Assembly (NCBI RefSeq): GCF_020099395.1
Contig: NZ_CP083590.1
Span: forward strand, 5,394,001-5,458,000
Length of the DNA stretch: 64,000 nt
Direction of reading: 5' to 3'
DNA from: Streptomyces mobaraensis
GTDB taxonomy: Bacteria > Actinomycetota > Actinomycetes > Streptomycetales > Streptomycetaceae
The translations under genes and the position numbers were made by a program. Positions 1-64,000 of the stretch are shown in pieces (within the stretch, counting starts at the first letter, position 1; each line of letters starts with the position of its first letter). The notes beneath the pieces are model-generated. The model had not been told where the DNA came from and searched no databases. It was given only the letters and a program-made list of their open reading frames with translations.

Positions 1-1284
1 CGTCCGGTCCGGCCGGCGCTCCTTCAGCCGGACCGGCCCCGCGGCCTTCAGCCGGCCCGCCGTGAGCGGTGTGCGGTCCAGCTCGGCCGGGCGGACGTCC
101 GCGGCCGGCGCCGCGCCGCCGCCGGTGCGCAGCAGCGCCAGGGCGGTCCGCTTCTTGCCCTCCGCGAGCGCGGTGAGCGGGAAGACGCCGTCGCCGGCCG
201 TCACCAGCACGTCGTACCGCTCGCCCATGCCCAGCAGCAGCGACTCCGTCTCCACGTGCTCGGCCGGGAAGCCGTCGGTGTGCGTGACGGTCATGCGGTG
301 GCCGCCGAGCGCGACCCGGAACGCGGTGTCGCCCCCCGCGTTGACGATTCGGATCCGGATCCGGTCGCCCGGCTTCGCCGTGAAGGTCTGCGGGGCGTCC
401 GGTGTCCGGCCGTTGACCAGGTAGTACGGGTACGCGACGTCACCCGCGTCGCCGCCGAGGACGGGGCTGGTGGCGCCCATGAGCATCCGGGACGGGCCGT
501 CGTCGGCGGAGGGGGTGACGGCCGCCATGTGGTGCATGCCGCCCATCCCGCCGCCCCCGCCGTGGTCCATGCCGCCGCCTCCGCCGTGGTCCATGCCGCC
601 GCCCCCGCCGTGGTCCATGCCGCCGCCTCCGCCGTGGTCCATGCCCTTGGCGAGTTCGGCGAGGACGGCGTCCGGGGTGCTGCCGTCGACCCCGTCCACC
701 CAGTCGTCCAGCACGACGACCCACTCCTTGTCGTACGCCAGCGGCTCCTTGGGGTCCTCGACGATCAGCGGCGCGTACAGGCCGCGGTCCTGCTGCGTGC
801 CGGAGTGCGGGTGGAACCAGTACGTGCCCGGGCGGTCGACCGCGAAGCGGTACGTGAACGAGCCGCCGGGGCGGACGGGCCGCTGGGTGACGCCCGGGAC
901 GCCGTCCATGTCGTTGCGCAGGGCGAGCCCGTGCCAGTGCAGGGACGTCGGCTCGGGGAGGTGGTTGGCGAGGGTCAGCGCGAGCGTGTCGCCCGCGGTG
1001 AGCCGGACCTCCCGGCCCGGCAGGGCGTCGCCGTACGCCCAGCTGGCGACCTTCCGGCCGCCGAGGTCGAGCGTGGTCGCGGCGGCGGTCAGCCTGACCT
1101 CCCGGACCGAGCCGCCGGCGCGGTGCCGGCGCGCCTCGGCGGCGTCCACCTCCTTGCCGTCGGGGGCGACGTAGGCGGCCGGTTTCGTGGACTGGGTGTT
1201 CGAGCCCGAGCAGGCGGTGAGCAGTCCGCCGGCGGCGGAGGCGAGGCCGGCGCCGAGGACGGCGCGGCGCGTGGTGGTGCGCAT
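1..1284 (-). CDS. Multicopper oxidase lipoprotein (3' end outside window)
   Basis: Partial gene; the C-terminal third runs off the left edge. The ATG at 1284 begins a twin-arginine-like leader (RRAVLGA, residues 6-12) followed by a lipobox with cysteine at residue 25 (LLTAC), so the enzyme is probably exported folded and lipid-anchored. Two type-2/3 copper motifs are visible: HWHG at 116-119 and WFHPHS at 156-161. The other two expected copper motifs would lie beyond the window. A Met/His-rich insert of four MDHGGGGG units sits at residues 215-246. Such enzymes oxidise Cu(I) or phenolic substrates outside the membrane. The Met/His insert suggests a cuprous oxidase or copper tolerance role (inference). 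The next gene upstream encodes a small membrane protein on the same strand. Confidence 0.9.
   Translation of the reverse strand, partial: MRTTTRRAVLGAGLASAAGGLLTACSGSNTQSTKPAAYVAPDGKEVDAAEARRHRAGGSVREVRLTAAATTLDLGGRKVASWAYGDALPGREVRLTAGDTLALTLANHLPEPTSLHWHGLALRNDMDGVPGVTQRPVRPGGSFTYRFAVDRPGTYWFHPHSGTQQDRGLYAPLIVEDPKEPLAYDKEWVVVLDDWVDGVDGSTPDAVLAELAKGMDHGGGGGMDHGGGGGMDHGGGGGMDHGGGGGMGGMHHMAAVTPSADDGPSRMLMGATSPVLGGDAGDVAYPYYLVNGRTPDAPQTFTAKPGDRIRIRIVNAGGDTAFRVALGGHRMTVTHTDGFPAEHVETESLLLGMGERYDVLVTAGDGVFPLTALAEGKKRTALALLRTGGGAAPAADVRPAELDRTPLTAGRLKAAGPVRLKERRPDRT
547..642 (-). repeat. Four 24-bp tandem repeats encoding MDHGGGGG
   Basis: Four in-frame copies of a 24-bp unit within the multicopper oxidase gene. 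Each encodes Met-Asp-His followed by five glycines. The Met and His spaced along a flexible glycine linker look like a copper-recruiting loop, as in Met-rich inserts of cuprous oxidases (family knowledge). Copy number may vary between strains because the units are nearly identical at DNA level. Confidence 0.9.
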
Positions 1285-1371
1285 GGTGAAGGAACCCCTC
1301 TGCGGGTGTCGTCGGTGGTGTCTGCGGGCGCGTGCGCGCGCACGCGGACGCGTACGGGCGCGGACGCGCTC

Positions 1372-2181
1372 CTATACGCGCAGCACCGACAACCGGGCGA
1401 GGGCCTTCCGCCGGGGTGGAGGCGGCGGGACGGCCCAGAGGGCGTGCGCGCCGAGCGCGCGCGGCCCGGCCCCGGCGGCGCCGGCCGGACGGCGGAGGAC
1501 GGCCAGGGCCAGCAGCAGGACGACCGTCCAGCCGGCGCCGGCGAGGACGGCGAGGCAGACGGAGGCGGGGTTGAGGTCCGGGTGGTGGGGTGGGGGAGGG
1601 CCGGCGCCGTCGGACGCGGCGGCGGCGCCTGCCGGCGCGGCCGGCGGGTGGGTGCGGTGCGCGGCGGGGCCGTCGCCGACTGCCGCCTGGGCGGGCGGGG
1701 CGATGGCGTACGCGGCCCGCAAGGCCGGCGGGCCGCCTGGCGCCGCTCGTGCCACCCGGGCTGCCGTGGTCGCCGGCTTGGTGGCCATGGCGGCTCGGGC
1801 CTGCGGCTCGTCGCCGTGTTCGACGGCCGTCGCGGACGGCGTTCCCGGGGCCGTCGACGCGCGCCAGGCCGCCGTCAGGGCGCGCGGCTCGCTCGCGTCG
1901 CGGCCCGGCGCCGTCACGGTCGAGGGCGTCCGCGTCCCGGGCGGGGGCGTCAGCACTACCGCCGAGGACGTGCGCGTTCCGATCGAGGGTGTGCGCGCCC
2001 CGGACGAGGGTGTGAGCGCCCCGATCGAGGACGAGGACGTATGCGCCTCCGCCCGCCCGTGCCCCATCGGGTGCCCGAGCGTGTGCATGGTCACGATGCC
2101 GAGTAGCAGCGCGGCGAGGAGGAGCAGCCGGCCGTACCAGGTGCCGACGCCGCCGACGGCGGCACCCGCTTGCCCGCGCAT
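1372..2181 (-). CDS. DUF6153-like membrane protein
   Basis: Predicted 269-residue membrane protein of unknown function. The ATG at 2181 has a good GGAGG upstream. An N-terminal hydrophobic helix (about residues 17-32) is followed by HTLGHPMGHG, a His/Met-rich stretch. A second hydrophobic segment lies near residues 205-227 (VCLAVLAGAGWTVVLLLALA). The middle is low-complexity Thr/Pro/Ser repeats (TPSSGART, TPSIGTRT and similar). The overall pattern matches the DUF6153 family common in Streptomyces. Its position about 90 bp upstream of the multicopper oxidase on the same strand, and the His/Met cluster, suggest a link to copper handling (inference). Confidence 0.65.
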   Translation of the reverse strand: MRGQAGAAVGGVGTWYGRLLLLAALLLGIVTMHTLGHPMGHGRAEAHTSSSSIGALTPSSGARTPSIGTRTSSAVVLTPPPGTRTPSTVTAPGRDASEPRALTAAWRASTAPGTPSATAVEHGDEPQARAAMATKPATTAARVARAAPGGPPALRAAYAIAPPAQAAVGDGPAAHRTHPPAAPAGAAAASDGAGPPPPHHPDLNPASVCLAVLAGAGWTVVLLLALAVLRRPAGAAGAGPRALGAHALWAVPPPPPRRKALARLSVLRV

Positions 2182-2363
2182 CGCGCCCTCCCCGCGCCGG
2201 AACGATTCCTCGTACGCCCGGCACCCTACCCCTACGGGGTATACGGCCGACCGGCGGCCCGCACGCCCGTCCGATCGAGCGGATGTGCGCGGAACGAGCC
2301 CTCTGTCCGATGATGGGACGAAACCGATCGATTGCTTTGCCCCGAAGGACGCTCCTCCCTCTC

Positions 2364-3842
2364 ATGCCCCTCTCGGAACAGGTCAGGGACGAACGTCCCC
2401 CCGCAGGCCGTGCCCCGGACGCCCCCGTCGAAGGTCCCGTCGAAGAACCGGCCACCGGCCGACGGCAGTTCATCTCCTGGACGACCCTCGCCCTGATGAC
2501 CACCGCCTCGGTGGCCAACCTCCGTCCCGCGCCCTCCATGGCCCTCTACGGCCTCGCCGCCGTCTTCCTCTACCTCCTCCCCGCCGTCGTCTTCCTGCTG
2601 CCGACCGCCCTGGTCTCCGCCGAGCTCGCGTCCGGCTGGACGGGCGGCGTCTACCGCTGGGTGAGCGAGGGGCTGTCGAAGCCGCTGGGCTTCCTCGCGG
2701 TGTGGTGCCAGTTCGCGATGACGATCGCCTACTACCCGAGCCTGCTCGCGTACGTGGCCAGCACCTTCGCGTACATCGTCGACCCGTCGCTGGCCGACAA
2801 CGGGCTGTACGTGGCGCTGGTGATCGTCGTCGTCTACTGGTCCGGCGTCCTGATCTCGGCGCGCGGCACCAAGGCCGTCGCCGGGCTGTCGAGCATCGGC
2901 CTGGTGATCGGCACGCTGCTGCCGGGCGCCGTCCTCGTCGTCCTCGGCCTGGTCTTCCTCGGGCAGGGCAACCCGTCCGCCGCGCCCATGGACGGCGGGC
3001 ACGTGCTGCCGCCGTGGACCGGCGTCGCGAGCCTCGTCCTCATCGTCGGCAACTTCCTCTCCTACGCGGGGATGGAGATGAACGGCGTACACGTCGCGTC
3101 CCTGCGCCGGCCCGGCAAGCAGTTCCCGCGCGCGATGGCCCTGGCCACCGGACTCGTCCTGCTGATCTTCATCCTGCCCGCGCTGGCGGTCAGCTGGGTG
3201 ATGCCCGGCGAGGACCTGAGCCTCACGGCCGGGGTGATGCAGGCATTCCAGGGCTTCTTCGACCACTTCGGGGTCGGCTGGCTGACCAAGGTCACCGGCG
3301 TGCTGCTGGTCGCCGCCGCGCTCGGCGGCATGCTCACCTGGCTGGCCGGGCCGTCCAGCGGGCTGCTGCTGGTCGCCCGGCAGGAGGGCTACCTGCCGCC
3401 CGTCCTCCAGAAGCTCAACCGGAACGGCGTGCCGCGCAACATCCTCGTCGCCCAGGGCGTGCTGACGACCGTCATCGCGCTGCTGTACGCGTTCCTGCCG
3501 GACGTCTCCAGCGCGTACTGGATCTTCTCGGTGATCACCACGCAGATCTACCTGGTCGTCTACCTGCTGATGTTCGCGGCCGTGGTGCGGCTGCGGCGGC
3601 TCCAGCCGGCCCGGCCGCGCGGCTTCCGCGTGCCGGCGGTCCGGCTCGTCGCGGGGGTCGGGTTCGCGGCCTCGCTGGCGGCGATGTGCATCGGGTTCGT
3701 GCCGCCGGAGCAGTTCGGCGGGCAGCCGCTGTGGCGGTACCTGCTGATCGTCGGCGGCGGGCTGCTGACCATCGGCTTCCTCGCGCCGCTTGCCTTCCTG
3801 GCGTTCCGCAGACCGCACTGGGCGGCGCCCGACGCGGACTGA
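2364..3842 (+). CDS. APC-superfamily amino acid permease
   Basis: Integral membrane transporter of about 492 residues with roughly twelve hydrophobic helices. The hydrophobic profile, the early helix with TTASVANLRPAPSMALYG and the later AYGFLPD-like helices fit the APC (amino acid-polyamine-organocation) superfamily, close to the glutamate/GABA antiporter branch (GadC-like, inference). The ATG at 2364 is chosen because the extra 27 residues upstream are polar and unlike a permease N-terminus; a purine-rich GAAGGA lies 14 bases upstream, somewhat far. An earlier ATG at 2310-2313 remains possible. It is monocistronic; the next gene starts about 115 bp downstream. Substrate cannot be read from the sequence. 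Confidence 0.88.
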   Translation: MPLSEQVRDERPPAGRAPDAPVEGPVEEPATGRRQFISWTTLALMTTASVANLRPAPSMALYGLAAVFLYLLPAVVFLLPTALVSAELASGWTGGVYRWVSEGLSKPLGFLAVWCQFAMTIAYYPSLLAYVASTFAYIVDPSLADNGLYVALVIVVVYWSGVLISARGTKAVAGLSSIGLVIGTLLPGAVLVVLGLVFLGQGNPSAAPMDGGHVLPPWTGVASLVLIVGNFLSYAGMEMNGVHVASLRRPGKQFPRAMALATGLVLLIFILPALAVSWVMPGEDLSLTAGVMQAFQGFFDHFGVGWLTKVTGVLLVAAALGGMLTWLAGPSSGLLLVARQEGYLPPVLQKLNRNGVPRNILVAQGVLTTVIALLYAFLPDVSSAYWIFSVITTQIYLVVYLLMFAAVVRLRRLQPARPRGFRVPAVRLVAGVGFAASLAAMCIGFVPPEQFGGQPLWRYLLIVGGGLLTIGFLAPLAFLAFRRPHWAAPDAD

Positions 3843-3956
3843 CCCGCGCCTTCCGGAACCCTCGCCGCCCGTCCGCCGTTTCCCGACGGGGAGGGGCGGC
3901 CGGCGCCGCCGCTCCTCCCCGCCAACGGGAGTTCACGAGGAGGAGGGCGGGCGAGG

Positions 3957-4860
3957 ATGGGCGAAGGCCGGCCACCGGGTCGGATGCTGCGGATCGGCGG
4001 CACGGTCCTGCACGTCCTCAGCGAGGGCTCGGGTCCGGTGTGCGTGCTGAGCCCGGGTCTTGGCATGGGCTGGTTCGACTGGGATCCCGTCGTCCCCCTG
4101 CTCACCCCGCACCGCACGGTCGTCCGCTTCGACCGGCCCGGGCTCGGCTTCAGCGCCCCGCAGGCCGAGCCGCCCACCGCCGAGGGAGAGGCCGCGCGGA
4201 TCGCCGGCGTACTCGACGCCCTCGGCCTGCCCGGCCCGGCGACGGTCGTCGGCCACTCCCTCGCGGGCTTCCACGCCGAGGCGTTCGCCCGGCTGTACCC
4301 GGAGCGCACGGCCGGCCTCGTCCTCGTCGACACCAGCGTCGAGGAGAACGCCCGCCCACTCCCCGCCCGCGCCCTGCGCACCGCCGCCGCCCGGGCGCGC
4401 GGCCACGCCTTCACCACCGCCGGCCTGCCGCGCGCCCTCGGCCCGGCCCTGCGCCGGCTGGCCGTCCGCGCCGCGTCCCTCGAACGCGCCGACCCCGTCC
4501 CCGCCGACCTCGTCCGCCGCACGTACGGCACGGGCCGCGTGGCACGCGCCCTCCTCATGGAGAACGCCCGCTACTTCGACGTGGCCGCCGAACTGGAACA
4601 CCTCCGCGCGACCCACCCGCTGCCCCCCCGTCCCCACCCACGTCCTCGCCGCCTCCACCGGCACCGACTCCCGCCTCGAACGGCGCCGCCTCACCCGCCA
4701 ACGCGCCCTCGCCACCCTCCTCGACGCCCATCTCACCACCGTCGCCCCGGCCGGCCACCTCCTGATGTACGACCGCCCGGAGGCGGTGGCGGGCGCGATC
4801 CTGGAGGCGCCCCGGTTCCACCCCTCCGCCGTGTCGGCGGACGGGCCCGCGCCCCGGTGA
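3957..4860 (+). pseudogene. Alpha/beta hydrolase, frameshifted in a run of seven C
   Basis: The first frame from ATG 3957 (SD GGAGGAGGG, nine bases upstream) encodes an alpha/beta hydrolase fold with oxyanion region and nucleophile elbow GHSLAG (Ser at residue 101). After about residue 222 (ATHPLP) this frame turns into Pro/Arg/His-rich nonsense. The correct continuation (PTHVLAASTGTD, then APAGHLLMYDRPEAV with the likely catalytic His) lies in the next frame and ends at 4860. Removing one base from the seven-C run at 4622-4628 restores a single frame of about 300 residues. This is either a real one-base slippage mutation or an assembly/sequencing error in a homopolymer. Substrate unknown. 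Confidence 0.82.
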
Positions 4861-4882
4861 GAGCAGCCGCGCGCCCCGCCGA

Positions 4883-5308
4883 TCAGTCTTCGCCGTGCCT
4901 CTGGGCAGCCAGGAAGGGGAGGAACGCCTGCACCGTCCTCCTCTTGGCCTTGGGCAGCGCGGAGAACTCGCGCATCCGGATGTCGAGCCGGAACGGCCCC
5001 CGCAGCGTGCGTTTCCAGTCGGCCGGCTCCTGGGCGGGGAGCGCGAAGACGTAGCACATCCAGCTCGGCTGAGGCGAGGGCTCGGGGTGGTAGGGGGTCA
5101 CGAGGAACCCGTCCGCCTCCACCTCCTCCAGCCCTCGCGCCTTCCTGCTGAACCCCTCCCGCCGGGCGGTGTCTGTCAGCTCACGCATCCGCGCCGCCGA
5201 CACATACCGCGGCGCGGCGGGCACGGGCCAGCCCATCGGCCCGTCCGTGAGACGCGCGAAGCGCGGGTAGCTCCAACTCTTCCTGGGCCGTTTCCCCTCT
5301 TCTTCCAT
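4883..5308 (-). CDS. Hypothetical protein (141 aa)
   Basis: Unrecognised soluble protein with normal Streptomyces codon use. The start is uncertain: ATG 5308 (MEEEGKRPRK) or GTG 5314 two codons earlier; neither has a strong SD. The N-terminus is charged and the remainder aromatic-rich (SWSYPRFARL, PSWMCYVFALPAQ). It has no signal peptide or membrane segment. It converges on the hydrolase remnant, with 22 bp between the stops. No function can be assigned. Confidence 0.6.
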   Translation of the reverse strand: MEEEGKRPRKSWSYPRFARLTDGPMGWPVPAAPRYVSAARMRELTDTARREGFSRKARGLEEVEADGFLVTPYHPEPSPQPSWMCYVFALPAQEPADWKRTLRGPFRLDIRMREFSALPKAKRRTVQAFLPFLAAQRHGED

Positions 5309-5786
5309 GCCCACCGACTCTGCCGCCCCGGCGACGAGCCGTCCATTCCCGGCCGCCAGTGCCCCGGGGAAGGCGGCTGTGCCACATGTCCCGATCGCCG
5401 GGCGGGCTGATCATTCAGCCCGCCCGGCGTGTGAGGACGGCGCGGCGCGCGCAGTGCGCTTTGGGCGCGGACCTCGCGAGCGGCACCGTGCGGTGATTCC
5501 TGTCCTGTGACGTCGAAGTCTGCGGACCAAGCCAACTTCGCGGGGGATCTCGCGGACTACGGAGTTGCCCTGCGGACAGGGGCGGTGCTCAGGTAGGCGT
5601 CACCGTGCTTGTCCTGGCGAGTGGCCACGGCCGGCAGTGCTGCTGCTCTCGTCTGTTGATCGTCCGCTCGGCGGTGGTGCGCTTTTCGTACCGCCGTTCA
5701 TCGAAGCCAGGTGCCCGGCTGGTGGTGGGCGGGCCACGGGGGCCGGCGTGGTGCCGGTGGTTCCCGTGGCCCGCCCGGGTGCGCGG
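5309..5786. other. Intergenic stretch with a palindromic repeat remnant
   Basis: About 480 bp without a convincing gene. At 5396-5429 there is a near-perfect palindrome (CGCCGGGCGGGCTGA, loop TCAT, then its complement) followed by GTGTGAGGAC. This is a diverged copy of the repeat seen at 22154, 26085, 56962 and 61302. Short frames here have poor codon structure. The palindrome could also terminate transcription. Confidence 0.55.
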
Positions 5787-6245
5787 TTACAGGGTGAGCA
5801 GCGCGCGGTGGGCGATGCCGGTGCCCGCGCCCTGGAGCGGTCTGAGGGCCAGACGCACCAGGGCGAGCGGGTTGTCGTCGCCCGCGATGCGGTTGGCGCT
5901 CAGCTCACCGCAGCTCAGGCACTGGTGGATGAGCATCCACTCCCCGTCGGGGCGCGCGGACATGCTCACCGCCTCCATGCGGCCACGGCAGGAGGCGGCC
6001 CGGTCGCCCGGGATGCGGGCGTCGACGTGCAGACTGACCAGGCAGTTGGGGCAGTGGTTGCGGTGCCCGGTGCCCGGCGCGTCGAGGGACACGTCCAGGC
6101 GGCATCCGGCGCATTTGAAGTCGTGCGCGCGGTGCCCGCCGTGCTCGTGGAGCACGTCCTTGTGCCGCTGTGCACGCCGGCCCTTGTGCCGCTGCGAACG
6201 ATGGCGTGCGGGATCCTGCGCTCGGTCGGTGTTACGTCGAGGCAT
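5787..6245 (-). CDS. RNHCP domain protein, second of a tandem pair
   Basis: 152-residue protein carrying the diagnostic RNHCP motif (HRNHCPNCLVSLHVD, residues 61-75). Four sets of cysteines suggest zinc ribbons: C45/C48, C65/C68, C86 and C109/C112. The N-terminus (residues 1-42) is a basic His/Arg-rich tail (RHRSQRHKGRRAQRHKD), which its upstream paralogue lacks. ATG 6245 has a clear GGAGGAGAT SD. It lies 20 bp downstream of the first RNHCP gene, so the two are probably co-transcribed. The RNHCP family has no established function to my knowledge. The zinc-ribbon pattern and basic tail suggest nucleic acid or ribosome binding (inference). Confidence 0.85.
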   Translation of the reverse strand: MPRRNTDRAQDPARHRSQRHKGRRAQRHKDVLHEHGGHRAHDFKCAGCRLDVSLDAPGTGHRNHCPNCLVSLHVDARIPGDRAASCRGRMEAVSMSARPDGEWMLIHQCLSCGELSANRIAGDDNPLALVRLALRPLQGAGTGIAHRALLTL

Positions 6246-6265
6246 GGCGATCTCCTCCTTCCTGG

Positions 6266-6628
6266 TTACAGGGTGCCGAGTGCTTCGAGCGGGAACGGCG
6301 GTTGGGCGAGCGGGCGGACGGCCATGCGCATCAGGACGAGCTGGTTGTCGTCCGTGCAGACGGGGTTGGAGGTGAGTTCGTCGCAGCGTACGCAGCGGTG
6401 GATGAGCATCCAGTCGCCGGTGCGCAGCACGGCGATGGAGATCGGCGTCATCCGGCCGTGGCAGTTGCTGGGGCCGCCCTCGACGTGGTCGGTGACGTGC
6501 CGCGAGTGCAGACACGACGGGCAGTGGTTGCGACGAGTTCCGTCCGTGGTCGCGGTCACGGTCAGGCCGCACCACGCGCAGGTGAAGGTTTCGACGGCGA
6601 GGGTGTTGAGGGTGTTGTTGATGGACAC
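6266..6628 (-). CDS. RNHCP domain protein, first of a tandem pair
   Basis: 120-residue protein with the RNHCP motif (TRRNHCPSCLHSRHVTDH, residues 31-48). Its cysteine spacing parallels the downstream paralogue: C17/C20, C36/C39, C56, C79/C82. GTG 6628 is chosen over upstream ATGs at 6703 and 6658 because an AAGGAG SD sits six bases before it and because upstream codons lack family resemblance. The two proteins share the same layout (metal pair, RNHCP, HGRM or RGRM, WMLIH-C-CxEL, LxLxRxAxRPL), so this is a tandem duplication that has diverged. Local GC is lower than the neighbours, which hints at transfer. Confidence 0.85.
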   Translation of the reverse strand: MSINNTLNTLAVETFTCAWCGLTVTATTDGTRRNHCPSCLHSRHVTDHVEGGPSNCHGRMTPISIAVLRTGDWMLIHRCVRCDELTSNPVCTDDNQLVLMRMAVRPLAQPPFPLEALGTL

Positions 6629-7289
6629 CCGGGTGCTCCTTGCTGAGAAGTCAGGCATGACAGCAAAAGCAGGCCGAGCGGCCTCGACGAGCGGGGCCCA
6701 CACGGGCGCACCACGCCTTCAGAGGAAGCGGGCGCGAGGTATGGACGGGAACACCGGAAGATGGCATCCGGCAGCGGCGCGCAGATAGCGCGGCGGAAGC
6801 AAGCGGATGCTTACGCGGTGTGCAGCGAGGCTCGCTCGGCGCGGGCCGGGGTCATCAAAACACTCTTTCCAAGAGCACGAGGCTCAGAGGTCAGGGCGTA
6901 CGCACAAGTGCGCCCTGTATGCGATCAAAAGTACGAAATCCAGCATAACCACGTGCCCGCATCGGTGCCAGTGATTTTTTCGGAGAGGAAGCGATCTCCT
7001 GGCCGATGCCGGCCGCGTCGACGTAACCGACCTGCACGTCAGTCTGCTGCGGGCAACGCTGTCCGGCTCCACCGCCGGACTGTCGGCCTGGCTCGGCCGC
7101 TGCCACGGACCCCGTTCATGCGCCGGTCTGTTCCTGAACCCCGGCTACCCTGCACGCTCTCCGAGGTAGCCGGACGGCGGAACGGATCGTTCAGCCCGTC
7201 CGGGGCCTGAGGGGTGCGGGGGCGCAGCCCCTGGGGGAAACGGTGAAAGGGCGGGGCCGGGGAGTCCACCCGGGGTGGAAGGGAAGAGC
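6629..7289. other. Intergenic region with a probable decayed coding fragment
   Basis: About 660 bp without an intact gene. The right part of the region (6973-7169, plus strand) stays open for about 65 codons with strong third-position GC, reading DLLADAGRVDVTDLHVSLLR and onward to a TAG at 7167. No start or SD is present, and the sequence to the left is AT-richer and frame-broken. I read this as the 3' remnant of a lost gene. At 7170-7212 lies a degenerate half of the palindromic repeat, followed by the GGTGAAAGGGCGGG flank also seen at 57065. Confidence 0.4.
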
Positions 7290-7928
7290 GTGGGGCTTGA
7301 CATCAGCGTGTTGGTCGTCGACTGGGAGCGGGTCGGGGGGTTCGCGCCCGCCGAGCGGTGGGAGCGGCTTACGGACGCCGCTTATCCGGACGGGTGTGAG
7401 GACGTGTTCCGGGCCGGGCTGCCCGACGGGTGGGTGCGGTTTCCGGACGAGGTGGCGGAGTGGTCCGCGCTGTACGAGTTCCACTCCACGAGCGGGTCGT
7501 TCAAGGCGCACTTCTGGGCCGGGAAGCGGTGGGAGGACGTCCGGGAGCAGGCCGTGCCGGAGCTGCGGGCGGCGCTGGACGTGTTTCTGTCGGGGTTGTT
7601 CTGGGATCCTTACGACATGGCCGTTCCGCCGGCGGGCACGGGGCCCGACGCGCCGGAGATCAGGGAGTTCGTGCCGCACGAGGGCGGCTGGCGGAACCCG
7701 TACTTCCTGGTCGCCTGCCCGCCCCGGGCCGTTCCCGTCCTCGCCGCCGCCTGGGCCGTCGCCGAGCCGCTCCTCGACGGGCTCAAGGGGCCGCACACCG
7801 CGCACGCCGACGCTCCGGGACGGTGGATCGCGAACCACGACGAGTTCGCCGTCCTCCTGCGCGAGTGGGCGGAAGTGGTGCGGGAGGCGCGGGCGCGGGG
7901 GTGGGGGATCGTCGGGCTGCCCTTCTGA
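7290..7928 (+). CDS. Hypothetical protein (212 aa)
   Basis: Soluble protein of unknown function, rich in Trp and acidic residues (WERVGGFAPAERWERL, GLFWDPYDMAVPPAGTG). GTG 7290 is preferred to GTG 7275 because GGAAGGGAAG lies directly upstream. No signal peptide or helix is visible. It resembles conserved Streptomyces hypotheticals that begin with LDISVLVVDWER, but I cannot name a domain. It stands alone, about 85 bp before the MerR gene on the same strand. Confidence 0.75.
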   Translation: MGLDISVLVVDWERVGGFAPAERWERLTDAAYPDGCEDVFRAGLPDGWVRFPDEVAEWSALYEFHSTSGSFKAHFWAGKRWEDVREQAVPELRAALDVFLSGLFWDPYDMAVPPAGTGPDAPEIREFVPHEGGWRNPYFLVACPPRAVPVLAAAWAVAEPLLDGLKGPHTAHADAPGRWIANHDEFAVLLREWAEVVREARARGWGIVGLPF

Positions 7929-8014
7929 CGTGCACGTGCGGCGTCACAGGGCCCCCGCTTGACCCTCACCCCACGTCAGGCCGCAGGCTGAGGCGCGACG
8001 AAAGGCAGGACCCC

Positions 8015-8803
8015 ATGACGTACACCGTCGGACAGGTCTCGGGCTTCGCCGGCGTCACCGTGCGAACCCTCCACCACTACGACCGCACCGGGTTGCTCAG
8101 CCCCAGTGAGCGCAGCGCGGCCGGCTACCGGCTCTACAGCGAGGCCGACCTGGCCCGCCTCCAGCAGATCCTGTTCTACCGGGAACTCGGCTTCTCCCTG
8201 GAGGAGATCGCCGCCATCCTGGAGAACCCCCAGGCCAACGCCATCGACCAGCTGCGTGCCCGGCACAAGCTGCTCAGCGAGCAGATCGGCCGGCTGCGGC
8301 GGCTGGTGGAGGTCGCCGAGCGGGCGATGGAGGTGCAGGAGACCGGTGTCGCGCTGACGCCGGGCGAGCGCTTCGACGTGTTCGGCGAGGTGGCCTTCGA
8401 CCTGAGCTACGCCACCGAGGCCGCCCTCAAATGGCGGGACAGCGACAAGCACCGGCAGTCCCTGGCCAGCGCCGCCGCCCACAGCAAGGACGACTGGCGG
8501 GCCATCATGAGCGAAATGACGGAGTGGCGGCGGGAGCTGTGCGCCGTCTTCGACGCCGGTGAGCCCGCGGACGGCACGCGGGCCATGGACCTGGCCGAGG
8601 CGCACCGGGGACACCTCGACCGCTGGTTCATGTCCTGCCCGCCCGAGACGCACGTCCGCGTCGCCGACGACTTCGCCACCGACCCGCGCGCGTTCGCCCT
8701 GCTGGTGCCGCCCTCCGAACAGCGGCCGGGCCTGGCCGCGTACGTGCGGACGGCCGTCCGCGCCAACGCCGCCCGGCACGGGGCCGAGGAGGAGGCGCGG
8801 TGA
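8015..8803 (+). CDS. MerR-family regulator with TipAS-like drug-binding domain
   Basis: 262 residues. The N-terminal MerR winged helix is clear (YTVGQVSGFAGVTVRTLHHY, then GYRLYSEADLARLQQI), followed by a dimerising coiled coil (about 80-115). The C-terminal half (about 125-250; WRDSDKHRQSLASAAAHSKD, AEAHRGHLDRWFMSCPPETH) matches the TipAS antibiotic-recognition domain of S. lividans TipAL, and the length is similar to TipAL. Such proteins bind thiopeptides or other ligands and activate elongated-spacer promoters (family knowledge). The stop overlaps the glycosyltransferase start by 4 bp, so the regulator probably controls a drug-modifying partner. In TipAL an internal start yields a ligand-binding-only form; this was not tested here. 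Confidence 0.9.
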   Translation: MTYTVGQVSGFAGVTVRTLHHYDRTGLLSPSERSAAGYRLYSEADLARLQQILFYRELGFSLEEIAAILENPQANAIDQLRARHKLLSEQIGRLRRLVEVAERAMEVQETGVALTPGERFDVFGEVAFDLSYATEAALKWRDSDKHRQSLASAAAHSKDDWRAIMSEMTEWRRELCAVFDAGEPADGTRAMDLAEAHRGHLDRWFMSCPPETHVRVADDFATDPRAFALLVPPSEQRPGLAAYVRTAVRANAARHGAEEEAR

Positions 8804-10023
8804 GGATCCTGATCACCGCGGCCGGTTCGCGCGGCGACGTCGCGCCGTACACCGGCCTCGGCGCCCGCCTGCGCGCGGACGGCCATGACGTCACCGTGGC
8901 CACGGACGAGCTCTTCGCCCCGCTGGTGCGCGCCGCCGGACTCTCGTTCCGCTCGCTCCCGGCCGACCCGCGCACCGGGGGCCAGGCCGAGGGGAAGCGC
9001 CAGCTGATGAGCGCCGCGGCCGCGTTCGCCGCCCGGCTGGGGCAGGGAATGGCGGAGGCCGTCACCGGGGCCGGGGGCGGCGCGGACCTGCTGCTGCTCT
9101 CCACCACCACCGCCCCGCTCGGCTGGCACCTGGCCGAGGCCACCGGCATCCGCAGCCTGGACGTCCACCTCACGCCCAACGCCCCCACCGGCGACTTCCC
9201 GCCCGTCGTGAGCGGCACCCGCTCGCTGGGCCGGTGGGGGAACCGGGCCGTCGGCCGGTTCTCCCTGCGGGTGACGGACCGCCTCTTCGCCGGCGCCGCC
9301 CGGACGCTGCGCGCGGAGCTCGGCCTGCCGCCGGCCGAGCAGGCCGCCGTCCGCCGCAGGCAGGAGGAGTCGGACCGGCCGGTGCTGTACGGCTTCAGCG
9401 AGGCCCTGGTCGAGCGCCCGTCGGACTGGCACCCGCGCCACACGGTGACGGGAACCTGGTGGCCGCACCGGGACGCCGACCGGCTCCCGGCCGTCCTGGA
9501 GGACTTCCTGGCCGCGGGCCCGCCCCCGGCCTTCGTCGGCTTCGGCAGCATGCCCGCCGGTGACCGCGAGCGGCTGAGCGCCCTCGTCGTGGACGCGCTG
9601 CGCCGCGCGGGCCTCCGCGGCGTCCTGCAGTCCGGCAGCGCGGGCCTGGCCACCGACGCGGACGACGTCCTGACGATCGGGGACGTGCCCCACGAGCTGC
9701 TGTTCCCGCGCGTGGCGGCCGTCGTCCACCACGCGGGCGCGGGCACCACGGCCGCCACCCTGCGCGCGGGCGTCCCGTCCGTCCCGGTCCCGGTCATGGC
9801 GGACCAGCCCTTCTGGGCCGCCCGCCTGGTCGCCCTGGGCGCCGCCCCGGCCGCCGTCCCCTTCCGGAAGCTCACGGCGGAGGGGCTGGCCGGCGCGCTG
9901 GTCCGGGCGGCGACGGAACGGCCGTACGCGGACGCGGCCCGCCGGCTGGCGGCCCGCGTCGCGGAGGAGGACGGCGCGGGCCGGGCGGCCGAGATCGTGG
10001 CGTCCCTGGGAGAACGCCCCTGA
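8800..10023 (+). CDS. GT1 glycosyltransferase (UDP-sugar, macrolide-type)
   Basis: 407 residues with a two-domain GT-B fold. The N-terminal signature is RILITAAGSRGDVAPYTGLG. The donor-binding C-terminal signature is HHAGAGTTAATLRAGVP followed by PVMADQPFWAARL. These place it in family GT1 with macrolide- and natural-product glycosyltransferases. GTG 8800 overlaps the MerR stop (GTGA), so translation is coupled. With the TipA-like regulator upstream, a likely role is inactivation of an antibiotic by glycosylation, induced by the drug (inference). The acceptor cannot be deduced. Confidence 0.9.
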   Translation: MRILITAAGSRGDVAPYTGLGARLRADGHDVTVATDELFAPLVRAAGLSFRSLPADPRTGGQAEGKRQLMSAAAAFAARLGQGMAEAVTGAGGGADLLLLSTTTAPLGWHLAEATGIRSLDVHLTPNAPTGDFPPVVSGTRSLGRWGNRAVGRFSLRVTDRLFAGAARTLRAELGLPPAEQAAVRRRQEESDRPVLYGFSEALVERPSDWHPRHTVTGTWWPHRDADRLPAVLEDFLAAGPPPAFVGFGSMPAGDRERLSALVVDALRRAGLRGVLQSGSAGLATDADDVLTIGDVPHELLFPRVAAVVHHAGAGTTAATLRAGVPSVPVPVMADQPFWAARLVALGAAPAAVPFRKLTAEGLAGALVRAATERPYADAARRLAARVAEEDGAGRAAEIVASLGERP

Positions 10024-10103
10024 CCTGCCGACGCTGTCCCGGGCCTGGCGATACGGCCCCGGACCTGCCGATACGGTTCCTGACCTGCTGATACGGTCCC
10101 GAA
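10024..10103 (+). repeat. Four 20-bp tandem repeats filling the promoter gap
   Basis: Four head-to-tail copies of a 20-bp unit with core CCTGCCGATACGGT, at 10024, 10044, 10064 and 10084. They occupy the entire space between the glycosyltransferase stop and the ATG at 10106. The first copy is the most diverged. No Shine-Dalgarno sequence is visible before the ATG. Possible roles are a repeated operator, repeated -10-like elements (GATACGGT) or slippage-prone DNA. Confidence 0.85.
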
Positions 10104-10105
10104 CC

Positions 10106-10546
10106 ATGAACGACACGGTGTACGTGGGCAACGCTGGCAAGGACGCGGCCCTCGACCGGGGCTGGCTGCTCGGTCACTTCAAGGACGTCTCCGACCCCCG
10201 CCACAGCGAGGCGGTGGAGATCAAGTGGGGCGTCCACCCGCCCGGCGACGAGCGCGCCCGCTGGGTCACCGGCGAGGCCCGTACCGCCCTGCTGGTGCTC
10301 ATCAGCGGCCGCTTCCGGGTGGAACTCCCCGGACGCAGCGTGCTGTTGAGCGAGCAGGGGGACTACGTGGTGTGGGGCGAGGGGGTCGACCACTCCTGGC
10401 GCGCGGAGGAGGAGTCGGTGGTGCTGACGGTGCGGTGGCCGTCCGTGCCGGGGTACCGGGTCGAGGACGGCGATGGGGATGGGGACGGGGATGGGGACGG
10501 GGAGGCGGACGGGGACGCCGGCGGGGGCGGAGGCGCCGCCGGGTGA
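10106..10546 (+). CDS. Cupin-domain protein with Asp-Gly tail
   Basis: 146 residues. The core (about residues 17-118) has a cupin pattern: GVHPPGDERARW, LLVLISGRFRVELPG, then GDYVVWGEGVDHSW. Proteins like this are sometimes misannotated as signal peptidase I, but no Ser/Lys dyad or membrane anchor is present. The C-terminal 25 residues are a (DG)n run produced by a GAYGGG hexanucleotide repeat at about 10464-10517, ending in Gly/Ala. The tail is probably unstructured and variable. There is no SD; the upstream 20-bp repeats may place the promoter so close that the message is nearly leaderless (inference). Confidence 0.8.
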   Translation: MNDTVYVGNAGKDAALDRGWLLGHFKDVSDPRHSEAVEIKWGVHPPGDERARWVTGEARTALLVLISGRFRVELPGRSVLLSEQGDYVVWGEGVDHSWRAEEESVVLTVRWPSVPGYRVEDGDGDGDGDGDGEADGDAGGGGGAAG

Positions 10547-10587
10547 CGGGACGTGGGTGGCCGATGCCCGGGGGCACCCGGGGCGGA

Positions 10588-10750
10588 TGAGGGGCCGGGG
10601 GGCACGGGGCCGGTTGAGGGGCCGGGGGGGCACGGGGCCGGTTGAGGGGCCGGGGCCGCGTTCGGCGTGCCGCCCGTCCCCGGCCGCCCGCGTGTCACCC
10701 CCGCCCCCGGCCCCCCGCGTGTCACCCCCGCCCCCGGCCCCCCGCGCCGC
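10588..10750. repeat. Two GC-rich minisatellites between cupin and TetR genes
   Basis: Left array at 10588-10660: about 2.5 copies of a 27/28-bp unit built from GGGGCCGGGGGGCACGGGGC. Right array at 10685-10750: about 2.3 copies of a 27-bp unit built from GCGTGTCACCCCCGCCCC. The right array runs into the 3' end of the tetR-type gene, encoding its Gly/Arg-rich last residues. Confidence 0.8.
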
Positions 10751-11396
10751 GCCGCAAGCGGGCGCGGACCGCCCGTTGGGCGACCGGGCCCAGGCCCTCC
10801 AGGACGGACACCAGCCCGGAGAGCTGGTCCAGCGCGTCCAGCGCGCGCAGGGCGCCGTCCGCGTCCACGCCCTCGTACAGTTCCAGGCCGACGAAGGCGG
10901 ACGCGACCGCGCGTGCCAGCCCGGGGGAGTCGACGAAACCGGCGAGCGGTGTGTCCGCCAGGACCCTGACCAGCACCCGCTCGATCTCGTCGATCCAGAG
11001 GGCGAGGCCCGCCGCGGTGGCCGGGGCGAGCCGCGGCTGGTTCTGCGCCCCGGCCAGCAACTGCGCGAGGACGGCCACGTTCCCCTCGGCGCGCTCGACC
11101 GCGTGCAGTTCGCGGCCCAGTTCCAGGAGTTCGGAGAGGGTGCGGACCCGGTCCAGCCGGTCCCGGTAGCGGGCGACCCGCTGCTCGGCGCCGTGCCGGC
11201 AGGCGGTGGAGAGCAGTTCGTCGACGCTGCCGAAGTGGTAGAAGACCAGGGCCTGGTTCACTCCGGCCGTGGCGGCGATGCTCCGCGCGGAGACCTTGGC
11301 GATGCCCTGTTCGGCGAGGGTGCGCAGGGCGGCGTCCAGCAGTTTGGCGCGGGTGTCCGTGCCCGCGTCCGAGCCCGACCTCGTACCCCGGCTCAT
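10722..11396 (-). CDS. TetR-family transcriptional regulator
   Basis: 224 residues. The N-terminal helix-turn-helix is typical of TetR (AALRTLAEQGIAKVSARSIA, then AGVNQALVFYHFGSVDELL, about residues 15-62). The rest is a helical ligand-binding domain ending in an Arg/Gly-rich tail encoded by a minisatellite. ATG 11396 has GGAGG upstream and overlaps the stop of the DUF4166 gene by 4 bp, so it is the third gene of a three-gene operon. The paired palindromes at 12861-12912 in front of the operon are the likely autoregulatory operators. The ligand is unknown. Confidence 0.92.
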   Translation of the reverse strand: MSRGTRSGSDAGTDTRAKLLDAALRTLAEQGIAKVSARSIAATAGVNQALVFYHFGSVDELLSTACRHGAEQRVARYRDRLDRVRTLSELLELGRELHAVERAEGNVAVLAQLLAGAQNQPRLAPATAAGLALWIDEIERVLVRVLADTPLAGFVDSPGLARAVASAFVGLELYEGVDADGALRALDALDQLSGLVSVLEGLGPVAQRAVRARLRRGAGGRGRG

Positions 11397-12076
11397 ACCC
11401 GCGCCTCCTCGCGCACCGGCCGTAGTCCCCGTCTGACGCCGTGCTCCCGTACGTCCGCGTAGTCCGCGGTGAAGGAGCCTGTGTAGCCGAAGAGCGGGCC
11501 GAACCGCCGGTTGGTGACGGCCACCCGGATCCGGAAGCACCCCGCCGCGTCGTCGTACGACTCGCGCACCACCGCGTCGCCGGCGACGAGGTCCGGGACG
11601 CGGACGTCCACCGGCCCCTCGCGGAAGCGGTGTTCGCCGGACCGGATGACCAGCGACCCGTCGGCGTCCGCCGAGAAGTGCAGGTCGGTGGCGAGGTGCT
11701 GGTGGGTGCCGAGGTAGTCGACGACGCAGCCGCGCTCGGGGCTCCAGATCATGGTGGCGTCGAACCGCCGCCGGTCGCCGCCGGGAAAGGAGAAGGTCCG
11801 GACGAAGGTGACGGTCTCGCGTCCGTACGAGTCCCGGTAGGGAACGTTCTCGATGGTGAACGGCACGTCGCGCCCGGCCCGCGGGACGAGGATGTTGCGG
11901 GTGCCGCCCAGCGCGAGGAACGGCCGGACGAACCCCCGGCCGTGCCGGACGCGGTCCATCGTGCCGCGCCCGACGCAGGCCGTACCGCTGTCGAGGCCCA
12001 CGGAGAAGCGCCGCCGGATCTGCGGGTGGAGCCGGTCGAAGTCGGCCCCGAGGGCGCGCTGGAAGATCGAGGTCAT
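11393..12076 (-). CDS. DUF4166 domain protein
   Basis: 227 residues, beginning MTSIFQRALGADFDRLHPQI, which is typical of DUF4166. The rest is beta-rich (GRGFVRPFLALGGTRN, FTIENVPYRDSYGRET, RTFSFPGGDRRRFDATM). DUF4166 has no established biochemical role. It often accompanies saccharopine-dehydrogenase-like or SRPBCC genes (family recollection). The ATG overlaps the upstream gene's stop (ATGA), and its own stop overlaps the tetR start. No signal peptide is seen, so it is probably cytoplasmic. Confidence 0.88.
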   Translation of the reverse strand: MTSIFQRALGADFDRLHPQIRRRFSVGLDSGTACVGRGTMDRVRHGRGFVRPFLALGGTRNILVPRAGRDVPFTIENVPYRDSYGRETVTFVRTFSFPGGDRRRFDATMIWSPERGCVVDYLGTHQHLATDLHFSADADGSLVIRSGEHRFREGPVDVRVPDLVAGDAVVRESYDDAAGCFRIRVAVTNRRFGPLFGYTGSFTADYADVREHGVRRGLRPVREEARV

Positions 12077-12837
12077 GACGGCTCCGGGACGGTGATGGTG
12101 GCGGTGACGGCAGGGGACATGGCGGCAGGGGACATGGCGGTGGCGGCGTCCGGCAGGGTGGCGAGCAGGGCCGGCGGTGCCGTCCGTGCGCGTCCGGGCG
12201 GGCGGCGCAGGCAGCGCCGGGCGGCCGGGGTCACCGGCGAGGGCGGCAGCAGCAGCGCGAGCGCCGCGGCGGCCGGGCCGGCCGCCGGGGCGGTCTTCGC
12301 GACCGCGACGACGGCCAGCAGGCGGACGGCGGACTCGCCGAGCGCGTACCGCAGCGACCGCTCCGGCGGGATGCCGCGCTCGCACCACAGCCGCAGCCGG
12401 TCGAAGGACCAGGCCGTGGCCCAGCCCATCAGCGGCCGGAGGACGAGCCGGTCGGCCGGCCGTCCCCAACGGCCCCACCGCACCCGGTAGTCGTACCCCG
12501 TCAGGAAGCGGACGCCGTCGTCCGTCGGGACGTAACGCCAGTAGCCGCGGCCCTCCTTGAGGAGCGAGAGCGGATGGCGCGAGGAGAACCGGAGCGCGGA
12601 GGTCCGGGTGCCGTCGGGGCGGTGCCGCTCCCCGGCGGCGACCCCGACGCCGGAGACCGTCAGGAACGGCAGGACGCGCGTGGCGTACCGGAAGCGCTGC
12701 GGCTCGCCCGGTGCGCACGGCAGGTAGTCGATCTCGGTGAACCGCAGGTCCCAGCGGCGGTGCCGCGCGGGCTGCTGTGTGCGGTCCCACAGGTCGTCGG
12801 GATCGGCGCGGATCAGCGCCTCGATGTACAGGCCCAT
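12073..12837 (-). CDS. SRPBCC-like (START-type) protein, first gene of operon
   Basis: 254 residues. The N-terminal 160 residues resemble SRPBCC/polyketide-cyclase-like lipid-binding folds (YIEALIRADPDDLWDRTQQP, then RRWDLRFTEIDYL, TSALRFSSRHPLSLL). The C-terminal part has hydrophobic Ala/Leu-rich stretches (about 170-205), possibly a membrane helix, followed by an Ala/Pro tail with a small duplication (AMSPAAMSPA). ATG 12837 is chosen over the adjoining TTG. It is the promoter-proximal gene, 23 bp from the nearer operator. Its natural ligand is unknown; lipids or membrane homeostasis are guesses. Confidence 0.75.
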   Translation of the reverse strand: MGLYIEALIRADPDDLWDRTQQPARHRRWDLRFTEIDYLPCAPGEPQRFRYATRVLPFLTVSGVGVAAGERHRPDGTRTSALRFSSRHPLSLLKEGRGYWRYVPTDDGVRFLTGYDYRVRWGRWGRPADRLVLRPLMGWATAWSFDRLRLWCERGIPPERSLRYALGESAVRLLAVVAVAKTAPAAGPAAAALALLLPPSPVTPAARRCLRRPPGRARTAPPALLATLPDAATAMSPAAMSPAVTATITVPEPS

Positions 12838-12860
12838 CAAATGTCCCCCCGGAGCGATGG

Positions 12861-12912
12861 TTTGAGCGACTGCTCAAAACGCAGAGTACGGCGTTTTGAG
12901 CAGTCGCTCAAA
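12861..12912 (-). promoter_or_regulatory. Twin palindromic TetR operators
   Basis: Two copies of an 18-bp palindrome, TTTGAGC-N4-GCTCAAA, at 12861-12878 (spacer GACT) and 12895-12912 (spacer AGTC). They are 34 bp apart, about three helical turns, and together form a larger inverted repeat. TTGAGC half-sites are known operators for several TetR regulators. Their location just upstream of the SRPBCC-DUF4166-tetR operon points to autoregulation. Confidence 0.85.
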
Positions 12913-12949
12913 CCCTGGGGGCTGCCCCGCAGTCCTGCGATATCCCGCG

Positions 12950-13393
12950 CTACCCCCGCCGCTCCAGCCGCACCACGGGAATCGCCCGCCCCGCCCGTTC
13001 CCGGAACCCCGCGAACTTCGGCTCGGCCGCGACCTGCCGCCGCCACAGCTCGTCGTACTCCGCCGGGTCCGACACCTCCACCGGCCGGGCGGGGAAGGCG
13101 TCGCCGCCCAGCTCGACGCGGAGCGACTCCGGGCGGGCGCGGAGGTTGTGGTACCAGGCGGGGGCCACCGGCGCGCCGCCGTTGAGGGCGAAGACGTGCG
13201 GGCGGCCGTCGGCGTCCGGCAGGTACACCAGGGGTGTGGTGCGGAGTTCACCGCTGCGGGCGCCCCGGGTGGTGAGCAGGAGCAGCGGCGTACCGGCGAA
13301 CTCGCCGCCCACCACGCCCCCGTTGGCGCGGAACTCCTCGATCACCCGCAGGTTGAAGGGGTTGCTGTTCACGATGCCGGGGTTGCCGTTCAC
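12950..13393 (-). CDS. Deazaflavin-dependent nitroreductase-family protein
   Basis: 147 residues. It matches the DDN/nitroreductase (F420-dependent) family: FNLRVIEEFRANGG, LLLTTRGARSGELRTTPLVY, ALNGGAPVAPAWYHNLRARP. These small split-barrel proteins use F420H2 to reduce quinones or nitro compounds (family knowledge). GTG 13393 overlaps the aldo/keto reductase stop by 4 bp. A 21-bp duplication creates a second in-frame GTG at 13372, so either could be used. Co-transcription with the aldo/keto reductase suggests a shared redox-stress or detoxification role (inference). Confidence 0.88.
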   Translation of the reverse strand: MNGNPGIVNSNPFNLRVIEEFRANGGVVGGEFAGTPLLLLTTRGARSGELRTTPLVYLPDADGRPHVFALNGGAPVAPAWYHNLRARPESLRVELGGDAFPARPVEVSDPAEYDELWRRQVAAEPKFAGFRERAGRAIPVVRLERRG

Positions 13394-14322
13394 GATGCCG
13401 GGGCCGCCTGGGCCGTGGCCCGGTCGATGCGGGCGTACTGCTCGGCGGTGAGGCGCAGGTCCAGCGCGTCCCGGTTCTCCGCCAGGTGCTCGGGGGACGA
13501 GGTGCCGGGGATCGGGATCATCGTCGGCGAGCGGTGCAGCAGCCAGGCCAGGGCCGTCTGCGCCGGGGTCGCCCCGAGCTCCCGCGCCACGGCCGCCACC
13601 ACCGTCACGGGGCTGTCCGGCCCCGCGTGCTCGCCCATCGCGATGGGCCAGAAGGGCAGGAACGCGATCCCGTGCCCGGCGGCGTAGTCGACGACGGGGT
13701 CGTGTCCGCGCTCGCCGAGGTTGTAGAGGTTCTGGACGGTACGGATGGGGACGATGGCGGACGCCTCCCGCACCTGCTCGACGGTCACCTCCGACAGTCC
13801 GATGTGCCGGACCTTGCCCTCGTCCTGGAGCTGCTTCAGGGCGCCGACCTGGTCGGCCAGCGGGTACGCGGGGTCGACGCGGTGGAGCTGGAACAGGTCG
13901 ATGCGCTCGGTGCCCAGCCGGCGCAGGCTCAGCTCGGCCTGCTGCCGCAGGTAGGCGGGGTGGCCGTGGGTGACCCACTCGGTGGGGGAGGGCCGGACCA
14001 CGCCCGCCTTGGTGGCGATCATCACCTCGCCGGCGAACGGGCGGAGCGCCTCGGCCACCACCTTCTCGTTCTCGCCCAGCGCGTACGCGTCCGCCGTGTC
14101 GAAGAAGCGGATCCCCAGCTCGACCGCCCGCCGGAGCAGGGCGATGGTCTCCGCCCGGTCGGTGGGGGCCGTCCAGATCGGGGCCGTGAAGCCGCGCCGC
14201 TCATCGGGACGGCCGGCGAGGCGCATGGCGCCGTAGCCCATGCGCGGCACGACGAGGTCGTCGCCGATGGCGTGGACCGGGGGGTGGATGGGAGCCGTGG
14301 TGTGCGCTGTGTTCTGCTGCAT
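13390..14322 (-). CDS. Aldo/keto reductase
   Basis: 310 residues. AKR (beta/alpha)8-barrel markers are present in order: FFDTADAYALGENEKVVAEA with the catalytic Asp/Tyr, IATKAG with the Lys, LFQLHRVDP with the His, and a C-terminal NADPH-binding IPGTSSPEHL. The enzyme would reduce aldehydes or ketones with NADPH; substrate unknown. It is divergent from a MerR gene across 74 bp containing a perfect 24-bp palindrome, and is therefore a likely MerR target. Its stop overlaps the F420-type reductase start. Confidence 0.93.
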   Translation of the reverse strand: MQQNTAHTTAPIHPPVHAIGDDLVVPRMGYGAMRLAGRPDERRGFTAPIWTAPTDRAETIALLRRAVELGIRFFDTADAYALGENEKVVAEALRPFAGEVMIATKAGVVRPSPTEWVTHGHPAYLRQQAELSLRRLGTERIDLFQLHRVDPAYPLADQVGALKQLQDEGKVRHIGLSEVTVEQVREASAIVPIRTVQNLYNLGERGHDPVVDYAAGHGIAFLPFWPIAMGEHAGPDSPVTVVAAVARELGATPAQTALAWLLHRSPTMIPIPGTSSPEHLAENRDALDLRLTAEQYARIDRATAQAAPAS

Positions 14323-14335
14323 GCCGGAGAAGTTA

Positions 14336-14359
14336 GAAGCTCACACATGTGTGAGCTTC
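14336..14359. promoter_or_regulatory. MerR-type operator within an elongated promoter spacer
   Basis: Perfect 24-bp palindrome, half-site GAAGCTCACACA, between the divergent AKR and merR-like genes. On the minus strand it lies between TTGAAG (-35) and TAACTT (-10), giving a 19-20 bp spacer, the hallmark of MerR-activated promoters. It should control the aldo/keto reductase operon and possibly the regulator itself. Confidence 0.85.
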
Positions 14360-14396
14360 AAGCTGGAACCCGGCACTGTGAGGGGGATCACCATCC

Positions 14397-14750
14397 ATGA
14401 AGATCGGAGAACTGTCGGCGGCCACCGGAGTCAGCGTCCGGCTGCTGCGCTACTACGAGGAGCAGGACCTGCTCACCTCCGTCCGCACGCCCGGCGGCCA
14501 CCGCTCGTACGGGCCGGAGGCGCCCCTGGCGGTCCGCCGGATCCGGGCGCTGCTCGACGCGGGGCTGCCCACGCGCGTCATCCGCGAGGTGCTGCCCTGC
14601 GTGGAGGGGGACGGGCTGTTCGTGCACCCGTGCGTGAGCGACCGGCTCCGGGAGCAGCTGCGCGGCATGGAGGAGCGCATCGCCGAGCTGGAGGAGAACC
14701 GGGCCGGGCTGGCGGCGATCCTCGCGGTCACGGAGGCCGCGGCCGGCTGA
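14397..14750 (+). CDS. MerR-family regulator, short form
   Basis: 117 residues: an N-terminal MerR winged helix (MKIGELSAATGVSVRLLRYY, then GGHRSYG) and a C-terminal coiled coil (LREQLRGMEERIAELEENRA). There is no large ligand domain. Cysteine 76 and another near 88 (VLPCVEGDGLFVHPCVSDRL) could sense thiols or metals (inference). SD GAGGGGG precedes ATG 14397. It is divergent from the aldo/keto reductase over the palindrome at 14336-14359. Its 3' end overlaps the convergent araC-type gene by 23 bp. Confidence 0.92.
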   Translation: MKIGELSAATGVSVRLLRYYEEQDLLTSVRTPGGHRSYGPEAPLAVRRIRALLDAGLPTRVIREVLPCVEGDGLFVHPCVSDRLREQLRGMEERIAELEENRAGLAAILAVTEAAAG

Positions 14751-15585
14751 GGACGGCGGCCCCCGCCGCGTACCGGCCCGGCGCCATCCCCACGATCCGC
14801 TTGAAGTGCCGCGTCAGATGCGACTGGTCGTAGAACCCGGCCGCCGCCGCCACCGTGCTCGGCGGCATTCCGTCCAGCAGCATCCGGCGCGCCCGGTCGA
14901 CGCGGCGCGCGGTGAGGTACTGGTGCGGGGCGATGCCGAACGCCCGGCTGAACGTCCGCACCAGACGCGTCGGATGGGCGTGCAGCCGGGCCGCCGCCTC
15001 CCGCAGCGTCAGCCCCTCCACGACGCGGGCGTCGAGCAGTTGCCGCAGCCGGTCCGCGAGGACGGCCGCGTCGCGTCCGCCCGGCGCGGGCCGGGCGCCG
15101 GGCCGGGGCGCGGACCGCAGGTCCAGATGGCGCACCAGCCGCTCGGCGACGAACGCCAGCCGGCTCTCCGCCTCCAGCTCTCCGCCGGGCTCGGCCAGGG
15201 CCGTGTGCAGCTGGTGGACGCGGTGGCGCAGCAGGGGGTCGGCCAGCGTCGGCCGGTCCACCGCGGCGCCGATGTGCTGCTCGCCCAGCACGTCCGCGCC
15301 GAGGTACAGCACCCGCTTGCGGAAGCCGCCGGGCGTCGCCGGGGAGCCGCTGTGCGGTATGTGCGGGGGCAGCAGGGTCACCTGGTGGTGGAGTGCTCCG
15401 TGCTCGTCGTGTTCGAGGTCGTAGCGGACCATGCCGTCGTCCACGATGAGCAGCGACCAGGTGTCGTGGGTGTGCATGGGGTACGCGTGCTCGAAGAAGC
15501 GGGCGTGCAGGACCTCCGCGACGCCCCCGACCCCCGGGCGCCACGCCGTGACCCGTGAGCGGCCCGCCCGCCCGGTGCTCGGCAC
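14728..15585 (-). CDS. AraC-family regulator with cupin sensor
   Basis: About 285 residues. An AraC-type cupin N-terminal domain (HARFFEHAYPMHTHDTWSLL, LPPHIPHSGSPATPGG) is followed by the double helix-turn-helix at about 185-280 (LTLREAAARLHAHPTRLVRT and AAAGFYDQSHLTRHFKRIVG). The start is uncertain: GTG 15585 fits homologue length, but no clear SD is seen and in-frame starts exist upstream to 15717. Its 3' end overlaps the convergent MerR gene. Target and inducer are unknown. Confidence 0.88.
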   Translation of the reverse strand: MPSTGRAGRSRVTAWRPGVGGVAEVLHARFFEHAYPMHTHDTWSLLIVDDGMVRYDLEHDEHGALHHQVTLLPPHIPHSGSPATPGGFRKRVLYLGADVLGEQHIGAAVDRPTLADPLLRHRVHQLHTALAEPGGELEAESRLAFVAERLVRHLDLRSAPRPGARPAPGGRDAAVLADRLRQLLDARVVEGLTLREAAARLHAHPTRLVRTFSRAFGIAPHQYLTARRVDRARRMLLDGMPPSTVAAAAGFYDQSHLTRHFKRIVGMAPGRYAAGAAVLSRPRPP

Positions 15586-15827
15586 GCGAGGAGCGTACAA
15601 GAGGATCACCGGGGGGTGAACGGGTGTACGGGGACGGGCCGCGGCCGGACTCCGGGGGCCTTCGAGGGCCCACCCCCTGCGCCGGTCTTCCGCGGCACCG
15701 ACAATGGAACCGACCACCGCGGGACGCCCGGGCGCAACGCGTGCGAAATCGTGTGGTGGGATGCTGATGTGCCCCGGCCTCCCCCGCGGCCGGGAGCGGA
15801 CGGCCTGACCAGCGAGGATAGGTAGCT

Positions 15828-17189
15828 ATGGATAAGCAGCAGGAGTTCGTGCTCCGCACCCTCGAGGAGCGCGACATCCGCTTTGTGCGGCTGTGGTTCA
15901 CCGATGTGCTCGGCTACCTGAAGTCGGTCGCCGTCGCCCCGGCGGAGCTTGAGCAGGCGTTCGACGAGGGCATCGGGTTCGACGGCTCCGCGATCGAGGG
16001 ATTCGCTCGGGTGTACGAATCCGACATGATCGCCAAGCCGGATCCGGGTACCTTCCAGATCCTCCCCTGGCGCGCCGAGGCCCCCGGCACCGCCCGGATG
16101 TTCTGCGACATCCTGATGCCGGACGGCTCCCCGTCGTACGCGGACCCCCGCTACGTCCTCAAGCGGATCCTCGCCAAGACCTCCGACCTCGGCTTCACCT
16201 TCTACACCCACCCCGAGATCGAGTTCTTCCTGCTCAAGGACAAGCCGGTGGACGGCACCCGCCCGGTGCCCGCCGACTCCTCCGGCTACTTCGACCACAC
16301 CCCGCAGAACGTGGGCATGGACTTCCGCCGCCAGGCCATCACCATGCTCGAATCCATGGGCATCTCGGTCGAGTTCAGCCACCACGAGGGCGCCCCCGGC
16401 CAGCAGGAGATCGACCTGCGCTACGCCGACGCGCTCTCCACGGCCGACAACATCATGACCTTCCGCCTGGTCATGAAGCAGGTGGCGCTGGAGCAGGGCG
16501 TGCACGCGACGTTCATGCCGAAGCCCTTCTCCGAGTACCCGGGCTCCGGCATGCACACCCACCTCTCCCTCTTCGAGGGCGACCGCAACGCCTTCCACGA
16601 GTCCGGCGCCGAGTACCAGCTCTCCAAGGTCGGCCGCTCCTTCATCGCCGGCCTCCTCCGGCACGCGGCCGAGACCTCCGCCGTCACCAACCAGTGGGTC
16701 AACTCGTACAAGCGCATCTGGGGCGGCTCCCAGCGCACCGCCGGCGCCGGCGGCGAGGCCCCCTCCTACATCTGCTGGGGCCACAACAACCGCTCCGCCC
16801 TCATCCGCGTCCCCATGTACAAGCCCGGCAAGACCGGCTCCACGCGCGTCGAGGTCCGCTCCATCGACTCCGGCGCCAACCCGTACCTGACGTACGCGGT
16901 CCTCCTGGCCGCCGGCCTCAAGGGCATCGAGGAAGGCTACGAACTCCCCGCCGGCGCCGACGACGACGTCTGGGCCCTCTCCGACGCCGAACGCCGCGCC
17001 ATGGGCATCGAACCCCTCCCGCAGAACCTCGGCGAGGCCATCGAGCTGATGGAGCGGAGCGAGCTCGTCGCGGAGACGCTCGGCGAGCACGTCTTCGACT
17101 TCTTCCTGCGCAACAAGAAGCAGGAGTGGGAGGAGTACCGGTCGGAGGTCACGGCGTTCGAGCTGCGGAAGATGCTGCCGGTGCTTTAG
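15828..17189 (+). CDS. glnA2: Glutamine synthetase-like GSI paralogue (GlnA2 type)
   Basis: 453 residues, a complete GSI fold. Metal and substrate residues are present: HPEIEFF (Glu130, Glu132), HHEGAPGQQEID (about 185-196), GSGMHTHLS (His243, His245), NRSALIRVP (Arg322, Arg327) and RVEVRSIDSGANPYL. The adenylylation tyrosine found in GlnA is absent; the corresponding region reads DDDVWALSDAERRA. This agrees with the GlnA2 group of Streptomyces, which I recall as a gamma-glutamylpolyamine synthetase rather than a true glutamine synthetase. ATG 15828 is preceded by GAGGATAGG. A strong hairpin follows at 17225-17264, then the CRISPR array. Confidence 0.9.
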   Translation: MDKQQEFVLRTLEERDIRFVRLWFTDVLGYLKSVAVAPAELEQAFDEGIGFDGSAIEGFARVYESDMIAKPDPGTFQILPWRAEAPGTARMFCDILMPDGSPSYADPRYVLKRILAKTSDLGFTFYTHPEIEFFLLKDKPVDGTRPVPADSSGYFDHTPQNVGMDFRRQAITMLESMGISVEFSHHEGAPGQQEIDLRYADALSTADNIMTFRLVMKQVALEQGVHATFMPKPFSEYPGSGMHTHLSLFEGDRNAFHESGAEYQLSKVGRSFIAGLLRHAAETSAVTNQWVNSYKRIWGGSQRTAGAGGEAPSYICWGHNNRSALIRVPMYKPGKTGSTRVEVRSIDSGANPYLTYAVLLAAGLKGIEEGYELPAGADDDVWALSDAERRAMGIEPLPQNLGEAIELMERSELVAETLGEHVFDFFLRNKKQEWEEYRSEVTAFELRKMLPVL

Positions 17190-17224
17190 CCCTGCGGGGC
17201 GGGCGGGGTCTCCTGCCTCAAGGG

Positions 17225-17264
17225 GCGCGGTGGGGCCCGCGGTTGTCGGCTGCGGGCCCCGCGC
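17225..17264 (+). terminator. Hairpin terminator after glnA2
   Basis: GC-rich inverted repeat: GCGCGGTGGGGCCCGC pairs with GCGGGCCCCGCGC across an 11-base loop, 36 bp after the stop. There is no U-run, as is usual for Streptomyces terminators. Confidence 0.7.
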
Positions 17265-17293
17265 TTTGGTTGTGGGCTGGGGTGGTGACGCCG

Positions 17294-17687
17294 GGGGTTC
17301 CTCCGCGTGTGCGGAGACCATTCCGGCGTGCCGGTGATGTCGCTCCAGGGGCGCGGGCCACCCCCGCGTGCGCGGGGACCATGCCTTGAGGCGGGCATGG
17401 GTGACCTTGTCGACCGGACCACCCCCGCGTGCGCGGGGACCATTTGGTGGAGACGCCCGAAGCCGACATCATCCTCGGACCACCCCCGCGTGCGCGGGGA
17501 CCATCGCCGCTCCTGTCGCTGCGGGCACTGTGGCCGGGGACCACCCCCGCGTGCGCGGGGACCATCCGAGATCAAGGTCAAGATGGGCGCCCCGTGGAGG
17601 ACCACCCCCGCGTGCGCGGGGACCATCCTCGGAAACGGGCCCGCCGGGGAAGCGAGTCCGGACCACCCCCGCGTGCGCGGGGAGCAT
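17294..17687 (-). CRISPR. Type I-E-like CRISPR array, 7 repeats and 6 spacers
   Basis: Seven 28-bp repeats at 17294, 17355, 17416, 17477, 17538, 17599 and 17660, an exact 61-bp period with 33-bp spacers. The repeat has the dyad CCCCGCG-CA-CGCGGGG and, on the minus strand, starts ATGGTCC and ends GTGGTCC, matching the type I-E (CRISPR-2) class common in Streptomyces. The leftmost repeat is degenerate (CTCCGCG-TG-TGCGGAG), as expected for the leader-distal end. The leader is therefore on the right (17688-17772), where a slightly AT-richer stretch lies. The leader-proximal repeat has one substitution. No cas gene occurs in the window, so the array depends on a system elsewhere or is inactive. 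Confidence 0.95.
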
Positions 17688-17772
17688 ACTTCGTGACCTG
17701 CATCATTCCTGGGGGGCGACGGCTTTTTCCTTTACTTCCTCAGGGCCGCTCCCCCCCCGGGTAGCCGTGGAG

Positions 17773-17979
17773 TCACCCGCCGGAAGCGAATCCCATGAAG
17801 GAGATCCACGCCCCCGCCGGGAACGCGACGGACGGTCCTTCCTCCTTCTTGGAGTCGCGCACGCGGACCACGCCGGGGGTCGCTGCCACCTCGACGCACG
17901 AGGGCTCGTTCGCGCCGCTGTGGCTGCTCTTTATCCATCCCGTCGCTGAACCGTTTTCAGCCGAGGCATTGAGTTTCAT
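17773..17979 (-). CDS. DUF397 protein
   Basis: 68 residues with the DUF397 signature WIKSSHSGANEPSCVEVA and RVRDSKKEEGP. Its ATG overlaps the stop of the upstream XRE gene by 4 bp. Streptomyces genomes hold many XRE (DUF5753)-DUF397 pairs resembling whiJ/abaA-type developmental switches, in which the small protein is thought to antagonise or modify its DNA-binding partner (family knowledge). This copy lies beside the CRISPR leader. Confidence 0.92.
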   Translation of the reverse strand: MKLNASAENGSATGWIKSSHSGANEPSCVEVAATPGVVRVRDSKKEEGPSVAFPAGAWISFMGFASGG

Positions 17980-18815
17980 GTCTCTCCCAGTACTTTCTCG
18001 ATGAAGGCAAGTGACTTCTGTGGGCTGAGAGCCTGAGCCCGGATGACTCCGTACAGCAGGTCAAGGGCCTGTACTTGCTTGTGGTCCGTGATCACATGAC
18101 TGAAGAGCTGCACCCCGCCGAGTCCGACCATCGTGCCGTCCATGAGCTTCAGCAGCCGGAACGGGCCGTCAAGGCCCGAGTTCTCCTCAAGCGCCAGGGG
18201 TAGAACCTGGAGCTCGACGTTCCGCAAGTGACCGGCCTCCACAAGGTGTTCGAGCTGTCGGCGCATCACCATTCTGCCCCCAAGGGGGCGGCGCAGCGCG
18301 GCCTCGCACATCACGTAGCTGAAGACCGGCTCGGCCGCTGAGGCGTCGACGATTTCCTGGCGGGCCATGCGCGCGGCGACGTACCGCTCGATCTCCGCCT
18401 CGCTGAACGGCGGCCGACAGCTGCCGAACACCGCCCGCGCGTAGGCCTCCGTCTGCAAGAGCCCGTCGATGACCGAGTTGTTGTACGAGCCCAGCTCGAC
18501 CGCCTCCCGCTCCAGCTTCGCGATGTCCCGGACCTTCTTCGGGTAGCGCGCCTCCGCCAGGTCCTTCCGCAGGGCGGCGAGCTTTCCGCCCGCCTCCAGG
18601 ACCTCGTCGGCCCGCTCCAGGTAGTCCGGCTGGGGGACGCGCAGGCCCCGCTCCACCTTGTAGACCAGATCCCTGCTGTAGCCGATGGCCGCCGCCAGCT
18701 CGGCCGCGTCCATCCCCGCCGCTTCCCGCCACAGCTTCAGCTGCCGTCCCACCGCGGCGACCAGCACCACGGAATCGTCCTCGGGGTCGAGCTCCCAGCC
18801 GTTCTTGTCACTCAT
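17976..18815 (-). CDS. XRE-family regulator with DUF5753 domain
   Basis: 279 residues. The N-terminal helix-turn-helix (QLKLWREAAGMDAAELAAAI, then GYSRDLVYKVERGLRVP, about residues 24-62) is followed by a DUF5753 domain (about 95-275) with the typical IDGLLQTEAYARAVF and MVMRRQLEHLVEAG. ATG 18815 gives the family's usual length. It forms a coupled pair with DUF397. Local GC is somewhat lower than the flanking glnA2 and glnE, consistent with an accessory insertion together with the CRISPR array (inference). Target genes are unknown. Confidence 0.93.
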   Translation of the reverse strand: MSDKNGWELDPEDDSVVLVAAVGRQLKLWREAAGMDAAELAAAIGYSRDLVYKVERGLRVPQPDYLERADEVLEAGGKLAALRKDLAEARYPKKVRDIAKLEREAVELGSYNNSVIDGLLQTEAYARAVFGSCRPPFSEAEIERYVAARMARQEIVDASAAEPVFSYVMCEAALRRPLGGRMVMRRQLEHLVEAGHLRNVELQVLPLALEENSGLDGPFRLLKLMDGTMVGLGGVQLFSHVITDHKQVQALDLLYGVIRAQALSPQKSLAFIEKVLGET

Positions 18816-18999
18816 CGCGTCCACCTCCGCGTAGCACTGGTCGGTCAGCGTGGCAGTCGCGGTCGCGGGCGGTGGGGGGAACGGGGGATTCCGCACCGAT
18901 CGGGGGGTGGGTGCCGTGCCCCGCGCGGACGGCCCTGTCGATACGCTGGAGACCGGGCCTTGACCGGGCATGGTCAGTCGGAGGCGATGGGGCGATGGG

Positions 19000-21900
19000 A
19001 TGACAGTGCCGGACGGGCGGCCCGAGAGCCGGCGCGGCAGTACGTACACCCGGCTGGTGCGGAGCGGGTTCGCGGATCCGGCCGCCGCCGAGCGGCTGCT
19101 GGACGACGCCGACGGGCTGGCGGCGCTCCGCGACGACCCCGTGTTCCTGGACGCGCTCGGCGCGACCGCCGACCCCGATCTCGCGCTGCTCGGACTGGTC
19201 CGGCTCGCCGAGTCACTGGAGGCGAAGCGCGGGTCGGCCGAACGGCAGGCGCTGCTCGACACCGTCGTCACCGCCAAGCCCCTGCGGGACCGGCTGCTCG
19301 GCGTGCTCGGCGCGTCCGAGGCGCTCGGGGACCACCTCGCGCGGCACCCCGGCGACTGGCACGCGCTCGTCACGTTCGAGCGCGCCGACCTGCACCCCGG
19401 CACCGAGGAGTTCGAACGGGCCCTCGCCGAGGGCGTGGAAGCGGGGCGGGAGGCCGGGCTGACGCCGTCCGACGCGCTGCGCGCCGCCTACCGCCGCTGC
19501 CTGCTCACCGTCGCCGCCCGGGACGTCACCGGCACCACCGACGTCGCCGAGACCGCCGCCGAACTCGCCGACCTGGCCACCGCCACCCTCCGCGCGGCCC
19601 TCGCCATCGCCTCCGACGAGCACCCCGATGACGCGGCGGCCTGCCGGCTCGCCGTCATCGGCATGGGCAAGTGCGGCGGCCACGAGCTCAACTACGTCTC
19701 GGACGTGGACGTCGTCTTCGTCGCCGAGCCGCGCGGCGACACCCCCGAGGGGACGGCGCTGCGGGCCGCCACCCGGCTCGCCTCCCGCATGATGCGGGTC
19801 TGCTCGGACATCACCCCCGAGGGCACCATCTGGCCCGTCGACGCCAACCTCCGCCCCGAGGGCCGCAACGGTCCCCTGGTGCGCACGCTCAGCAGCCATC
19901 TCGCGTACTACCAGCGGTGGGCGAAGACCTGGGAGTTCCAGGCGCTGCTCAAGGCGCGGCCGGTGGCCGGCGACCCCGCGCTCGGGCAGGAGTACGCGGA
20001 CGCCGTCTCGCCGCTCGTCTGGCAGGCCGCCGAGCGCGAGAACTTCGTCCCCGACGTGCAGCAGATGCGCCGCCGCGTCGTCGCCTCCATCCCCGCCGAC
20101 CGGCTCGACCGCGAACTCAAACTCGGGCCCGGGGGGCTGCGGGACGTCGAGTTCGCCGTCCAGCTGCTCCAGCTCGTCCACGGCCGCAGCGACGCCACGC
20201 TGCGCAGCGGCGGCACCCTCGACGCGCTGGCCGCGCTCGCCGCCGGCGGCTACGTGGGACGGGCCGACGCCGCCGCGCTGGACGCCGCCTACCGCTTCCT
20301 GCGCGCCATGGAACACCGCATCCAGCTGCACCGGCTGCGGCGTACGCACCTGGTGCCCGAGGGCGAGGCCGAACAGCGGCGCTTGGGCCGGTCGTTGGGT
20401 TTCCGGACGGAACCCGTCGCCGAACTGGGCAAGGAGTGGCGGCGGCACGCGCGTGAGGTGCGGCGGCTGCACGAGAAGCTGTTCTACCGGCCGCTGCTGG
20501 ACGCCGTCGCCCAGCTCGAACCGGGCGAGATCCGGCTCAGCCCCAAGGCCGCCGGCCAGCGCCTCGGCGCGCTCGGATACGCCGATCCCGCCGCCGCGCT
20601 CCGCCATCTGGAGGCGCTTGCCTCGGGAGTGACCCGGAAGGCGGCGATCCAGCGTACGCTGCTGCCCGTGCTGCTGGGCTGGTTCGCGGACTCCTCCGAC
20701 CCCGACGCGGGACTGCTCAACTTCCACAAGGTGTCGGACGCGTTGGGCAAGACGCCCTGGTACCTGCGGCTGCTGCGCGACGAGGGCGCCGCCGCGGAGA
20801 ACCTCGCCCGCGTCCTGTCCGCCGGGCGGCTCGCCCCCGACCTGCTGCTGCGCGCCCCCGAGGCGGTCGCCCTGCTCGGCGCCCCCGAAGGGCTGCGGCC
20901 GCGCGACCGCGAGGCGCTGGAACAGGAGACGCTGGCGGCCGTGGGCCGGGCCGAGGACGCGGAGAAGGCGATCGTCGCCGTGCGCGGGGTACGGCGGCGG
21001 GAGCTGTTCCGTACGGCCGCGGCCGACATCGTGGGTGCCTACGGACGCCCCGGCGCGCCCGCGCCGGAAGCCGGCGCCCGCGACCACGGCGCCCGCTGCG
21101 ACCTCGTCGGCCGGTCCGTCTCCGACCTCAACGCCGCCGCCCTGGCCGGCGCCCTGCGCGCCGCCGTCCGCGCGGAGTGGGGCGACACCCTGCCCACGCG
21201 GTTCGCCGTGATCGGCATGGGACGCTTCGGGGGACGCGAGCAGGGGTACGGGTCCGACGCGGACGTCCTGCTCGTGCACGAGCCCCGGGACGGCGTCGGC
21301 GACGAGGAGGCCGCGAAGGCCGCCTTCGCGGTCGCGAACGAGATGCGGCGGCTGCTGCAACTCCCGACGACCGATCCGCCGTTGCTCATCGACGCGGATC
21401 TGCGGCCGGAGGGGAAATCGGGGCCGCTGGTGCGCAGTCTCGCGTCCTATGCCGCCTACTACCGGCGGTGGTCGCTGGTCTGGGAGAGCCAGGCGCTGCT
21501 GCGGGCCGAACCGGTCGCCGGTGACGCCGAGCTCGGACGGCGGTTCGTGGAATTGATCGATCCGCTGCGGTATCCGGCGGAAGGACTGTCCGAGGACGCC
21601 GTTCGGGAGATCCGGCGGCTCAAGGCCCGGATGGAGACGGAACGGTTGCCTCGGGGCGCCGATCGGACCACGCACACCAAGCTGGGGCGTGGGGGGCTTT
21701 CCGATGTGGAGTGGACCATCCAGCTGTTGCAGATGCGGCACGGGCACGCGGAGCCGCGGCTGCGTACGACGCGTACACGCGAGGCCCTCGCGGCGGCGTG
21801 CGCGGCGGGGCTCCTGGACTCCGAGGAGACCCGCATTCTCGACGAGGCGTGGGTGCTCGCGACGTGCGTGCGGAATGCGGTGATGTTGGTGCGCGGGAGG

Positions 21901-22056
21901 CCCGGGGATACGTTTCCGGGTGATCCTCGGGAGTTGGCGGCGGTGGGACGGTATCTGGGGTACGAGCCGGGGCATGTCGGGGACATGCTCGACGATTACC
22001 GGCGGGTCACGCGGCGGGCTCGGGCGGTGGTCGAGGAGCGGTTTTATGGGGGGTAG
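19000..22056 (+). CDS. glnE: Glutamine synthetase adenylyltransferase/deadenylase
   Basis: About 1018 residues. It has two nucleotidyltransferase domains, each with the GxGxxGGxExxxxSDxD motif: GMGKCGGHELNYVSDVDVV near residue 221 (adenylyl-removing half) and GMGRFGGREQGYGSDADVLL near 740 (adenylylating half). Each is followed by a helical GlnE domain, with a linker between. The enzyme adds and removes AMP on the GlnA tyrosine; GlnA in this window carries it at residue 397. ATG 19000 (MTVPDGRPESRRG) is chosen over ATG 18970, which lacks an SD; GGAGG at 18980 is rather far upstream. The gene is monocistronic and ends just before a palindromic repeat. Confidence 0.95.
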   Translation: MTVPDGRPESRRGSTYTRLVRSGFADPAAAERLLDDADGLAALRDDPVFLDALGATADPDLALLGLVRLAESLEAKRGSAERQALLDTVVTAKPLRDRLLGVLGASEALGDHLARHPGDWHALVTFERADLHPGTEEFERALAEGVEAGREAGLTPSDALRAAYRRCLLTVAARDVTGTTDVAETAAELADLATATLRAALAIASDEHPDDAAACRLAVIGMGKCGGHELNYVSDVDVVFVAEPRGDTPEGTALRAATRLASRMMRVCSDITPEGTIWPVDANLRPEGRNGPLVRTLSSHLAYYQRWAKTWEFQALLKARPVAGDPALGQEYADAVSPLVWQAAERENFVPDVQQMRRRVVASIPADRLDRELKLGPGGLRDVEFAVQLLQLVHGRSDATLRSGGTLDALAALAAGGYVGRADAAALDAAYRFLRAMEHRIQLHRLRRTHLVPEGEAEQRRLGRSLGFRTEPVAELGKEWRRHAREVRRLHEKLFYRPLLDAVAQLEPGEIRLSPKAAGQRLGALGYADPAAALRHLEALASGVTRKAAIQRTLLPVLLGWFADSSDPDAGLLNFHKVSDALGKTPWYLRLLRDEGAAAENLARVLSAGRLAPDLLLRAPEAVALLGAPEGLRPRDREALEQETLAAVGRAEDAEKAIVAVRGVRRRELFRTAAADIVGAYGRPGAPAPEAGARDHGARCDLVGRSVSDLNAAALAGALRAAVRAEWGDTLPTRFAVIGMGRFGGREQGYGSDADVLLVHEPRDGVGDEEAAKAAFAVANEMRRLLQLPTTDPPLLIDADLRPEGKSGPLVRSLASYAAYYRRWSLVWESQALLRAEPVAGDAELGRRFVELIDPLRYPAEGLSEDAVREIRRLKARMETERLPRGADRTTHTKLGRGGLSDVEWTIQLLQMRHGHAEPRLRTTRTREALAAACAAGLLDSEETRILDEAWVLATCVRNAVMLVRGRPGDTFPGDPRELAAVGRYLGYEPGHVGDMLDDYRRVTRRARAVVEERFYGG

Positions 22057-22067
22057 GGAGTGTGTGC

Positions 22068-22245
22068 CCCGGTCCCTCCCCCAGAGGGGGCACCCCCATT
22101 CGCCGATTCCTAGGGCTGCGCCCCAGACCCCGCTGATCGCGGCTTCGCCGCTCGTCCTCAAACGCCGGACGGGCTGATATTCAGCCCGTCCGGCGTTTGA
22201 GGACAGCGCCCCCAGGGCGCTTCGGGGGTGCGGGGGCTTGCACCC
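22068..22245. repeat. Dispersed palindromic repeat element, copy A
   Basis: The 51-bp core at 22154-22204 is a near-perfect palindrome: GTCCTCAAACGCCGGACGGG, CTGATATTCAG at the centre, then the complement. The left flank (22068-22153) holds GGTCCCTCCCCCAGAGGGGG and GCTGCGCCCCAGACCCC, which reappear in opposite order and orientation to the right of copies B and D. It lies between glnE and the convergent PAP2 gene and probably acts as a bidirectional terminator. Confidence 0.85.
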
Positions 22246-23091
22246 TCACCGCGAAGCGGCCACCTGCCGCGCCAGCCGGTACGGAAACGCCCGGTACCAC
22301 GCGTACGACACCGCGAACCCGAACGCGAGGCACAGCAGCCCCCCGACGGCGTCCAGCCAGAAGTGGTTCGCCGTCGAGACGATGACGGCGAGTGTCGCCA
22401 CCGGATATAGAGCGCCCAGCACCCGCACCCACACCCACCGCGCCAACAGCGCGATGGTGACACCGCACCACACCGACCACCCGATGTGCATGGACGGCAT
22501 CGCCGCGTACTGGTTGGAGACGTCGGCGAGGTTGCCGGAGGCCATGGAGCCCCAGGTGTGGTGCTGGAGGACGGTGTCGACGAAGCCGGGGCCGTCGTCC
22601 ATGAGCCGTGGGGGTGCGAGCGGGTACAGGTAGTAGCCGAGGAGGGCGACGCCGGTGGTGGCGAAGAGGGCGAGGCGGGCGGCGCCGTAGCGGCCGGGGT
22701 GCCGGAGGTAGAGCCAGACGAGGACGCCGATGGTGAGGACGAAGTGGAGGGTGGCGTAGTAGTAGTTCATGCCGACGATGAGCCACGTCACCGAGTTCAC
22801 GGCCTTGTTGACGGTGTGCTCCACGGCGATGTGGAGCGTCTGCTCGGTGGACCAGATCCAGTCGGCGTTGCGCTGCGCGTCGGCCCGCTGTTCGGGAACG
22901 GCGTTGCGGACCAGGGAGTAGGTCCAGTAGCCGATGGCGATGAGCAGCACCTCGAACCACAGCCGCGGGCGGCGCGGCGTCCGCGGTCCGCGCCGCGACG
23001 GCCGGTCCGCGGGTGGCCTGTCCCCGCATTCCCCGTTGGGCGGCGGGGAGGCCGTGCGGCCTTCCAGGGTCCTTGCTGTCGCTTCACCCAT
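22246..23091 (-). CDS. PAP2-superfamily membrane protein (Aur1/inositolphosphotransferase-like)
   Basis: 281 residues with about six membrane helices. The phosphatase C2 and C3 motifs are recognisable as AAMPSMHIGWSVW and ANHFWLDAVGG, the form seen in Aur1/inositol phosphorylceramide synthase-like PAP2 proteins rather than classical PSGH phosphatases. The active site would face outside. It likely transfers or hydrolyses a lipid phosphate. The long polar N-terminus (residues 1-40, Arg/Pro-rich) is cytoplasmic. The start is ATG 23091. It is a single gene, convergent with glnE. Confidence 0.88.
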   Translation of the reverse strand: MGEATARTLEGRTASPPPNGECGDRPPADRPSRRGPRTPRRPRLWFEVLLIAIGYWTYSLVRNAVPEQRADAQRNADWIWSTEQTLHIAVEHTVNKAVNSVTWLIVGMNYYYATLHFVLTIGVLVWLYLRHPGRYGAARLALFATTGVALLGYYLYPLAPPRLMDDGPGFVDTVLQHHTWGSMASGNLADVSNQYAAMPSMHIGWSVWCGVTIALLARWVWVRVLGALYPVATLAVIVSTANHFWLDAVGGLLCLAFGFAVSYAWYRAFPYRLARQVAASR

Positions 23092-23133
23092 AGGCCCACA
23101 GTGTGCCAGAGTCCGCAGGAGCGCAGATCGACC

Positions 23134-24315
23134 TCAAGTCGGGTTTGGTGCGCTTTCGGCCGGGCGCGCGGACGTCGTACGGGCGCCCGGGACGCCGCTC
23201 CGCGCGGCCGGCGCCGAGGCCGTCGAACCGCGGACGACCAGCTCGGGCAGGAACACGAACTCGCTGTGCGGCGCGGGCGTCCCGCCGATCTCCTCCAGCA
23301 GGGCGCGCACCGCCGCCTGGCCCATGGGGCGCACGGGCTGGCGGATCGTGGTCAGTGGCGGGTCGGTGAAGGCGATCAGCGGGGAGTCGTCGAAGCCGAC
23401 GACGGAGACGTCGCGGGGGACCTCCAGGCCCGCCCTGCGGGCCGCGCGGACCGCGCCCAGGGCCATCATGTCGCTGGCGCACACCACGGCCGTACAGCCG
23501 CGTCCGAGGAGCGCGGCGGCGGCCGCCTGTCCACCCTCCAGGGTGAACAGGGAGTGCTCGATCCATTCCGCCGCGTCGTCCGGCGCCAGGCCGAGCTGGT
23601 CCTGCATGCCGCCGAGGAAGCCCTCGATCTTGCGCTGGACCGGCACGTACCGGTGCGGGCCCAGGGCCAGGCCGATCCTGCGGTGGCCGAGCTCCGCCAA
23701 ATGGGTGATGGCGAGGCGCATGGCGGCCCGGTCGTCGGGAGATACGAACGGCGCCCTGACGTGCGCCGAGAAGCCGTTGATCAGGACGAACGGGACGCCT
23801 TGCGCACGCAGCCGCTCGTAGCGCTGCATGTCGGCGGAGGTGTCGGCGTGCAGGCCGGAGACGAAGATGATCCCGGCGACCCCGCGCTCCACCAGCATCT
23901 CGGTCAGCTCGTCCTCGGTGGAGCCGCCGGGGGTCTGGGTGGCCAGCACGGGCGTGTAGCCCTGACGCGTCAGGGCCTGCCCTATCACCTGGGCGAAGGC
24001 CGGGAAGATGGGGTTCTCCAGCTCGGGCGTGATCAGCCCGACCAGGCCGGCGCTGCGCTGCCGCAGCCGCACCGGCCGTTCGTAGCCGAGGACGTCGAGT
24101 GCGGCCAGCACGGACTGGCGGGTGGAGGCGGCCACCCCCGGCTTGCCGTTGAGGACGCGGCTGACGGTTGCTTCGCTGACACCCGCCTGGGCTGCGATAT
24201 CGGCCAGCCGTGCGGTCACGGGAGGTGACTGTACCGGTCGCGTCCCGGACTTCCCACCGGGCGCCGTCCGGGGCTTCCCACCGGACGCCGTCCTGGGCTT
24301 TCCGTCGGACGCCAT
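23134..24315 (-). CDS. malR: LacI-family repressor of the maltose locus
   Basis: 393 residues. The LacI helix-turn-helix is at about 37-57 (RLADIAAQAGVSEATVSRVL, then NGKPG), followed by a periplasmic-binding-like sugar domain. ATG 24315 follows the aglA stop by a single base, implying coupled translation. It adds a 33-residue tail with a duplicated GGKPRTA motif before the usual LacI start (GTG 24219). Position at the end of malE-malF-malG-aglA makes a MalR-type maltose repressor likely. The CTTGCAA repeats upstream of malE and the amylase are the expected targets. The gene name rests on context. Confidence 0.82.
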   Translation of the reverse strand: MASDGKPRTASGGKPRTAPGGKSGTRPVQSPPVTARLADIAAQAGVSEATVSRVLNGKPGVAASTRQSVLAALDVLGYERPVRLRQRSAGLVGLITPELENPIFPAFAQVIGQALTRQGYTPVLATQTPGGSTEDELTEMLVERGVAGIIFVSGLHADTSADMQRYERLRAQGVPFVLINGFSAHVRAPFVSPDDRAAMRLAITHLAELGHRRIGLALGPHRYVPVQRKIEGFLGGMQDQLGLAPDDAAEWIEHSLFTLEGGQAAAAALLGRGCTAVVCASDMMALGAVRAARRAGLEVPRDVSVVGFDDSPLIAFTDPPLTTIRQPVRPMGQAAVRALLEEIGGTPAPHSEFVFLPELVVRGSTASAPAARSGVPGARTTSARPAESAPNPT

Positions 24316-24316
24316 C

Positions 24317-25957
24317 TCAGACTTCCCACCAGACGCAGGATTCCGCGGGCAGCCGGGCGGCTCCGCCGTGGAATTCCAGGGCGGCGGTGGCGAGCACCGG
24401 ACGCCCCGGAACTGTCAGTTCCACCTCTTCCGGAAGGGTGTTGAGGGTGCAGACGAACCCCGGCCGGGCGAACGCCAGCACGCCCTCCGGCGCCGACAGC
24501 CACGTCATCTCCCCGGCGCCGAGCCCGGGCAGGGCGCGCCGCAGGGCGAGCGCGGAGCGGTAGAGCTCCAGCGTCGAGCGGGGGTCGCCGGACTGCGCCG
24601 CCACCGACAGCGTCCGCCACTCGGCGGGCTGGGGGAGCCAGCTGCCCTCCGGACCCGAGCCCGGCCCGAAGCCGTACGGCGCCTCCTCGCCCGACCACGG
24701 CAGCGGCACCCGGCAGCCGTCGCGGGTGCCGTCCTGGCCGTCCCCCCGGAAGAACGCCGGGTCCTGGCGCACCTCGTCCGGCAGGTCCACGACCTCCGGC
24801 AGCCCCAGCTCCTCGCCCTGGTAGACGTAGGCGGATCCCGGCAGCGCCAGCATCAGCAGAGCGGCGGCCCGGGCGCGGCGGGCGCCCCGCTCGCCGCCGC
24901 CGTAGCGGGTGGTGTGCCGCACCACGTCGTGGTTGGAGAGCACCCAGGTGGTGGGCGCGCCGACGGAGTGGGTGGCGGCGAGTGACGCGTCGATCACCTC
25001 GCGCATCGGCTCCGCGCCCCACGCGCAGGTCAGGAACTGGAAGTTGAACGCCTGGTGCAGTTCGTCCGGGCGGACGTACAGGGCCAGCCGCTCGGACGTC
25101 GGCGCCCACGCCTCCGCCACGCCGATCCGGTTCCCCGGGTAGGAGTCCAGCAGCCGGCGCCAGGAACGGTGGATCTCGTGGACGCCGTCCTGGTCGAAGA
25201 ACGGCAGCACCTGGGCGCCGATGAGTTTGGCCTGTTCTTTTCGCCCGATGTCGGGCAGGCCGGGGGCCTTGACCATGCCGTGCGCCACGTCGATGCGGAA
25301 GCCGTCCACGCCGAGGTCCAGCCAGAAGCGGAGCACGGACTCGAACTCCGTGCGCACTTCGGGGTCGTCCCAGTTGAGGTCCGGCTGTTCGGGGGCGAAC
25401 AGGTGGAGGTACCACTCGCCGGGGGTGCCGTCGGGGTTCTCGGTGCGCGTCCAGGCCGGGCCGCCGAAGACCGACTCCCAGTCGTTCGGCGGCAGCTCGC
25501 CGGCCGTGCCGCGTCCCGGACGGAAGTGGTAGCGCGCCCGTGCCCGGCCGCCCGGGCCGGCCGCCAGCGCCTCCCGGAACCAGGCGTGCCGGTCCGAGGT
25601 GTGGTTGGGCACGATGTCCACGATGACGCGCAGGCCGAGGCGGTGCGCTTCGCGGACGAGGTCGTCCGCGTCCTGGAGGTCACCGAACAGCGGGTCGACC
25701 GCCCGGTAGTCCGCCACGTCGTACCCGCCGTCCGCCTGCGGCGACGCGTAGAACGGCGTCAGCCACACCGCGTCCACGCCCAGCTCCGCCAGGTACGGCA
25801 GGCGTTCGCGGATGCCGCGGAGGTCGCCGATGCCGTCGCCGTCGCTGTCGGCGAAGGAGCGGACGTAGATCTGGTAGATGACGGCTCGGCGCCACCACTC
25901 GTCCGTGCCGGACGGGGTGGTGGATGTGGTGGGGGTGGGCGCGAGGTTGTGGGTCAT
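24317..25957 (-). CDS. aglA: GH13 alpha-glucosidase (cytoplasmic)
   Basis: 546 residues with no signal peptide. GH13 signature regions are clear: DIVPNHTS (about 114-121), GFRIDVAHG with nucleophile Asp223, GVAEAW with acid/base Glu282, and LSNHDVVRH with Asp344. The N-terminal YQIYVRSFADSDGDGIGDL is typical of alpha-glucosidases/oligo-1,6-glucosidases. It would cleave maltose and maltodextrins imported by MalEFG into glucose. ATG 25957 follows a GATAGGACCC stretch. It lies downstream of malG, separated by palindromic repeat copy B, which may reduce readthrough. The stop is 1 bp from the malR start. Confidence 0.93.
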   Translation of the reverse strand: MTHNLAPTPTTSTTPSGTDEWWRRAVIYQIYVRSFADSDGDGIGDLRGIRERLPYLAELGVDAVWLTPFYASPQADGGYDVADYRAVDPLFGDLQDADDLVREAHRLGLRVIVDIVPNHTSDRHAWFREALAAGPGGRARARYHFRPGRGTAGELPPNDWESVFGGPAWTRTENPDGTPGEWYLHLFAPEQPDLNWDDPEVRTEFESVLRFWLDLGVDGFRIDVAHGMVKAPGLPDIGRKEQAKLIGAQVLPFFDQDGVHEIHRSWRRLLDSYPGNRIGVAEAWAPTSERLALYVRPDELHQAFNFQFLTCAWGAEPMREVIDASLAATHSVGAPTTWVLSNHDVVRHTTRYGGGERGARRARAAALLMLALPGSAYVYQGEELGLPEVVDLPDEVRQDPAFFRGDGQDGTRDGCRVPLPWSGEEAPYGFGPGSGPEGSWLPQPAEWRTLSVAAQSGDPRSTLELYRSALALRRALPGLGAGEMTWLSAPEGVLAFARPGFVCTLNTLPEEVELTVPGRPVLATAALEFHGGAARLPAESCVWWEV

Positions 25958-26084
25958 GCGGGTCCTATCGGGTGAGGGTTGGGGAGGGTGGTGGTGGGGC
26001 GCCTGCGGCGGTCTGGTGCCCCGGTCCCGCCCTTTCACCGTTTCCGCGGGAGGGCCCGCACCCCTGAAGCGCGCTGCGCGCGCT

Positions 26085-26225
26085 GTCCTCAAACGCCGGA
26101 CGGGCTGACTTTCAGCCCGTCCGGCGTTTGAGGACGAGCGGCGAAGCCGCGAAAAGGGGGTCTGGGGCGCAGCCCCAGGAAGCGGCGAAGTGGGGGTCCC
26201 CCCTCTGGGGGAGGGACCGGGGCAC
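26085..26225. repeat. Dispersed palindromic repeat element, copy B
   Basis: The core palindrome at 26085-26135 matches copy A except at the central loop (GACT in place of GATA). The right flank contains GGGGGTCTGGGGCGCAGCCC and CCCCTCTGGGGGAGGGACCG, the reverse complement of copy A's left flank. It is inserted between malG and aglA inside an otherwise continuous operon. Confidence 0.85.
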
Positions 26226-26241
26226 AACCCCGCCCGGAGGG

Positions 26242-27099
26242 CTACCCCTTCGTGCCGCCGGCCGTCAGCCCGGCGACGAGGTGCCGCTGGGCGAAGAAGA
26301 ACGCCAGCCCCGCCGGCACGGTGATGAGCACGGCCGCCGCCGTCATCAGCCCCCACTCCGCCTTCTGCTGCCCCACGAACGTCTGGAGCCCCACCGCCAA
26401 GGTGTAGTGCTCCTCGCTGCTCATGAACTGGCTGGCGAAGGCGACTTCACCCCAGGCGGTGATGAAGGAGTAGAAGCCGGTGACGGCGAGGCCGGGCCGG
26501 GCCAGCGGGAGGATGAGCCGCCAGAACGTACCGAAGGGGGTCAGCCCGTCGACCCGCCCGGCCTCGTCGATCTCGGCGGGTATGGAGTCGAAGTAGCCCT
26601 TGAGCATCCAGGCGCAGAACGGCACGGAGATCGAGCAGTACGTCAGGATCAGACCGCCGTACGAGTCCAGCAGCTTCAACTGGCCGAGGATGTTGTAGAG
26701 CGGCACGATCAGCACCGCCATCGGGAACATCTGCACCACGAGGAACGTCCACATCAGCGGCCGGCTGCCGGGGAACCGCAGCCGCGACACCGCGTACCCG
26801 GCGGTAGCCGCGATCAGGACGCCGACGACGGTTGCGCCCAGCGCCACGATCAGCGAATTGCCGAACCAGGTCAGGAACTTGGTCTCGCCGAAGATGTGGG
26901 TGTAGTTCCCGAACCCGAACCCCGAGAACCGGGTGGGCTCCTGCCAGCCGTCCCGCCCCCGCAGCGAGACGAAGACGATGAAGAGGACGGGGAAGAGCGA
27001 GACCAGCGACGCCACGACCAGCGTCGCGTGCAGGGCGACGGACGCGCCGCGCGACCGCTCCCCGCGAGCCCGGGCCCGCACCTTCGTACCGCCGCTCAT
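26242..27099 (-). CDS. malG: Maltose/maltodextrin ABC permease MalG
   Basis: 285 residues with six predicted membrane helices and the EAA loop that contacts the ATPase (DEAGRVDGLTPFGTFWRLIL). This is the family of sugar-ABC inner-membrane proteins of the MalG type. ATG 27099 overlaps the malF stop by 4 bp. No dedicated ATPase gene is present in the locus. In Streptomyces a shared MsiK-type ATPase usually energises several sugar importers (family knowledge). Confidence 0.93.
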   Translation of the reverse strand: MSGGTKVRARARGERSRGASVALHATLVVASLVSLFPVLFIVFVSLRGRDGWQEPTRFSGFGFGNYTHIFGETKFLTWFGNSLIVALGATVVGVLIAATAGYAVSRLRFPGSRPLMWTFLVVQMFPMAVLIVPLYNILGQLKLLDSYGGLILTYCSISVPFCAWMLKGYFDSIPAEIDEAGRVDGLTPFGTFWRLILPLARPGLAVTGFYSFITAWGEVAFASQFMSSEEHYTLAVGLQTFVGQQKAEWGLMTAAAVLITVPAGLAFFFAQRHLVAGLTAGGTKG

Positions 27100-28076
27100 C
27101 GCGCCTCCTCCTGCCGTGCCAGCAGCCTGCGGTAGAACACGGCGAACACCAGCAGCAGCGAGAGGATGAGGATCCCGTACGTCGCCGAGCCCGCGTAGTC
27201 CCGGATGCCCTGGAAGGCCAGCCGGTAGGAGTACGTCACGAGGATCTCGCTCTCGGAGCTCGCGCCCTGCCCGATCAGCAGGTAGATGACCTGGAACATG
27301 TTGAACGTCCAGATGGTGCCCAGCAGGATCACCGTCCCGCTCACCGGCCGCAGCCCCGGCAGGGTCACATGGCGGAACCGCTGCCAGGGCGAGGCGCCGT
27401 CCATCTCGGCCGCCTCGTGCAGCTCGGCCGGGATGGACTGCAGCCCGCCGAGGATCGCGACCATCATGAACGGCACGCCGAGCCACACGTTGACCGCGAC
27501 GGCCGCCATCTTCTGCAGCGTGCTGTCGCCGAGCCAGTCCACCGCGCCCACGCCCAGCTTCTCCAGCATCGCGTTCAGCACGCCGTACTTCGCGTTGAAC
27601 ATCAGCCGCCACGAGAAGGTGGCGACGAACGCCGGCACCGCCCACGGCAGGATCAGCAGCACCCGGTACAGCGCCCGGAAGCGCATTGTGCGGTTGAGCA
27701 GCAGGGCCAGGCCGAGGCCGATCGCGTAGTGCAGGAAGACGCAGGCGGCCGTCCAGACGACGGTCCAGCCGAGCCGGCCGTAGAAGTGGCCCTCCTGGCC
27801 GGAGAGCACCTTCCAGTAGTTGTCCAGCCCGACGAACTCGTACGTGGACGGGATGTGGTTGACGCCGATCGTCCGGCCGACGTTGGCCTCGTTGGCGTCG
27901 GTGAGGGAGAGGTAGATCCCCCGGCCCAGCGGGTATCCGACGAGGACGGCGAGGACGACGACCACCGGCAGCACCATCGCCCAGGCGTACCAGTGGGTGT
28001 CGAAGGACCGGCGGGCGCGCGCCAGCAGGCCGGGGCGCGGGCGGGAGCGGGCGGTCGTGGTCACGGCAGCGGTCAC
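27096..28076 (-). CDS. malF: Maltose/maltodextrin ABC permease MalF
   Basis: 326 residues and six to seven helices; the EAA motif reads EAAEMDGASPWQRFRHVTLP. It is shorter than E. coli MalF and lacks its large periplasmic loop, as is usual in Gram-positives. GTG 28076 lies 4 bp after the malE stop. The N-terminal ARSRPRPGLLARARRSFDTH is cytoplasmic. It forms the transmembrane heterodimer with MalG. Confidence 0.93.
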   Translation of the reverse strand: MTAAVTTTARSRPRPGLLARARRSFDTHWYAWAMVLPVVVVLAVLVGYPLGRGIYLSLTDANEANVGRTIGVNHIPSTYEFVGLDNYWKVLSGQEGHFYGRLGWTVVWTAACVFLHYAIGLGLALLLNRTMRFRALYRVLLILPWAVPAFVATFSWRLMFNAKYGVLNAMLEKLGVGAVDWLGDSTLQKMAAVAVNVWLGVPFMMVAILGGLQSIPAELHEAAEMDGASPWQRFRHVTLPGLRPVSGTVILLGTIWTFNMFQVIYLLIGQGASSESEILVTYSYRLAFQGIRDYAGSATYGILILSLLLVFAVFYRRLLARQEEAR

Positions 28077-28080
28077 GGCA

Positions 28081-29385
28081 TTACTCCTGGACCGCGTAGT
28101 CCTTGAGGAGGGCGGACTTCCACTCCTTGGCCGTGGCGTCCAGACCCGCCTGCGGCTCCTCCTTGAGCGTCAGGATCCGGGTGTAGTGCTGGAGCCAGAC
28201 GGTGAACAGGTCGCCGCCCTGCGGGATCGGCGGGCGCGGGTGCGCCGTGGCCAGCGCCTCGTGGAAGGACTTGCGGACCGGGTCGGCCAGCACCTCCGGC
28301 GTGTAGGCCGCCTTGCGCGTCGGCAGCAGCCCGATCGCCTTCGAGATCTCGGTCTGGCGCTCGGCGTCCGTCATGAACCGGGTGAAGAGGTACGACGCGT
28401 CGAAGTTCCCCGATCCGGCGTAGACCACCAGGTTGTGTCCGCCCACCGGAGCCCCCGCCACCCCGGTCGACCCCGCCGGCACCGCCGCGATGCCCAGGTT
28501 GTCCTTGTTCTTGAACGCCTCGCCGCCGAACAGCTCCTTGGTCGCCCAGGGGCCGTCGACCAGCATCGCCAGCTTGCCGTTCTTGAAGTCCGTCTTCAGA
28601 GCGTTGTACCCGTCGGTGCCCGCCGGCTTGGGCGCCGCGCCCGACTTCACCAGGTCGACGGCGGTCTCGATGCCCTTGCGGGACGCCGCGTCGGAAATGG
28701 TGATCTTCTTGGCCGCCGCGTCGACCATGTCGCTCTTCTCGCCGTAGAGGAACGGCAGCGAGTAGTAGCTGTCCGGGCTGAGGCCGATGCCGTCCGCGCC
28801 CGCCTTCTCCTTGACCTTCTTCGCCGCCTCCTTGACCTCCTGCCAGGTGGCCGGCGGCTTGTCCACGCCCGCCTTCTTGAAGAGGTCCTTGTTGTAGAGG
28901 AGCCCGAGCGTGTCGGTGACCTGCGGGACGCCGTACGTCTTGCCCTCGTACGCCGCGTTCTTCAACGGCCCTTCGAGGAAGTCGTCCCGCTTGTCCAGGG
29001 CCGGCGTCCCGGTGAGGTCCTTGAGGTAGCCGAGCTGCGCGAAGCCCGGCGTCCAGCCGACGTCCGAGCGGAGCACGTCCGGGGCGCCCTTGCCGGTGGA
29101 CGCGGCCGTCTTGAACTTCTGCTGCGCCTGGTCGAACGGCACGTTGACGTAATCGACCTTGATCTTCGGGTACTTGGTCTCGAAGTCCTTCACCAGCTTC
29201 TTGAACGCCGGTGCCTCGTTGGTCGCGTCCGACGTGTCCCACCAGGTGACCGTCCCGCTCACACCGCCCGGATCCTTGGCCGCCTTGGACCCGTCGCCCC
29301 CGCCCCCACCGCCGTCACTGCCGCAGGCGGTCACGGTCAGGGCCAGCACACCGACGACGGCGGCGACCGATATGCCTCTTCGCAT
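28081..29385 (-). CDS. malE: Maltose-binding lipoprotein MalE
   Basis: 434 residues. The lipoprotein signal peptide ([20 protein letters not shown], Cys21) is followed by a glycine linker and a type-1 solute-binding fold ([45 protein letters not shown]). Captured maltodextrins are handed to MalFG. ATG 29385 has an AGGAGAAC SD. It is the first gene of malEFG-aglA-malR, with repeated CTTGCRA motifs 77-97 bp upstream. The divergent neighbour is a secreted alpha-amylase that produces the substrate. Confidence 0.94.
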
Positions 29386-29452
29386 CCGGTTCTCCTCATC
29401 ACGAGGGCCGATCCTGGAGCGGGCGGCCCGAGCTGAGGAGGAAGCTAACAGG

Positions 29453-29482
29453 CTGCAATCTCTTGCGAAAGACCTTGCAAGG
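29453..29482 (-). promoter_or_regulatory. Predicted MalR operators, malE side
   Basis: Two CTTGCRA elements (29462-29468 and 29474-29480) are 12 bp apart. The second is part of the perfect palindrome CCTTGCAAGG at 29473-29482, and a partial TGCAA lies at 29454. CTTGCAAG-type sites are the recognised operators for Streptomyces MalR/Reg1 repressors (family knowledge). They are placed to block malE transcription. Confidence 0.7.
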
Positions 29483-29586
29483 AGGGAAAGCGGGGATTCC
29501 GGCGTCGTCACCGGACCGTGTCCTGAGGGGTTGACCGGGGCGGGTGGGGCTCGTACGGTCTCGGGGCGCGGCGGGGCTGCCGCCTT

Positions 29587-29615
29587 CTTGCAGCGCGCTT
29601 GCAGCCGCCTTGCGG
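29587..29615 (+). promoter_or_regulatory. Three phased CTTGCRG repeats, amylase side
   Basis: CTTGCAG, CTTGCAG and CTTGCGG start at 29587, 29598 and 29609, an exact 11-bp period that places them on one face of the helix. They lie about 75-100 bp upstream of the alpha-amylase ATG. Streptomyces amylase promoters are known to carry TTGCAG-type repeats bound by a MalR/Reg1 repressor and involved in glucose repression. Confidence 0.7.
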
Positions 29616-29689
29616 CCCTCGCGCGCGTTCCACGCCCCGCCACCCCGCCACCCCCGCATCCCCCCCACCCCGCCATCACGGGAGCCGAC

Positions 29690-31072
29690 ATGCCGCGTCG
29701 TACCGTCGTACGGAGGGCCCTGGCCGCCGTCCTCACCCTGCTGGCCGGGGCCACGCTCCCCGCCCCCGAGGCGCGGGCCGCCGCACCGGGCGGACGGGAC
29801 GTCACCGCCGTCCTGTTCCAGTGGCGGTACGGCGACGTGGCCCGCGAGTGCGGCGCCGCGCTCGGGCCCGCCGGGTACGGCTACGTCCAGGTGTCGCCAC
29901 CCCAGGAGCACATCCGGGGCCCGCAGTGGTGGACCTCGTACCAGCCCGTCGGCTACCGGATCGCCGGCCGGCTCGGCGACCGCGCCTCCTTCGCACACAT
30001 GGTGACCGCCTGCCACCGGGCCGGGGTGAAGGTCGTCGTCGACGCGGTGCTCAACCACATGTCCGCCGGCTCCGGTAGGGGCACCGGCGGCACGGCGTAC
30101 ACGAAGTACGACTACCCCGGTACGTACGGGGACGCCGACTTCCACCGCTGCCGGCGGCCCGTCTCCGACTACACCAGCCGGGACGACGTCCAGAACTGCG
30201 AACTCGTCGGCCTGTCCGACCTGGACACGGGCCGCGAGGCGGTCCGCGACCGCCTCGCCCGCTACCTCGACGACCTGCTCTCGCTCGGCGCGGACGGCTT
30301 CCGGATCGACGCCGCCAAACACATCCCGAGCACCGACCTGGCGGCCGTCAAGGCGCGGCTGAGCAAGCCGGACGTCTACTGGAAGCAGGAGACGATCTAC
30401 GGCGCGGGGGAGGCCGTCCGCCCGGAGGAGTACCTCGGCACGGGCGACGTACAGGAGTTCCGCTACGCCCGCGAGCTCAAGCGCGTCATGACGCCGGGGC
30501 AGGGGCACTTGGCCGAGCTGCGGAGCTTTGGCGAGGCGCGCGGGTGGGTGCCCGGCGGCAAGGCGTCCGTCTTCGTCGACAACTGGGACACGGAGCGCGA
30601 CGGCAGCACGCTCAACCGCACGGCGGGTCCCGCGTACGCGCTGGCCAACGTCGCCATGCTGGCGTGGCCTTACGGGTCTCCTGACGTGCACTCCGGGTAC
30701 GCCTTCACCGACCGCGACGCGGGAGCGCCGGGGGACGGCTGGACCTACGAGCACCGGCTCCCCGAGACCGCCCGCATGGTCGCCTTCCGTGACGCGGTGC
30801 GGGGCACGAGGGTCACGCGGTGGTGGGACGACGGCGCCGACGCCGTCGCCTTCGGCCGGGGCGCCAAGGGCTACATCGTCATCAACCACGGCCGCACCGC
30901 CGTCGCCCGCACCTTCGCCACGGCGCTCCCGGCCGGTGACTACCGCGACGTCCTGAGCGGACGGCGGGTGCGTGTGGGGCGGGACGGGCGGTTCACGGCG
31001 TCCGTGGCGGCGGAGACGGCGCTGGTGTTGCACGTGGGGGCACCCCACCCCCACCCCCAACCGACCGCTTAG
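29690..31072 (+). CDS. Secreted GH13 alpha-amylase, no starch-binding domain
   Basis: 460 residues. Sec signal peptide with cleavage near residue 30 (APEARA/AAP). GH13 conserved regions: DAVLNHM (118-124), GFRIDAAKH with nucleophile Asp207, KQETIYG with Glu234, and FVDNWDTER with Asp300. The NWD form (Trp299 where many amylases have His) is, as I recall, normal for Streptomyces amylases. The protein ends after the C-terminal beta domain; the starch-binding CBM20 seen in longer Streptomyces amylases (over 550 aa) is missing. SD GGGAG precedes ATG 29690. It is divergent from malE with shared operator-like repeats, so it should be induced by maltodextrins. Confidence 0.94.
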
Positions 31073-31081
31073 GATGCCCCC

Positions 31082-31741
31082 ATGAACCCCCGGCCGCCCC
31101 GCAGAATGGACGTGGAACAGCGCCGCCGGCAACTGATCACCGTAGCCCTGGACCTGTTCAGCCAACGGCCCCCCGAGGACGTCTCCCTCGACGACGTCGC
31201 CGCGGCGGCCGGCATCTCCCGCCCCCTCGTCTACCACTACTTCGCGGGCAAGCAGAGCCTCTACGAGGCGGCCCTGCGCCGTGCGGCGGACGACCTCACG
31301 GAACTCCTGACGGCGTCGGACCAACTCCCGCCCGGTGAGGGGCTGCTGGCCGTCGCCGGCCGGTTCCTGGACTTCGTCGAGACGCACGGCTCCGGCCGTT
31401 TCACGCTGCTCCGCGCGCACCCGGACCTGATCGACGGGGTGCGGGACGCGGCGTACGGCCAACTGCTCGCGCACCTGGGCGTCGAGACGCCGGGCCCCCG
31501 CCTGGAGGTGGTCCTGCGGTCGTGGATCTCGGTCGCGGAGACGGCCGCCCGGTGGTGGCCGGACGGCCGCCGGATCCCGCGCGCGGAGCTGGAGTCGCAG
31601 CTCGTGCACTCGTTCGTGGCGCTGACGGCGGTGGGCGCGGCGCACGACGACGGGATGGCGGCCGTGCTGCGCCGGATCGTGGCCGAGGAGCCGGCGGACG
31701 GCCCGTTCACGGAGGCGGCGACGGCGCTGGCCGCGCTCTGA
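31082..31741 (+). CDS. TetR-family regulator
   Basis: 219 residues. The TetR helix-turn-helix at about 15-62 (ALDLFSQRPPEDVSLDDVAA, AAGISRPLVYHYFAGKQSLY) is followed by a helical ligand domain (RFLDFVETHGSGRFTLLRAH). It starts 9 bp after the amylase stop on the same strand, so read-through from the amylase promoter is likely. A functional link to starch use is not otherwise supported. The regulated gene is unknown. Confidence 0.92.
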   Translation: MNPRPPRRMDVEQRRRQLITVALDLFSQRPPEDVSLDDVAAAAGISRPLVYHYFAGKQSLYEAALRRAADDLTELLTASDQLPPGEGLLAVAGRFLDFVETHGSGRFTLLRAHPDLIDGVRDAAYGQLLAHLGVETPGPRLEVVLRSWISVAETAARWWPDGRRIPRAELESQLVHSFVALTAVGAAHDDGMAAVLRRIVAEEPADGPFTEAATALAAL

Positions 31742-31950
31742 CCGCACGCGACCGTCGGCGTCGCCTCAGCCCGGTGCCGCTGTCTCCGCCGGCCCGGCCC
31801 CGGTGTCATCGCCGGCCCGGCCCCAGCGCCGCTGTCGGACCCGACCACGGCCACGGCCCCGGCCTGGGCGGCGCTGTGGCCCGGCGCCGCCCGGGCCCGG
31901 CCGACGGTGACGCCGCGCCCGGCCCTGGCCACCCCACTGCGTCCCCGGCG

Positions 31951-33996
31951 TCACCGCAGCGCGGCCACCCGCTTCCCGTCCCGCGTCCGCCCGGCCAGCC
32001 GGGCGACCGCGCCCTGCCCGGCCGGGAGGGCGAGGGCCGGGCCGGCCCCGGTGCCGTGGACGCCGCCCGTCGAGGTGATCGAGACGATGTCCGGACTGCC
32101 CGCCGCCAGCGCGTACCAGTTCCCGCCGGGCGACTTCCACAACGCGCCTGCCAGGGCGTGCGGTTGGCGGGTGCCGCAGGCCGGGGTGTCCTCCGCGCGG
32201 GCGACGACGGCCGCCTGGGCGGCGGGCCGGCCGCCGGGCGTCAGGAACCCGGCGACCGCACGGCTGCCCGCCCCGCGCCAGGTCTCCGCGCGGGTGCACA
32301 GCCACTCCGCGACGCCCGCCCCGCCGGGCAGCGGCTGCCGGGCGAACCGCCAGGCGTTGACGGCCCGTACGCCCTGCGAGCGCAGGCTCGGCAGCAGGCA
32401 GGCGGTGTGCGCCCAGACGGCGCGGTCGGCCGCGCCCGTGTCGGCGTCCCCGGTCGTCGGGCCCGGAGCGGGCGCCCCGCCCGTGAGCCGCGCCGGGACC
32501 AGCTCGCCGAGGTCCGTCACCAGCCGCCCGCCCAGCTGGAGCACCGGCCAGGACCGGCAGTCGCCCGCCGCCGCGGGACCGGCCGTCGGGTCCGTCACCC
32601 CGTCCGCGCTCCGGTGCAGCGGCTGGGCGGCCCCGGCCGGGTCGAGGAGGTCGCGGACGGCCGTCGACGCGACCCAAGGGGCCGTCAGGTAGCGGACGTT
32701 GCCGTCGGTGCGGCCGAGGACGACGGCCGTCGCCGCGTCGGCGTCCGCCGCGTCCGTCCGCGCGAAGTCCAGGGCGGCGGCCGTGGCGTCACCGTTCCTC
32801 GGCTCGGCGTACCGCACGACGCGCAGGCCGTCGTAGAGCAGGACGACCACCGCCGAGTCCACCGCGCCCGCGTACAGCAGCTGCGGCGGGCCGGGCGCGG
32901 GCCCGGCCGGGGTGCCGGGGGTGGCGGTCACCTGGACCGTGCTCCCCGGGCGGGCCCAGACGGACAGCGCCCGGCGCAGCAGCGCCTCGTCGTCCGTACG
33001 GTCGCCGCGGGCGGGCCAGGAGGCGAAGCCCGGACGGTCGGCGCGGCGCCAGGCGTCGGCCGGGGCGCGGGTCAACCTGCCTGGATCGAGGGCCTGTTCG
33101 GCGGCGGCGTTCCGGGCGTACGCCGGGGCCGCGGCGCCGTCGGGCCCCCAGCCGCCGCCCGGCACGGCGAGCAGCACGCCGCAGACCGCGGTCGCCGCGA
33201 GGGCCGCCGCCGCGGCCCGCAGGTGCTGGCGGCGGCGCATCAGGTCGGTGGGCCGGGCCTGGAGCGAGCAGGGGTCGAACTCCGCGGACTTCAGCAGCGA
33301 ACCGTCCCGGGAACCCGCCGGCACCTGGGCGGCCGCGGCCTCGGAGAGGGCCGCGCCCGGCTCGGCCACCCCGGCCGCCGCCAGCAGCGCCCGCACCTCC
33401 CGGTCGGTCGGCAGTTCCAGGGCGCGCAGCACGAACGCGGCCCGGGCGGGCGGCGAGAGCCGGCCGAGCGCCTGGTCCAGGGCCAGTTCGTCGGCGCCTC
33501 CCGAGCGGGGGAACAGGCGCAGCCCCCACACCTGCGGCAGCGGCGGCGGCAGCAGCCCGGGCCGCGGCGGCCACAGCCGGCCGCGCGGCCGGCCCGCCGC
33601 CAGCGCGCCGCGCAGGACCCGCAGCCGGACGTACGCGTAGCCGGGGTCGTCGTTCCGCCGCTCCTCCGGCCCGCGTGGGCCCGGGACGGTGTCCGGGGCG
33701 CACTCGACGAGGCTCACCCGGTTGCGCGGCAGGGACCGCTGCACCAGCGCGTGCGCCGTGAGCACCCTGCGGTTGCGGCCGAGACCGGCGGGGAGTACGA
33801 GGTAGCCCAGCCGCACCAGGCGGGGATAGTGCTCGACGATCGCGGCCTCGGCCTGCTCGATATCTAGGGGGCAGAGGGGGCTGACGGGACTGGGGGTGCT
33901 GGGGTGACCGGCGGGGGCGTCGTTGCCGGCGGGGGGCCGGGGGGCTGTCGCTTGCTGCTCCACGTCGGTAGAACGAGTGAATGGTGGGATGGTCAC
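31951..33996 (-). CDS. Large membrane-anchored protein, sigma-factor-like N-terminus
   Basis: About 681 residues, function unknown. The N-terminal cytoplasmic part (about 45-260) contains helices reminiscent of an RNA polymerase sigma region (AAIVEHYPRLVRLGYLVLPA, then LDQALGRLSPPARAAFVLRA with RALELPTDREV). A single membrane helix follows at about 275-292 (AAAAALAATAVCGVLLAVPG), then an extracellular domain of about 390 residues rich in Ala, Arg and Trp with paired cysteines (CRSWPVLQLGG, CLLPSLRSQG, WLCTRAETWR). Start: GTG 33996 with GGGGTGAG upstream is preferred; GTG 34032 is 12 codons earlier. The architecture resembles an anti-sigma or sigma-like sensor, but this is inference. Confidence 0.75.
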   Translation of the reverse strand: MTIPPFTRSTDVEQQATAPRPPAGNDAPAGHPSTPSPVSPLCPLDIEQAEAAIVEHYPRLVRLGYLVLPAGLGRNRRVLTAHALVQRSLPRNRVSLVECAPDTVPGPRGPEERRNDDPGYAYVRLRVLRGALAAGRPRGRLWPPRPGLLPPPLPQVWGLRLFPRSGGADELALDQALGRLSPPARAAFVLRALELPTDREVRALLAAAGVAEPGAALSEAAAAQVPAGSRDGSLLKSAEFDPCSLQARPTDLMRRRQHLRAAAAALAATAVCGVLLAVPGGGWGPDGAAAPAYARNAAAEQALDPGRLTRAPADAWRRADRPGFASWPARGDRTDDEALLRRALSVWARPGSTVQVTATPGTPAGPAPGPPQLLYAGAVDSAVVVLLYDGLRVVRYAEPRNGDATAAALDFARTDAADADAATAVVLGRTDGNVRYLTAPWVASTAVRDLLDPAGAAQPLHRSADGVTDPTAGPAAAGDCRSWPVLQLGGRLVTDLGELVPARLTGGAPAPGPTTGDADTGAADRAVWAHTACLLPSLRSQGVRAVNAWRFARQPLPGGAGVAEWLCTRAETWRGAGSRAVAGFLTPGGRPAAQAAVVARAEDTPACGTRQPHALAGALWKSPGGNWYALAAGSPDIVSITSTGGVHGTGAGPALALPAGQGAVARLAGRTRDGKRVAALR

Positions 33997-34357
33997 CTCA
34001 CCCCGGCGAGCGACGGCGCACGGGTGCGCCACCCGGCTGGGGGAGGGGCGCTCGCGCTCTGTGGCGGGGCCGGAAGCCCAGGGCTGCGGCGTGCGCGCCC
34101 ACGTGTGGCGGCGCCCGCGTAACGGAGCGTCCGTTGGGGGAGGGGCGGCGGCGGGGGCGCCGGGCTCCCGGGGCCGGGCGTCTGGGCGTCCGTCCGCGCT
34201 CGCGTCCGTACGTCCTGGTGGCTGTACGTCGTCGCGCCCCGGTCGTGTCCTGCCGCGCGGGCGGGTGGTCGGCCTGATGAATGGGGCGCCCGAGCGGGGG
34301 CCACCAGACCCGAGGCCCGCGCGCCACCGCGTCCCGCGCCCGACGCGCCCCGCGCTC
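33997..34357. other. Intergenic region, no gene seen
   Basis: About 360 bp between two minus-strand genes. Frames here have inconsistent codon use. A 15-bp palindrome, AACGGAGCGTCCGTT, lies at 34121-34135 and could be a regulator site for the large membrane-anchored protein's promoter. Nothing else was recognised. Confidence 0.4.
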
Positions 34358-35152
34358 CTACGCCACGTACCGCGCGCGGATCCGGTTCACGGCCGCGTCC
34401 GGGACGCCCAGCCCGACCCGTACGTACCCCTCGACCGTCCCGTACAGCCGCCGTACCTCCTCCAGCGCCGCCGCCAGGTACGCCGGGCGGACGCCGAAGA
34501 CCGCGGAGGCGATCTCGGGGTCGCCGCCGGCCGCGGCGAAGCGGTCGGTGATCGGGGCGAAGGCGGCCCGCACCGCGGGCGCGACCGCCAGGTACTCCTC
34601 CTCCGCCGTCTCCCGGGAGGCGCCGAGCAGGAGCAGGAGGACCGTCGCGGCCCAGCCGGTGCGGTCCTTGCCGGCCGTGCAGTGGAACAGCAGCGGCCCG
34701 CAGTCCGGTTCGGCGAGGGTGGTGAGCAGCCGGCCGTAGGCGCGGCAGGCGGCGTCGGAGGTGACGAACGCGCGGTACGACTCGCACATCAGCTTCTCCG
34801 CCTTGCCGCCGCCGAGGCGTTCGTCCGCGGCGGCCGGGCTGCCGAGCACCGACTCGATGCGCGCCGGCATCGCGGCGCCGCCCGGGAGCGTCCCCTCGGC
34901 GAGGACGTCGGCGACGATCAGCCGGGCGCCGCGCGGCAGCCGGTCCGGGTGCTCGCGGCGCTCGTTCTCGCTGCGGAGGTCCACCACCGTGCGGATGCCG
35001 AGCGCGGCGACGGCCGGGTCCGCGACCGGGTCGTGCCGGTCGAGCTGGCCGGAACGCAGCAGCAGGCCGGGCCGGACGGCGGAGTTGCCCACGAGCGCGA
35101 TGCCGCCGAGGTCGCGGAGGTTGATGATGGTCGAGGCGTCGAACTGCGGCAT
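34358..35152 (-). CDS. Tyrosine-protein phosphatase (Y_phosphatase3 family)
   Basis: 264 residues. N-terminal NLRDLGGIALVGNSAVRPGL and the P-loop HCTAGKDRTG (Cys158, Arg164) identify the PTP/Siw14-MptpB-like family, which hydrolyses phosphotyrosine and sometimes phosphoinositides. The general-acid loop would be around 75-95. ATG 35152 has a GGGAGA SD; the longer frame upstream is promoter DNA (AT-rich TTTTATTGTGG at about 35211). No signal peptide is seen, although related enzymes are sometimes exported. It appears to be a single gene. Confidence 0.93.
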   Translation of the reverse strand: MPQFDASTIINLRDLGGIALVGNSAVRPGLLLRSGQLDRHDPVADPAVAALGIRTVVDLRSENERREHPDRLPRGARLIVADVLAEGTLPGGAAMPARIESVLGSPAAADERLGGGKAEKLMCESYRAFVTSDAACRAYGRLLTTLAEPDCGPLLFHCTAGKDRTGWAATVLLLLLGASRETAEEEYLAVAPAVRAAFAPITDRFAAAGGDPEIASAVFGVRPAYLAAALEEVRRLYGTVEGYVRVGLGVPDAAVNRIRARYVA

Positions 35153-35443
35153 GCGCGCGTCTCCCTCTTGTCGGCCTTCGGCACTGTCGCGGGCGTTTTT
35201 CCGCTTTCCACTTTTATTGTGGAGAACCGTAGCCGAGCCCGCGACGGCACCACCGTGCGAGGGTCGCTTCGCCGGGGCGGAGGAAGGCGCGGGGGCCGTG
35301 CCCGGGCGCTCGGGAAAAGTCGTACGCCCCCTCCCGGCCGGACGCGCGTACTCCATCCGGCCGTGGGAGAGGGCGGACGCGGGGTGCGGGGCCGTACGAT
35401 GCCCCGCACCCCACGCGTTCGCGGTCCAGCGGCCTGTTCGGGA

Positions 35444-35611
35444 TCAGAAGCCGAACGGGCCCGGCGTCTGCTTGGTGACCGCCTTGCAGGTGTTGTTGAC
35501 GCCCAGGATGGACTTGGCGGCGCACTCCTGCGCCGCGATGGCGGGGGCGGCCGCGCCCAGGCCGAGCAGGGTGGTGGAGGCGATGACGGCGGTCTTCATG
35601 GACAGTCGCAT
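35444..35611 (-). CDS. Small secreted peptide (55 aa precursor)
   Basis: Precursor of 55 residues: a clear Sec signal peptide (MRLSMKTAVIASTTLLGLGA, AAPAIAA, cleavage near 27) and a mature part of only about 28 residues (QECAAKSILGVNNTCKAVTK, then QTPGPFGF). Two cysteines could form a disulphide. SD AGGAGAG is 9 bases before ATG 35611. No family recognised. Candidates are a signalling or structural surface peptide. The mature sequence is too short for an enzyme. Confidence 0.7.
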   Translation of the reverse strand: MRLSMKTAVIASTTLLGLGAAAPAIAAQECAAKSILGVNNTCKAVTKQTPGPFGF

Positions 35612-35992
35612 GATGGGTGCTCTCCTGATCCGTGAACGTCTGACTCCTGCCGGTCGGGCAGGGCGAAGGGAACCGACCTGGAGCAGGCGGCTCGTCCGGT
35701 GCGTGGGTGGGGGGAGAGAAGAGGACGGACCGGTTCGAGGGGGCACCGGCCGCAGGGGCGGCGGGACCGTGCGTGCCGTGCGGGTCGGGTAACGGTCGGA
35801 AAAAGCGGAAGGCTTCCTTCTTTATGGGCGGAAGCCCCATGCTGCGCACCGCCGTTGACGATAGCACCAGGATGCACACCGGCAACAGTGAGTTTCGGAA
35901 GCCTCAGAGGGGCGCGCGGTGCGGGGTCGCGCGTGGCGTGGGGGGCACGCGCCGAGCCCGCGCGGAGTACACGCGGGGCGCGCGCCCCCGCC
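35612..35992. other. Intergenic region, no gene seen
   Basis: About 380 bp between the small secreted peptide and the response regulator gene, both minus strand. It contains an AT-richer patch at about 35790-35840 (GAAAAAGCGG, TTCTTTATGGG), which is the best place for the peptide's promoter. No RNA or ORF was recognised. Confidence 0.4.
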
Positions 35993-36640
35993 TCAGCCCC
36001 GGTCCAGGTACGCCAGCACCGCCAGCACCCGCCGGTTGTCGTCGTCGGAAGGGGAGAGCCCCAGCTTCCCGAAGATGTTGGAGGTGTGCTTGGCCACCGC
36101 CCGCTCGGTGATGACGAGCCGCTCCGCGATGGCCGTGTTCGACCGGCCCTCGGCCATCAGCTCGATCACCTCGCGCTCGCGCGGCGTCAGCCGGGCCATC
36201 GGCGCGTCCTGCGAACGCCGGGTCAGCAGCTGGGAGATGACCTGCGGATCCATCGCCGTACCGCCGCCCGCCACCCGCCGTACCGCGTCCACGAACTGCT
36301 CCGCGTCGAAGACCCGGTCCTTGAGCAGGTAGCCGATCCCGCCGGTGCCGTCGGCCAGCAGCTCCTGCGCGTACAACTGCTCCACGTGCTGCGACAGCAC
36401 CAGCACCGGCTGCCCCGGGACGGCCCTGCGCGCGGCCAGCGCGCACTGCAGGCCCTCGTCGGTGAACGACGGGGGCAGCCGGACGTCCACCACCGCCACG
36501 TCCGGCCGCAGCTCGGACAGGGCCCGGCTCAGCTCGGGGCCGCTCTCCACCGCGGCGACGACCTCGAAGTCGTATGCCTCCAGCAACCTCACCAGCCCGT
36601 CACGCAGCAGGAAGAGGTCTTCGGCGATGACGACGCGCAC
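35993..36640 (-). CDS. NarL/LuxR-type response regulator
   Basis: 215 residues. The receiver domain has acidic Asp8/Glu7, phospho-acceptor Asp52 (AVVDVRLPP) and Lys near 107 (YLLKDRV). The LuxR helix-turn-helix is at about 148-205 (LTPREREVIELMAEGRSNTA, IAERLVITERAVAKHTSNIF). GTG 36640 has GGAG upstream. Its partner is the histidine kinase at 37306-38571, separated from it by a small cupin gene. The likely original target is the MMPL transporter divergent from the kinase, which is now truncated. Confidence 0.94.
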   Translation of the reverse strand: MRVVIAEDLFLLRDGLVRLLEAYDFEVVAAVESGPELSRALSELRPDVAVVDVRLPPSFTDEGLQCALAARRAVPGQPVLVLSQHVEQLYAQELLADGTGGIGYLLKDRVFDAEQFVDAVRRVAGGGTAMDPQVISQLLTRRSQDAPMARLTPREREVIELMAEGRSNTAIAERLVITERAVAKHTSNIFGKLGLSPSDDDNRRVLAVLAYLDRG

Positions 36641-36736
36641 AACGGCTCCACGGTGGTGATCAGGCCCGTGCCCCCCGTGGGCCCGGTGTCACCATGGTCT
36701 CCCATGCTCTCCCGTGGGCCGCCCCCGCCGCCCGGG

Positions 36737-37165
36737 TCACCGCTCCAGGGTGAAGTCCGCGTAGTCGAAGCCGGGGGCCACCACGCAGGACACCAGCACC
36801 GGTTCGTCGCCGGCGGGCTCGGCGGACTGCCACGCCCCGCCCGGGACCAGCACCTGCGGCCACTGCCCGGTCTCGGCCACCGGCCCGAGGAGCCGTTCGG
36901 CGTCCCCGTCGCCGCCGATGCCCTCCAGGCGCATCCGCAGCGGGCCGCCGCGGTGCCACAGCCACAGCTCGTCGGAGCGCACCCGGTGCCGGCGGGAGCG
37001 CTCGCCCGGGTGCAGGAGGTAGAGGATCGCCGTCGCGAACGGCCGTGGGCCCGGGTAGCCGTCGGGCACAGCGGTTCGGGAGGTGCGCCAGGTCTCGCGG
37101 AACCAGCCGCCTTCCTCGTGCGGGCGCAGTCCGTAGAGGGCCACCAGGGGCGAGGTCTCCGGCAT
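36737..37165 (-). CDS. Cupin_5 (DUF985) protein
   Basis: 142 residues. DUF985/cupin_5 signature: LRPHEEGGWFRETWRTS, then ILYLLHPGERSRRHRVRSDE, LWLWHRGGPLRM and GFDYADFTLER at the C-terminus. Beta-barrel proteins of this family are of uncertain function; some bind sugars or act as isomerases. It lies within the response regulator/kinase cluster on the same strand but has its own gap on either side (96 and 140 bp). Confidence 0.9.
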   Translation of the reverse strand: MPETSPLVALYGLRPHEEGGWFRETWRTSRTAVPDGYPGPRPFATAILYLLHPGERSRRHRVRSDELWLWHRGGPLRMRLEGIGGDGDAERLLGPVAETGQWPQVLVPGGAWQSAEPAGDEPVLVSCVVAPGFDYADFTLER

Positions 37166-37305
37166 GCGTCCACTGTGCCACCGCGCCGGCCCCGCCGCCG
37201 CCCGGCGGTGAGGCGGGCGGTACGGGCGGGGCCGGCGTTTCCGGAGGGGTGAATGAGGTCAGCCGGCCGCGGAGCCGGCTTTCAGGTGAGCCGCTTGGCC
37301 GACCC

Positions 37306-38571
37306 TCATCCGGCCACCGCCGTCAAAGCGCACGGGATCTCGATCGTGACCATCGTCGGCCCGCCCGGCGGGCTGCTGACCGCCAGGACCCCGTCGAACG
37401 CCCCGAGCCGCCGCTCGACCCCCAGCAGCCCGGTGCCGCCGCCGATGTCGGCGCCTCCCCGGCCGTCGTCGGTGACGGCGGCCCGCAGCATCCCGCCGGC
37501 GTGGTACAGGTCGATCCGGATCAGGCGGGCGCCGGAGTGCTTGACGGCGTTGGTGAGCAGCTCGCTCACGGCGAAGTACGCGGCGGACTCGATCGGTTCG
37601 GGCGCCCGGCCCGGCAGGTCCACCGCCGTCTCGACGGGCAGCGGCAGCCGCAGCGCCAGTGCCCGGACGGCGTCCCCGAGGCCGCGTTCGGCCAGCACCG
37701 GCGGGTGGATGCCGCGTACCAGGTCGCGCAGTTCGGTCAGGGCCTCGGCGGAGTCCGCGCGGGCGGCGGCGAGCAGCCGCTTGGCCTGCGCCGGGTCCTT
37801 CTCGATCAGCGCCTCGACGGTGCCCAGGCTCATGCCCATGGCGACCAGCCGCGCCTGCGCGCCGTCGTGCAGGTCCCGTTCGATGCGCCGGAGTTCGGCG
37901 GCGGAGCTGTCCACGGCGTCGTGCCGGGTCTCCGTCAGGTGCTCGATGCGCAGCGCCATCTCCCGCTGCGCCGTGGGCCGCAGGAGCGTACGGGCCAGCC
38001 GGAAGTCGGCGCGCAGCAGGAACGGGGCGAAGGCGACGCCGAGGACCGCGTAGACCGCGCCCAGGGCGGCGGCCATGTTGGCGGTGTTCTGGTCGCTGAT
38101 GGGCAGGAAGGTGAACCACACGTTGCCGCCGGCCTCGACGATCGGCTTCCACACGCCGGCGGCCAGGACGACGCCCCACGGCAGGTAGAGGACGAGCGCG
38201 GACGGCAGCACGGCGAGGAAGAAGCCGGCGGTCATGTCGACCAGCAGCCATTGGAGGTCGCGCCAGGTGGCCGGGTCGCGCAGCAGCGCCTGGGTGCGTT
38301 CGGCCTGCCCCAGGAAGCCACGGCGGGTGGGGAGCGGCTGGTACGGGCTGGGGATGTGGACGTCCGACCACTCCTGGGCCCGCGCCCTGCGCCGGTCGGC
38401 GTACGCCCGCAGGACCCGCAGAGCGTGCGGGGTGGTGAGGACGCCGATCCCGACGGGGACCAGGCAGAGCGACACCACCGCGTAGGTGTAGACGAGGGTC
38501 GACGCCAGCACCCCCGACCACGCGAGTCCCGTGGACCTCGCGAGGGCGCCGAAAGCTCTGCTGATCCTCAT
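37306..38571 (-). CDS. Sensor histidine kinase (NarL-type partner)
   Basis: 421 residues. The N-terminal sensor region contains four membrane helices (about 15-45, 107-145, 165-185). HisKA_3 box RRIERDLHDGAQARLVAMGM carries phospho-acceptor His235. The HATPase_c domain lies at about 325-415 (SELLTNAVKHSGARLI with the N box, DDGRGGADIGGGTGLLGVE with the G box). ATG 38571 follows GGGGGAACGAC. It pairs with the response regulator at 35993-36640. It is divergent from the MMPL remnant across 213 bp; the kinase may have sensed substrates of that transporter (inference). Confidence 0.93.
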   Translation of the reverse strand: MRISRAFGALARSTGLAWSGVLASTLVYTYAVVSLCLVPVGIGVLTTPHALRVLRAYADRRRARAQEWSDVHIPSPYQPLPTRRGFLGQAERTQALLRDPATWRDLQWLLVDMTAGFFLAVLPSALVLYLPWGVVLAAGVWKPIVEAGGNVWFTFLPISDQNTANMAAALGAVYAVLGVAFAPFLLRADFRLARTLLRPTAQREMALRIEHLTETRHDAVDSSAAELRRIERDLHDGAQARLVAMGMSLGTVEALIEKDPAQAKRLLAAARADSAEALTELRDLVRGIHPPVLAERGLGDAVRALALRLPLPVETAVDLPGRAPEPIESAAYFAVSELLTNAVKHSGARLIRIDLYHAGGMLRAAVTDDGRGGADIGGGTGLLGVERRLGAFDGVLAVSSPPGGPTMVTIEIPCALTAVAG

Positions 38572-38784
38572 GGGTTTGTCGTTCCCCCGTCGTTCCGTGG
38601 CCCGTCCGGGGCGGTCGCCCCCGGATCCGGTCCCAGTCTGCCGTCCCGCCGGCCGCCCGGTCACGGGGTGTGGGCGGCGGACCGGGGGTGTACCTGGCAA
38701 CACCCTCTCACCTGGCCTTCCGTCCCGGCGACAGGGGTGCGGGACGGCTGGGGAGGCGCGGCTTCCGTTCCTAGCGTGAGGGGC

Positions 38785-39286
38785 ATGACGATCCCCACGA
38801 ACCCGGGGCCGGCGCCCCGGGCCGTACCCGCCTCCCCGCCGGCGTCTGCTGTCCGTGGCCGCCGCGTACGGGGTGCTCACCGCCGTCTTCCAGCACGGCT
38901 GGGGCGCGTCGTGGCTGGGCGTGGAGAGCGCCGGGGCGGTCGAGGCGTGGCTGCCGCTGTTCGTGCTCGTCGTCCTTTTCGGGCTGTCGATGGACTACCA
39001 CGTGTTCGTCGTCTCGCGGATCCGCGAGGCCCGGCTGTCCGGGCTCACCGCACCGGACGCCATCCGGGACGGCGTCCGCGCGACGGCCGGCGCCGTCACC
39101 GGCGCCGCCGCCATCATGGTCGCGGTCTTCGCGGTCTTCGCCACCCTGTCGATGCAGGACATGCGGCAGATGGGCGTGGGCCTGGCGGTCGCGGTCCTGC
39201 TGGACGCCACGGTGGTGCGGATGGTGCTGCTGCCGGCGGTGCTGGCCCTCCTCGGCGAACGCGGCTGGCGGACGCCGAGGATCTGA
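38785..39286 (+). pseudogene. MMPL/RND transporter, internally deleted remnant
   Basis: ATG 38785 opens a normal-looking N-terminus (MTIPTNPGPAPRAVPASPP). About 60 bp later the reading frame must change to continue as LLSVAAAYGVLTAVFQHGW and the classic MMPL C-terminal segment LFVLVVLFGLSMDYHVFVVS, followed by further membrane helices and DATVVRMVLLPAVLALLGER, ending at 39286. MMPL lipid/drug exporters are usually 700 residues or more; here roughly 550 are missing. A deletion between about 38840 and 38850 fused the two ends out of frame. The downstream piece alone (GTG 38855) could encode five helices but is unlikely to function. Confidence 0.85.
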
Positions 39287-39293
39287 TGGAACG

Positions 39294-39920
39294 TCACATA
39301 GCGGCCGGGGGCGCGTACTTGTAGCCGACGCGGCGCACGGTGACGATCGACGACCGGTGCTCCACCCCCATCTTGCGGCGGAGTCTGGCCACGTGGACGT
39401 CGACCGTACGGCCGTCGCCCACGTGCCCGTAGCCCCACACGGTGGTCACCAACTGGTCGCGGGTGTGCACCCGGTGAGGGTGGGCGACCAGGTGGGCCAG
39501 CAGCTCGAACTCCAGGTAGGTGAGGTCCAGCGGCCGGCCCGCGACGCGGGCGATGCGCTGGTCGGGATCGATGCTCACCAGGCTGTCGCCCCGGCCGGTG
39601 GCGGGCAGGCCGTCACCCCGCTCGCCGGCGGTCACCTGGCCGGCGCCGACACCGCCGGCGGGCTGCCGGTCGGCCGGTACGAGCACCAGGTAGCCGACCA
39701 TCGGCGGCCGGCCCGGCAGCACCGGCAGCGCCTCCTGCGGCGCCGGCAGCCAGGTCGCCCCCGGATGCAGCAGGTCGGCGACGGGCGGTGCCTCGTCGGG
39801 AGCGACGGCGCGGAGACGGTGGCGCTGGGCGGGGAGGGAGGAGGCAGTGGGGTGGGTGGTGGGACGGAGGGGGGAGGGGGTCGGGGTCGCAGCGGCGGTC
39901 AGCGTACGGAGGTTCGACAT
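39294..39920 (-). CDS. Winged-helix (OmpR-type) regulator without receiver domain
   Basis: 208 residues. The C-terminal domain (about 110-205) is a full OmpR/PhoB winged helix: LDLTYLEFELLAHLVAHPHR, VHTRDQLVTTVWGYGHVGDG, RTVDVHVARLRRKMG and VRRVGYKYAPP. The N-terminal 105 residues lack a receiver domain, with no phosphorylatable aspartate pocket, and are Pro/Ala-rich. It therefore probably responds to something other than phosphorylation. ATG 39920 is preceded by AAGAGCTGAGC. A 43-residue ORF with a cysteine-leader motif lies 94 bp upstream on the same strand, suggesting translational attenuation. Targets unknown. Confidence 0.88.
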   Translation of the reverse strand: MSNLRTLTAAATPTPSPLRPTTHPTASSLPAQRHRLRAVAPDEAPPVADLLHPGATWLPAPQEALPVLPGRPPMVGYLVLVPADRQPAGGVGAGQVTAGERGDGLPATGRGDSLVSIDPDQRIARVAGRPLDLTYLEFELLAHLVAHPHRVHTRDQLVTTVWGYGHVGDGRTVDVHVARLRRKMGVEHRSSIVTVRRVGYKYAPPAAM

Positions 39921-40013
39921 GAGCTCAGCTCTTTCGCGCGGTGGACGTCGAAAAGACGTGCTGGGCGCGGGCCGTTGGCCGGCAGCGGTGCCGGCGGCTG
40001 ACTTCGACGGGGG

Positions 40014-40145
40014 TCAGCGAGGGGAGTGGGCCTGCGCGGAAGGACACGCGCGACAACACACTCGGTCGAAGTCGTGGTGCTGACGGGACGGCCAGAAGGG
40101 CTCGAGGTCGCTGCGACCCTTCGCGATGTTCCGGTGGCTGGCCAT
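40014..40145 (-). CDS. Probable cysteine-responsive leader peptide (43 aa)
   Basis: Small ORF beginning MASHRNIAKGRSDLEPFWPS. Its central part, SRQHHDFDRVCCRAC, matches the actinobacterial leader-peptide pattern SRxHxDFxRVxxxxC known from upstream of sulfur/cysteine genes. All three Cys codons are the rare TGT in a genome where TGC dominates, so translation should be sensitive to Cys-tRNA supply. No usable SD precedes ATG 40145 (AGGGGC abuts it), which fits a leaderless message. The gap to the downstream winged-helix gene contains ACGTC-TTTTC-GACGT and other short inverted repeats near its start. The start codon choice is tentative. Confidence 0.55.
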   Translation of the reverse strand: MASHRNIAKGRSDLEPFWPSRQHHDFDRVCCRACPSAQAHSPR

Positions 40146-40260
40146 GCCCCTATTGAAGCACGGCCGCGGGCGGGGCAGCAGGCCCGTTCCGGGCATGTGA
40201 CCAGGAACGCGGGGGAGGGGGTGGGAGGGAAGGCCGCCCCCTTTCTCTCCCCCCGCCGCG

Positions 40261-41301
40261 TCAGTAGGTCACCGTGATCCGCCGCGCCGGCCCGTCCACC
40301 CGGACCGTGCCCCCGTACGGGATCACCTGCTGCGGGTCGGTGTGCCCGAGGTCGACGTCGAAGACGGCCGGCACGTCGGGGGCGTACGCGTCGAGCGCGC
40401 GCTCCACCGCCGCCCGGAGCGCCCGCCGGTAGCCGTCCGCCTCCTCGGGGCCGCGCCGCCGGTCCAGCGACCAGCCCTTCGCCCGGCCCACCAGGATGGC
40501 GGGGAAGCGGCGCAGCACCCCGCGCTCGCCCAGGGAGCGCAGGATCCCGTACACGTCGGCGGGGCGCGGCTGGTCCTCCGAGGTCTCGAAGAAGAACACG
40601 CACCCCTCGTACGCCGCCGGCTCGCGGATCTCCCGGTCGGCCATGAGCAGCCAGGACAGGATCTCGATGTTGCCGCCCCAGGAGACGCCCTCCACCACCC
40701 GGTCGGGGTTCCGCCAGGCCCACCCCTGACAGGGGCGCATCATGGGCGCGCTCCGGAACGTCTCGGGGTCGTCCCAGGGCCGGTCGATCTCGTTGAACTC
40801 CCGCGCCTCGACCAGTTCGTACGGCCCGGAGCCGAACAGCGCGGCCCGCAGCGAGGCCGCGGTCACGGGGTGCAGGGCCCCGGGCCGGCCCAGCTCCACC
40901 ATGACGCTCGCGCCGTGGTAGCTCACGACGCCCGCATTCCAGAGCCAGGCATGGAGGTTGGTGTTGTCGCTGTAGCCGAAGAAGGGCTTGGGGTGCGCCC
41001 GGACGAGGTCCCGGTCCAGGTGGGGGAGGACGGTGAGCTGGTCGTCGCCGCCGATGCTGCTGAACACCGCGGTGATGTCCGGATCCGCGAAGGCGGCGTG
41101 CAGGTCGTCCGCCCGTTCGCGCGGCGACGCCCCCAGCTTCCTGGTCGCCGGATACTCCACCGGCACCAGCCCGAACTCCTCCCGCAACCGCCGCAGTCCG
41201 AGCTCGAAGGGGAGGGGGAGGAGACCGGGCAGCCCGGACGAGGGGGACACGACGGCGACACGGTCACCGGGGCGGGGTTTCGACGGGTACTGGGGGCGCA
41301 T
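40261..41301 (-). CDS. LD-carboxypeptidase (peptidase S66, MccF-like)
   Basis: 346 residues. S66 family signatures: N-terminal PGDRVAVVSPSSGLPG, nucleophile Ser111 in PFFGYSDNTNLH, Glu in FFFETSEDQP, and the catalytic His in VFDVDLGHTDPQ. Members either trim the terminal D-Ala from murein tetrapeptides during recycling or, like MccF, cleave microcin C-type acyl-adenylates to give immunity. The insert WAWRNPDRVVEGVSWGGNIE is typical of the family. ATG 41301 has GGGTGAC upstream. No signal peptide is seen, so it is cytoplasmic. Confidence 0.9.
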   Translation of the reverse strand: MRPQYPSKPRPGDRVAVVSPSSGLPGLLPLPFELGLRRLREEFGLVPVEYPATRKLGASPRERADDLHAAFADPDITAVFSSIGGDDQLTVLPHLDRDLVRAHPKPFFGYSDNTNLHAWLWNAGVVSYHGASVMVELGRPGALHPVTAASLRAALFGSGPYELVEAREFNEIDRPWDDPETFRSAPMMRPCQGWAWRNPDRVVEGVSWGGNIEILSWLLMADREIREPAAYEGCVFFFETSEDQPRPADVYGILRSLGERGVLRRFPAILVGRAKGWSLDRRRGPEEADGYRRALRAAVERALDAYAPDVPAVFDVDLGHTDPQQVIPYGGTVRVDGPARRITVTY

Positions 41302-41306
41302 GCGGG

Positions 41307-42095
41307 TCACCCTAGGGGCGGGTGGGGGCGGTGCGCTTCCGAGTTCCCCCGCCTCCGTCCCCCGTCCTCGTCCCCGCCTTCGTCCCCGCTCCCGTCCCCG
41401 TCCCTCCGGCCGTCCAGCAGCACGGACCCGTACCGTGTGCCGGGCAGGAGGCGGAGGGCGGCGCACGCGCAGGCGCCCAGCCAGACCGTCGCGAACAGCC
41501 AGCCGCCGACGACGTCGGTGAACCAGTGCACGCCGAGGTACGCGCGGCTCAGCCCCACCGCCACCGCCCAGCACCCGGCCACCGCGACCACGGGCCCGGC
41601 GGCCCGGCGGGAGCGGAGCAGGACGGCGGCGGCGACCAGGCCGGCGGCGATGGCCGAGGTGGAGGTGTGCCCGGACGGGAACGACCAGCCGTCGGCGTGC
41701 GTCGCCCAGCCGTCGACGGGCGGCCGCGGCCGGGCGACCGACTCCAGCACCGCGTACCGGACGGCCTGCCCGCAGGCCAGGACGGTCACCGCCGCGCCCG
41801 CCGCCCACAGCTTCCGCCGCCGCCCGCCGCGCACGGCGAGCCACCCGGCGAGGAGGGCCAGGAGATAGGGGAACGGGCCGGTGCCGGTGGCGGTGACCGC
41901 CCGGGCGGCGGCGACTCCGACGGCCGGCCGGTGGGCGAGCGCCCAGGCACGGACGTCCACGTCGACCGGGAAGCCGCCCCTGCCGTGCCGGAGCACCAGC
42001 ACCGCCAGCACGAGGAGCCCGAGCAGGGCGGCCGCGGCCGGGATCCCGGCGCGGACGGGGGAGACCCCGGCACGGACGCCGCGCCCGCGGCTCAC
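41307..42095 (-). CDS. PAP2-family phosphatase
   Basis: 262 residues with about six helices. Classical PAP2 motifs: VARPRPP (C1), FPSGHTS (C2) and SRAYLGVHWFTDVVGGW (C3). Likely a lipid (undecaprenyl or phosphatidate) phosphatase with its active site outside the membrane. GTG 42095 is chosen because GAGGA lies 6 bases upstream; ATG 42146 has no SD. The C-terminal tail (GDGSGDEGGDEDGG) comes from a GTCCCC-type hexanucleotide repeat at about 41355-41403. It lies 5 bp upstream of the LD-carboxypeptidase start on the same strand, so both could serve cell-wall recycling. Confidence 0.88.
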   Translation of the reverse strand: MSRGRGVRAGVSPVRAGIPAAAALLGLLVLAVLVLRHGRGGFPVDVDVRAWALAHRPAVGVAAARAVTATGTGPFPYLLALLAGWLAVRGGRRRKLWAAGAAVTVLACGQAVRYAVLESVARPRPPVDGWATHADGWSFPSGHTSTSAIAAGLVAAAVLLRSRRAAGPVVAVAGCWAVAVGLSRAYLGVHWFTDVVGGWLFATVWLGACACAALRLLPGTRYGSVLLDGRRDGDGSGDEGGDEDGGRRRGNSEAHRPHPPLG

Positions 42096-42308
42096 GCCGG
42101 TCCTCGAAGAACGTGCGGTCACCGCTGGGATCCCTTCATCCTGCATCGTGGGCGAGCGCCTCGGGGACTGGAGACGACCCCGGGAAGGGGGAAGGTTCCA
42201 GCCCGGCGAGCCGGCCGGGTGGCGGCGGACGGCGCGAGCGTGGTGGTGCCGACAACAGGTTCGGCACACGCTCCCCAGACCCTTGCCCGCGATCCGACGA
42301 TCTGAGGC

Positions 42309-43079
42309 ATGAATCGTTTCACCGACAAGACGGTCCTGATCACCGGCGGCACCAGCGGCATCGGCCTCGCCACGGCCCGCCGCCTCCTCGACGAGGGCGC
42401 GTACGTGGCCATCACCGGCCGGGACGACGCCCGCCTCAAGGCCGCGGTCGAGGAACTCGGCGAGGCCCTCGGCGGTGACCCGGACCGCGTCCTGGCCGTC
42501 CGCGCCGACGCCGCCTCCCCGGCCGACCTCGACGCGCTGATGCGCCGCGTGGAGTCCTGGCGCGGCGGCCTGGACGCGGTCTTCGCCAACGCGGGCATCG
42601 GCATCTTCAAACCCGCCGAGGAGCTGACCGAGGACGACGTCGACCGGATGCTGGACGTCAACGTCAAGGGCGTCTTCTACACCGTGCGCAAAGCACTGCC
42701 GCTGCTGCGGAGGGGCGGCGCGGTGGTCCTCAACGCCTCCTGGACCCTGCACCGCGGCATGGCCGTGGCCTCCGTCTACTCCGCCGGCAAGGCGGCCGTG
42801 CACAACCTGGCCCGCACCTTCGGCGCCGACTTCGCGCCGCGCGGCATCCGCGTCAACTCCGTCAGCGCCGGCTACATCGACACCGAGATGTACCGGGAGT
42901 CCGTCACCGACCCGGCCCAGCACGCCCGCAACACCGCCGACGTGCCGCTCGGCACGCTGGGACGGCCGGAGGACATCGCGGCGGCGGTGGCCTTCCTCGC
43001 GTCGGACGACGCGGCGTACATCACCGGCCAGGACCTGATCGTCGACGGCGGCCTCGTCGGCTCGCTCCCGCAGCGCTGA
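42309..43079 (+). CDS. Short-chain dehydrogenase/reductase
   Basis: 256 residues, classical SDR. Cofactor motif TGGTSGIG (residues 13-20), NAG at about 95-97, a catalytic Ser in NASW, and YSAGK as the Tyr-Lys pair (about 155-159). C-terminal FLASDDAAYITGQDLIVDGG is typical of FabG-like SDRs. The substrate is unknown. The first of two genes, 12 bp upstream of the quinone-oxidoreductase-like gene. The upstream region (42150-42308) shows no recognised operator. Confidence 0.93.
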   Translation: MNRFTDKTVLITGGTSGIGLATARRLLDEGAYVAITGRDDARLKAAVEELGEALGGDPDRVLAVRADAASPADLDALMRRVESWRGGLDAVFANAGIGIFKPAEELTEDDVDRMLDVNVKGVFYTVRKALPLLRRGGAVVLNASWTLHRGMAVASVYSAGKAAVHNLARTFGADFAPRGIRVNSVSAGYIDTEMYRESVTDPAQHARNTADVPLGTLGRPEDIAAAVAFLASDDAAYITGQDLIVDGGLVGSLPQR

Positions 43080-43091
43080 GAGGGCGCCGGA

Positions 43092-44054
43092 ATGCACACG
43101 AGCGCGCTCCCCGCCACCATGCGGGCGATCAGCCAGGACGCCTTCGGCGGCCCGGAGGTCCTGAAGGAGGTCCGGCTGCCCGTCCCGGCGCCGGGCCCCG
43201 GCCGGATCCTGGTCCGGGTGCGGGCGTCGGGCCTCAACCCCACCGACTGGAAGCACCGCGCGGCCCCGGCCTTCCTCGGCGACCCGCCCTTCGTCCTGGG
43301 CTGGGACGTCTCCGGGACGGTCGTGGCGACCGGCCTCGGCGTCACCCTGTTCCGGCCCGGCGACGAGGTCTTCGGCATGCTGCCGCACCCGTACGGCGTG
43401 GGGGCGCACGCCGAGTACGCGGTCGGTCCGACGCGCGCGTTCGCCCGCAGACCGGCGGCCCTGGACCACGTCCACGCGGCCGCCCTCCCCCTCGCGGGGC
43501 TCACCGCCTGGCAGGCGCTGGTGGACGTCGCCGGCGTCGGGCCCGGCGACCGGGTGCTGGTCCACGCGGCCGCCGGGGGCGTAGGCCACCTGGCCGTCCA
43601 GATCGCCAAGGCCCGCGGCGCCCAGGTGACCGGCACGGCCGGCGGCGCCCACCACGCCCTCCTGCGCGAGCTGGGCGCGGACGAACTGATCGACTACCGG
43701 CGGACGGACTTCGCGGCGGCCGGGCTCGCCGGGTTCGACGCCGTCCTCGACCCCATAGGCGGCGACTACCGCACCCGCTCCCTCCCTCTCCTCCGCCCCG
43801 GCGGCACCCTCGTCTCCCTCCAGCCCCACGGCACGGAGGAACTGGCCGCGGCGGCCCGTGCGGCCGGGGTCCGGGGCGAGGTGATGATCGTGGAGGCGGA
43901 CCACGGCGGCATGACCGCGCTCGCCGACCTGGCGGCGGCCGGCCGCCTCCGCCCGGTGGTCGCCGGCACCTACCCGCTGTCCGAGGCCGCGGCGGCCCAT
44001 GCGGCGGGGGAGCGCGGAGGGCGGGCGGGGAAGCTGGTCCTGGTGACGGACTGA
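43092..44054 (+). CDS. NADPH:quinone oxidoreductase-like protein (zinc-less MDR)
   Basis: 320 residues. Medium-chain reductase fold: GroES-like N-terminus (AISQDAFGGPEVLKEVRLPV), then nucleotide motif VHAAAGGVGHLAVQIAKARG (about 155-174) and LGADELIDYRRTDF. Zinc ligands are missing, as in QOR-type enzymes. SD GAGGG precedes ATG 43092. Operon with the SDR. Such pairs often act in redox detoxification; the actual substrate is not predictable. Confidence 0.92.
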   Translation: MHTSALPATMRAISQDAFGGPEVLKEVRLPVPAPGPGRILVRVRASGLNPTDWKHRAAPAFLGDPPFVLGWDVSGTVVATGLGVTLFRPGDEVFGMLPHPYGVGAHAEYAVGPTRAFARRPAALDHVHAAALPLAGLTAWQALVDVAGVGPGDRVLVHAAAGGVGHLAVQIAKARGAQVTGTAGGAHHALLRELGADELIDYRRTDFAAAGLAGFDAVLDPIGGDYRTRSLPLLRPGGTLVSLQPHGTEELAAAARAAGVRGEVMIVEADHGGMTALADLAAAGRLRPVVAGTYPLSEAAAAHAAGERGGRAGKLVLVTD

Positions 44055-44171
44055 CGCGTTGGGTGACGGGGGGTGACGGGGTGGGGCCGGGGCCGCTCGG
44101 CACGGAGGGCCCGGCAGCCGCCCCCGGACGTCACCCCTCCCGCGGACACGACGATCGACCCCGTCCGCCCC

Positions 44172-44243
44172 CTACGGAATCAGCCGATCCGCCCGCTAGG
44201 GAATCAGCCCGTCCGGCCCCTACGGAATCAGCCCATCCGGCCG
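44172..44243 (-). repeat. Tandem duplication of a gene's last codons and stop
   Basis: Three copies of a 24-bp unit on the minus strand, each ending in an in-frame TAG (44222-44220, 44198-44196, 44174-44172). Each encodes a variant of RPDGLIP-stop. Only the first copy is translated, as the C-terminus of the P-loop kinase-like gene. The extra copies act as back-up stop codons. Confidence 0.85.
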
Positions 44244-44753
44244 CTCCAGGATCAGCCCGGCCGTCTCCTCCACGGTCATCCCCGCCGTGTCCAGCCACCA
44301 GCCGGCACCGGCCAGCCGCTGCCGCATCGACCGGTCGAGCGGGGCCACGTCGTAGTCCACCCGCTCCCGCTCCGGGCGCGCGGCGTTGCGCGCCCGGCAT
44401 ACCTCGACCGGCGGCGCGAGCACGACGAACCGCACCGGCCGCGGCCGGAGCAGCCCGACCATGAGGTCGAGCACCTCCCGGTCGGGGACGACGTGGTCGA
44501 CGACGGCCGTGAAGCCCGCGTCGGCGAAGTTCGCGGCGAGCGAGCAGATGTTCCGGGCCCGTAGCAGCAGCTGCCGCCGCGCCTCGGGCTCCGGAAGCCG
44601 CACCACGCTCACCCGCCCGCGAACGATCATGTCCGCCACCGCGTCCCCGGACACCAACGCCGACCGCTCCAGCCTCCCGGCCACCTCCCGCCCCACACTC
44701 GACTTCCCGGCCCCGGGCAGCCCGGAAAGGACCAGACACTCGCCAGGACCCAC
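44220..44753 (-). CDS. P-loop kinase-like protein (chloramphenicol phosphotransferase-like)
   Basis: 177 residues. Walker A GLPGAGKSS at about 10-18, and a Walker B-like AVVDHVVPD. RPVRFVVLAPPVEVCRARNA and ARPERERVDYDVAP resemble the chloramphenicol phosphotransferase/AAA_33 kinase group. GTG 44753 is selected because AGGGAGGGG stands 5 bases before it; upstream ATG 44783 and GTG 44825 give longer, less likely N-termini. It probably phosphorylates a small molecule. The C-terminal RPDGLIP codons are tandemly repeated beyond the stop. Confidence 0.85.
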   Translation of the reverse strand: MGPGECLVLSGLPGAGKSSVGREVAGRLERSALVSGDAVADMIVRGRVSVVRLPEPEARRQLLLRARNICSLAANFADAGFTAVVDHVVPDREVLDLMVGLLRPRPVRFVVLAPPVEVCRARNAARPERERVDYDVAPLDRSMRQRLAGAGWWLDTAGMTVEETAGLILERPDGLIP

Positions 44754-44988
44754 GGAATCCCCTCCCTCGGACGACGCCGCCATCCTGACGCGCCCACCCG
44801 AGCCCCGCACCCCCTTTTCACGCACCTCTCGGTGAGGGGACGGTGACGGCGGGGAGCGGCTGTTGTGAGGCCGCGCATAGGGCCTCGATCACATACGGAC
44901 TTCTTTAGTCCCAGGCGTTCCCGAATTCCCGGGGATTTCCGGGTCTTTCCCGGCTCGGTGAACGATGCGGGGGAGTAGGTCACAGTGC

Positions 44989-45017
44989 TTGTCGGGGTTT
45001 TCGGCCGCCGCTAAGAA
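44989..45017 (+). promoter_or_regulatory. Vegetative-type promoter of the lytic transglycosylase
   Basis: TTGTCG (44989-44994), a 17-bp spacer, then TAAGAA (45012-45017) match the HrdB-type consensus. The start would be near 45024, leaving an about 90-nt leader. I looked for a c-di-AMP (ydaO) riboswitch, common before Streptomyces cell-wall hydrolases, but its conserved core is not evident. Confidence 0.6.
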
Positions 45018-45115
45018 TGGTGGGACCGCACGGCGCCGTACGACCGAGAACGGCGCTTTTCTTTGCGCCGGTCCAGGCCCGTCGCGGTTCCCCGATCCGA
45101 AAGGTTCACCTCTCC

Positions 45116-45796
45116 ATGCGTTCCACCCACTCCGGCTATACCCGTCTGTCCAAGGTCCATAAGTTCTCCGCCGCCGGTCTCGGTGCCGCGGGTGCCGCCG
45201 CGGTCGCGTTCGCGGTGGTCTCCGGTGGTACGGCCGTGGCGGACGCGCGTCCGGTGGTCAAGCCGGTGGCGTTCGAGGCCAAGGCGTTCGAGGGCCAGGG
45301 CCAGGGCGAGGCGGCGCGTCACGCGGACGAGGCCGTGGCCCGGGCGAAGACCGAGGCGGCGGCGAAGGTGAAGGCGGACAAGGACCGCGCGGAGAAGCAG
45401 ACCGCGAACCGCTCCACCGCCCGCAAGCCGATGCGGAAGCCGGCTGCCCCCGCCGCTCCCGCCCCGAAGGCGTACGGCAACGACCTGGAGGGCTGGATCT
45501 CCCAGGCTCTGGACATCATGAAGGCCAAGGGCATCCCGGCCTCGTACGAGGGTGTGAAGCGGAACATCATGCGGGAGTCGACCGGTAACCCGCACGCGAT
45601 CAACGACTGGGACGTCAACGCCGTCAACGGTGTGCCGTCGAAGGGTCTGCTGCAGATCATCGACCCCACCTTCAAGGCGTACCACGTCGAGGGCACGTCC
45701 TGGGACATCTGGGACCCGGTCGCCAACATCGTCGCGTCCTGCAACTACGCGGCCGACAAGTACGGCTCGATGGACAACGTCAACTCCGCGTACTGA
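45116..45796 (+). CDS. Secreted lytic transglycosylase (SLT domain)
   Basis: 226 residues. Signal sequence with a long basic N-region (RLSKVHKFSAAGLGAAGAAA, then VAFAVVSGGTAVADA; cleavage near 44). A Lys/Ala-rich charged linker (about 60-120, KTEAAAKVKADKDRAEKQ) precedes an SLT/RPF-like domain (125-226): NIMRESTGNPHAIN with the catalytic Glu, PSKGLLQIIDPTFKAYH and NIVASCNYAADKYGS. It would cleave peptidoglycan glycan strands during growth or germination. AAAGG lies 12 bases before ATG 45116. Single gene followed by a terminator. Confidence 0.93.
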   Translation: MRSTHSGYTRLSKVHKFSAAGLGAAGAAAVAFAVVSGGTAVADARPVVKPVAFEAKAFEGQGQGEAARHADEAVARAKTEAAAKVKADKDRAEKQTANRSTARKPMRKPAAPAAPAPKAYGNDLEGWISQALDIMKAKGIPASYEGVKRNIMRESTGNPHAINDWDVNAVNGVPSKGLLQIIDPTFKAYHVEGTSWDIWDPVANIVASCNYAADKYGSMDNVNSAY

Positions 45797-45814
45797 CGGA
45801 GAGCGAAACAAAAC

Positions 45815-45859
45815 GCCGGAGGGCGGCGGCACCGGAAACGGATGCCGCCGCCCTTCGGC
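45815..45859 (+). terminator. Terminator after the transglycosylase gene
   Basis: Inverted repeat GCCGGAGGGCGGCGGCA pairs with TGCCGCCGCCCTTCGGC across an 11-base loop, 18 bp after the stop. Confidence 0.85.
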
Positions 45860-45978
45860 CCGCCGTGACACCGTCGCCCGAGGTCACCGCACTCCCCGTC
45901 ACGGGGAGTAGCCGACCGCACCGCACCCCCACAGATCCGACCAAATCATCGCAACAGTTGACGTCTATAGTGTCCTGA

Positions 45979-47376
45979 GTGTTCGCGCGAATAAGCAGCA
46001 GAGACAAGCTCGCCGCGTGGCGGCAACCACGGGTGATCCTGTGGACCGTGGCGGGCGCGGTGACGCTCGCGTTCTTCATCGTGCTGGAGATCGTCGCGCG
46101 CCGTGTCGGCGGCGAGCCGGGCCCGCTGGTCACCCAGGCGAAGGAGCTCGTCTTCCCGCCCAAGCCGGGCCCGCTGTACGCCGGCCTGGCGCTGATGATG
46201 GTGGTCCTCACCTGGCGGCAACGGCTCATCGCGGCGGCCTGGGCGGTCGGCATCGACCTCGTCTTCGTGCTGGGGCGGTGGGCGGCCGACGTCAAGGTGA
46301 CCGACGGCCGCTACTTCGGCAACGGCGCGCTGTGGGTGATGCTGGGCACCGCGGTCATCGCGCTCACACGCCGCACCGGCCGGGAACGCACCCTGCTGCT
46401 CAAGGGCGTCGGACTGGGCCTGCTGCTGGTGGCCGGCCGCAAGGTCGGCGACTCCTGGCTGATGATCACGTGGAAGACCCGCCCGAAGGTGCTCGACCAG
46501 TACGTGGCGACCGCCGACCACGCCCTCGGCAACCCGTCGTGGGCGGCGGGCCGCATCCTCAAGGCCACCGAGCCGATCGGCCCGCACGTCCTCGACCTGG
46601 TCTACGCGCACCTCGCGGTGGCCGCGATCGTCTTCGCGCTGTACCAGCTCCGCAACGTGGCCGCCGAGCGCCGCTTCCCGCAGCACCACCTGATCCGCAC
46701 CTTCCTGGTGATCGGCCTCCTCGGACCGGGCATCTACATGCTCTTCCCGGTCGTCGGCCCGGTCTTCGCCTACGGCCCGGGCGCCTCCGGCACCGGCGGC
46801 GTGGAATGGGCGACGGCCAACATCTGGCCGCACACCCCGCCGGCGATCGGCATCCCGCACCCCTTCACGTACGACGACCTCACCCCGCGCAACTGCATGC
46901 CCAGCCTGCACACGGCCTGGGCCACCGCGATCTTCATCCACTCCCGCAAGGGCCCCCGCTGGGTGCGGTACGGCGGCGCGTTCTGGCTGGCCGCCACCAT
47001 CAGCGCCACCCTGGGCTTCGGCTACCACTACGGCTCGGACGTCATCGCCGGCGTGGTCTTCGCCCTCACCATCGAGGCGGCCATGCGCCTCTACGACCGC
47101 GGCCCCGACCGCTCGGGCATCCTCCTGATCGCCTACGGCACCACAGTCTTCACCGCGTTCCTCCTGGCCTACCGCTTCCTCCCGGTGGAGATGGCCGAAA
47201 ACCCCTGGCTCTTCGGCCCCCTCCTCATCCTGGCCACCCTCTCGGTCATCTACGGCTACCTCCGCACCACCAGACAGTGGGACGCGAACCCCCTCATCCC
47301 CCTCCCGGACCCAAAACCCGCCACGGAACCCCAGCGCGCAGAACCCCAGCCCGCACCGGCGCCAGAACCGGTCTGA
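45979..47376 (+). CDS. PAP2/Aur1-type inositolphosphotransferase-like membrane protein
   Basis: 465 residues with about ten helices. The PAP2 C-terminal motifs are MPSLHTAWATAIF and GYHYGSDVIAGVVFA, typical of Aur1/Ipt1-like proteins. A proline-rich tail (DPKPATEPQRAEPQPAPAPE) is cytoplasmic or extracellular. The start is GTG 45979, with no SD upstream; TATAGT at 45966-45971 would place the transcription start at or next to the GTG, so the mRNA is probably leaderless. Function: transfer or hydrolysis of a lipid-linked phosphate (inference). It ends at a strong terminator at 47401. Confidence 0.88.
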   Translation: MFARISSRDKLAAWRQPRVILWTVAGAVTLAFFIVLEIVARRVGGEPGPLVTQAKELVFPPKPGPLYAGLALMMVVLTWRQRLIAAAWAVGIDLVFVLGRWAADVKVTDGRYFGNGALWVMLGTAVIALTRRTGRERTLLLKGVGLGLLLVAGRKVGDSWLMITWKTRPKVLDQYVATADHALGNPSWAAGRILKATEPIGPHVLDLVYAHLAVAAIVFALYQLRNVAAERRFPQHHLIRTFLVIGLLGPGIYMLFPVVGPVFAYGPGASGTGGVEWATANIWPHTPPAIGIPHPFTYDDLTPRNCMPSLHTAWATAIFIHSRKGPRWVRYGGAFWLAATISATLGFGYHYGSDVIAGVVFALTIEAAMRLYDRGPDRSGILLIAYGTTVFTAFLLAYRFLPVEMAENPWLFGPLLILATLSVIYGYLRTTRQWDANPLIPLPDPKPATEPQRAEPQPAPAPEPV

Positions 47377-47400
47377 CTGTCCCGCACCCACCGCACACAC

Positions 47401-47440
47401 GGCGAGGGCCGCTCCCCGACTACGGGAAGCGGCCCTCGCC
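47401..47440 (+). terminator. Terminator, left border of the accessory cassette
   Basis: GGCGAGGGCCGCT pairs with AGCGGCCCTCGCC around a loop containing CCCCGACTACGGGA. It closely resembles the terminator at 49654-49690; together the two flank the lower-GC cassette. Confidence 0.85.
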
Positions 47441-47576
47441 GCGCGCTCAGAGCGCTGCCTCGCTCCCTAGAGGTTGAGGCGGCAGAGCCTTTTGACCAGT
47501 GGAATTACGCTTCCCTGCCTGGCTCGGCGCACTCCAGCGCACATGGTGTGCCGTCGGCAGGAGCCGAGCCCTGAGC

Positions 47577-48713
47577 TCATGCGTCCGTCCCCAGGGAGCG
47601 GTCCGGCCCGAAGTGACTGACCTCCATGGTGGCGATGCCGCCTGGCGGGCTCGCAAGCACGCCCTGCGCTCTCACCGGAGTACCCGTGTCGTGACAGCGC
47701 ACTGCTAGGTGGTAGGGCTCATCTGCAAGATCGAACCATACGGTCCTCCGGCGGCGTTTGATCAACGTCTCGATGCCCACGCGGCCAGTCGCCTCATCAG
47801 GGCGCCGGCTGAGGTCGGTGATGACTCCGTAAAGCACGTGCTCATGCGTGTAGAGCTGGGATTTCAGCCTGTTGGAGACTTCATCGACGATCTCGATGGC
47901 ATCGCGGTTGAACTCCACGCGGTTGGACGATCCCGGGGGAGGCGAGGCAACCCGGGACCAATTGAACGTGATGTCCAACGCGGCGACCGATTCGGCGTTG
48001 ACGACCTTGCTGAGGGCTCGGCAAAGCTCGTACGAGACCCCCTCACCGACCGAGTCCGCGATCTCGCTACCCGTGGGACGGCGTTCCGAGCTCGCCATTT
48101 GTTCCAACACGCCAAGCGCCCGGGACATGGTCGCCGTCACGCGCCTGTCGAAGAGGGTTTCCTCGATCTCGATGTCGATGTGTTCCTGCTGAGGCACGTA
48201 GACGTCCTCTGGGGACCTGGCCTGACTAATGATCGGCACGATGTAGGAACCGCGGCGAGTCTGTCCCAGCCGGACCTCGCGGGCCTGGTCCTTGGCGCGC
48301 AACGGGAAGTTGCGGAAGTGCCCCTGACGGCGAATCGAGGCAGCGGCAGAGGCCACGCGAAGCCGCTTGGCGGACATGAACAGCTCGTACCCTGCTTCCA
48401 GGGGGATGGAGCCATCGCTGAGGGAAGGGTGGGAAGCCCTGAGGTCGGTGACGTCGTGGTAGACGGTGGCGATTGCATCGTGCACAGTGCGTACATCGCG
48501 GGATTCGAGCCGGGAGACGTCACTGAGAAGAATGTTGGTGCGCTTCGCGAAGTCGGGGGCTCCCGGCTTCATCGGGACCAGGACGACCTTGTCCTCACAG
48601 TCTCGGAAGCGCCACAGTTCGGCCAGTTCACTACCTGAGACGGGGGACCAGCCGGACACTTTGAGGTAACTCCGGATCTCTCCGGGGCCGAAGTCGGGCT
48701 TCACTTGCACCAT
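47577..48713 (-). CDS. Unknown 378-aa protein, partner of DUF4365 gene
   Basis: Unrecognised cytoplasmic protein. The N-terminus (about 8-60: EIRSYLKVSGWSPVSGSELA, ELWRFRDCEDKVVLVPMKPG) and the stretch RTNILLSDVSRLESRDVRTV resemble a domain I have seen in actinobacterial hypotheticals but cannot name. The middle is mixed (SYIVPIISQARSPEDVYVPQ) and the C-terminal third contains RRRRTVWFDLADEPYHLAVR, which looks beta-rich. No signal peptide or helix is present. ATG 48713 follows the DUF4365 stop by one base, so the two are translationally coupled. GC is clearly below the flanking core genes. A role as sensor or effector partner of the nuclease-like protein is inference. Confidence 0.8.
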   Translation of the reverse strand: MVQVKPDFGPGEIRSYLKVSGWSPVSGSELAELWRFRDCEDKVVLVPMKPGAPDFAKRTNILLSDVSRLESRDVRTVHDAIATVYHDVTDLRASHPSLSDGSIPLEAGYELFMSAKRLRVASAAASIRRQGHFRNFPLRAKDQAREVRLGQTRRGSYIVPIISQARSPEDVYVPQQEHIDIEIEETLFDRRVTATMSRALGVLEQMASSERRPTGSEIADSVGEGVSYELCRALSKVVNAESVAALDITFNWSRVASPPPGSSNRVEFNRDAIEIVDEVSNRLKSQLYTHEHVLYGVITDLSRRPDEATGRVGIETLIKRRRRTVWFDLADEPYHLAVRCHDTGTPVRAQGVLASPPGGIATMEVSHFGPDRSLGTDA

Positions 48714-48714
48714 G

Positions 48715-49218
48715 TCAGTTCACCCCCCAGCTGCCGACGCCGGTCATACGGCGCGCCGCATCGAACATGGTGCTCATGGCGCTCACGGTGAGCAGCTGGT
48801 GCTCGGGGAGGTGAATCGCTGTCGTGACGCTGCTGTTCGCCGCTTTCTGACCTTGAAGTGATGCCCAGTAGCCGTGGCAGGCCAAGACGATCGAGTCCGG
48901 CTGGTGGGTCACCCACCTGTCGATGTCCGGTGGGACGATCAATAAGGCGAGGTGGCCGGGCGCTGAGCGGTCGGGTGCTCGCAACTTGTCGTACGTCTCG
49001 ATGTCCAGGTCGAAGCTGAATCCGCCACGAACGGAGCGTGGCTTCTGAGTGCACTTCAGTTGGATGTCGACCATCAATCCGCCTGAACGGAGAGTGATAT
49101 CGACTCCGTCCTTGTCCACATTCCAGTCACAGATCGTGTAACCGCCCTGTGTGGCAAGGGCATGCACGTAAGCGCGACTGACCTGCTCCTTCTGCCAGCT
49201 TGTCGCCTCCGCTGTCAC
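48715..49218 (-). CDS. DUF4365 domain protein (PD-(D/E)XK-like nuclease fold)
   Basis: 167 residues from GTG 49218, which has an excellent GGAGGGG five bases upstream. Domain start SWQKEQVSRAYVHALATQGG is followed by the putative active site WNVDKDGVDITLRSGG and VDIQLKCTQ, a D-x(n)-QxK pattern (Asp40, Gln53, Lys55) of restriction-endonuclease-like folds. Then come FSFDLDIETYDKLRAPDRSA and LIVPPDIDRWV. DUF4365 proteins occur often in mobile and defence islands (family recollection). A longer version from ATG 49326 (AGGGGGG ten bases before) is possible. First gene of a two-gene operon in a low-GC cassette. Confidence 0.82.
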   Translation of the reverse strand: MTAEATSWQKEQVSRAYVHALATQGGYTICDWNVDKDGVDITLRSGGLMVDIQLKCTQKPRSVRGGFSFDLDIETYDKLRAPDRSAPGHLALLIVPPDIDRWVTHQPDSIVLACHGYWASLQGQKAANSSVTTAIHLPEHQLLTVSAMSTMFDAARRMTGVGSWGVN

Positions 49219-49653
49219 CCGATCCCCTCCCCGTCGAGTGATCGTGAGGATAGTCCTGTGAGGATCACCGGGGAATAGGGCTCGTGTGACCTTGCGACAG
49301 ACGATGTTGTGGTTGAGGTCGCGCATGCGTTACATCCCCCCTTGAATCGAACAAGCGATCCATTGCCTCTAGGGATACCAGAAGGCTCTGACATCGGGTG
49401 CTGTGCCCATCGCGAACACCGAGTGCTGATCGGGCCGCAGCGACGAGTTGTACGAGGCGGGCGTGCGACAAGCATGGTCCTCGGGCGGGGGTAGCCCCGA
49501 TGTCGTCGTCGCCCCGGTCGGCCTTCACCTTGCAGTACCGACATCGGCGGCAGCCCACCGATGAGACCTCGCCGAACAGGGCCTGCTCGACGAAAGGCCT
49601 GCTCGACCCGTGCCGCCCCGGGCGGGAAGCCGGCCGCTGTACCGATAACCGGC
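49219..49653. other. Upstream region of the DUF4365 cassette
   Basis: About 430 bp. An imperfect inverted repeat at 49237-49267 (GTGATCGTGAGGA, centre TAGT, CCTGTGAGGATCAC) lies 19 bp upstream of the DUF4365 start and may be an operator or promoter element. A minus-strand frame from GTG 49558 starts with a CxxCxxC-like sequence (GCRRCRYCKVKADRGDDD), but overlaps the cassette promoter and is not clearly a gene. Nothing else was recognised. Confidence 0.4.
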
Positions 49654-49690
49654 CGAGGGCCGCTACCCGGCTATCGGGTAGCGGCCCTCG
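49654..49690 (-). terminator. Terminator after glnA, right border of the cassette
   Basis: CGAGGGCCGCTACCCG pairs perfectly with CGGGTAGCGGCCCTCG over a five-base loop (GCTAT), about 54 bp downstream of the glnA stop. Confidence 0.9.
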
Positions 49691-49743
49691 CAGTGGCCTT
49701 GCGCCAAGAAAAGGGCCGGGCGGTGCGCGCCCGGCCCCGCCTC

Positions 49744-51153
49744 CTAGATGTCGAAGTACAGCTCGAACTCGTGCGGGTGCGGCCGCAGCTGCATCGGGGC
49801 GATTTCGTTGGTGCGCTTGTAGTCGATCCAGGTCTCGATCAGGTCGGACGTGAAGACGCCGCCGGCCTGGAGGTACTCGTTGTCGGCCTCAAGGGCTTCG
49901 AGGACGGCGGGGAGGGAGGTGGGGACCTGGGGGACGTTGGCGTGCTCGTCGGGGGCGAGCTCGTAGAGGTCCTTGTCGATCGGCTCGGCGGGCTCGATCT
50001 TGTTCTTGACGCCGTCGAGGCCGGCCAGGAGGAGGGCCGAGAAGGCGAGGTACGGGTTGGAGGACGGGTCCGGGGCGCGGAACTCGACGCGCTTGGCCTT
50101 CGGGTTGGAGCCCGTGATCGGGATGCGCATCGCGGCGGAGCGGTTGCGCTGCGAGTAGACCAGGTTGACCGGGGCCTCGAAGCCGGGGACCAGGCGGTGG
50201 TACGAGTTCACCGTCGGGTTGGTGAAGGCCAGCAGCGACGGGGCGTGCTTGAGGATGCCGCCGATGTAGTAGCGGGCGGTGTCGGAGAGGCCCGCGTAGC
50301 CCTGCTCGTCGTAGAAGAGGGGCTCGCCGCCGGTCCACAGGGACTGGTGGACGTGCATACCGGAGCCGTTGTCGCCGAAGATCGGCTTGGGCATGAAGGT
50401 GGCGGTCTTGCCGTTGCGCCAGGCGACGTTCTTCACGATGTACTTGAAGAGCATCAGGTCGTCGGCGGCGGCGAGGAGGGTGTTGAACTTGTAGTTGATC
50501 TCCGCCTGGCCGGCGGTGCCCACCTCGTGGTGCTGGCGCTCGACCTGGAGGCCGGCCTTGTCCAGCTCCAGGGAGATCTCGGCGCGCAGGTCGGCGAAGT
50601 GGTCGACCGGCGGGGCCGGGAAGTAGCCGCCCTTGTAGCGGACCTTGTAGCCGCGGTTGTTCTCCACCGCACCGGTGTTCCAGGCGCCGGCCTCGGAGTC
50701 GATGTGGTAGAAGGACTGGTTCGCCGACGTCTCGAAACGGACGTTGTCGAAGACGTAGAACTCGGCCTCGGGGCCGAAGAACGCGGTGTCCGCGATGCCG
50801 GTGGACGCGAGGTACGCCTCGGCCTTCTTCGCCACGTTCCGCGGGTCACGGCTGTACTGCTCGCCGGTGATCGGGTCGTGGATGAAGAAGTTGATGTTGA
50901 GGGTCTTGTCCCGGCGGAACGGGTCCACGCGCGCCGTGGAGAGGTCGGCGCGCAGGGCCATGTCGGACTCGTGGATGGCCTGGAAACCGCGGATGGACGA
51001 GCCGTCGAAGGCCAGCTCCTCCTCGGGGTCGAACGCCGCCGCCGGAATGGTGAAGTGCTGCATCACACCCGGCAGGTCACAGAAACGGACATCGACGAAC
51101 TTGACGTCCTCGTCCTTGATGAACTTCTTGGCGTCGTCGCCGTTCTGGAACAT
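49744..51153 (-). CDS. glnA: Glutamine synthetase type I
   Basis: 469 residues, the housekeeping dodecameric GSI that makes glutamine from glutamate, ammonia and ATP. Conserved sites: [10 protein letters not shown] (Glu129, Glu131), [25 protein letters not shown] (His267, His269), and [10 protein letters not shown]. The adenylylation site is [11 protein letters not shown] with Tyr397, the expected target of GlnE in this window. ATG 51153 has a strong GGAGGG SD. The promoter carries two GlnR boxes at 51228-51265. It ends at the terminator at 49654. Single-gene unit. Confidence 0.98.
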
Positions 51154-51227
51154 CCAACCCTCCTAGCCCGGCCGCCAGCGGTCGGGGATTGCTTCGGTGG
51201 TGCTGCGGCCGACCCTAGAGAGACCGG

Positions 51228-51265
51228 ATTTCCCAAGCATGACCCATTTGTTTCGCCGAGGTTAA
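51228..51265 (-). promoter_or_regulatory. Two GlnR boxes of the glnA promoter
   Basis: On the minus strand: TTAAC-CTCGGC-GAAAC at 51265-51250, and GTCAT-GCTTGG-GAAAT at 51243-51228, exactly 22 bp apart. They match the actinobacterial GlnR consensus gTnAC-N6-GaAAC in its usual a-site/b-site spacing. This supports nitrogen-dependent control of glnA by GlnR. Confidence 0.88.
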
Positions 51266-51350
51266 CCGGAGCGCCGCGGAATGATCATCGAATCGCGTTG
51301 GCGCCTACCCGGCCCGCGGTGATCGCAAGCCTTCCCAGTACCGTGGACGG

Positions 51351-51818
51351 GTGGACAAAAGGCAGGCAATCGGCTCGTGGCTCTCCGGACCCCGCGCGGC
51401 GGCGGAGCAGATGGGCATCGACTTCGGCTATCGCGGGGAGCAACTCGGGCTGCCGGAGCACGGGCCGGGCTCCGTCGCCCCGCTCGGACGGCGGTTCTCC
51501 GCCATCTTCATCGACTGGGGCCTGAGCATGCTCATCGCCTACGGCCTCTTCGCCCGGGGGGAGATCCACCGGGCCGGCAACTGGGCGCTGCTGGTCTTCT
51601 TCCTGCTCAGCGTGCTCACCGTCGGCACGGTCGGCTTCACCCCCGGGAAGCGACTGCTCCGCATCCGGGTCATCGGGGAGAGCGGCGACCGGCTGACGTT
51701 CCCCAGGGCCCTGCTGCGCAGCGTGCTCCTCGTGATCGTCATCCCGGCCGTCATCTGGGACCGGGACACCCGCGGGCTGCACGACCGGCTCGCCAAGGCC
51801 GTTCAGGTGCGGATCTGA
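51351..51818 (+). CDS. RDD-family membrane protein
   Basis: 155 residues from GTG 51351. The RDD domain shows LGRRFSAIFIDWGLSMLIAY, VGTVGFTPGKRLLRIRVIGE and DRDTRGLHDRLAKAVQV, with three hydrophobic helices. RDD proteins are poorly characterised; some are linked to ion transport. The gene is divergent from glnA across about 200 bp, as I recall for other Streptomyces, and ends at a perfect hairpin shared with the convergent DUF4191 gene. Confidence 0.9.
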   Translation: MDKRQAIGSWLSGPRAAAEQMGIDFGYRGEQLGLPEHGPGSVAPLGRRFSAIFIDWGLSMLIAYGLFARGEIHRAGNWALLVFFLLSVLTVGTVGFTPGKRLLRIRVIGESGDRLTFPRALLRSVLLVIVIPAVIWDRDTRGLHDRLAKAVQVRI

Positions 51819-51841
51819 GAGAACACCACAGGACGATGGAA

Positions 51842-51882
51842 TGAGGGCGGGGCGGGACCGTGTCGGTCCCGCCCCGCCCTCA
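51842..51882. terminator. Bidirectional terminator between RDD and DUF4191 genes
   Basis: Perfect 18-bp stem, TGAGGGCGGGGCGGGACC, with a five-base loop (GTGTC), between two convergent genes. Confidence 0.9.
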
Positions 51883-51920
51883 TCGCGCCCGCGCCTTTCG
51901 CTGCGGCCGTGTCAGTCGCG

Positions 51921-52601
51921 TCAGCGGCCCTTCGGCATCCGCATGCCCTTCGGCATCGGACCCTTCGGGATCGGCATGTTGCTCATCAGGTCGCCCAGCG
52001 CCCGCAGCCGGTCGTTCACGACCGTCACCTGCGCGCCCGGCAGCACCCGGGGCAGCTTCAGCAGGGTGGTGCGCAGCTTCTTCAGCGGCACCTGGCCCTC
52101 GCCGTTGCCCACCACGACGTCGTGCACCGGCACGTCCGCGACGATGCGCGCCATCCGCTTCTTCTCGGCGGCCAGCAGGCCCTTCAGCCGGTTCGGGTTG
52201 CCCTCGCCGACCAGGACGATGCCGGCCTTGCCGACCGAGCGGTGGACGACGTCCTGGTTGCGGTTCATCGCCACCGCGGGCGTCGTCGTCCAGCCGCGGC
52301 CGATGTTGTCCAGCACCGCGGCCGCGGCGCCCGGCTGGCCCTCCATCTGCCCGAAGGCGGCACGCTCGGCACGGCGGCCGAAGACGATCGCCATCGCGAG
52401 GAAGGCCAGCAGGAAGCCCAGGATGCCCAGGTAGATCGGGTGGTCGATCAAGAAGCCGATGGCGAGGAGGACACCGAAGGTGACAATGCCCACGCCCGCG
52501 ACGACAAGACCGACCTTCGAATCGACCTTCTTGGTCATCTTGTAGGTCAGGGCGATCTGCTTCAGTCGCCCGGGGTTCTCGGATGTTTCCTTCCTCGCCA
52601 T
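51921..52601 (-). CDS. DUF4191 membrane protein
   Basis: 226 residues. Two adjacent helices (about 30-75: VGLVVAGVGIVTFGVLLAIG, IYLGILGFLLAFLAMAIVFG) and a cytoplasmic domain with WTTTPAVAMNRNQDVVHRSV, GKAGIVLVGEGNPNRLKGLL. The Met/Pro/Lys-rich tail (IPKGPMPKGMRMPKGR) is typical. DUF4191 sits beside lipA/lipB in most Actinobacteria (context knowledge), but its role is unknown. The start is ATG 52601. Confidence 0.93.
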   Translation of the reverse strand: MARKETSENPGRLKQIALTYKMTKKVDSKVGLVVAGVGIVTFGVLLAIGFLIDHPIYLGILGFLLAFLAMAIVFGRRAERAAFGQMEGQPGAAAAVLDNIGRGWTTTPAVAMNRNQDVVHRSVGKAGIVLVGEGNPNRLKGLLAAEKKRMARIVADVPVHDVVVGNGEGQVPLKKLRTTLLKLPRVLPGAQVTVVNDRLRALGDLMSNMPIPKGPMPKGMRMPKGR

Positions 52602-52611
52602 ATGGCGAAGT

Positions 52612-52887
52612 TTACGTGTCCTGCGGGCCGGGGGCCGCCGCGGCCTCCAGGACCGCGGTCTCCAGGAGGTGCTGGGCCTCGCGCCGGTCCTTGGCCCGGC
52701 GGCGGTCCTCCAGGACCGCGGTCCACGCGTTGCGGCGGGCGGTGCGCTGGCCGCCGCGCAGCAGCAGGCGTTCCAGGGCCAGCAGCGCGCCCGTCACCGA
52801 GGGCGGCCGGACGGCCAGCGTGGAAGGCAGGGCGGAGAAGGAGTGCGCGGCGGTCGCCGTCGTCGCGCGGGCGGGCGCGGCCTGCAT
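52612..52887 (-). CDS. Small hypothetical protein (91 aa)
   Basis: Ala/Arg-rich soluble protein (ALERLLLRGGQRTARRNAWT, AVLEDRRRAKDRREAQHLLE). GAGGA lies seven bases before ATG 52887. It lies 10 bp upstream of the DUF4191 start, so the two are co-transcribed. A conserved small gene occurs at this position beside lipA in Streptomyces, which supports it as real. A helical, possibly coiled-coil, form is likely; function unknown. Confidence 0.7.
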   Translation of the reverse strand: MQAAPARATTATAAHSFSALPSTLAVRPPSVTGALLALERLLLRGGQRTARRNAWTAVLEDRRRAKDRREAQHLLETAVLEAAAAPGPQDT

Positions 52888-53073
52888 GTCGTGTCCTCTC
52901 GTGGGCGGAAGGGTGAGAGGTGGGGGAGCGGGCGGAGCGGTCGGTGCGAGCGGTGCTTTCGTGCGCGGTTGTGCTCGTGTACAAGTCTGACAGGGGTACG
53001 ACTGTTCGTGCGCACATCGTTACCCACCGGTGTTACCGGCGCGTGACGGGCTGGTCAAAGACTATGAAACGTT

Positions 53074-53128
53074 GACGCGGCCCGACCGGGGCCTCCCGGG
53101 CGGGAAGGGGGGCCGGTCGGGCCGCGTC
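53074..53128 (-). terminator. Terminator after lipA
   Basis: A 16-bp perfect stem, GACGCGGCCCGACCGG, with a 23-base G/C-rich loop, 25 bp beyond the lipA stop. Confidence 0.85.
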
Positions 53129-53152
53129 GGACGACAAGACGACAGGGGGCGC

Positions 53153-54091
53153 TTACGCCGCCGCCTCGCTCCGCTTCTCGATCGCCTGGCGGTACAGCCG
53201 CCCCGCCCGGTACGACGAGCGGACCAGCGGACCCGACATCACGCCGGCGTAGCCGATCTCCTCGGCCTCCTGCTGGAGCTCCACGAACTCCTGCGGCTTC
53301 ACCCACCGCTCCACCGGGTGGTGGCGCGGCGACGGGCGCAGGTACTGGGTGATCGTGATGAGTTCGCAACCCGCCTCGTGGAGGTCGCGGAGGGCCTGGG
53401 TGATCTCCTCGCGCTCCTCGCCCATGCCGAGGATCAGGTTGGACTTCGTCACCAGGCCGGCCTCGCGGGCCTTGGTGATGACCTCCAGCGAGCGCTCGTA
53501 GCGGAAGCCGGGGCGGATGCGCTTGAAGATCCGGGGGACCGTCTCGACGTTGTGCGCCAGCACCTCGGGGCGGGACGAGAAGACCTCGGCCAGCTGGTCG
53601 GGCTTGGCGTTGAAGTCGGGGATCAGCAGCTCGACGCCGGTGTCCGGCATCAGGCCGTGGATCTGGCGGACGGTCTCGGCGTACAGCCAGGCGCCGCCGT
53701 CCTCCAGGTCGTCGCGGGCCACGCCGGTGATCGTCGCGTACTTGAGCTCCATGGACCGTACGGATTCGGCCACGCGGCGGGGCTCGTCGCGGTCCAGGGC
53801 CTGCGGCTTGCCGGTGTCGATCTGGCAGAAGTCACAGCGCCGGGTGCACTGGTCGCCGCCGATGAGGAACGTCGCCTCGCGGTCCTCCCAGCACTCGTAG
53901 ATGTTGGGACAGCCCGCTTCCTGGCACACCGTGTGCAGGCCCTCGCGCTTCACCAGACCCTGGAGCTCGGTGTACTCGGGGCCCATCTTCGCCCGGGTCT
54001 TGATCCATTCGGGCTTGCGCTCGATGGGGGTCTGGGCGTTCCGGACCTCAAGGCGCAGCATCTTGCGTCCGTCGGGTGCGACAGCGGACAC
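53153..54091 (-). CDS. lipA: Lipoyl synthase
   Basis: 312 residues, radical SAM. The auxiliary cluster cysteines are Cys56, Cys61 and Cys67 ([12 protein letters not shown]); the SAM cluster is Cys82, Cys86 and Cys89 (CTRRCDFC). C-terminal [12 protein letters not shown] holds the Ser ligand of the auxiliary cluster. It inserts two sulfurs into octanoyl groups on lipoyl domains such as that of SucB. GTG 54091 has GGGAGCCGGA upstream. LipB lies 196 bp upstream on the same strand. Confidence 0.97.
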
Positions 54092-54287
54092 TCCGGCTCC
54101 CTATGACTTCGATTCTTCGGCGGACACCAGGGTACGCCCGTTCGTTCTGATGTTCTTACGCCCGGGGAACCGGCGAGACGGCGGTGGCATTCCCGGAGGG
54201 GGGCGGGGCGGCGGCCCCTGGGGGCGCGGACGTGACGGTGGCGTCAGGTGGCCGAAACCGGCCGTCGCCATCCCGCGGCCCGGCCCG

Positions 54288-55070
54288 CTACACCGCCCGC
54301 GGCAGCGGCTCGGCCGTCTCCAGGACCTCCCGCAGGTGCTTCTCCACGACGGGCAGCACCTCGCCGACGGTGACCCGCCGGCCCAGCTCGTTCGAGAGCG
54401 ACGTCACTCCGGCGTCCCGGATGCCGCACGGCACGATGCGGTCGAACCAGGTGTTGTCGGGGTCGCAGTTCAGGGCGAAGCCGTGCATGGTGACGCCCTT
54501 GGCGATGCGGATGCCGATCGCGGCGAGCTTGCGGTCCTCGCCGCGCTGGCCGGCGTTGGAGGGGGCGTACTCGGGGCCGCTGAGGCGCGGGTCGAACTCG
54601 TCGTCCGCCGGGCGGGGGGCCGCGAGGTCCAGCTGCAGGCCGCTGGCCGCGAGCCGCTCGCGCGCCTCGCCGAGGACCCAGACGCCGCTGCGGCCCTCGA
54701 CCCGGGTGGTGGCCAGTCCGAACTCCGCGCAGGCCCGGATCAGGGCCTCCTCCAGCCGGCGGACGTGCGCGATGACGTCCACCGGGCGCGGGAGCTTGAG
54801 GATCGGGTAGCCGACGAGCTGGCCCGGGCCATGCCAGGTGATCTTGCCGCCGCGGTCCACGTCGACGACCGGCGTCCCGTCCAGGGGGCGCTCGCTGTCC
54901 TCCGTGCGCCGTCCGGCCGTGTAGACCGCCGGGTGCTCCACCATCAGGCAGGTGTCCGGGATCTCGTCCGCGAACCGGGCCGCGTGGACGCGGCGCTGCT
55001 CCTGCCACGCCTCCTGGTACTCGACGGCGTCCGCCCCGAAGCCCAGATGGACAAAGCGCAGCTCACTCAC
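54288..55070 (-). CDS. lipB: Octanoyltransferase LipB
   Basis: 260 residues. It transfers octanoyl from ACP to lipoyl domains, the step before LipA. Family motifs: [27 protein letters not shown], and the active site [18 protein letters not shown] (Lys181) with VPCGI (Cys215). An insertion of about 30 residues ([20 protein letters not shown] and onward, about 145-178) lies just before the active-site Lys and makes it longer than E. coli LipB (about 213 aa). GTG 55070 has AGGAG. It shares its direction with lipA. Confidence 0.96.
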
Positions 55071-55370
55071 GGCAGCTCCTGTTCCCGTCTTCCCGTCCTC
55101 GCGGGTCCGCTCCGGACCCCTGGCACCGGCGGACGCGAACGTCCCGGACGCGTACGCCGTGCCCAGGCCACTGTACGGCGACCTCCGAATGGGCTGCGGT
55201 CGAGCCCCTTACAAGATCGTCTGGCGGCGCTTTTCCGTGCCTATTTGATCTGTCTCTGATCTGTCCTCACACGATCGGATGAATGCGGGGCGAAGGCGGC
55301 GTTCAGGGCGGCGGGGACCGCTAAATTCACGCCGTTCCCAGAATGGCGATCAGGGAGACCGGGCAGGTTG

Positions 55371-56906
55371 ATGACGGAACGACCCCCACAGCGCATTCCC
55401 AACCGCCAGCTAGCCGCGCTCATCGCGGAGGCCGGCTTCTCCAACGCGGGGCTCGCACGTCGCGTCGATCAATTAGGGCTGGAGCACGGCCTCGACCTGC
55501 GCTACGACAAGACCTCCGTCACCCGGTGGCTCCGCGGCCAGCAGCCGCGCGGCACGACACCGGCGTTGATCGCCGAGGTCTTCACCCGGCGGCTGGGACG
55601 GCGGCTGTCCGCGCAGGACCTTGGGCTCGACGCGTGTGCGCCGGTGTACGCGGGGCTGGAATTCGCCGCGTCGCCGGCGGAGGCCATTGACATCGTGAGC
55701 GGCTTGTGGCGCAAGGACTCCGGCAGCCACACCGAGCTGCGCAAAATCGCGTTCACGCCCGCGGGGCTGGTGGTGCCCAGCCGCGACTGGCTGATCGGAC
55801 GCGCCGACGACCGGGTGGCCCGTACACCCGCCCCGCCCCCCGGGGCCGCCGGACCCCCCGGCGCACCCGGTACACCGGGCGCCCCCGGCGCCCAGGGGCC
55901 GGGCACGGGCGGGCCCCCGCCACCCGGCGAGGGCGGCGGCCGGATCGGCGAGAGACCGACGGGCCGGACGCTGGTCCCCCGGCAGCGCGCCGAACGGGCG
56001 CCCGGGAGCCGCGTCTCCATGGGCGACATCGCGGCCCTGCGCTCCGTCGGCGAGCTCTTCCGCACCCTCGACCACGCGTACGGCGGCGGGCACGCGCGGC
56101 AGGCGCTCGTCCGCTACCTGGAGCACGAGGCCGAGCCGATGCTGCGCGGCACGTACGGCGAGACCACGGGACGCCGGCTCTTCGGCGCCGCCGCGGACCT
56201 CACCCGGCTCGCCGGGTGGACCTCGTACGACATCGCCGCCCACGGGCTCGCCCAGCGGTACTACGTCCAGGCGCTGCGCCTGGCACAGGCCGCGGGCGAC
56301 CGGGCGTACGGCAGCTATGTCCTGGTGACCATGAGCCGCCAGGCCGTCTACCTCGGCCACGGCCGGGAGGCGGTCCAGCTCGCCCGCGTCGCCCAGCAGG
56401 GCGTCGGGTCCGGCGCACCCCCCGTCGTGCAGTCCCTGCTGCACGCGGTGGAGGCGCGCGGGCACGCGGTGCTCGGCGAGGTACGGGCCTGCTCCGCCTC
56501 CCTCGCCCGCGCCGAACGGGCACTGGAGACGGCCCGGCCCTCGGACGACGTGCCGTACTGGATCCGCTTCTTCGACGAGGCGGAGCTCGCGGACGAGTTC
56601 GCGCACTGCCACCGGGATCTGCAGCAGTGGCGGGCGGCCGCGCAGCACGCGGAGCGGTCGCTGCAGCTCCGGGCACCCGCGTACGCGCGGAGCAGGCTCT
56701 TCTGCCGGGTGGTGCTGGCCGCTGCGCGGCTGGGGCTCGGGGAGCTGGAGCAGGCGTGCGCGCTGGGGGTGGAGGCGGCGCAGGCGGCGGCCGAGATGCG
56801 GTCGGTTCGGGCCGTGGAGTATGTGCGGGAGTTCGAGCGGCGGCTCGATCCCTATCGGGACGCGGCGGCGGTTCGGGGGTACCGGGAGAAGGTGGCGGTG
56901 TTGTAG
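55371..56906 (+). CDS. Regulator with N-terminal DNA-binding-like region and TPR-like repeats
   Basis: 511 residues. The N-terminal 80 residues (IPNRQLAALIAEAGFSNAGL, KTSVTRWLRGQQPRGTTPAL) look like a helix-turn-helix module. A collagen-like Gly-Pro-rich linker (about 150-185; GPPGAPGTPGAPGAQGPGTG) follows, then a long helical domain (about 215-505) of TPR-like repeats (ASLARAERALETARPSDDVP, WRAAAQHAERSLQLRAPAYA). This matches NsdA-type or similar Streptomyces developmental regulators (inference). ATG 55371 follows GGGAGACCGGGCAGG. It is divergent from lipB over 300 bp. Confidence 0.85.
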   Translation: MTERPPQRIPNRQLAALIAEAGFSNAGLARRVDQLGLEHGLDLRYDKTSVTRWLRGQQPRGTTPALIAEVFTRRLGRRLSAQDLGLDACAPVYAGLEFAASPAEAIDIVSGLWRKDSGSHTELRKIAFTPAGLVVPSRDWLIGRADDRVARTPAPPPGAAGPPGAPGTPGAPGAQGPGTGGPPPPGEGGGRIGERPTGRTLVPRQRAERAPGSRVSMGDIAALRSVGELFRTLDHAYGGGHARQALVRYLEHEAEPMLRGTYGETTGRRLFGAAADLTRLAGWTSYDIAAHGLAQRYYVQALRLAQAAGDRAYGSYVLVTMSRQAVYLGHGREAVQLARVAQQGVGSGAPPVVQSLLHAVEARGHAVLGEVRACSASLARAERALETARPSDDVPYWIRFFDEAELADEFAHCHRDLQQWRAAAQHAERSLQLRAPAYARSRLFCRVVLAAARLGLGELEQACALGVEAAQAAAEMRSVRAVEYVREFERRLDPYRDAAAVRGYREKVAVL

Positions 56907-56961
56907 GGGGTTCCCCTGCGGGGGGCTGAGCCCCCCACCCCCCAAGCGCCCTGCGGGCGCT

Positions 56962-57011
56962 GTCCTCAAGCGCCGGACGGGCTGATTTCAGCCCGTCCGG
57001 CGCTTGAGGAC
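56962..57011. repeat. Dispersed palindromic repeat element, copy C
   Basis: 50-bp palindrome starting GTCCTCAAGCGCCGGACGGG with centre CTGATTTCAG. It has a compensated change on both arms (AAGCG and CGCTT) relative to copies A, B and D, which argues for selection on, or gene conversion of, the paired structure. It lies between two convergent genes. Flank GAAACGGTGAAAGGGCGGG is shared with the copy at 7203-7260. Confidence 0.85.
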
Positions 57012-57092
57012 CTCGCGGCGAAGCCGCGATGCCGGGGTCCGGGGGCGGAGCCCTGGAAGAAACGGTGAAAGGGCGGGACAGGGGCAACCCCC

Positions 57093-58421
57093 CTACGCCA
57101 CGCGCAGCGCCTGAGCGTCCTGCTCCGGCCGGATCCCCAGATCCCGCAGCAGCGCGTGCGCCGCCCGCCGCCCCGAGAACAGGGCCCCCTGGACCGTACT
57201 CGTGTCGCGGTGATCCCCGCACACGTACAACCCGGACAACAACCGCACCGGCCGCCGCACATCGTGCGGCGCCGGCATGGCCGGAACGGCGTCCGCGTCG
57301 TGATGGGCGGTCAGCAGCTCGAAGTCGTCGGGGGCGAGGCCGTACACCCGGGCCAGCTGCGTCCGCGCCGTGCGGTCGAGTTCGGGCACCGGTGTGCCCG
57401 CCGCGCGGCCGAGGACGGTGGAGGTGATGAGGACGCGGCCGGTGGGGGCCCGGTCGGGGTCGACCTCGCTGGCGACGGTGGTGTGGGCGACGGGGCCGCC
57501 CCGGCCGCCCGTCACGATCAGGGCGGCGTCGCACGGCGGGGCCTCGGCGGCCGTGTGGTGAAGCACCGTCACCGGGTGGAAGCCGGGCAGCCGGAGGCCG
57601 GGCAGCAGGTCGGCGGCGGCCCGGGCGCCGGTGGCGACGATCACCGAGCGGCAGCCGATCTCACCGTGGTCGGCGGTCGTGACGGAGGTGATGTCCGCGG
57701 AGGTGGCCCGGACGCCCGTCCGGACCGTCCCCGGCGGCAGCAATCCCGCCAGCAGCTCGGCCATCGTGCCCGCCCCGCCCGCCGGGAGGCAGAGCCGGCC
57801 GCGGGCGAAGCCGCGCAGGACGAGGTCGGCGCAGCGGCTGGACGTGGTGAGTTCGGGGTCGGACAGCAGAGAGGCCAGCAGCGGGCGGAGGAAGCCCTCG
57901 ATCGTACGGGCCGGCAGGCCGCGGCCGGCGAGGGTGGCGGCCGTCGGGCGGTCCGGGCGGGCCAGCAGCCGGTCGGTGGGCAGCGCGGCGAGCCGGGCGA
58001 GCGCCGCGTCGAGCCGGGCCTGGTCGAGGCCGGTGGCCCGGGAGGCGCGGGCGGCCGTGGCCAGGGCACGGGCGGTGGTGAACGCCCTCTTGGCGCCGCG
58101 CGCTTCGCCGCCGATCCGGTGGTTGCGGCCGTCGGCGTGGACCAGGACGCCCGGCAGGAAGGGCCGCAGGGCGAGGGCACCGAGGCCGGGGGTGCGCCGC
58201 AGGTCGGGGAAGGCGGTGTTGAGCAGCTGGCCGGAACGGTCCAGCCGGAAGCCGTCGATCCGGTCCGTCGCCATCCGCCCGCCCGGCCGGTCCGCGGCCT
58301 CCAGGACGGTGACGCCGACGCCGGCGTTGGTCAGTTGGTGTGCTGCCGAGAGCCCGGCGAGGCCGGCTCCGACGATGACGACATCGGCGTGGTGTGCGGT
58401 GTGGCGTGCGCTGCTGGCCAC
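57093..58421 (-). CDS. FAD-dependent oxidoreductase (amine oxidase/phytoene desaturase-like)
   Basis: 442 residues. Dinucleotide-binding motif VVIVGAGLAGLSAAHQL (about 14-30), then EAADRPGGRMATDRIDGFRL. C-terminal FAD-contacting GLYVCGDHRDTSTVQGALFS, GRRAAHALL. Family: flavin amine oxidase/CrtI-like. GTG 58421 has GGGAGG upstream. The substrate is unknown; carotenoid or other lipid desaturation and amine oxidation are both possible. The downstream region is repeat copy C. Confidence 0.9.
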   Translation of the reverse strand: MASSARHTAHHADVVIVGAGLAGLSAAHQLTNAGVGVTVLEAADRPGGRMATDRIDGFRLDRSGQLLNTAFPDLRRTPGLGALALRPFLPGVLVHADGRNHRIGGEARGAKRAFTTARALATAARASRATGLDQARLDAALARLAALPTDRLLARPDRPTAATLAGRGLPARTIEGFLRPLLASLLSDPELTTSSRCADLVLRGFARGRLCLPAGGAGTMAELLAGLLPPGTVRTGVRATSADITSVTTADHGEIGCRSVIVATGARAAADLLPGLRLPGFHPVTVLHHTAAEAPPCDAALIVTGGRGGPVAHTTVASEVDPDRAPTGRVLITSTVLGRAAGTPVPELDRTARTQLARVYGLAPDDFELLTAHHDADAVPAMPAPHDVRRPVRLLSGLYVCGDHRDTSTVQGALFSGRRAAHALLRDLGIRPEQDAQALRVA

Positions 58422-58589
58422 GTGGCCTCCCGGGGTCGGTCCGCTCGCTCGGGGGCGTGATGCCCCCAACCGGCTGGCGCAATGCGCGAGTTCGCCTCGA
58501 CCGTAGAGAGAATTCCGGTCAATAACAGTCGCGCACGGATAGAGCACGGTCGCACGGCGGTCGCACGGTTACGGTTCCGGGGCGGTCAA

Positions 58590-59504
58590 TCATCGGGCGG
58601 AAGCGCGGTCCCCGGGGGTGAGAGCCGCGCGGACGGCGCTCTCGACGTCCGGGTGCGCGAACCGGAAGCCCGAGTCCAGCAGTCGTCTCGGCACGACCCG
58701 TTGGCTGGACAGCACGTCCGACGCGAGCTCCCCCAGCACCAGCCGGAGCGCCGGGGCGGGCGCGGGAAACAGCGCCGGACGGCGCAGTACGCGCCCCATC
58801 GTCCGGGCCACCCCGCGGTTGGTGACCGGCTCGGGCGCGGTCAGGTTCACCGGACCGGACAGTTCCGGGGTGTCCAGCAGATGGCGTACGGCGGCGATGT
58901 GGTCGCGCAGGGAGATGAAGCTCCAGTACTGGCGGCCGTTCCCAAGGGGCCCGCCCAGCCCCAGCCGGAACAGCGGGAACATCCGGCCCCAGGCGCCACC
59001 GCTCCGGCTCACCACCAGCCCGGTCCGGATCAGCACCGTCCGTACGCCCGCCTCGGCGGCGGGGGCCGTGGCCGCCTCCCACTCCTGGCAGACCCCGGCC
59101 AGGAACCCGCGGCCGGGCGGGGAGTCCTCGTCGAGGACGCGGTCGCCCGCGTCTCCGTAGAAGCCGGTGGCGCTCGCGCTCACCAGCACCCGCGGCGGGG
59201 TGTCGAGGCACGCGACCGCCTCGGCGACCGCCGCCGTGCCGAGCACCCGGCTCTCGCGGATCTCCCGTTTATACGCCTCCGTCCAACGGTGCGCCCCCAC
59301 GCCGGCGCCCGCGAGGTGCACCACCGCGTCGCAGCCGGCCAGCGCGCGGGTGTCCACCCGCTGCCGTTTCGGGTCCCACTCGGCCTCGCCCTCGCCCCGG
59401 GGCGTACGGCGCACGAACCGCGTGACGCGGTGGCCGTCCGCCTCCAACGAGCGGATGAGCGCCGTACCGATGAGGCCGGTCGAGCCGGTGAGGGCGATGC
59501 GCAT
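58590..59504 (-). CDS. TIGR01777-family epimerase (SDR39U1-like)
   Basis: 304 residues. N-terminal MRIALTGSTGLIGTALIRSL (Rossmann GxxGxxG), VVHLAGAGVGAHRWTEAYKR and SASATGFYGDAGDRVLDEDS are hallmarks of the extended-SDR sugar epimerase-like TIGR01777 group. C-terminal DUF1731 region RVLRRPALFPAPAPALRLVL. The physiological substrate is unknown. It is a single gene; ATG 59504 follows GGAAAGGTGTGACCC. Confidence 0.94.
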   Translation of the reverse strand: MRIALTGSTGLIGTALIRSLEADGHRVTRFVRRTPRGEGEAEWDPKRQRVDTRALAGCDAVVHLAGAGVGAHRWTEAYKREIRESRVLGTAAVAEAVACLDTPPRVLVSASATGFYGDAGDRVLDEDSPPGRGFLAGVCQEWEAATAPAAEAGVRTVLIRTGLVVSRSGGAWGRMFPLFRLGLGGPLGNGRQYWSFISLRDHIAAVRHLLDTPELSGPVNLTAPEPVTNRGVARTMGRVLRRPALFPAPAPALRLVLGELASDVLSSQRVVPRRLLDSGFRFAHPDVESAVRAALTPGDRASAR

Positions 59505-59605
59505 GGGTCACACCTTTCCCGGGTGTTCCGGGTTCACGCCCGACGGGAGCGGGTCGGGTCCACGCCCGACGGGCCGTTGCTTGCGCGTGGACCGGACGAC
59601 GGCCG

Positions 59606-60124
59606 TCACGACCGGAAGCGCTCCCACAGCGCGGGGAAGCGTTCGGCCAGCGCGTCCTCGTCCGCCAGGTCGAGCGGGGTCCCCTGCGGCTCGGCCGGCG
59701 CGGGCGGCAGCGCCAGGTCCGGCAGCTCGGCGCCGGTGAGCTGCTCGTACGCCTCCTCGGCCGCGTAACCGAGGTCCTCGCCGTCCCCGTCCGCCTCCTC
59801 GTCGAAGTCGTCGAGCAGCTCGGCGAGACGGTCCGGATCGTGCAGGGCCCCCTCGAAGACGTGCCGGCCCTGGCCGATCAGCCAGCAGCGGAAGAAGTCG
59901 AACGCGTCGTCGCCCGCCCCGCCGAGCAGCACGGCCGCCGCGCACCACAGGTCCCACTGGTAGGCGCGGTTGTAGCGCACCTCGAAGTGCCGGGCGAAGT
60001 CCGTGACGCGGTCGGGGTCGAGCCGCATCAGCCGCTCGACCAGCAGATCGGCGTGGTCCTCGGGATCACCGCCGGCCTCGGCCCGCGTCTCGTCGATCAG
60101 CTGCCAGAACTCCGTCTCGTCCAT
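59606..60124 (-). CDS. DUF4240 protein
   Basis: About 172 residues. DUF4240 signature at the N-terminus: MDETEFWQLIDETRAEAGGD, and YNRAYQWDLWCAAAVLLGGA, DDAFDFFRCWLIGQGRHVFE. Acidic, soluble, function unknown. ATG 60124 is preferred to the adjacent GTG 60127. The C-terminal third is Asp/Glu/Pro-rich. Confidence 0.9.
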   Translation of the reverse strand: MDETEFWQLIDETRAEAGGDPEDHADLLVERLMRLDPDRVTDFARHFEVRYNRAYQWDLWCAAAVLLGGAGDDAFDFFRCWLIGQGRHVFEGALHDPDRLAELLDDFDEEADGDGEDLGYAAEEAYEQLTGAELPDLALPPAPAEPQGTPLDLADEDALAERFPALWERFRS

Positions 60125-60288
60125 CACGGCAACAGCATCCGTCCTGGCCTGCCAGGACGCACGTGGAGGGGCTCGTGTGGGGCGGACGAGAAATCACGAC
60201 AGGAGGTGTCCGGTATTCATGGCACCGTTCCTCCTGTCGCGCGGGGGTGCCGTGACGACGGGACGGATCGGAAGGGGACGACACGAAC

Positions 60289-61212
60289 GTGAACGCCGGA
60301 ACGAGGGCACTCGAAGGCAAGGTCGCACTGGTCGCGGGCGCCACGCGGGGAGCGGGCCGGGCCATGGCGGTCGAACTCGGCCGGGCCGGGGCCGTGGTCT
60401 ACGCCACCGGCCGCACCACGCGCGGACAGCGCAGCGAGGTCGGCCGGCCCGAGACCATCGAGGAGACGGCCGAGCTGGTCACGGCGGCGGGCGGCACGGG
60501 CATCGCCGTCCAGGTCGACCACCTGGAGATCGACCAGGTCAAGGCGCTCGTCGAACGCATCGACCGGGACCACGGCCGGCTCGACGTGCTCGTCAACGAC
60601 GTCTGGGGCGGCGACCACCTGCTGGAGTTCGAGACCCGGGTGTGGGACCTGAAGATGGAGCGGGCGCTGCGGATGCTGCGGCTGGCGCAGGACGCGCATC
60701 TGATCACCAGCCACTGTGCGCTGCCGCTGCTCATCCGGCGGGCGGGTGGGCTGGTCGTGGAGATCACGGACGGGACGCCGGAGTTCAACACCGACCACTA
60801 CCGGGGGAACATGGTCTTCGACCTCGCCAAGTTCGCGCCGGCCCGGATGGCCTGGGCACTGGCCCGGGAGCTGGAGCCGTACGAGGGGACGGCGGTCTGC
60901 CTCAGCCCCGGGTTCCTGCGGTCCGAGGAGATGCTGGAGCACTTCGGGGTGACCGAGGCGAACTGGCGGGACGCGGTCGCCAAGGAGCCGCACTTCGCGA
61001 TCGCCGAGTCGCCGGCGTATCTGGGGCGGGTGGTCGCCGCTCTCGCCGGCGACCCGGAGCGGGGGCGGTGGAACGGGCAGGCGCGGTTCGGCGGCGAGCT
61101 TGCCGCTCATTACGGAGTGACCGATGTGGACGGGTCGCAGCCGGACTGTCTCGGGTACTTCACGGACGTGGTGTTCGGGGGGCGGGAGGGGACGGCGGAG
61201 GCGTATCGGTAG
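60289..61212 (+). CDS. Short-chain dehydrogenase (extended N-terminal cofactor motif)
   Basis: 307 residues. Cofactor motif AGATRGAGRAMAVELGRAG (about 16-34), with YATGRTTR suggesting NADP. LVNDVWGGDHL holds the active-site Asn region, and the usual Tyr-x3-Lys appears as HYRGNMVFDLAKF, in which Tyr and Lys are spaced unusually far apart, so the catalytic pair needs structural checking. Family members lie in the SDR group with DVDGSQPDCLGYF at the C-terminus. GTG 60289 follows GGAAGGGG. Substrate unknown. Confidence 0.88.
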   Translation: MNAGTRALEGKVALVAGATRGAGRAMAVELGRAGAVVYATGRTTRGQRSEVGRPETIEETAELVTAAGGTGIAVQVDHLEIDQVKALVERIDRDHGRLDVLVNDVWGGDHLLEFETRVWDLKMERALRMLRLAQDAHLITSHCALPLLIRRAGGLVVEITDGTPEFNTDHYRGNMVFDLAKFAPARMAWALARELEPYEGTAVCLSPGFLRSEEMLEHFGVTEANWRDAVAKEPHFAIAESPAYLGRVVAALAGDPERGRWNGQARFGGELAAHYGVTDVDGSQPDCLGYFTDVVFGGREGTAEAYR

Positions 61213-61301
61213 GCGCCTGCGGCGGGCTGTGCCCCAGGCCCGCCCCTTCGCCGATTCCTGGGGGCAAGCCCCCAGACCCCGCATCGCGGCTTCGCCGCGA
61301 G

Positions 61302-61423
61302 GTCCTCAAACGCCGGACGGGCTGGTTTTCCAGCCCGTCCGGCGTTTGAGGACAAGGGGGTCTGGGGCGCAGCCCCAGGAAACGGCGAATGGGGGTGCCC
61401 CCTCTGGGGGAGGGACCGGGGCA
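61302..61423. repeat. Dispersed palindromic repeat element, copy D
   Basis: Core at 61302-61353: GTCCTCAAACGCCGGACGGG, CTGGTTTTCCAG in the centre, then the complement. It is flanked on the left (61230-61290) by TTCGCCGATTCCTGGGGGCA and on the right by GGGGGTCTGGGGCGCAGCCC and CCCTCTGGGGGAGGGACCG, so this copy has matching flanks on both sides. Located between convergent SDR and WYL genes. Confidence 0.85.
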
Positions 61424-61425
61424 CC

Positions 61426-62409
61426 TCACCCCACCCCATACAACCCCGCACTCCTCCGAGCCGCCTCCGCGAACCGCCCCCGCAACTCCGCCGGCTCCAC
61501 CACCTCCGCCTCCGGCCCCAGCGCCAGCAACTGCTCCTGGGCGACATCGAGCGACTCGACAGGCAGCGTCACCGTGATCCACCCCGCCGCGTCCGCCGCC
61601 CCCGCCCCCTCCACCGTGTCCCGCCCGGCCTGCCGGTCCGTGACGTACGGGAGCCGGCGCGCGCCCTCCGGGGTCAGCCGCAGGACGACGGTCTCGCGCA
61701 GTAGCGAGCGCGCGAACTGCGCGGCCCGCTCCTCCCAGAAGGCGGACAGGTCGAAGGATTCGTCCCGGTCGAAGTGCCCGGTGCCCGCCGCGACGGCGGT
61801 GAAGCGGTCCACCCGGTAGACGCGGTGGCCGGGGCGGTCGGCGGTGACGTGGGCGATCAGGTACCAGACGCCGGCCTTGAGGACGAGGCCGTACGGTTCC
61901 AGCTCCCGTTCCGCCTCCGTGCCGTCCCGCCGCCCGTAGCGGGCGGTCAGCGGGCGGTCGTCCCAGACGGCTTCCGCGACGGCGGGGAGCAGGGGCGGGG
62001 GATCGGCCGGCTGCCACCAGCCGGGCGCGTCCAGGTGGAAGCGCTGGGCGGCGGTCGCCGGGGCGTCGCCGAGTTCGGGGAGGAGGGCCGCGGAGACCTT
62101 GAGGCGGGCGGCGGAGGCGGCGTCGGCGAGGCCCATCTCGCGGAGGGCGGACGGCACGCCGGAGAGGAAGAGGGCTTCGGCCTCGGTGCGGCCGAGGCCG
62201 GTGAGGCGGGTGCGGTAGCCGCCGACCAGGCGGTAGCCGCCGGTGCGGCCGCGGTCGGCGTAGACGGGTATGCCGGCCTCGGAGAGGGCGAGGACGTCCC
62301 GGGCGACCGTGCGCTCGGAGACCTCCAGTCGCCGGGCCAGTTCGCCGCCCGTCATGGACGCGCGGGACTGCAGCAGCAGGACGAGTTTGATCAGGCGGGC
62401 CGCTCGCAT
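61426..62409 (-). CDS. WYL-domain transcriptional regulator (YafY-like)
   Basis: 327 residues. The N-terminal winged helix (MRAARLIKLVLLLQSRASMT, GGELARRLEVSERTVARDVL) is followed by the WYL domain (about 140-215; LEPYGLVLKAGVWYLIAHVT, YRVDRFTAV) and a WCX C-terminal part. WYL regulators commonly bind nucleotides or nucleic acids and are often linked to DNA damage or defence (family knowledge). ATG 62409. The inverted repeat at 62443-62516 just upstream is a plausible operator. Confidence 0.92.
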   Translation of the reverse strand: MRAARLIKLVLLLQSRASMTGGELARRLEVSERTVARDVLALSEAGIPVYADRGRTGGYRLVGGYRTRLTGLGRTEAEALFLSGVPSALREMGLADAASAARLKVSAALLPELGDAPATAAQRFHLDAPGWWQPADPPPLLPAVAEAVWDDRPLTARYGRRDGTEAERELEPYGLVLKAGVWYLIAHVTADRPGHRVYRVDRFTAVAAGTGHFDRDESFDLSAFWEERAAQFARSLLRETVVLRLTPEGARRLPYVTDRQAGRDTVEGAGAADAAGWITVTLPVESLDVAQEQLLALGPEAEVVEPAELRGRFAEAARRSAGLYGVG

Positions 62410-62442
62410 GCGCCCATGATGCCGTGACGAGAAAGAAGTCAT

Positions 62443-62516
62443 CAGGGGACGACGACAGGTACCCGTACGCCCAGCCAGGGCATCGGTCGACGGACGAGGA
62501 CCTGTCGTCACCCCTG
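62443..62516 (-). promoter_or_regulatory. Inverted repeat upstream of the WYL regulator
   Basis: CAGGGGACGACGACAGGT at 62443-62460 and its near complement ACCTGTCGTCACCCCTG at 62500-62516, 34-91 bp upstream of the WYL start. Spaced half-sites of this size suggest autoregulation with looping. A separate palindrome, TGATCGATGATCGATCA, lies at 62575-62591 next to the GntR stop. Confidence 0.55.
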
Positions 62517-62609
62517 AGCCGCTCCGCGACACAGGACAGGGCGCGCGGGCGGCTCCGCGGAGACGATACGCCCTGATCGATGATCGATCAACCGGACCGG
62601 GGTCCTCCG

Positions 62610-63233
62610 TCAGATTTGCGGGGCGCAACCCAGTACATGGGTCCGCAGCAGCTCCCCGATCCGCGGGTCCCGCCTGCGGAACGCCGCCACCAGCTCCGCG
62701 TGGTCCTCGGCGTGCGCCGTCGGGCGCGGGCTCAGCCAGCGGATCGAGAGCGTCGTCCACACCTCGATGCCCAGCGACTCCCAGGTGTGCAGGAGCACGG
62801 AGTTGCCGGAGGCCAGCACGATCTCGCGGTGGAAGGCCACCGTGTGCCGCACCTGGGCCTCGCGGTCACCCCGCCGGTCCGCCTCGTACAGCGGCTCGAC
62901 CTCCCGGTCGAGCGCCGACGCGTCCTCGGCCAGCGCCTCGGCCGCCAGCTCGGCGGCGACCTGCTCCAGGCCCGCGCGGACCGGATAGCTCTCCTTGAGG
63001 TCGGCGGCGGTGAGCTCGCGGACCCGGACGCCCTTGTTCGGGGACGACTCGATCAGCCGCAGCGACTCCAGCTCGCGCAGCGCCTCGCGCACCGGCGTCT
63101 GGCTGACCAGCAGCTCCGAGGCGATCCGCCGCTCGACGATGCGCTCGCCCGGCTGCCACCGGCCGCTGACGATCCCCTCCAGGATGTGTTCGCGGATCTG
63201 CTCGCGCAAAGAGTGGACGACGGGTGGTGACAT
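62610..63233 (-). CDS. GntR-family regulator (FCD/FadR-type)
   Basis: 207 residues from ATG 63233 (SD GAGGAG). N-terminal GntR winged helix: LREQIREHILEGIVSGRWQP, ERRIASELLVSQTPVREALR. The C-terminal all-helical FCD domain carries the metal-ligand pattern DLKESYPVRAGLEQVAAELA, HTVAFHREIVLASGN, HAEDHAELVAAFRRRD with Asp/His residues. FCD regulators sense organic acids. It lies 125 bp downstream of sucB on the same strand, so it may respond to a TCA-cycle intermediate (inference). Confidence 0.93.
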   Translation of the reverse strand: MSPPVVHSLREQIREHILEGIVSGRWQPGERIVERRIASELLVSQTPVREALRELESLRLIESSPNKGVRVRELTAADLKESYPVRAGLEQVAAELAAEALAEDASALDREVEPLYEADRRGDREAQVRHTVAFHREIVLASGNSVLLHTWESLGIEVWTTLSIRWLSPRPTAHAEDHAELVAAFRRRDPRIGELLRTHVLGCAPQI

Positions 63234-63286
63234 GGGCGCTCCTCGGCGGCCGGACGTTCGCCCGGCCATTATCCGGGTGAGGGAAA

Positions 63287-63333
63287 CGGCGCGGCCCCGG
63301 CCCGTACCGGAGTACGGGGCCGGGGCCGCGCCG
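63287..63333 (-). terminator. Terminator after sucB
   Basis: CGGCGCGGCCCCGGCCCGTAC pairs with its complement (one bulged C), loop CGGA, starting 25 bp beyond the sucB stop. Confidence 0.9.
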
Positions 63334-63357
63334 CTCAGCAGGTGGCGGGAGCCGGGA

Positions 63358-64000
63358 TCAGAGACCGATCTCGGTCTCGAACTCGGCGGCCTCCAGGATC
63401 GCCTTGACCGTCGTCAGGTAGCGGGCCGCGTCGGCACCGTCCACCAGGCGGTGGTCGTAGGAGAGCGTCACGTACGTCATGTCGCGGACGCCGATGGTGG
63501 TGCCCTCGGCGGTCTCGATGACGACCGGACGCTTCACCGTGGCGCCGATGCCCAGGATCGCGACCTGGTTCGGGGGCACGATGACCGTGTCGAACAGCGC
63601 ACCGCGCGAGCCGGTGTTGCTGATCGTGAAGGTCGCGCCGGACATCTCGTCCGGGCTGATCTTGCCGGTACGGACCTTGCCCGCCAGCTCCGCCGTCTTC
63701 TTGGCGATGCCCGCGATGTTGAGGTCACCCGCACCCTTGATGACCGGGGTCATCAGGCCCTTCTCCGAGTCGACGGCGATGCCGACGTTCTCGGAGTCGA
63801 AGTAGGTGATGGTGTTCTCGTCCTCGTTGATCCGGGCGTTGATGACCGGGTGGGCCTTCAGCGCCTGGACGGCGGCCTTGACGAAGAACGGCATCGGGGA
63901 GAGCTTGACGCCCTCGCGGGCGGCGAAGCCGTCCTTGGCCTTGGCGCGCATCCGCATGATCTTGGTGATGTCCACCTCGATCACGGAGCTGAGCTGGGCC
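63358..64000 (-). CDS. sucB: 2-oxoglutarate dehydrogenase E2 component (5' part outside window)
   Basis: Partial: the window holds the last about 214 codons; the frame stays open to position 64000. This is the CoA-acyltransferase catalytic domain of a 2-oxoacid dehydrogenase E2: EVDITKIMRMRAKAKDGFAA, SPMPFFVKAAVQALKAHPVI, FTISNTGSRGALFDTVIVPP, and the active-site YVTLSYDHRLVDGADAARYL (His/Asp). By neighbourhood and length it is the succinyltransferase of 2-oxoglutarate dehydrogenase (in Streptomyces possibly shared with pyruvate dehydrogenase). Its lipoyl domains, outside the window, would be substrates of LipB and LipA. Confidence 0.93.
   Translation of the reverse strand, partial: AQLSSVIEVDITKIMRMRAKAKDGFAAREGVKLSPMPFFVKAAVQALKAHPVINARINEDENTITYFDSENVGIAVDSEKGLMTPVIKGAGDLNIAGIAKKTAELAGKVRTGKISPDEMSGATFTISNTGSRGALFDTVIVPPNQVAILGIGATVKRPVVIETAEGTTIGVRDMTYVTLSYDHRLVDGADAARYLTTVKAILEAAEFETEIGL

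Follow-up and report, generated by a model that had tools for sequence, protein, structure and literature searches.

The PAP2-glnA locus

Between a PAP2-type gene and glnA of Streptomyces mobaraensis, within the analysed stretch of 64,000 nucleotides (NZ_CP083590.1, positions 5,394,001 to 5,458,000; hereafter the window), lie two minus-strand genes, termed here A and B and spaced 1 bp apart (Table 1). Both match the phage defence candidate PDC-M02 of PADLOC-DB 2.0.0 over their full length, adjacent and in the same order. The interval that they occupy has a GC content of 0.634, compared with 0.729 for the whole window, and among approximately 618 sliding windows of its size the only one equally low in GC overlaps the interval itself. 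The reading frames and the base composition thus confirm the low-GC two-gene unit with a 1-bp gap and PAP2 and glnA flanks that a preliminary description of this DNA had reported. The copies of relatives are also GC-poor (0.59-0.68 in seven loci), so that low GC is a trait of the family rather than the mark of a recent donor. The open reading frame list gives A 203 aa (48715-49326, minus strand). The most likely start is the GTG at 49218, which yields 167 aa, because this is where the PADLOC model starts (residue 37 of the 203-aa frame), because the stretch GGGGAGGGGA precedes it, and because DNA similarity reaches only ~34-63 bp further in 13 of 15 relatives; similarity to L074 ends exactly at this codon, and L065 lacks A.

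Table 1. Features of the locus (window coordinates)
Feature	Position	Strand	Remarks
PAP2-type flanking gene	45979..47376	+	name taken from the preliminary description
Hairpin terminator 3′ of PAP2	47400..47441	+	native to PAP2; same place in G075
Gene B, 378 aa, PDC-M02B	47577..48713	-	HicA-like N-terminal part, unassigned middle part, SSB-like OB fold (286-378), as predicted
Gene A, 167 aa, DUF4365/DREN nuclease domain	48715..49218	-	frame open to 49326
Promoter-like element TATTCC-N19-TATCCT, upstream of A	49247..49277	-	putative function
Hairpin terminator 3′ of glnA	49654..49690	-	native to glnA; same place in G075
glnA flanking gene, 469 aa	49744..51153	-	from the open reading frame list

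With z values of -8.5 and -6.1 the two tabulated hairpins are strong, and they resemble each other (76% over 33 bases, 94% over 17). The preliminary description had regarded them as near-identical terminators that arose when an ancestral terminator was duplicated on insertion, and while the likeness stands, the duplication is contradicted by the nearest relative at this site (G075, PAP2 94% identical). There both hairpins are present (~93% and 90% alike) and enclose an unrelated gene for a 224-aa bPH_3/SHOCT protein (L034:614-1288); the hairpins therefore belong to the neighbouring genes, and the slot between them is variable. A strict pattern search located a GAGGGCC...GGCCCTC hairpin 3′ of glnA in 4 of 20 other Streptomyces regions. 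Another terminator-like hairpin with a T-rich tail (49712-49738) lies directly 3′ of glnA, inside the tabulated one.

Relatives of PAP2 are encoded by 55 of 120 other Streptomyces genomes (E 1e-40), and glnA is matched in 40 of 41 genomes (E 1e-200). Among 29 PAP2 loci of other genomes, examined with ~1.5 kb of flank, glnA was seen in G075 only and A or B in none. Neither gene was found in 20 regions downstream of glnA (E 1e-8; ~5 kb each, except L104 with 4,394 and L107 with 666 bases), and PAP2 or glnA was found near none of 32 B-encoding loci. Comparison of the interval across Streptomyces, as the preliminary description had proposed, thus places A+B there in no general way, and the PAP2-glnA site as a common slot for the pair was not seen.

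Gene A encodes a predicted DREN nuclease domain

Gene A matches Pfam PF14280 (DUF4365) with 50.1 bits, against a cut-off of 24.3, and the PDC-M02A model PDLC04286 at E 2.2e-101 over 167 of 167 model positions; both matches take in the DUF4365 domain only. The AlphaFold model of A (pLDDT 90.8, from 19 sequences) predicts a helix at 7-25, strands at 28-35, 38-45 and 48-57, a helix at 73-80 and a strand at 88-94, a core that, compared by secondary structure order, carries D on strand 2 and QxK on strand 3 of an abbbab arrangement. Residues D35, G38, D40, Q53, and K55 are invariant in all 26 aligned sequences, distant ones included. An earlier survey assigned DUF4365 to the PD-(D/E)XK nucleases, as part of their Mrr subfamily (PMC6299218). 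The D...QxK nuclease pattern that had been noticed from the letters of the DNA is therefore upheld by the PF14280 match, the predicted core, and the invariance of Asp40 and Lys55, and A is a DUF4365/DREN nuclease domain with a predicted PD-(D/E)XK-like core.

A well-studied nuclease of this domain family is that of SPARDA systems (short Argonaute with DREN/DUF4365-APAZ). The DREN domain of NbaSPARDA reportedly adopts an abbbab fold with D41 on strand 2 and Q60 and K62 on strand 3, shows undetectable activity by itself, and becomes active on forming tetramers in a filament (PMC12205087). These residues correspond to D40, Q53, and K55 of A, located on the same strands, and in TmuRE-Ago the Q62A/K64A substitutions reportedly inactivated TmuRE (PMC10810196). 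Judged by its residues and predicted fold, A may work like the SPARDA nuclease. The pair itself is not SPARDA, since A consists of the nuclease domain alone, its 167 aa leaving no room for APAZ, and no Argonaute gene adjoins it, its neighbours being the PAP2-type gene, glnA, and B, a partner of another kind.

The partner protein B

B matches the PDC-M02B model PDLC04311 at E 9.8e-167, and the best 25 of its 37 PADLOC matches are all to PDC-M02B. No Pfam family matches B, neither A nor B has an NCBIfam match, PHROGs matches are to unnamed families only, and neither A and B nor their profiles retrieved a weighty match from the sequences of solved structures. The AlphaFold model (pLDDT 89.0, pTM 0.87) aligns in its N-terminal part with the HicA-like TTHA1913 (1whz) and at residues 286-378 with an SSB/PriB-like OB fold (4dam, S. 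coelicolor SSB; 16% identity), in both cases with middling Z, and no Argonaute-type structure occurs among the 50 matches listed. B differs from HicA toxins and TTHA1913 in having no Pfam HicA match, in lacking a conserved His such as those toxins have (in 48 aligned B sequences no invariant or near-invariant column is a His), and in being six times the length of a 60-aa HicA. Its OB part likewise differs from SSB/PriB folds, with its low identity, no Pfam SSB match, and a position fused behind two other parts. The 378-aa protein is indeed as hard to classify as had been noted at the outset, Pfam being empty for it and only PDC-M02B and, tentatively, the HicA-like and OB-like parts giving it an affiliation.

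A portable unit and its leader element

DNA similarity to 15 related loci starts at 47582-47689 and stops at 49218-49281, and the match to L065 is confined to B, reaching 48720. Similarity stops at the edges of the pair, and the portable unit therefore comprises the two genes and a short leader. This leader contains a TATTCC-N19-TATCCT-type element (pattern T[A/G]TTCC, 17-21 bases, TAT[C/T]CT), which the window shares with 13 of 32 related loci, in each case ahead of A; the spacer of these 13 measures 19 bases in ten and 20 in three. L147 and L068 are taken to be the same contig and count double here, as L078 and G044 C111 (L022, L191) are taken to be the same contigs. L063, L065, L074, and the more remote loci gave no match to the element, and nor did 539,478 control bases. 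Its second block, TATCCT, resembles the Streptomyces -10 box (TAnnnT), and the element may act as a promoter.

A adjoins B in 28 of 29 B-encoding loci, 28 of which came from a scan of species genomes and one from a scan of viral contigs; the exception is L065. Both genes give dN/dS values of 0.08-0.24 against seven relatives, at synonymous sites near saturation, which indicates that the pair is under purifying selection. Single copies occur in Nonomuraea, Actinomadura, Micromonospora, Nocardioides, Microbacterium, and others, and relatives of B (identity <60%) are found in fourteen plasmid records and in two Mycobacterium prophage records of equal length. In the six plasmid and prophage records that were read, the gene tables of the plasmid ones being incomplete, the annotation of two, L120 (a conjugative plasmid) and L123, shows a DUF4365 gene ahead of B; in the prophage, the gene preceding B matches PDC-M02A. 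The pair forms the first two genes, at one end of the record, in the Mycobacterium prophage prophi102-2 (L119:398-2160). When 42 loci were compared, 22 had fewer than two nearest called neighbours in common with any other, as counted by a gene caller that misses genes and in some loci even the A-B pair. These contexts support the view that A and B are probably a laterally mobile unit.

The presence of copies on plasmids, the 1-bp spacing of two small genes, and the HicA-like fold in B would also suit a toxin-antitoxin or plasmid-maintenance pair, in which A would be a toxic nuclease and B its antidote. This reading is improbable, given the absence of the conserved His of HicA toxins in B and the occurrence, on draft contigs, of B without A (L065), B with A in pieces (L083), and an A frame with a shortened B (L087). 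At 378 aa, moreover, B is unusually large for an antidote.

A sister pair upstream of thrS

The window's genome contains a second, divergent pair with intact nuclease residues directly upstream of thrS (L021:1657-3455; C1 ~6,238,156-6,239,954), termed here A2 and B2, which is matched by the PADLOC models PDLC04276 and PDLC04317. B2 is matched in 165 of 199 Streptomyces genomes (E 1e-20), the weakest of which could be other family members. In 17 of 17 sampled B2 hits the gene order is exonuclease-A2-B2-thrS, with the pair 101-224 bp before thrS and the exonuclease of the RNase_T type. An earlier set of ten loci included one of another kind (L014); all of the remaining nine have thrS next to B2, and eight have A2, which L011 lacks. 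This brings thrS adjacency to 26 of 26 loci checked. Of 26 A2 sequences, 25 keep the nuclease pattern intact, and the other, L016, was not resolved by the pattern. Of the 34 genomes with no B2 match, 17 were followed, and all have thrS with no B2 within ~1.5 kb (two contigs end sooner); the thrS-linked pair is therefore dispensable. One of these 17 (L166) retains a 26-residue A2-like stretch, as after loss. The thrS-linked pair looks vertically kept. Its copies might be a resident form of this defence, or they might process nucleic acids for the cell.

The latter possibility can be extended to the whole family, as a cellular DNA-processing or repair pair of a structure-specific nuclease and an ssDNA-binding partner, of which the window's copy would be a laterally acquired extra version. 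The wide distribution of B2, the constant order beside an RNase_T-type exonuclease, the intact A2 pattern, and the SSB-like fold in B speak for such a role, whereas the dispensability of the thrS-linked pair and the patchy, mobile occurrence of the window's type, at times beside DISARM, speak against it. We consider it unlikely for the family as a whole, and a housekeeping role is a serious contender, most of all for the thrS-linked copy.

Defence neighbours of the pair

At E 1e-20, 127 neighbour proteins from 23 contexts hit 62 PADLOC models and 140 genes from 20 random Streptomyces regions hit 16, a rough contrast because the models overlap, and one that takes in generic families. The set covered 127 of 187 called neighbours, leaving out L023-L032, L123, and one long L078 protein; large neighbours were scanned afterwards, other than those of L023, L024, L027, L028, L029, and L032. 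These large neighbours were hand-picked, and the three DISARM contacts that emerged are therefore a count found and not an unbiased rate. In Actinospica (L078/L191, G044) DrmD lies beside the pair and an integrase on the opposite side; in G015 (L026/L190) DrmD, GmrSD, and UvrD lie near it; and in G029 (L025/L189) the pair sits between an adjoining DrmA and DrmD (C14:38008-41178). DrmD occurs in 26 of 199 Streptomyces genomes, and on a rough estimate chance would give ~0.01 such contacts across the 32 or so contexts on chromosomes. Since defence genes cluster in any case, the contacts show an address and not a common function. The G015 pair has, on its side opposite DrmD, a two-domain GmrSD restriction gene and a UvrD-type helicase gene; a related helicase gene adjoins the pair in L191. 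The viral-contig copy has a type IIG restriction-methylation gene upstream, and one plasmid copy adjoins type I-E cas genes. For many copies, that of the window among them, no neighbour is recognised as a defence gene.

The pair itself includes no drm gene. An accessory module that works only together with a DISARM-type defence would account for the position beside DrmD or DrmA in three genomes, and for the placement between the two in G029, but DrmD has no match in the genome of the window, and many contexts of the pair hold no recognised DISARM genes, both of which make this role highly improbable. The link of DUF4365 to mobile and defence islands, from which the preliminary description had argued, holds for the plasmid, prophage, and DISARM copies; the widespread thrS-linked pair shows that family membership alone is no sign of a mobile defence island.

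A candidate sensor-nuclease module

PDC entries are described as uncharacterised phage defence candidates (PMC12482510). In a literature search covering papers other than preprints, the names PDC-M02 and PDC-M02A had no match, no paper combining DISARM, drmD, and Streptomyces was found, and the work linking DUF4365 to defence concerned mostly Argonaute systems. The system is accordingly undescribed insofar as no paper naming it was found, as the preliminary description had surmised, but PADLOC-DB already lists both genes, and the two proteins show no sequence difference that would set them apart from PDC-M02, an uncharacterised entry that the thrS-linked pair matches too. The pair A+B is thus a real, functional-looking pair of a catalogued but uncharacterised kind; the novelty is below what was first claimed, and the pair gains interest from its thrS-linked sister and its contacts with DISARM.

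We lean, with slightly better than even confidence, towards A and B being a self-contained, horizontally spreading two-gene immune module of type PDC-M02, made up of a sensor and a nuclease. B would bind nucleic acid through its predicted OB fold and HicA/dsRBD-like domain and may so sense an invading element, perhaps the single-stranded DNA of a phage or plasmid. A would be silent until B, on sensing, lets it assemble, and might then cut DNA, locally or indiscriminately; this course is proposed from SPARDA, in which the same domain shows no activity by itself and cuts once its partners have assembled.

The observations behind this reading are the gene pairing, the conserved catalytic residues, the purifying selection, the varied contexts, the common upstream element, and the location at DISARM genes in three genomes; from these we infer that A and B may form a physical complex, recognise a target, act as a nuclease, and confer protection. 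The mobile copies resemble an immune module of sensor plus nuclease, and the predicted folds of A and B would fit one, while the many copies with no defence neighbour, the widespread thrS sister, and the middling Z of the B fold count against it.

More tentatively, and on balance doubtfully, PDC-M02 could represent an Argonaute-free form of DREN immunity in which an SSB-/HicA-like sensor, rather than an RNA guide, triggers a collateral nuclease, an ancestor having been domesticated beside thrS as a standing guard while mobile versions are still spreading. The sensor-nuclease proposal provides a concrete and testable mechanism for a candidate defence family that is catalogued yet undescribed, and links this family to SPARDA, whose nuclease is well studied; the thrS-linked pair poses the directly testable question of standing immunity versus housekeeping. 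PDC-M02 models match this widespread Streptomyces locus, and counts of "defence systems" based on PDC-M02 therefore need care.

Divergent forms of the pair

Six genomes of another genus of the order, with weaker matches, were read, and in all six A is followed, at the same place (L183:3940-5330; L184-L188), by a short B of 270-275 aa, in which the profile match stops before the OB part, which seems to be missing; the loci have a common context, with an MFS neighbour identified by Pfam in L183. In a phylum-wide sample, 6 of 198 genomes matched (E 1e-15), all of the same genus, even though single copies occur in the genera named above. In two divergent copies (L030:3472-7148 and L031:7185-10951), two further genes follow the pair, one of ~190-200 aa without any PADLOC match and one of ~1,040 aa that resembles HerA/mad8 (E ~1e-19), and these copies may possibly be a four-gene version of the pair.
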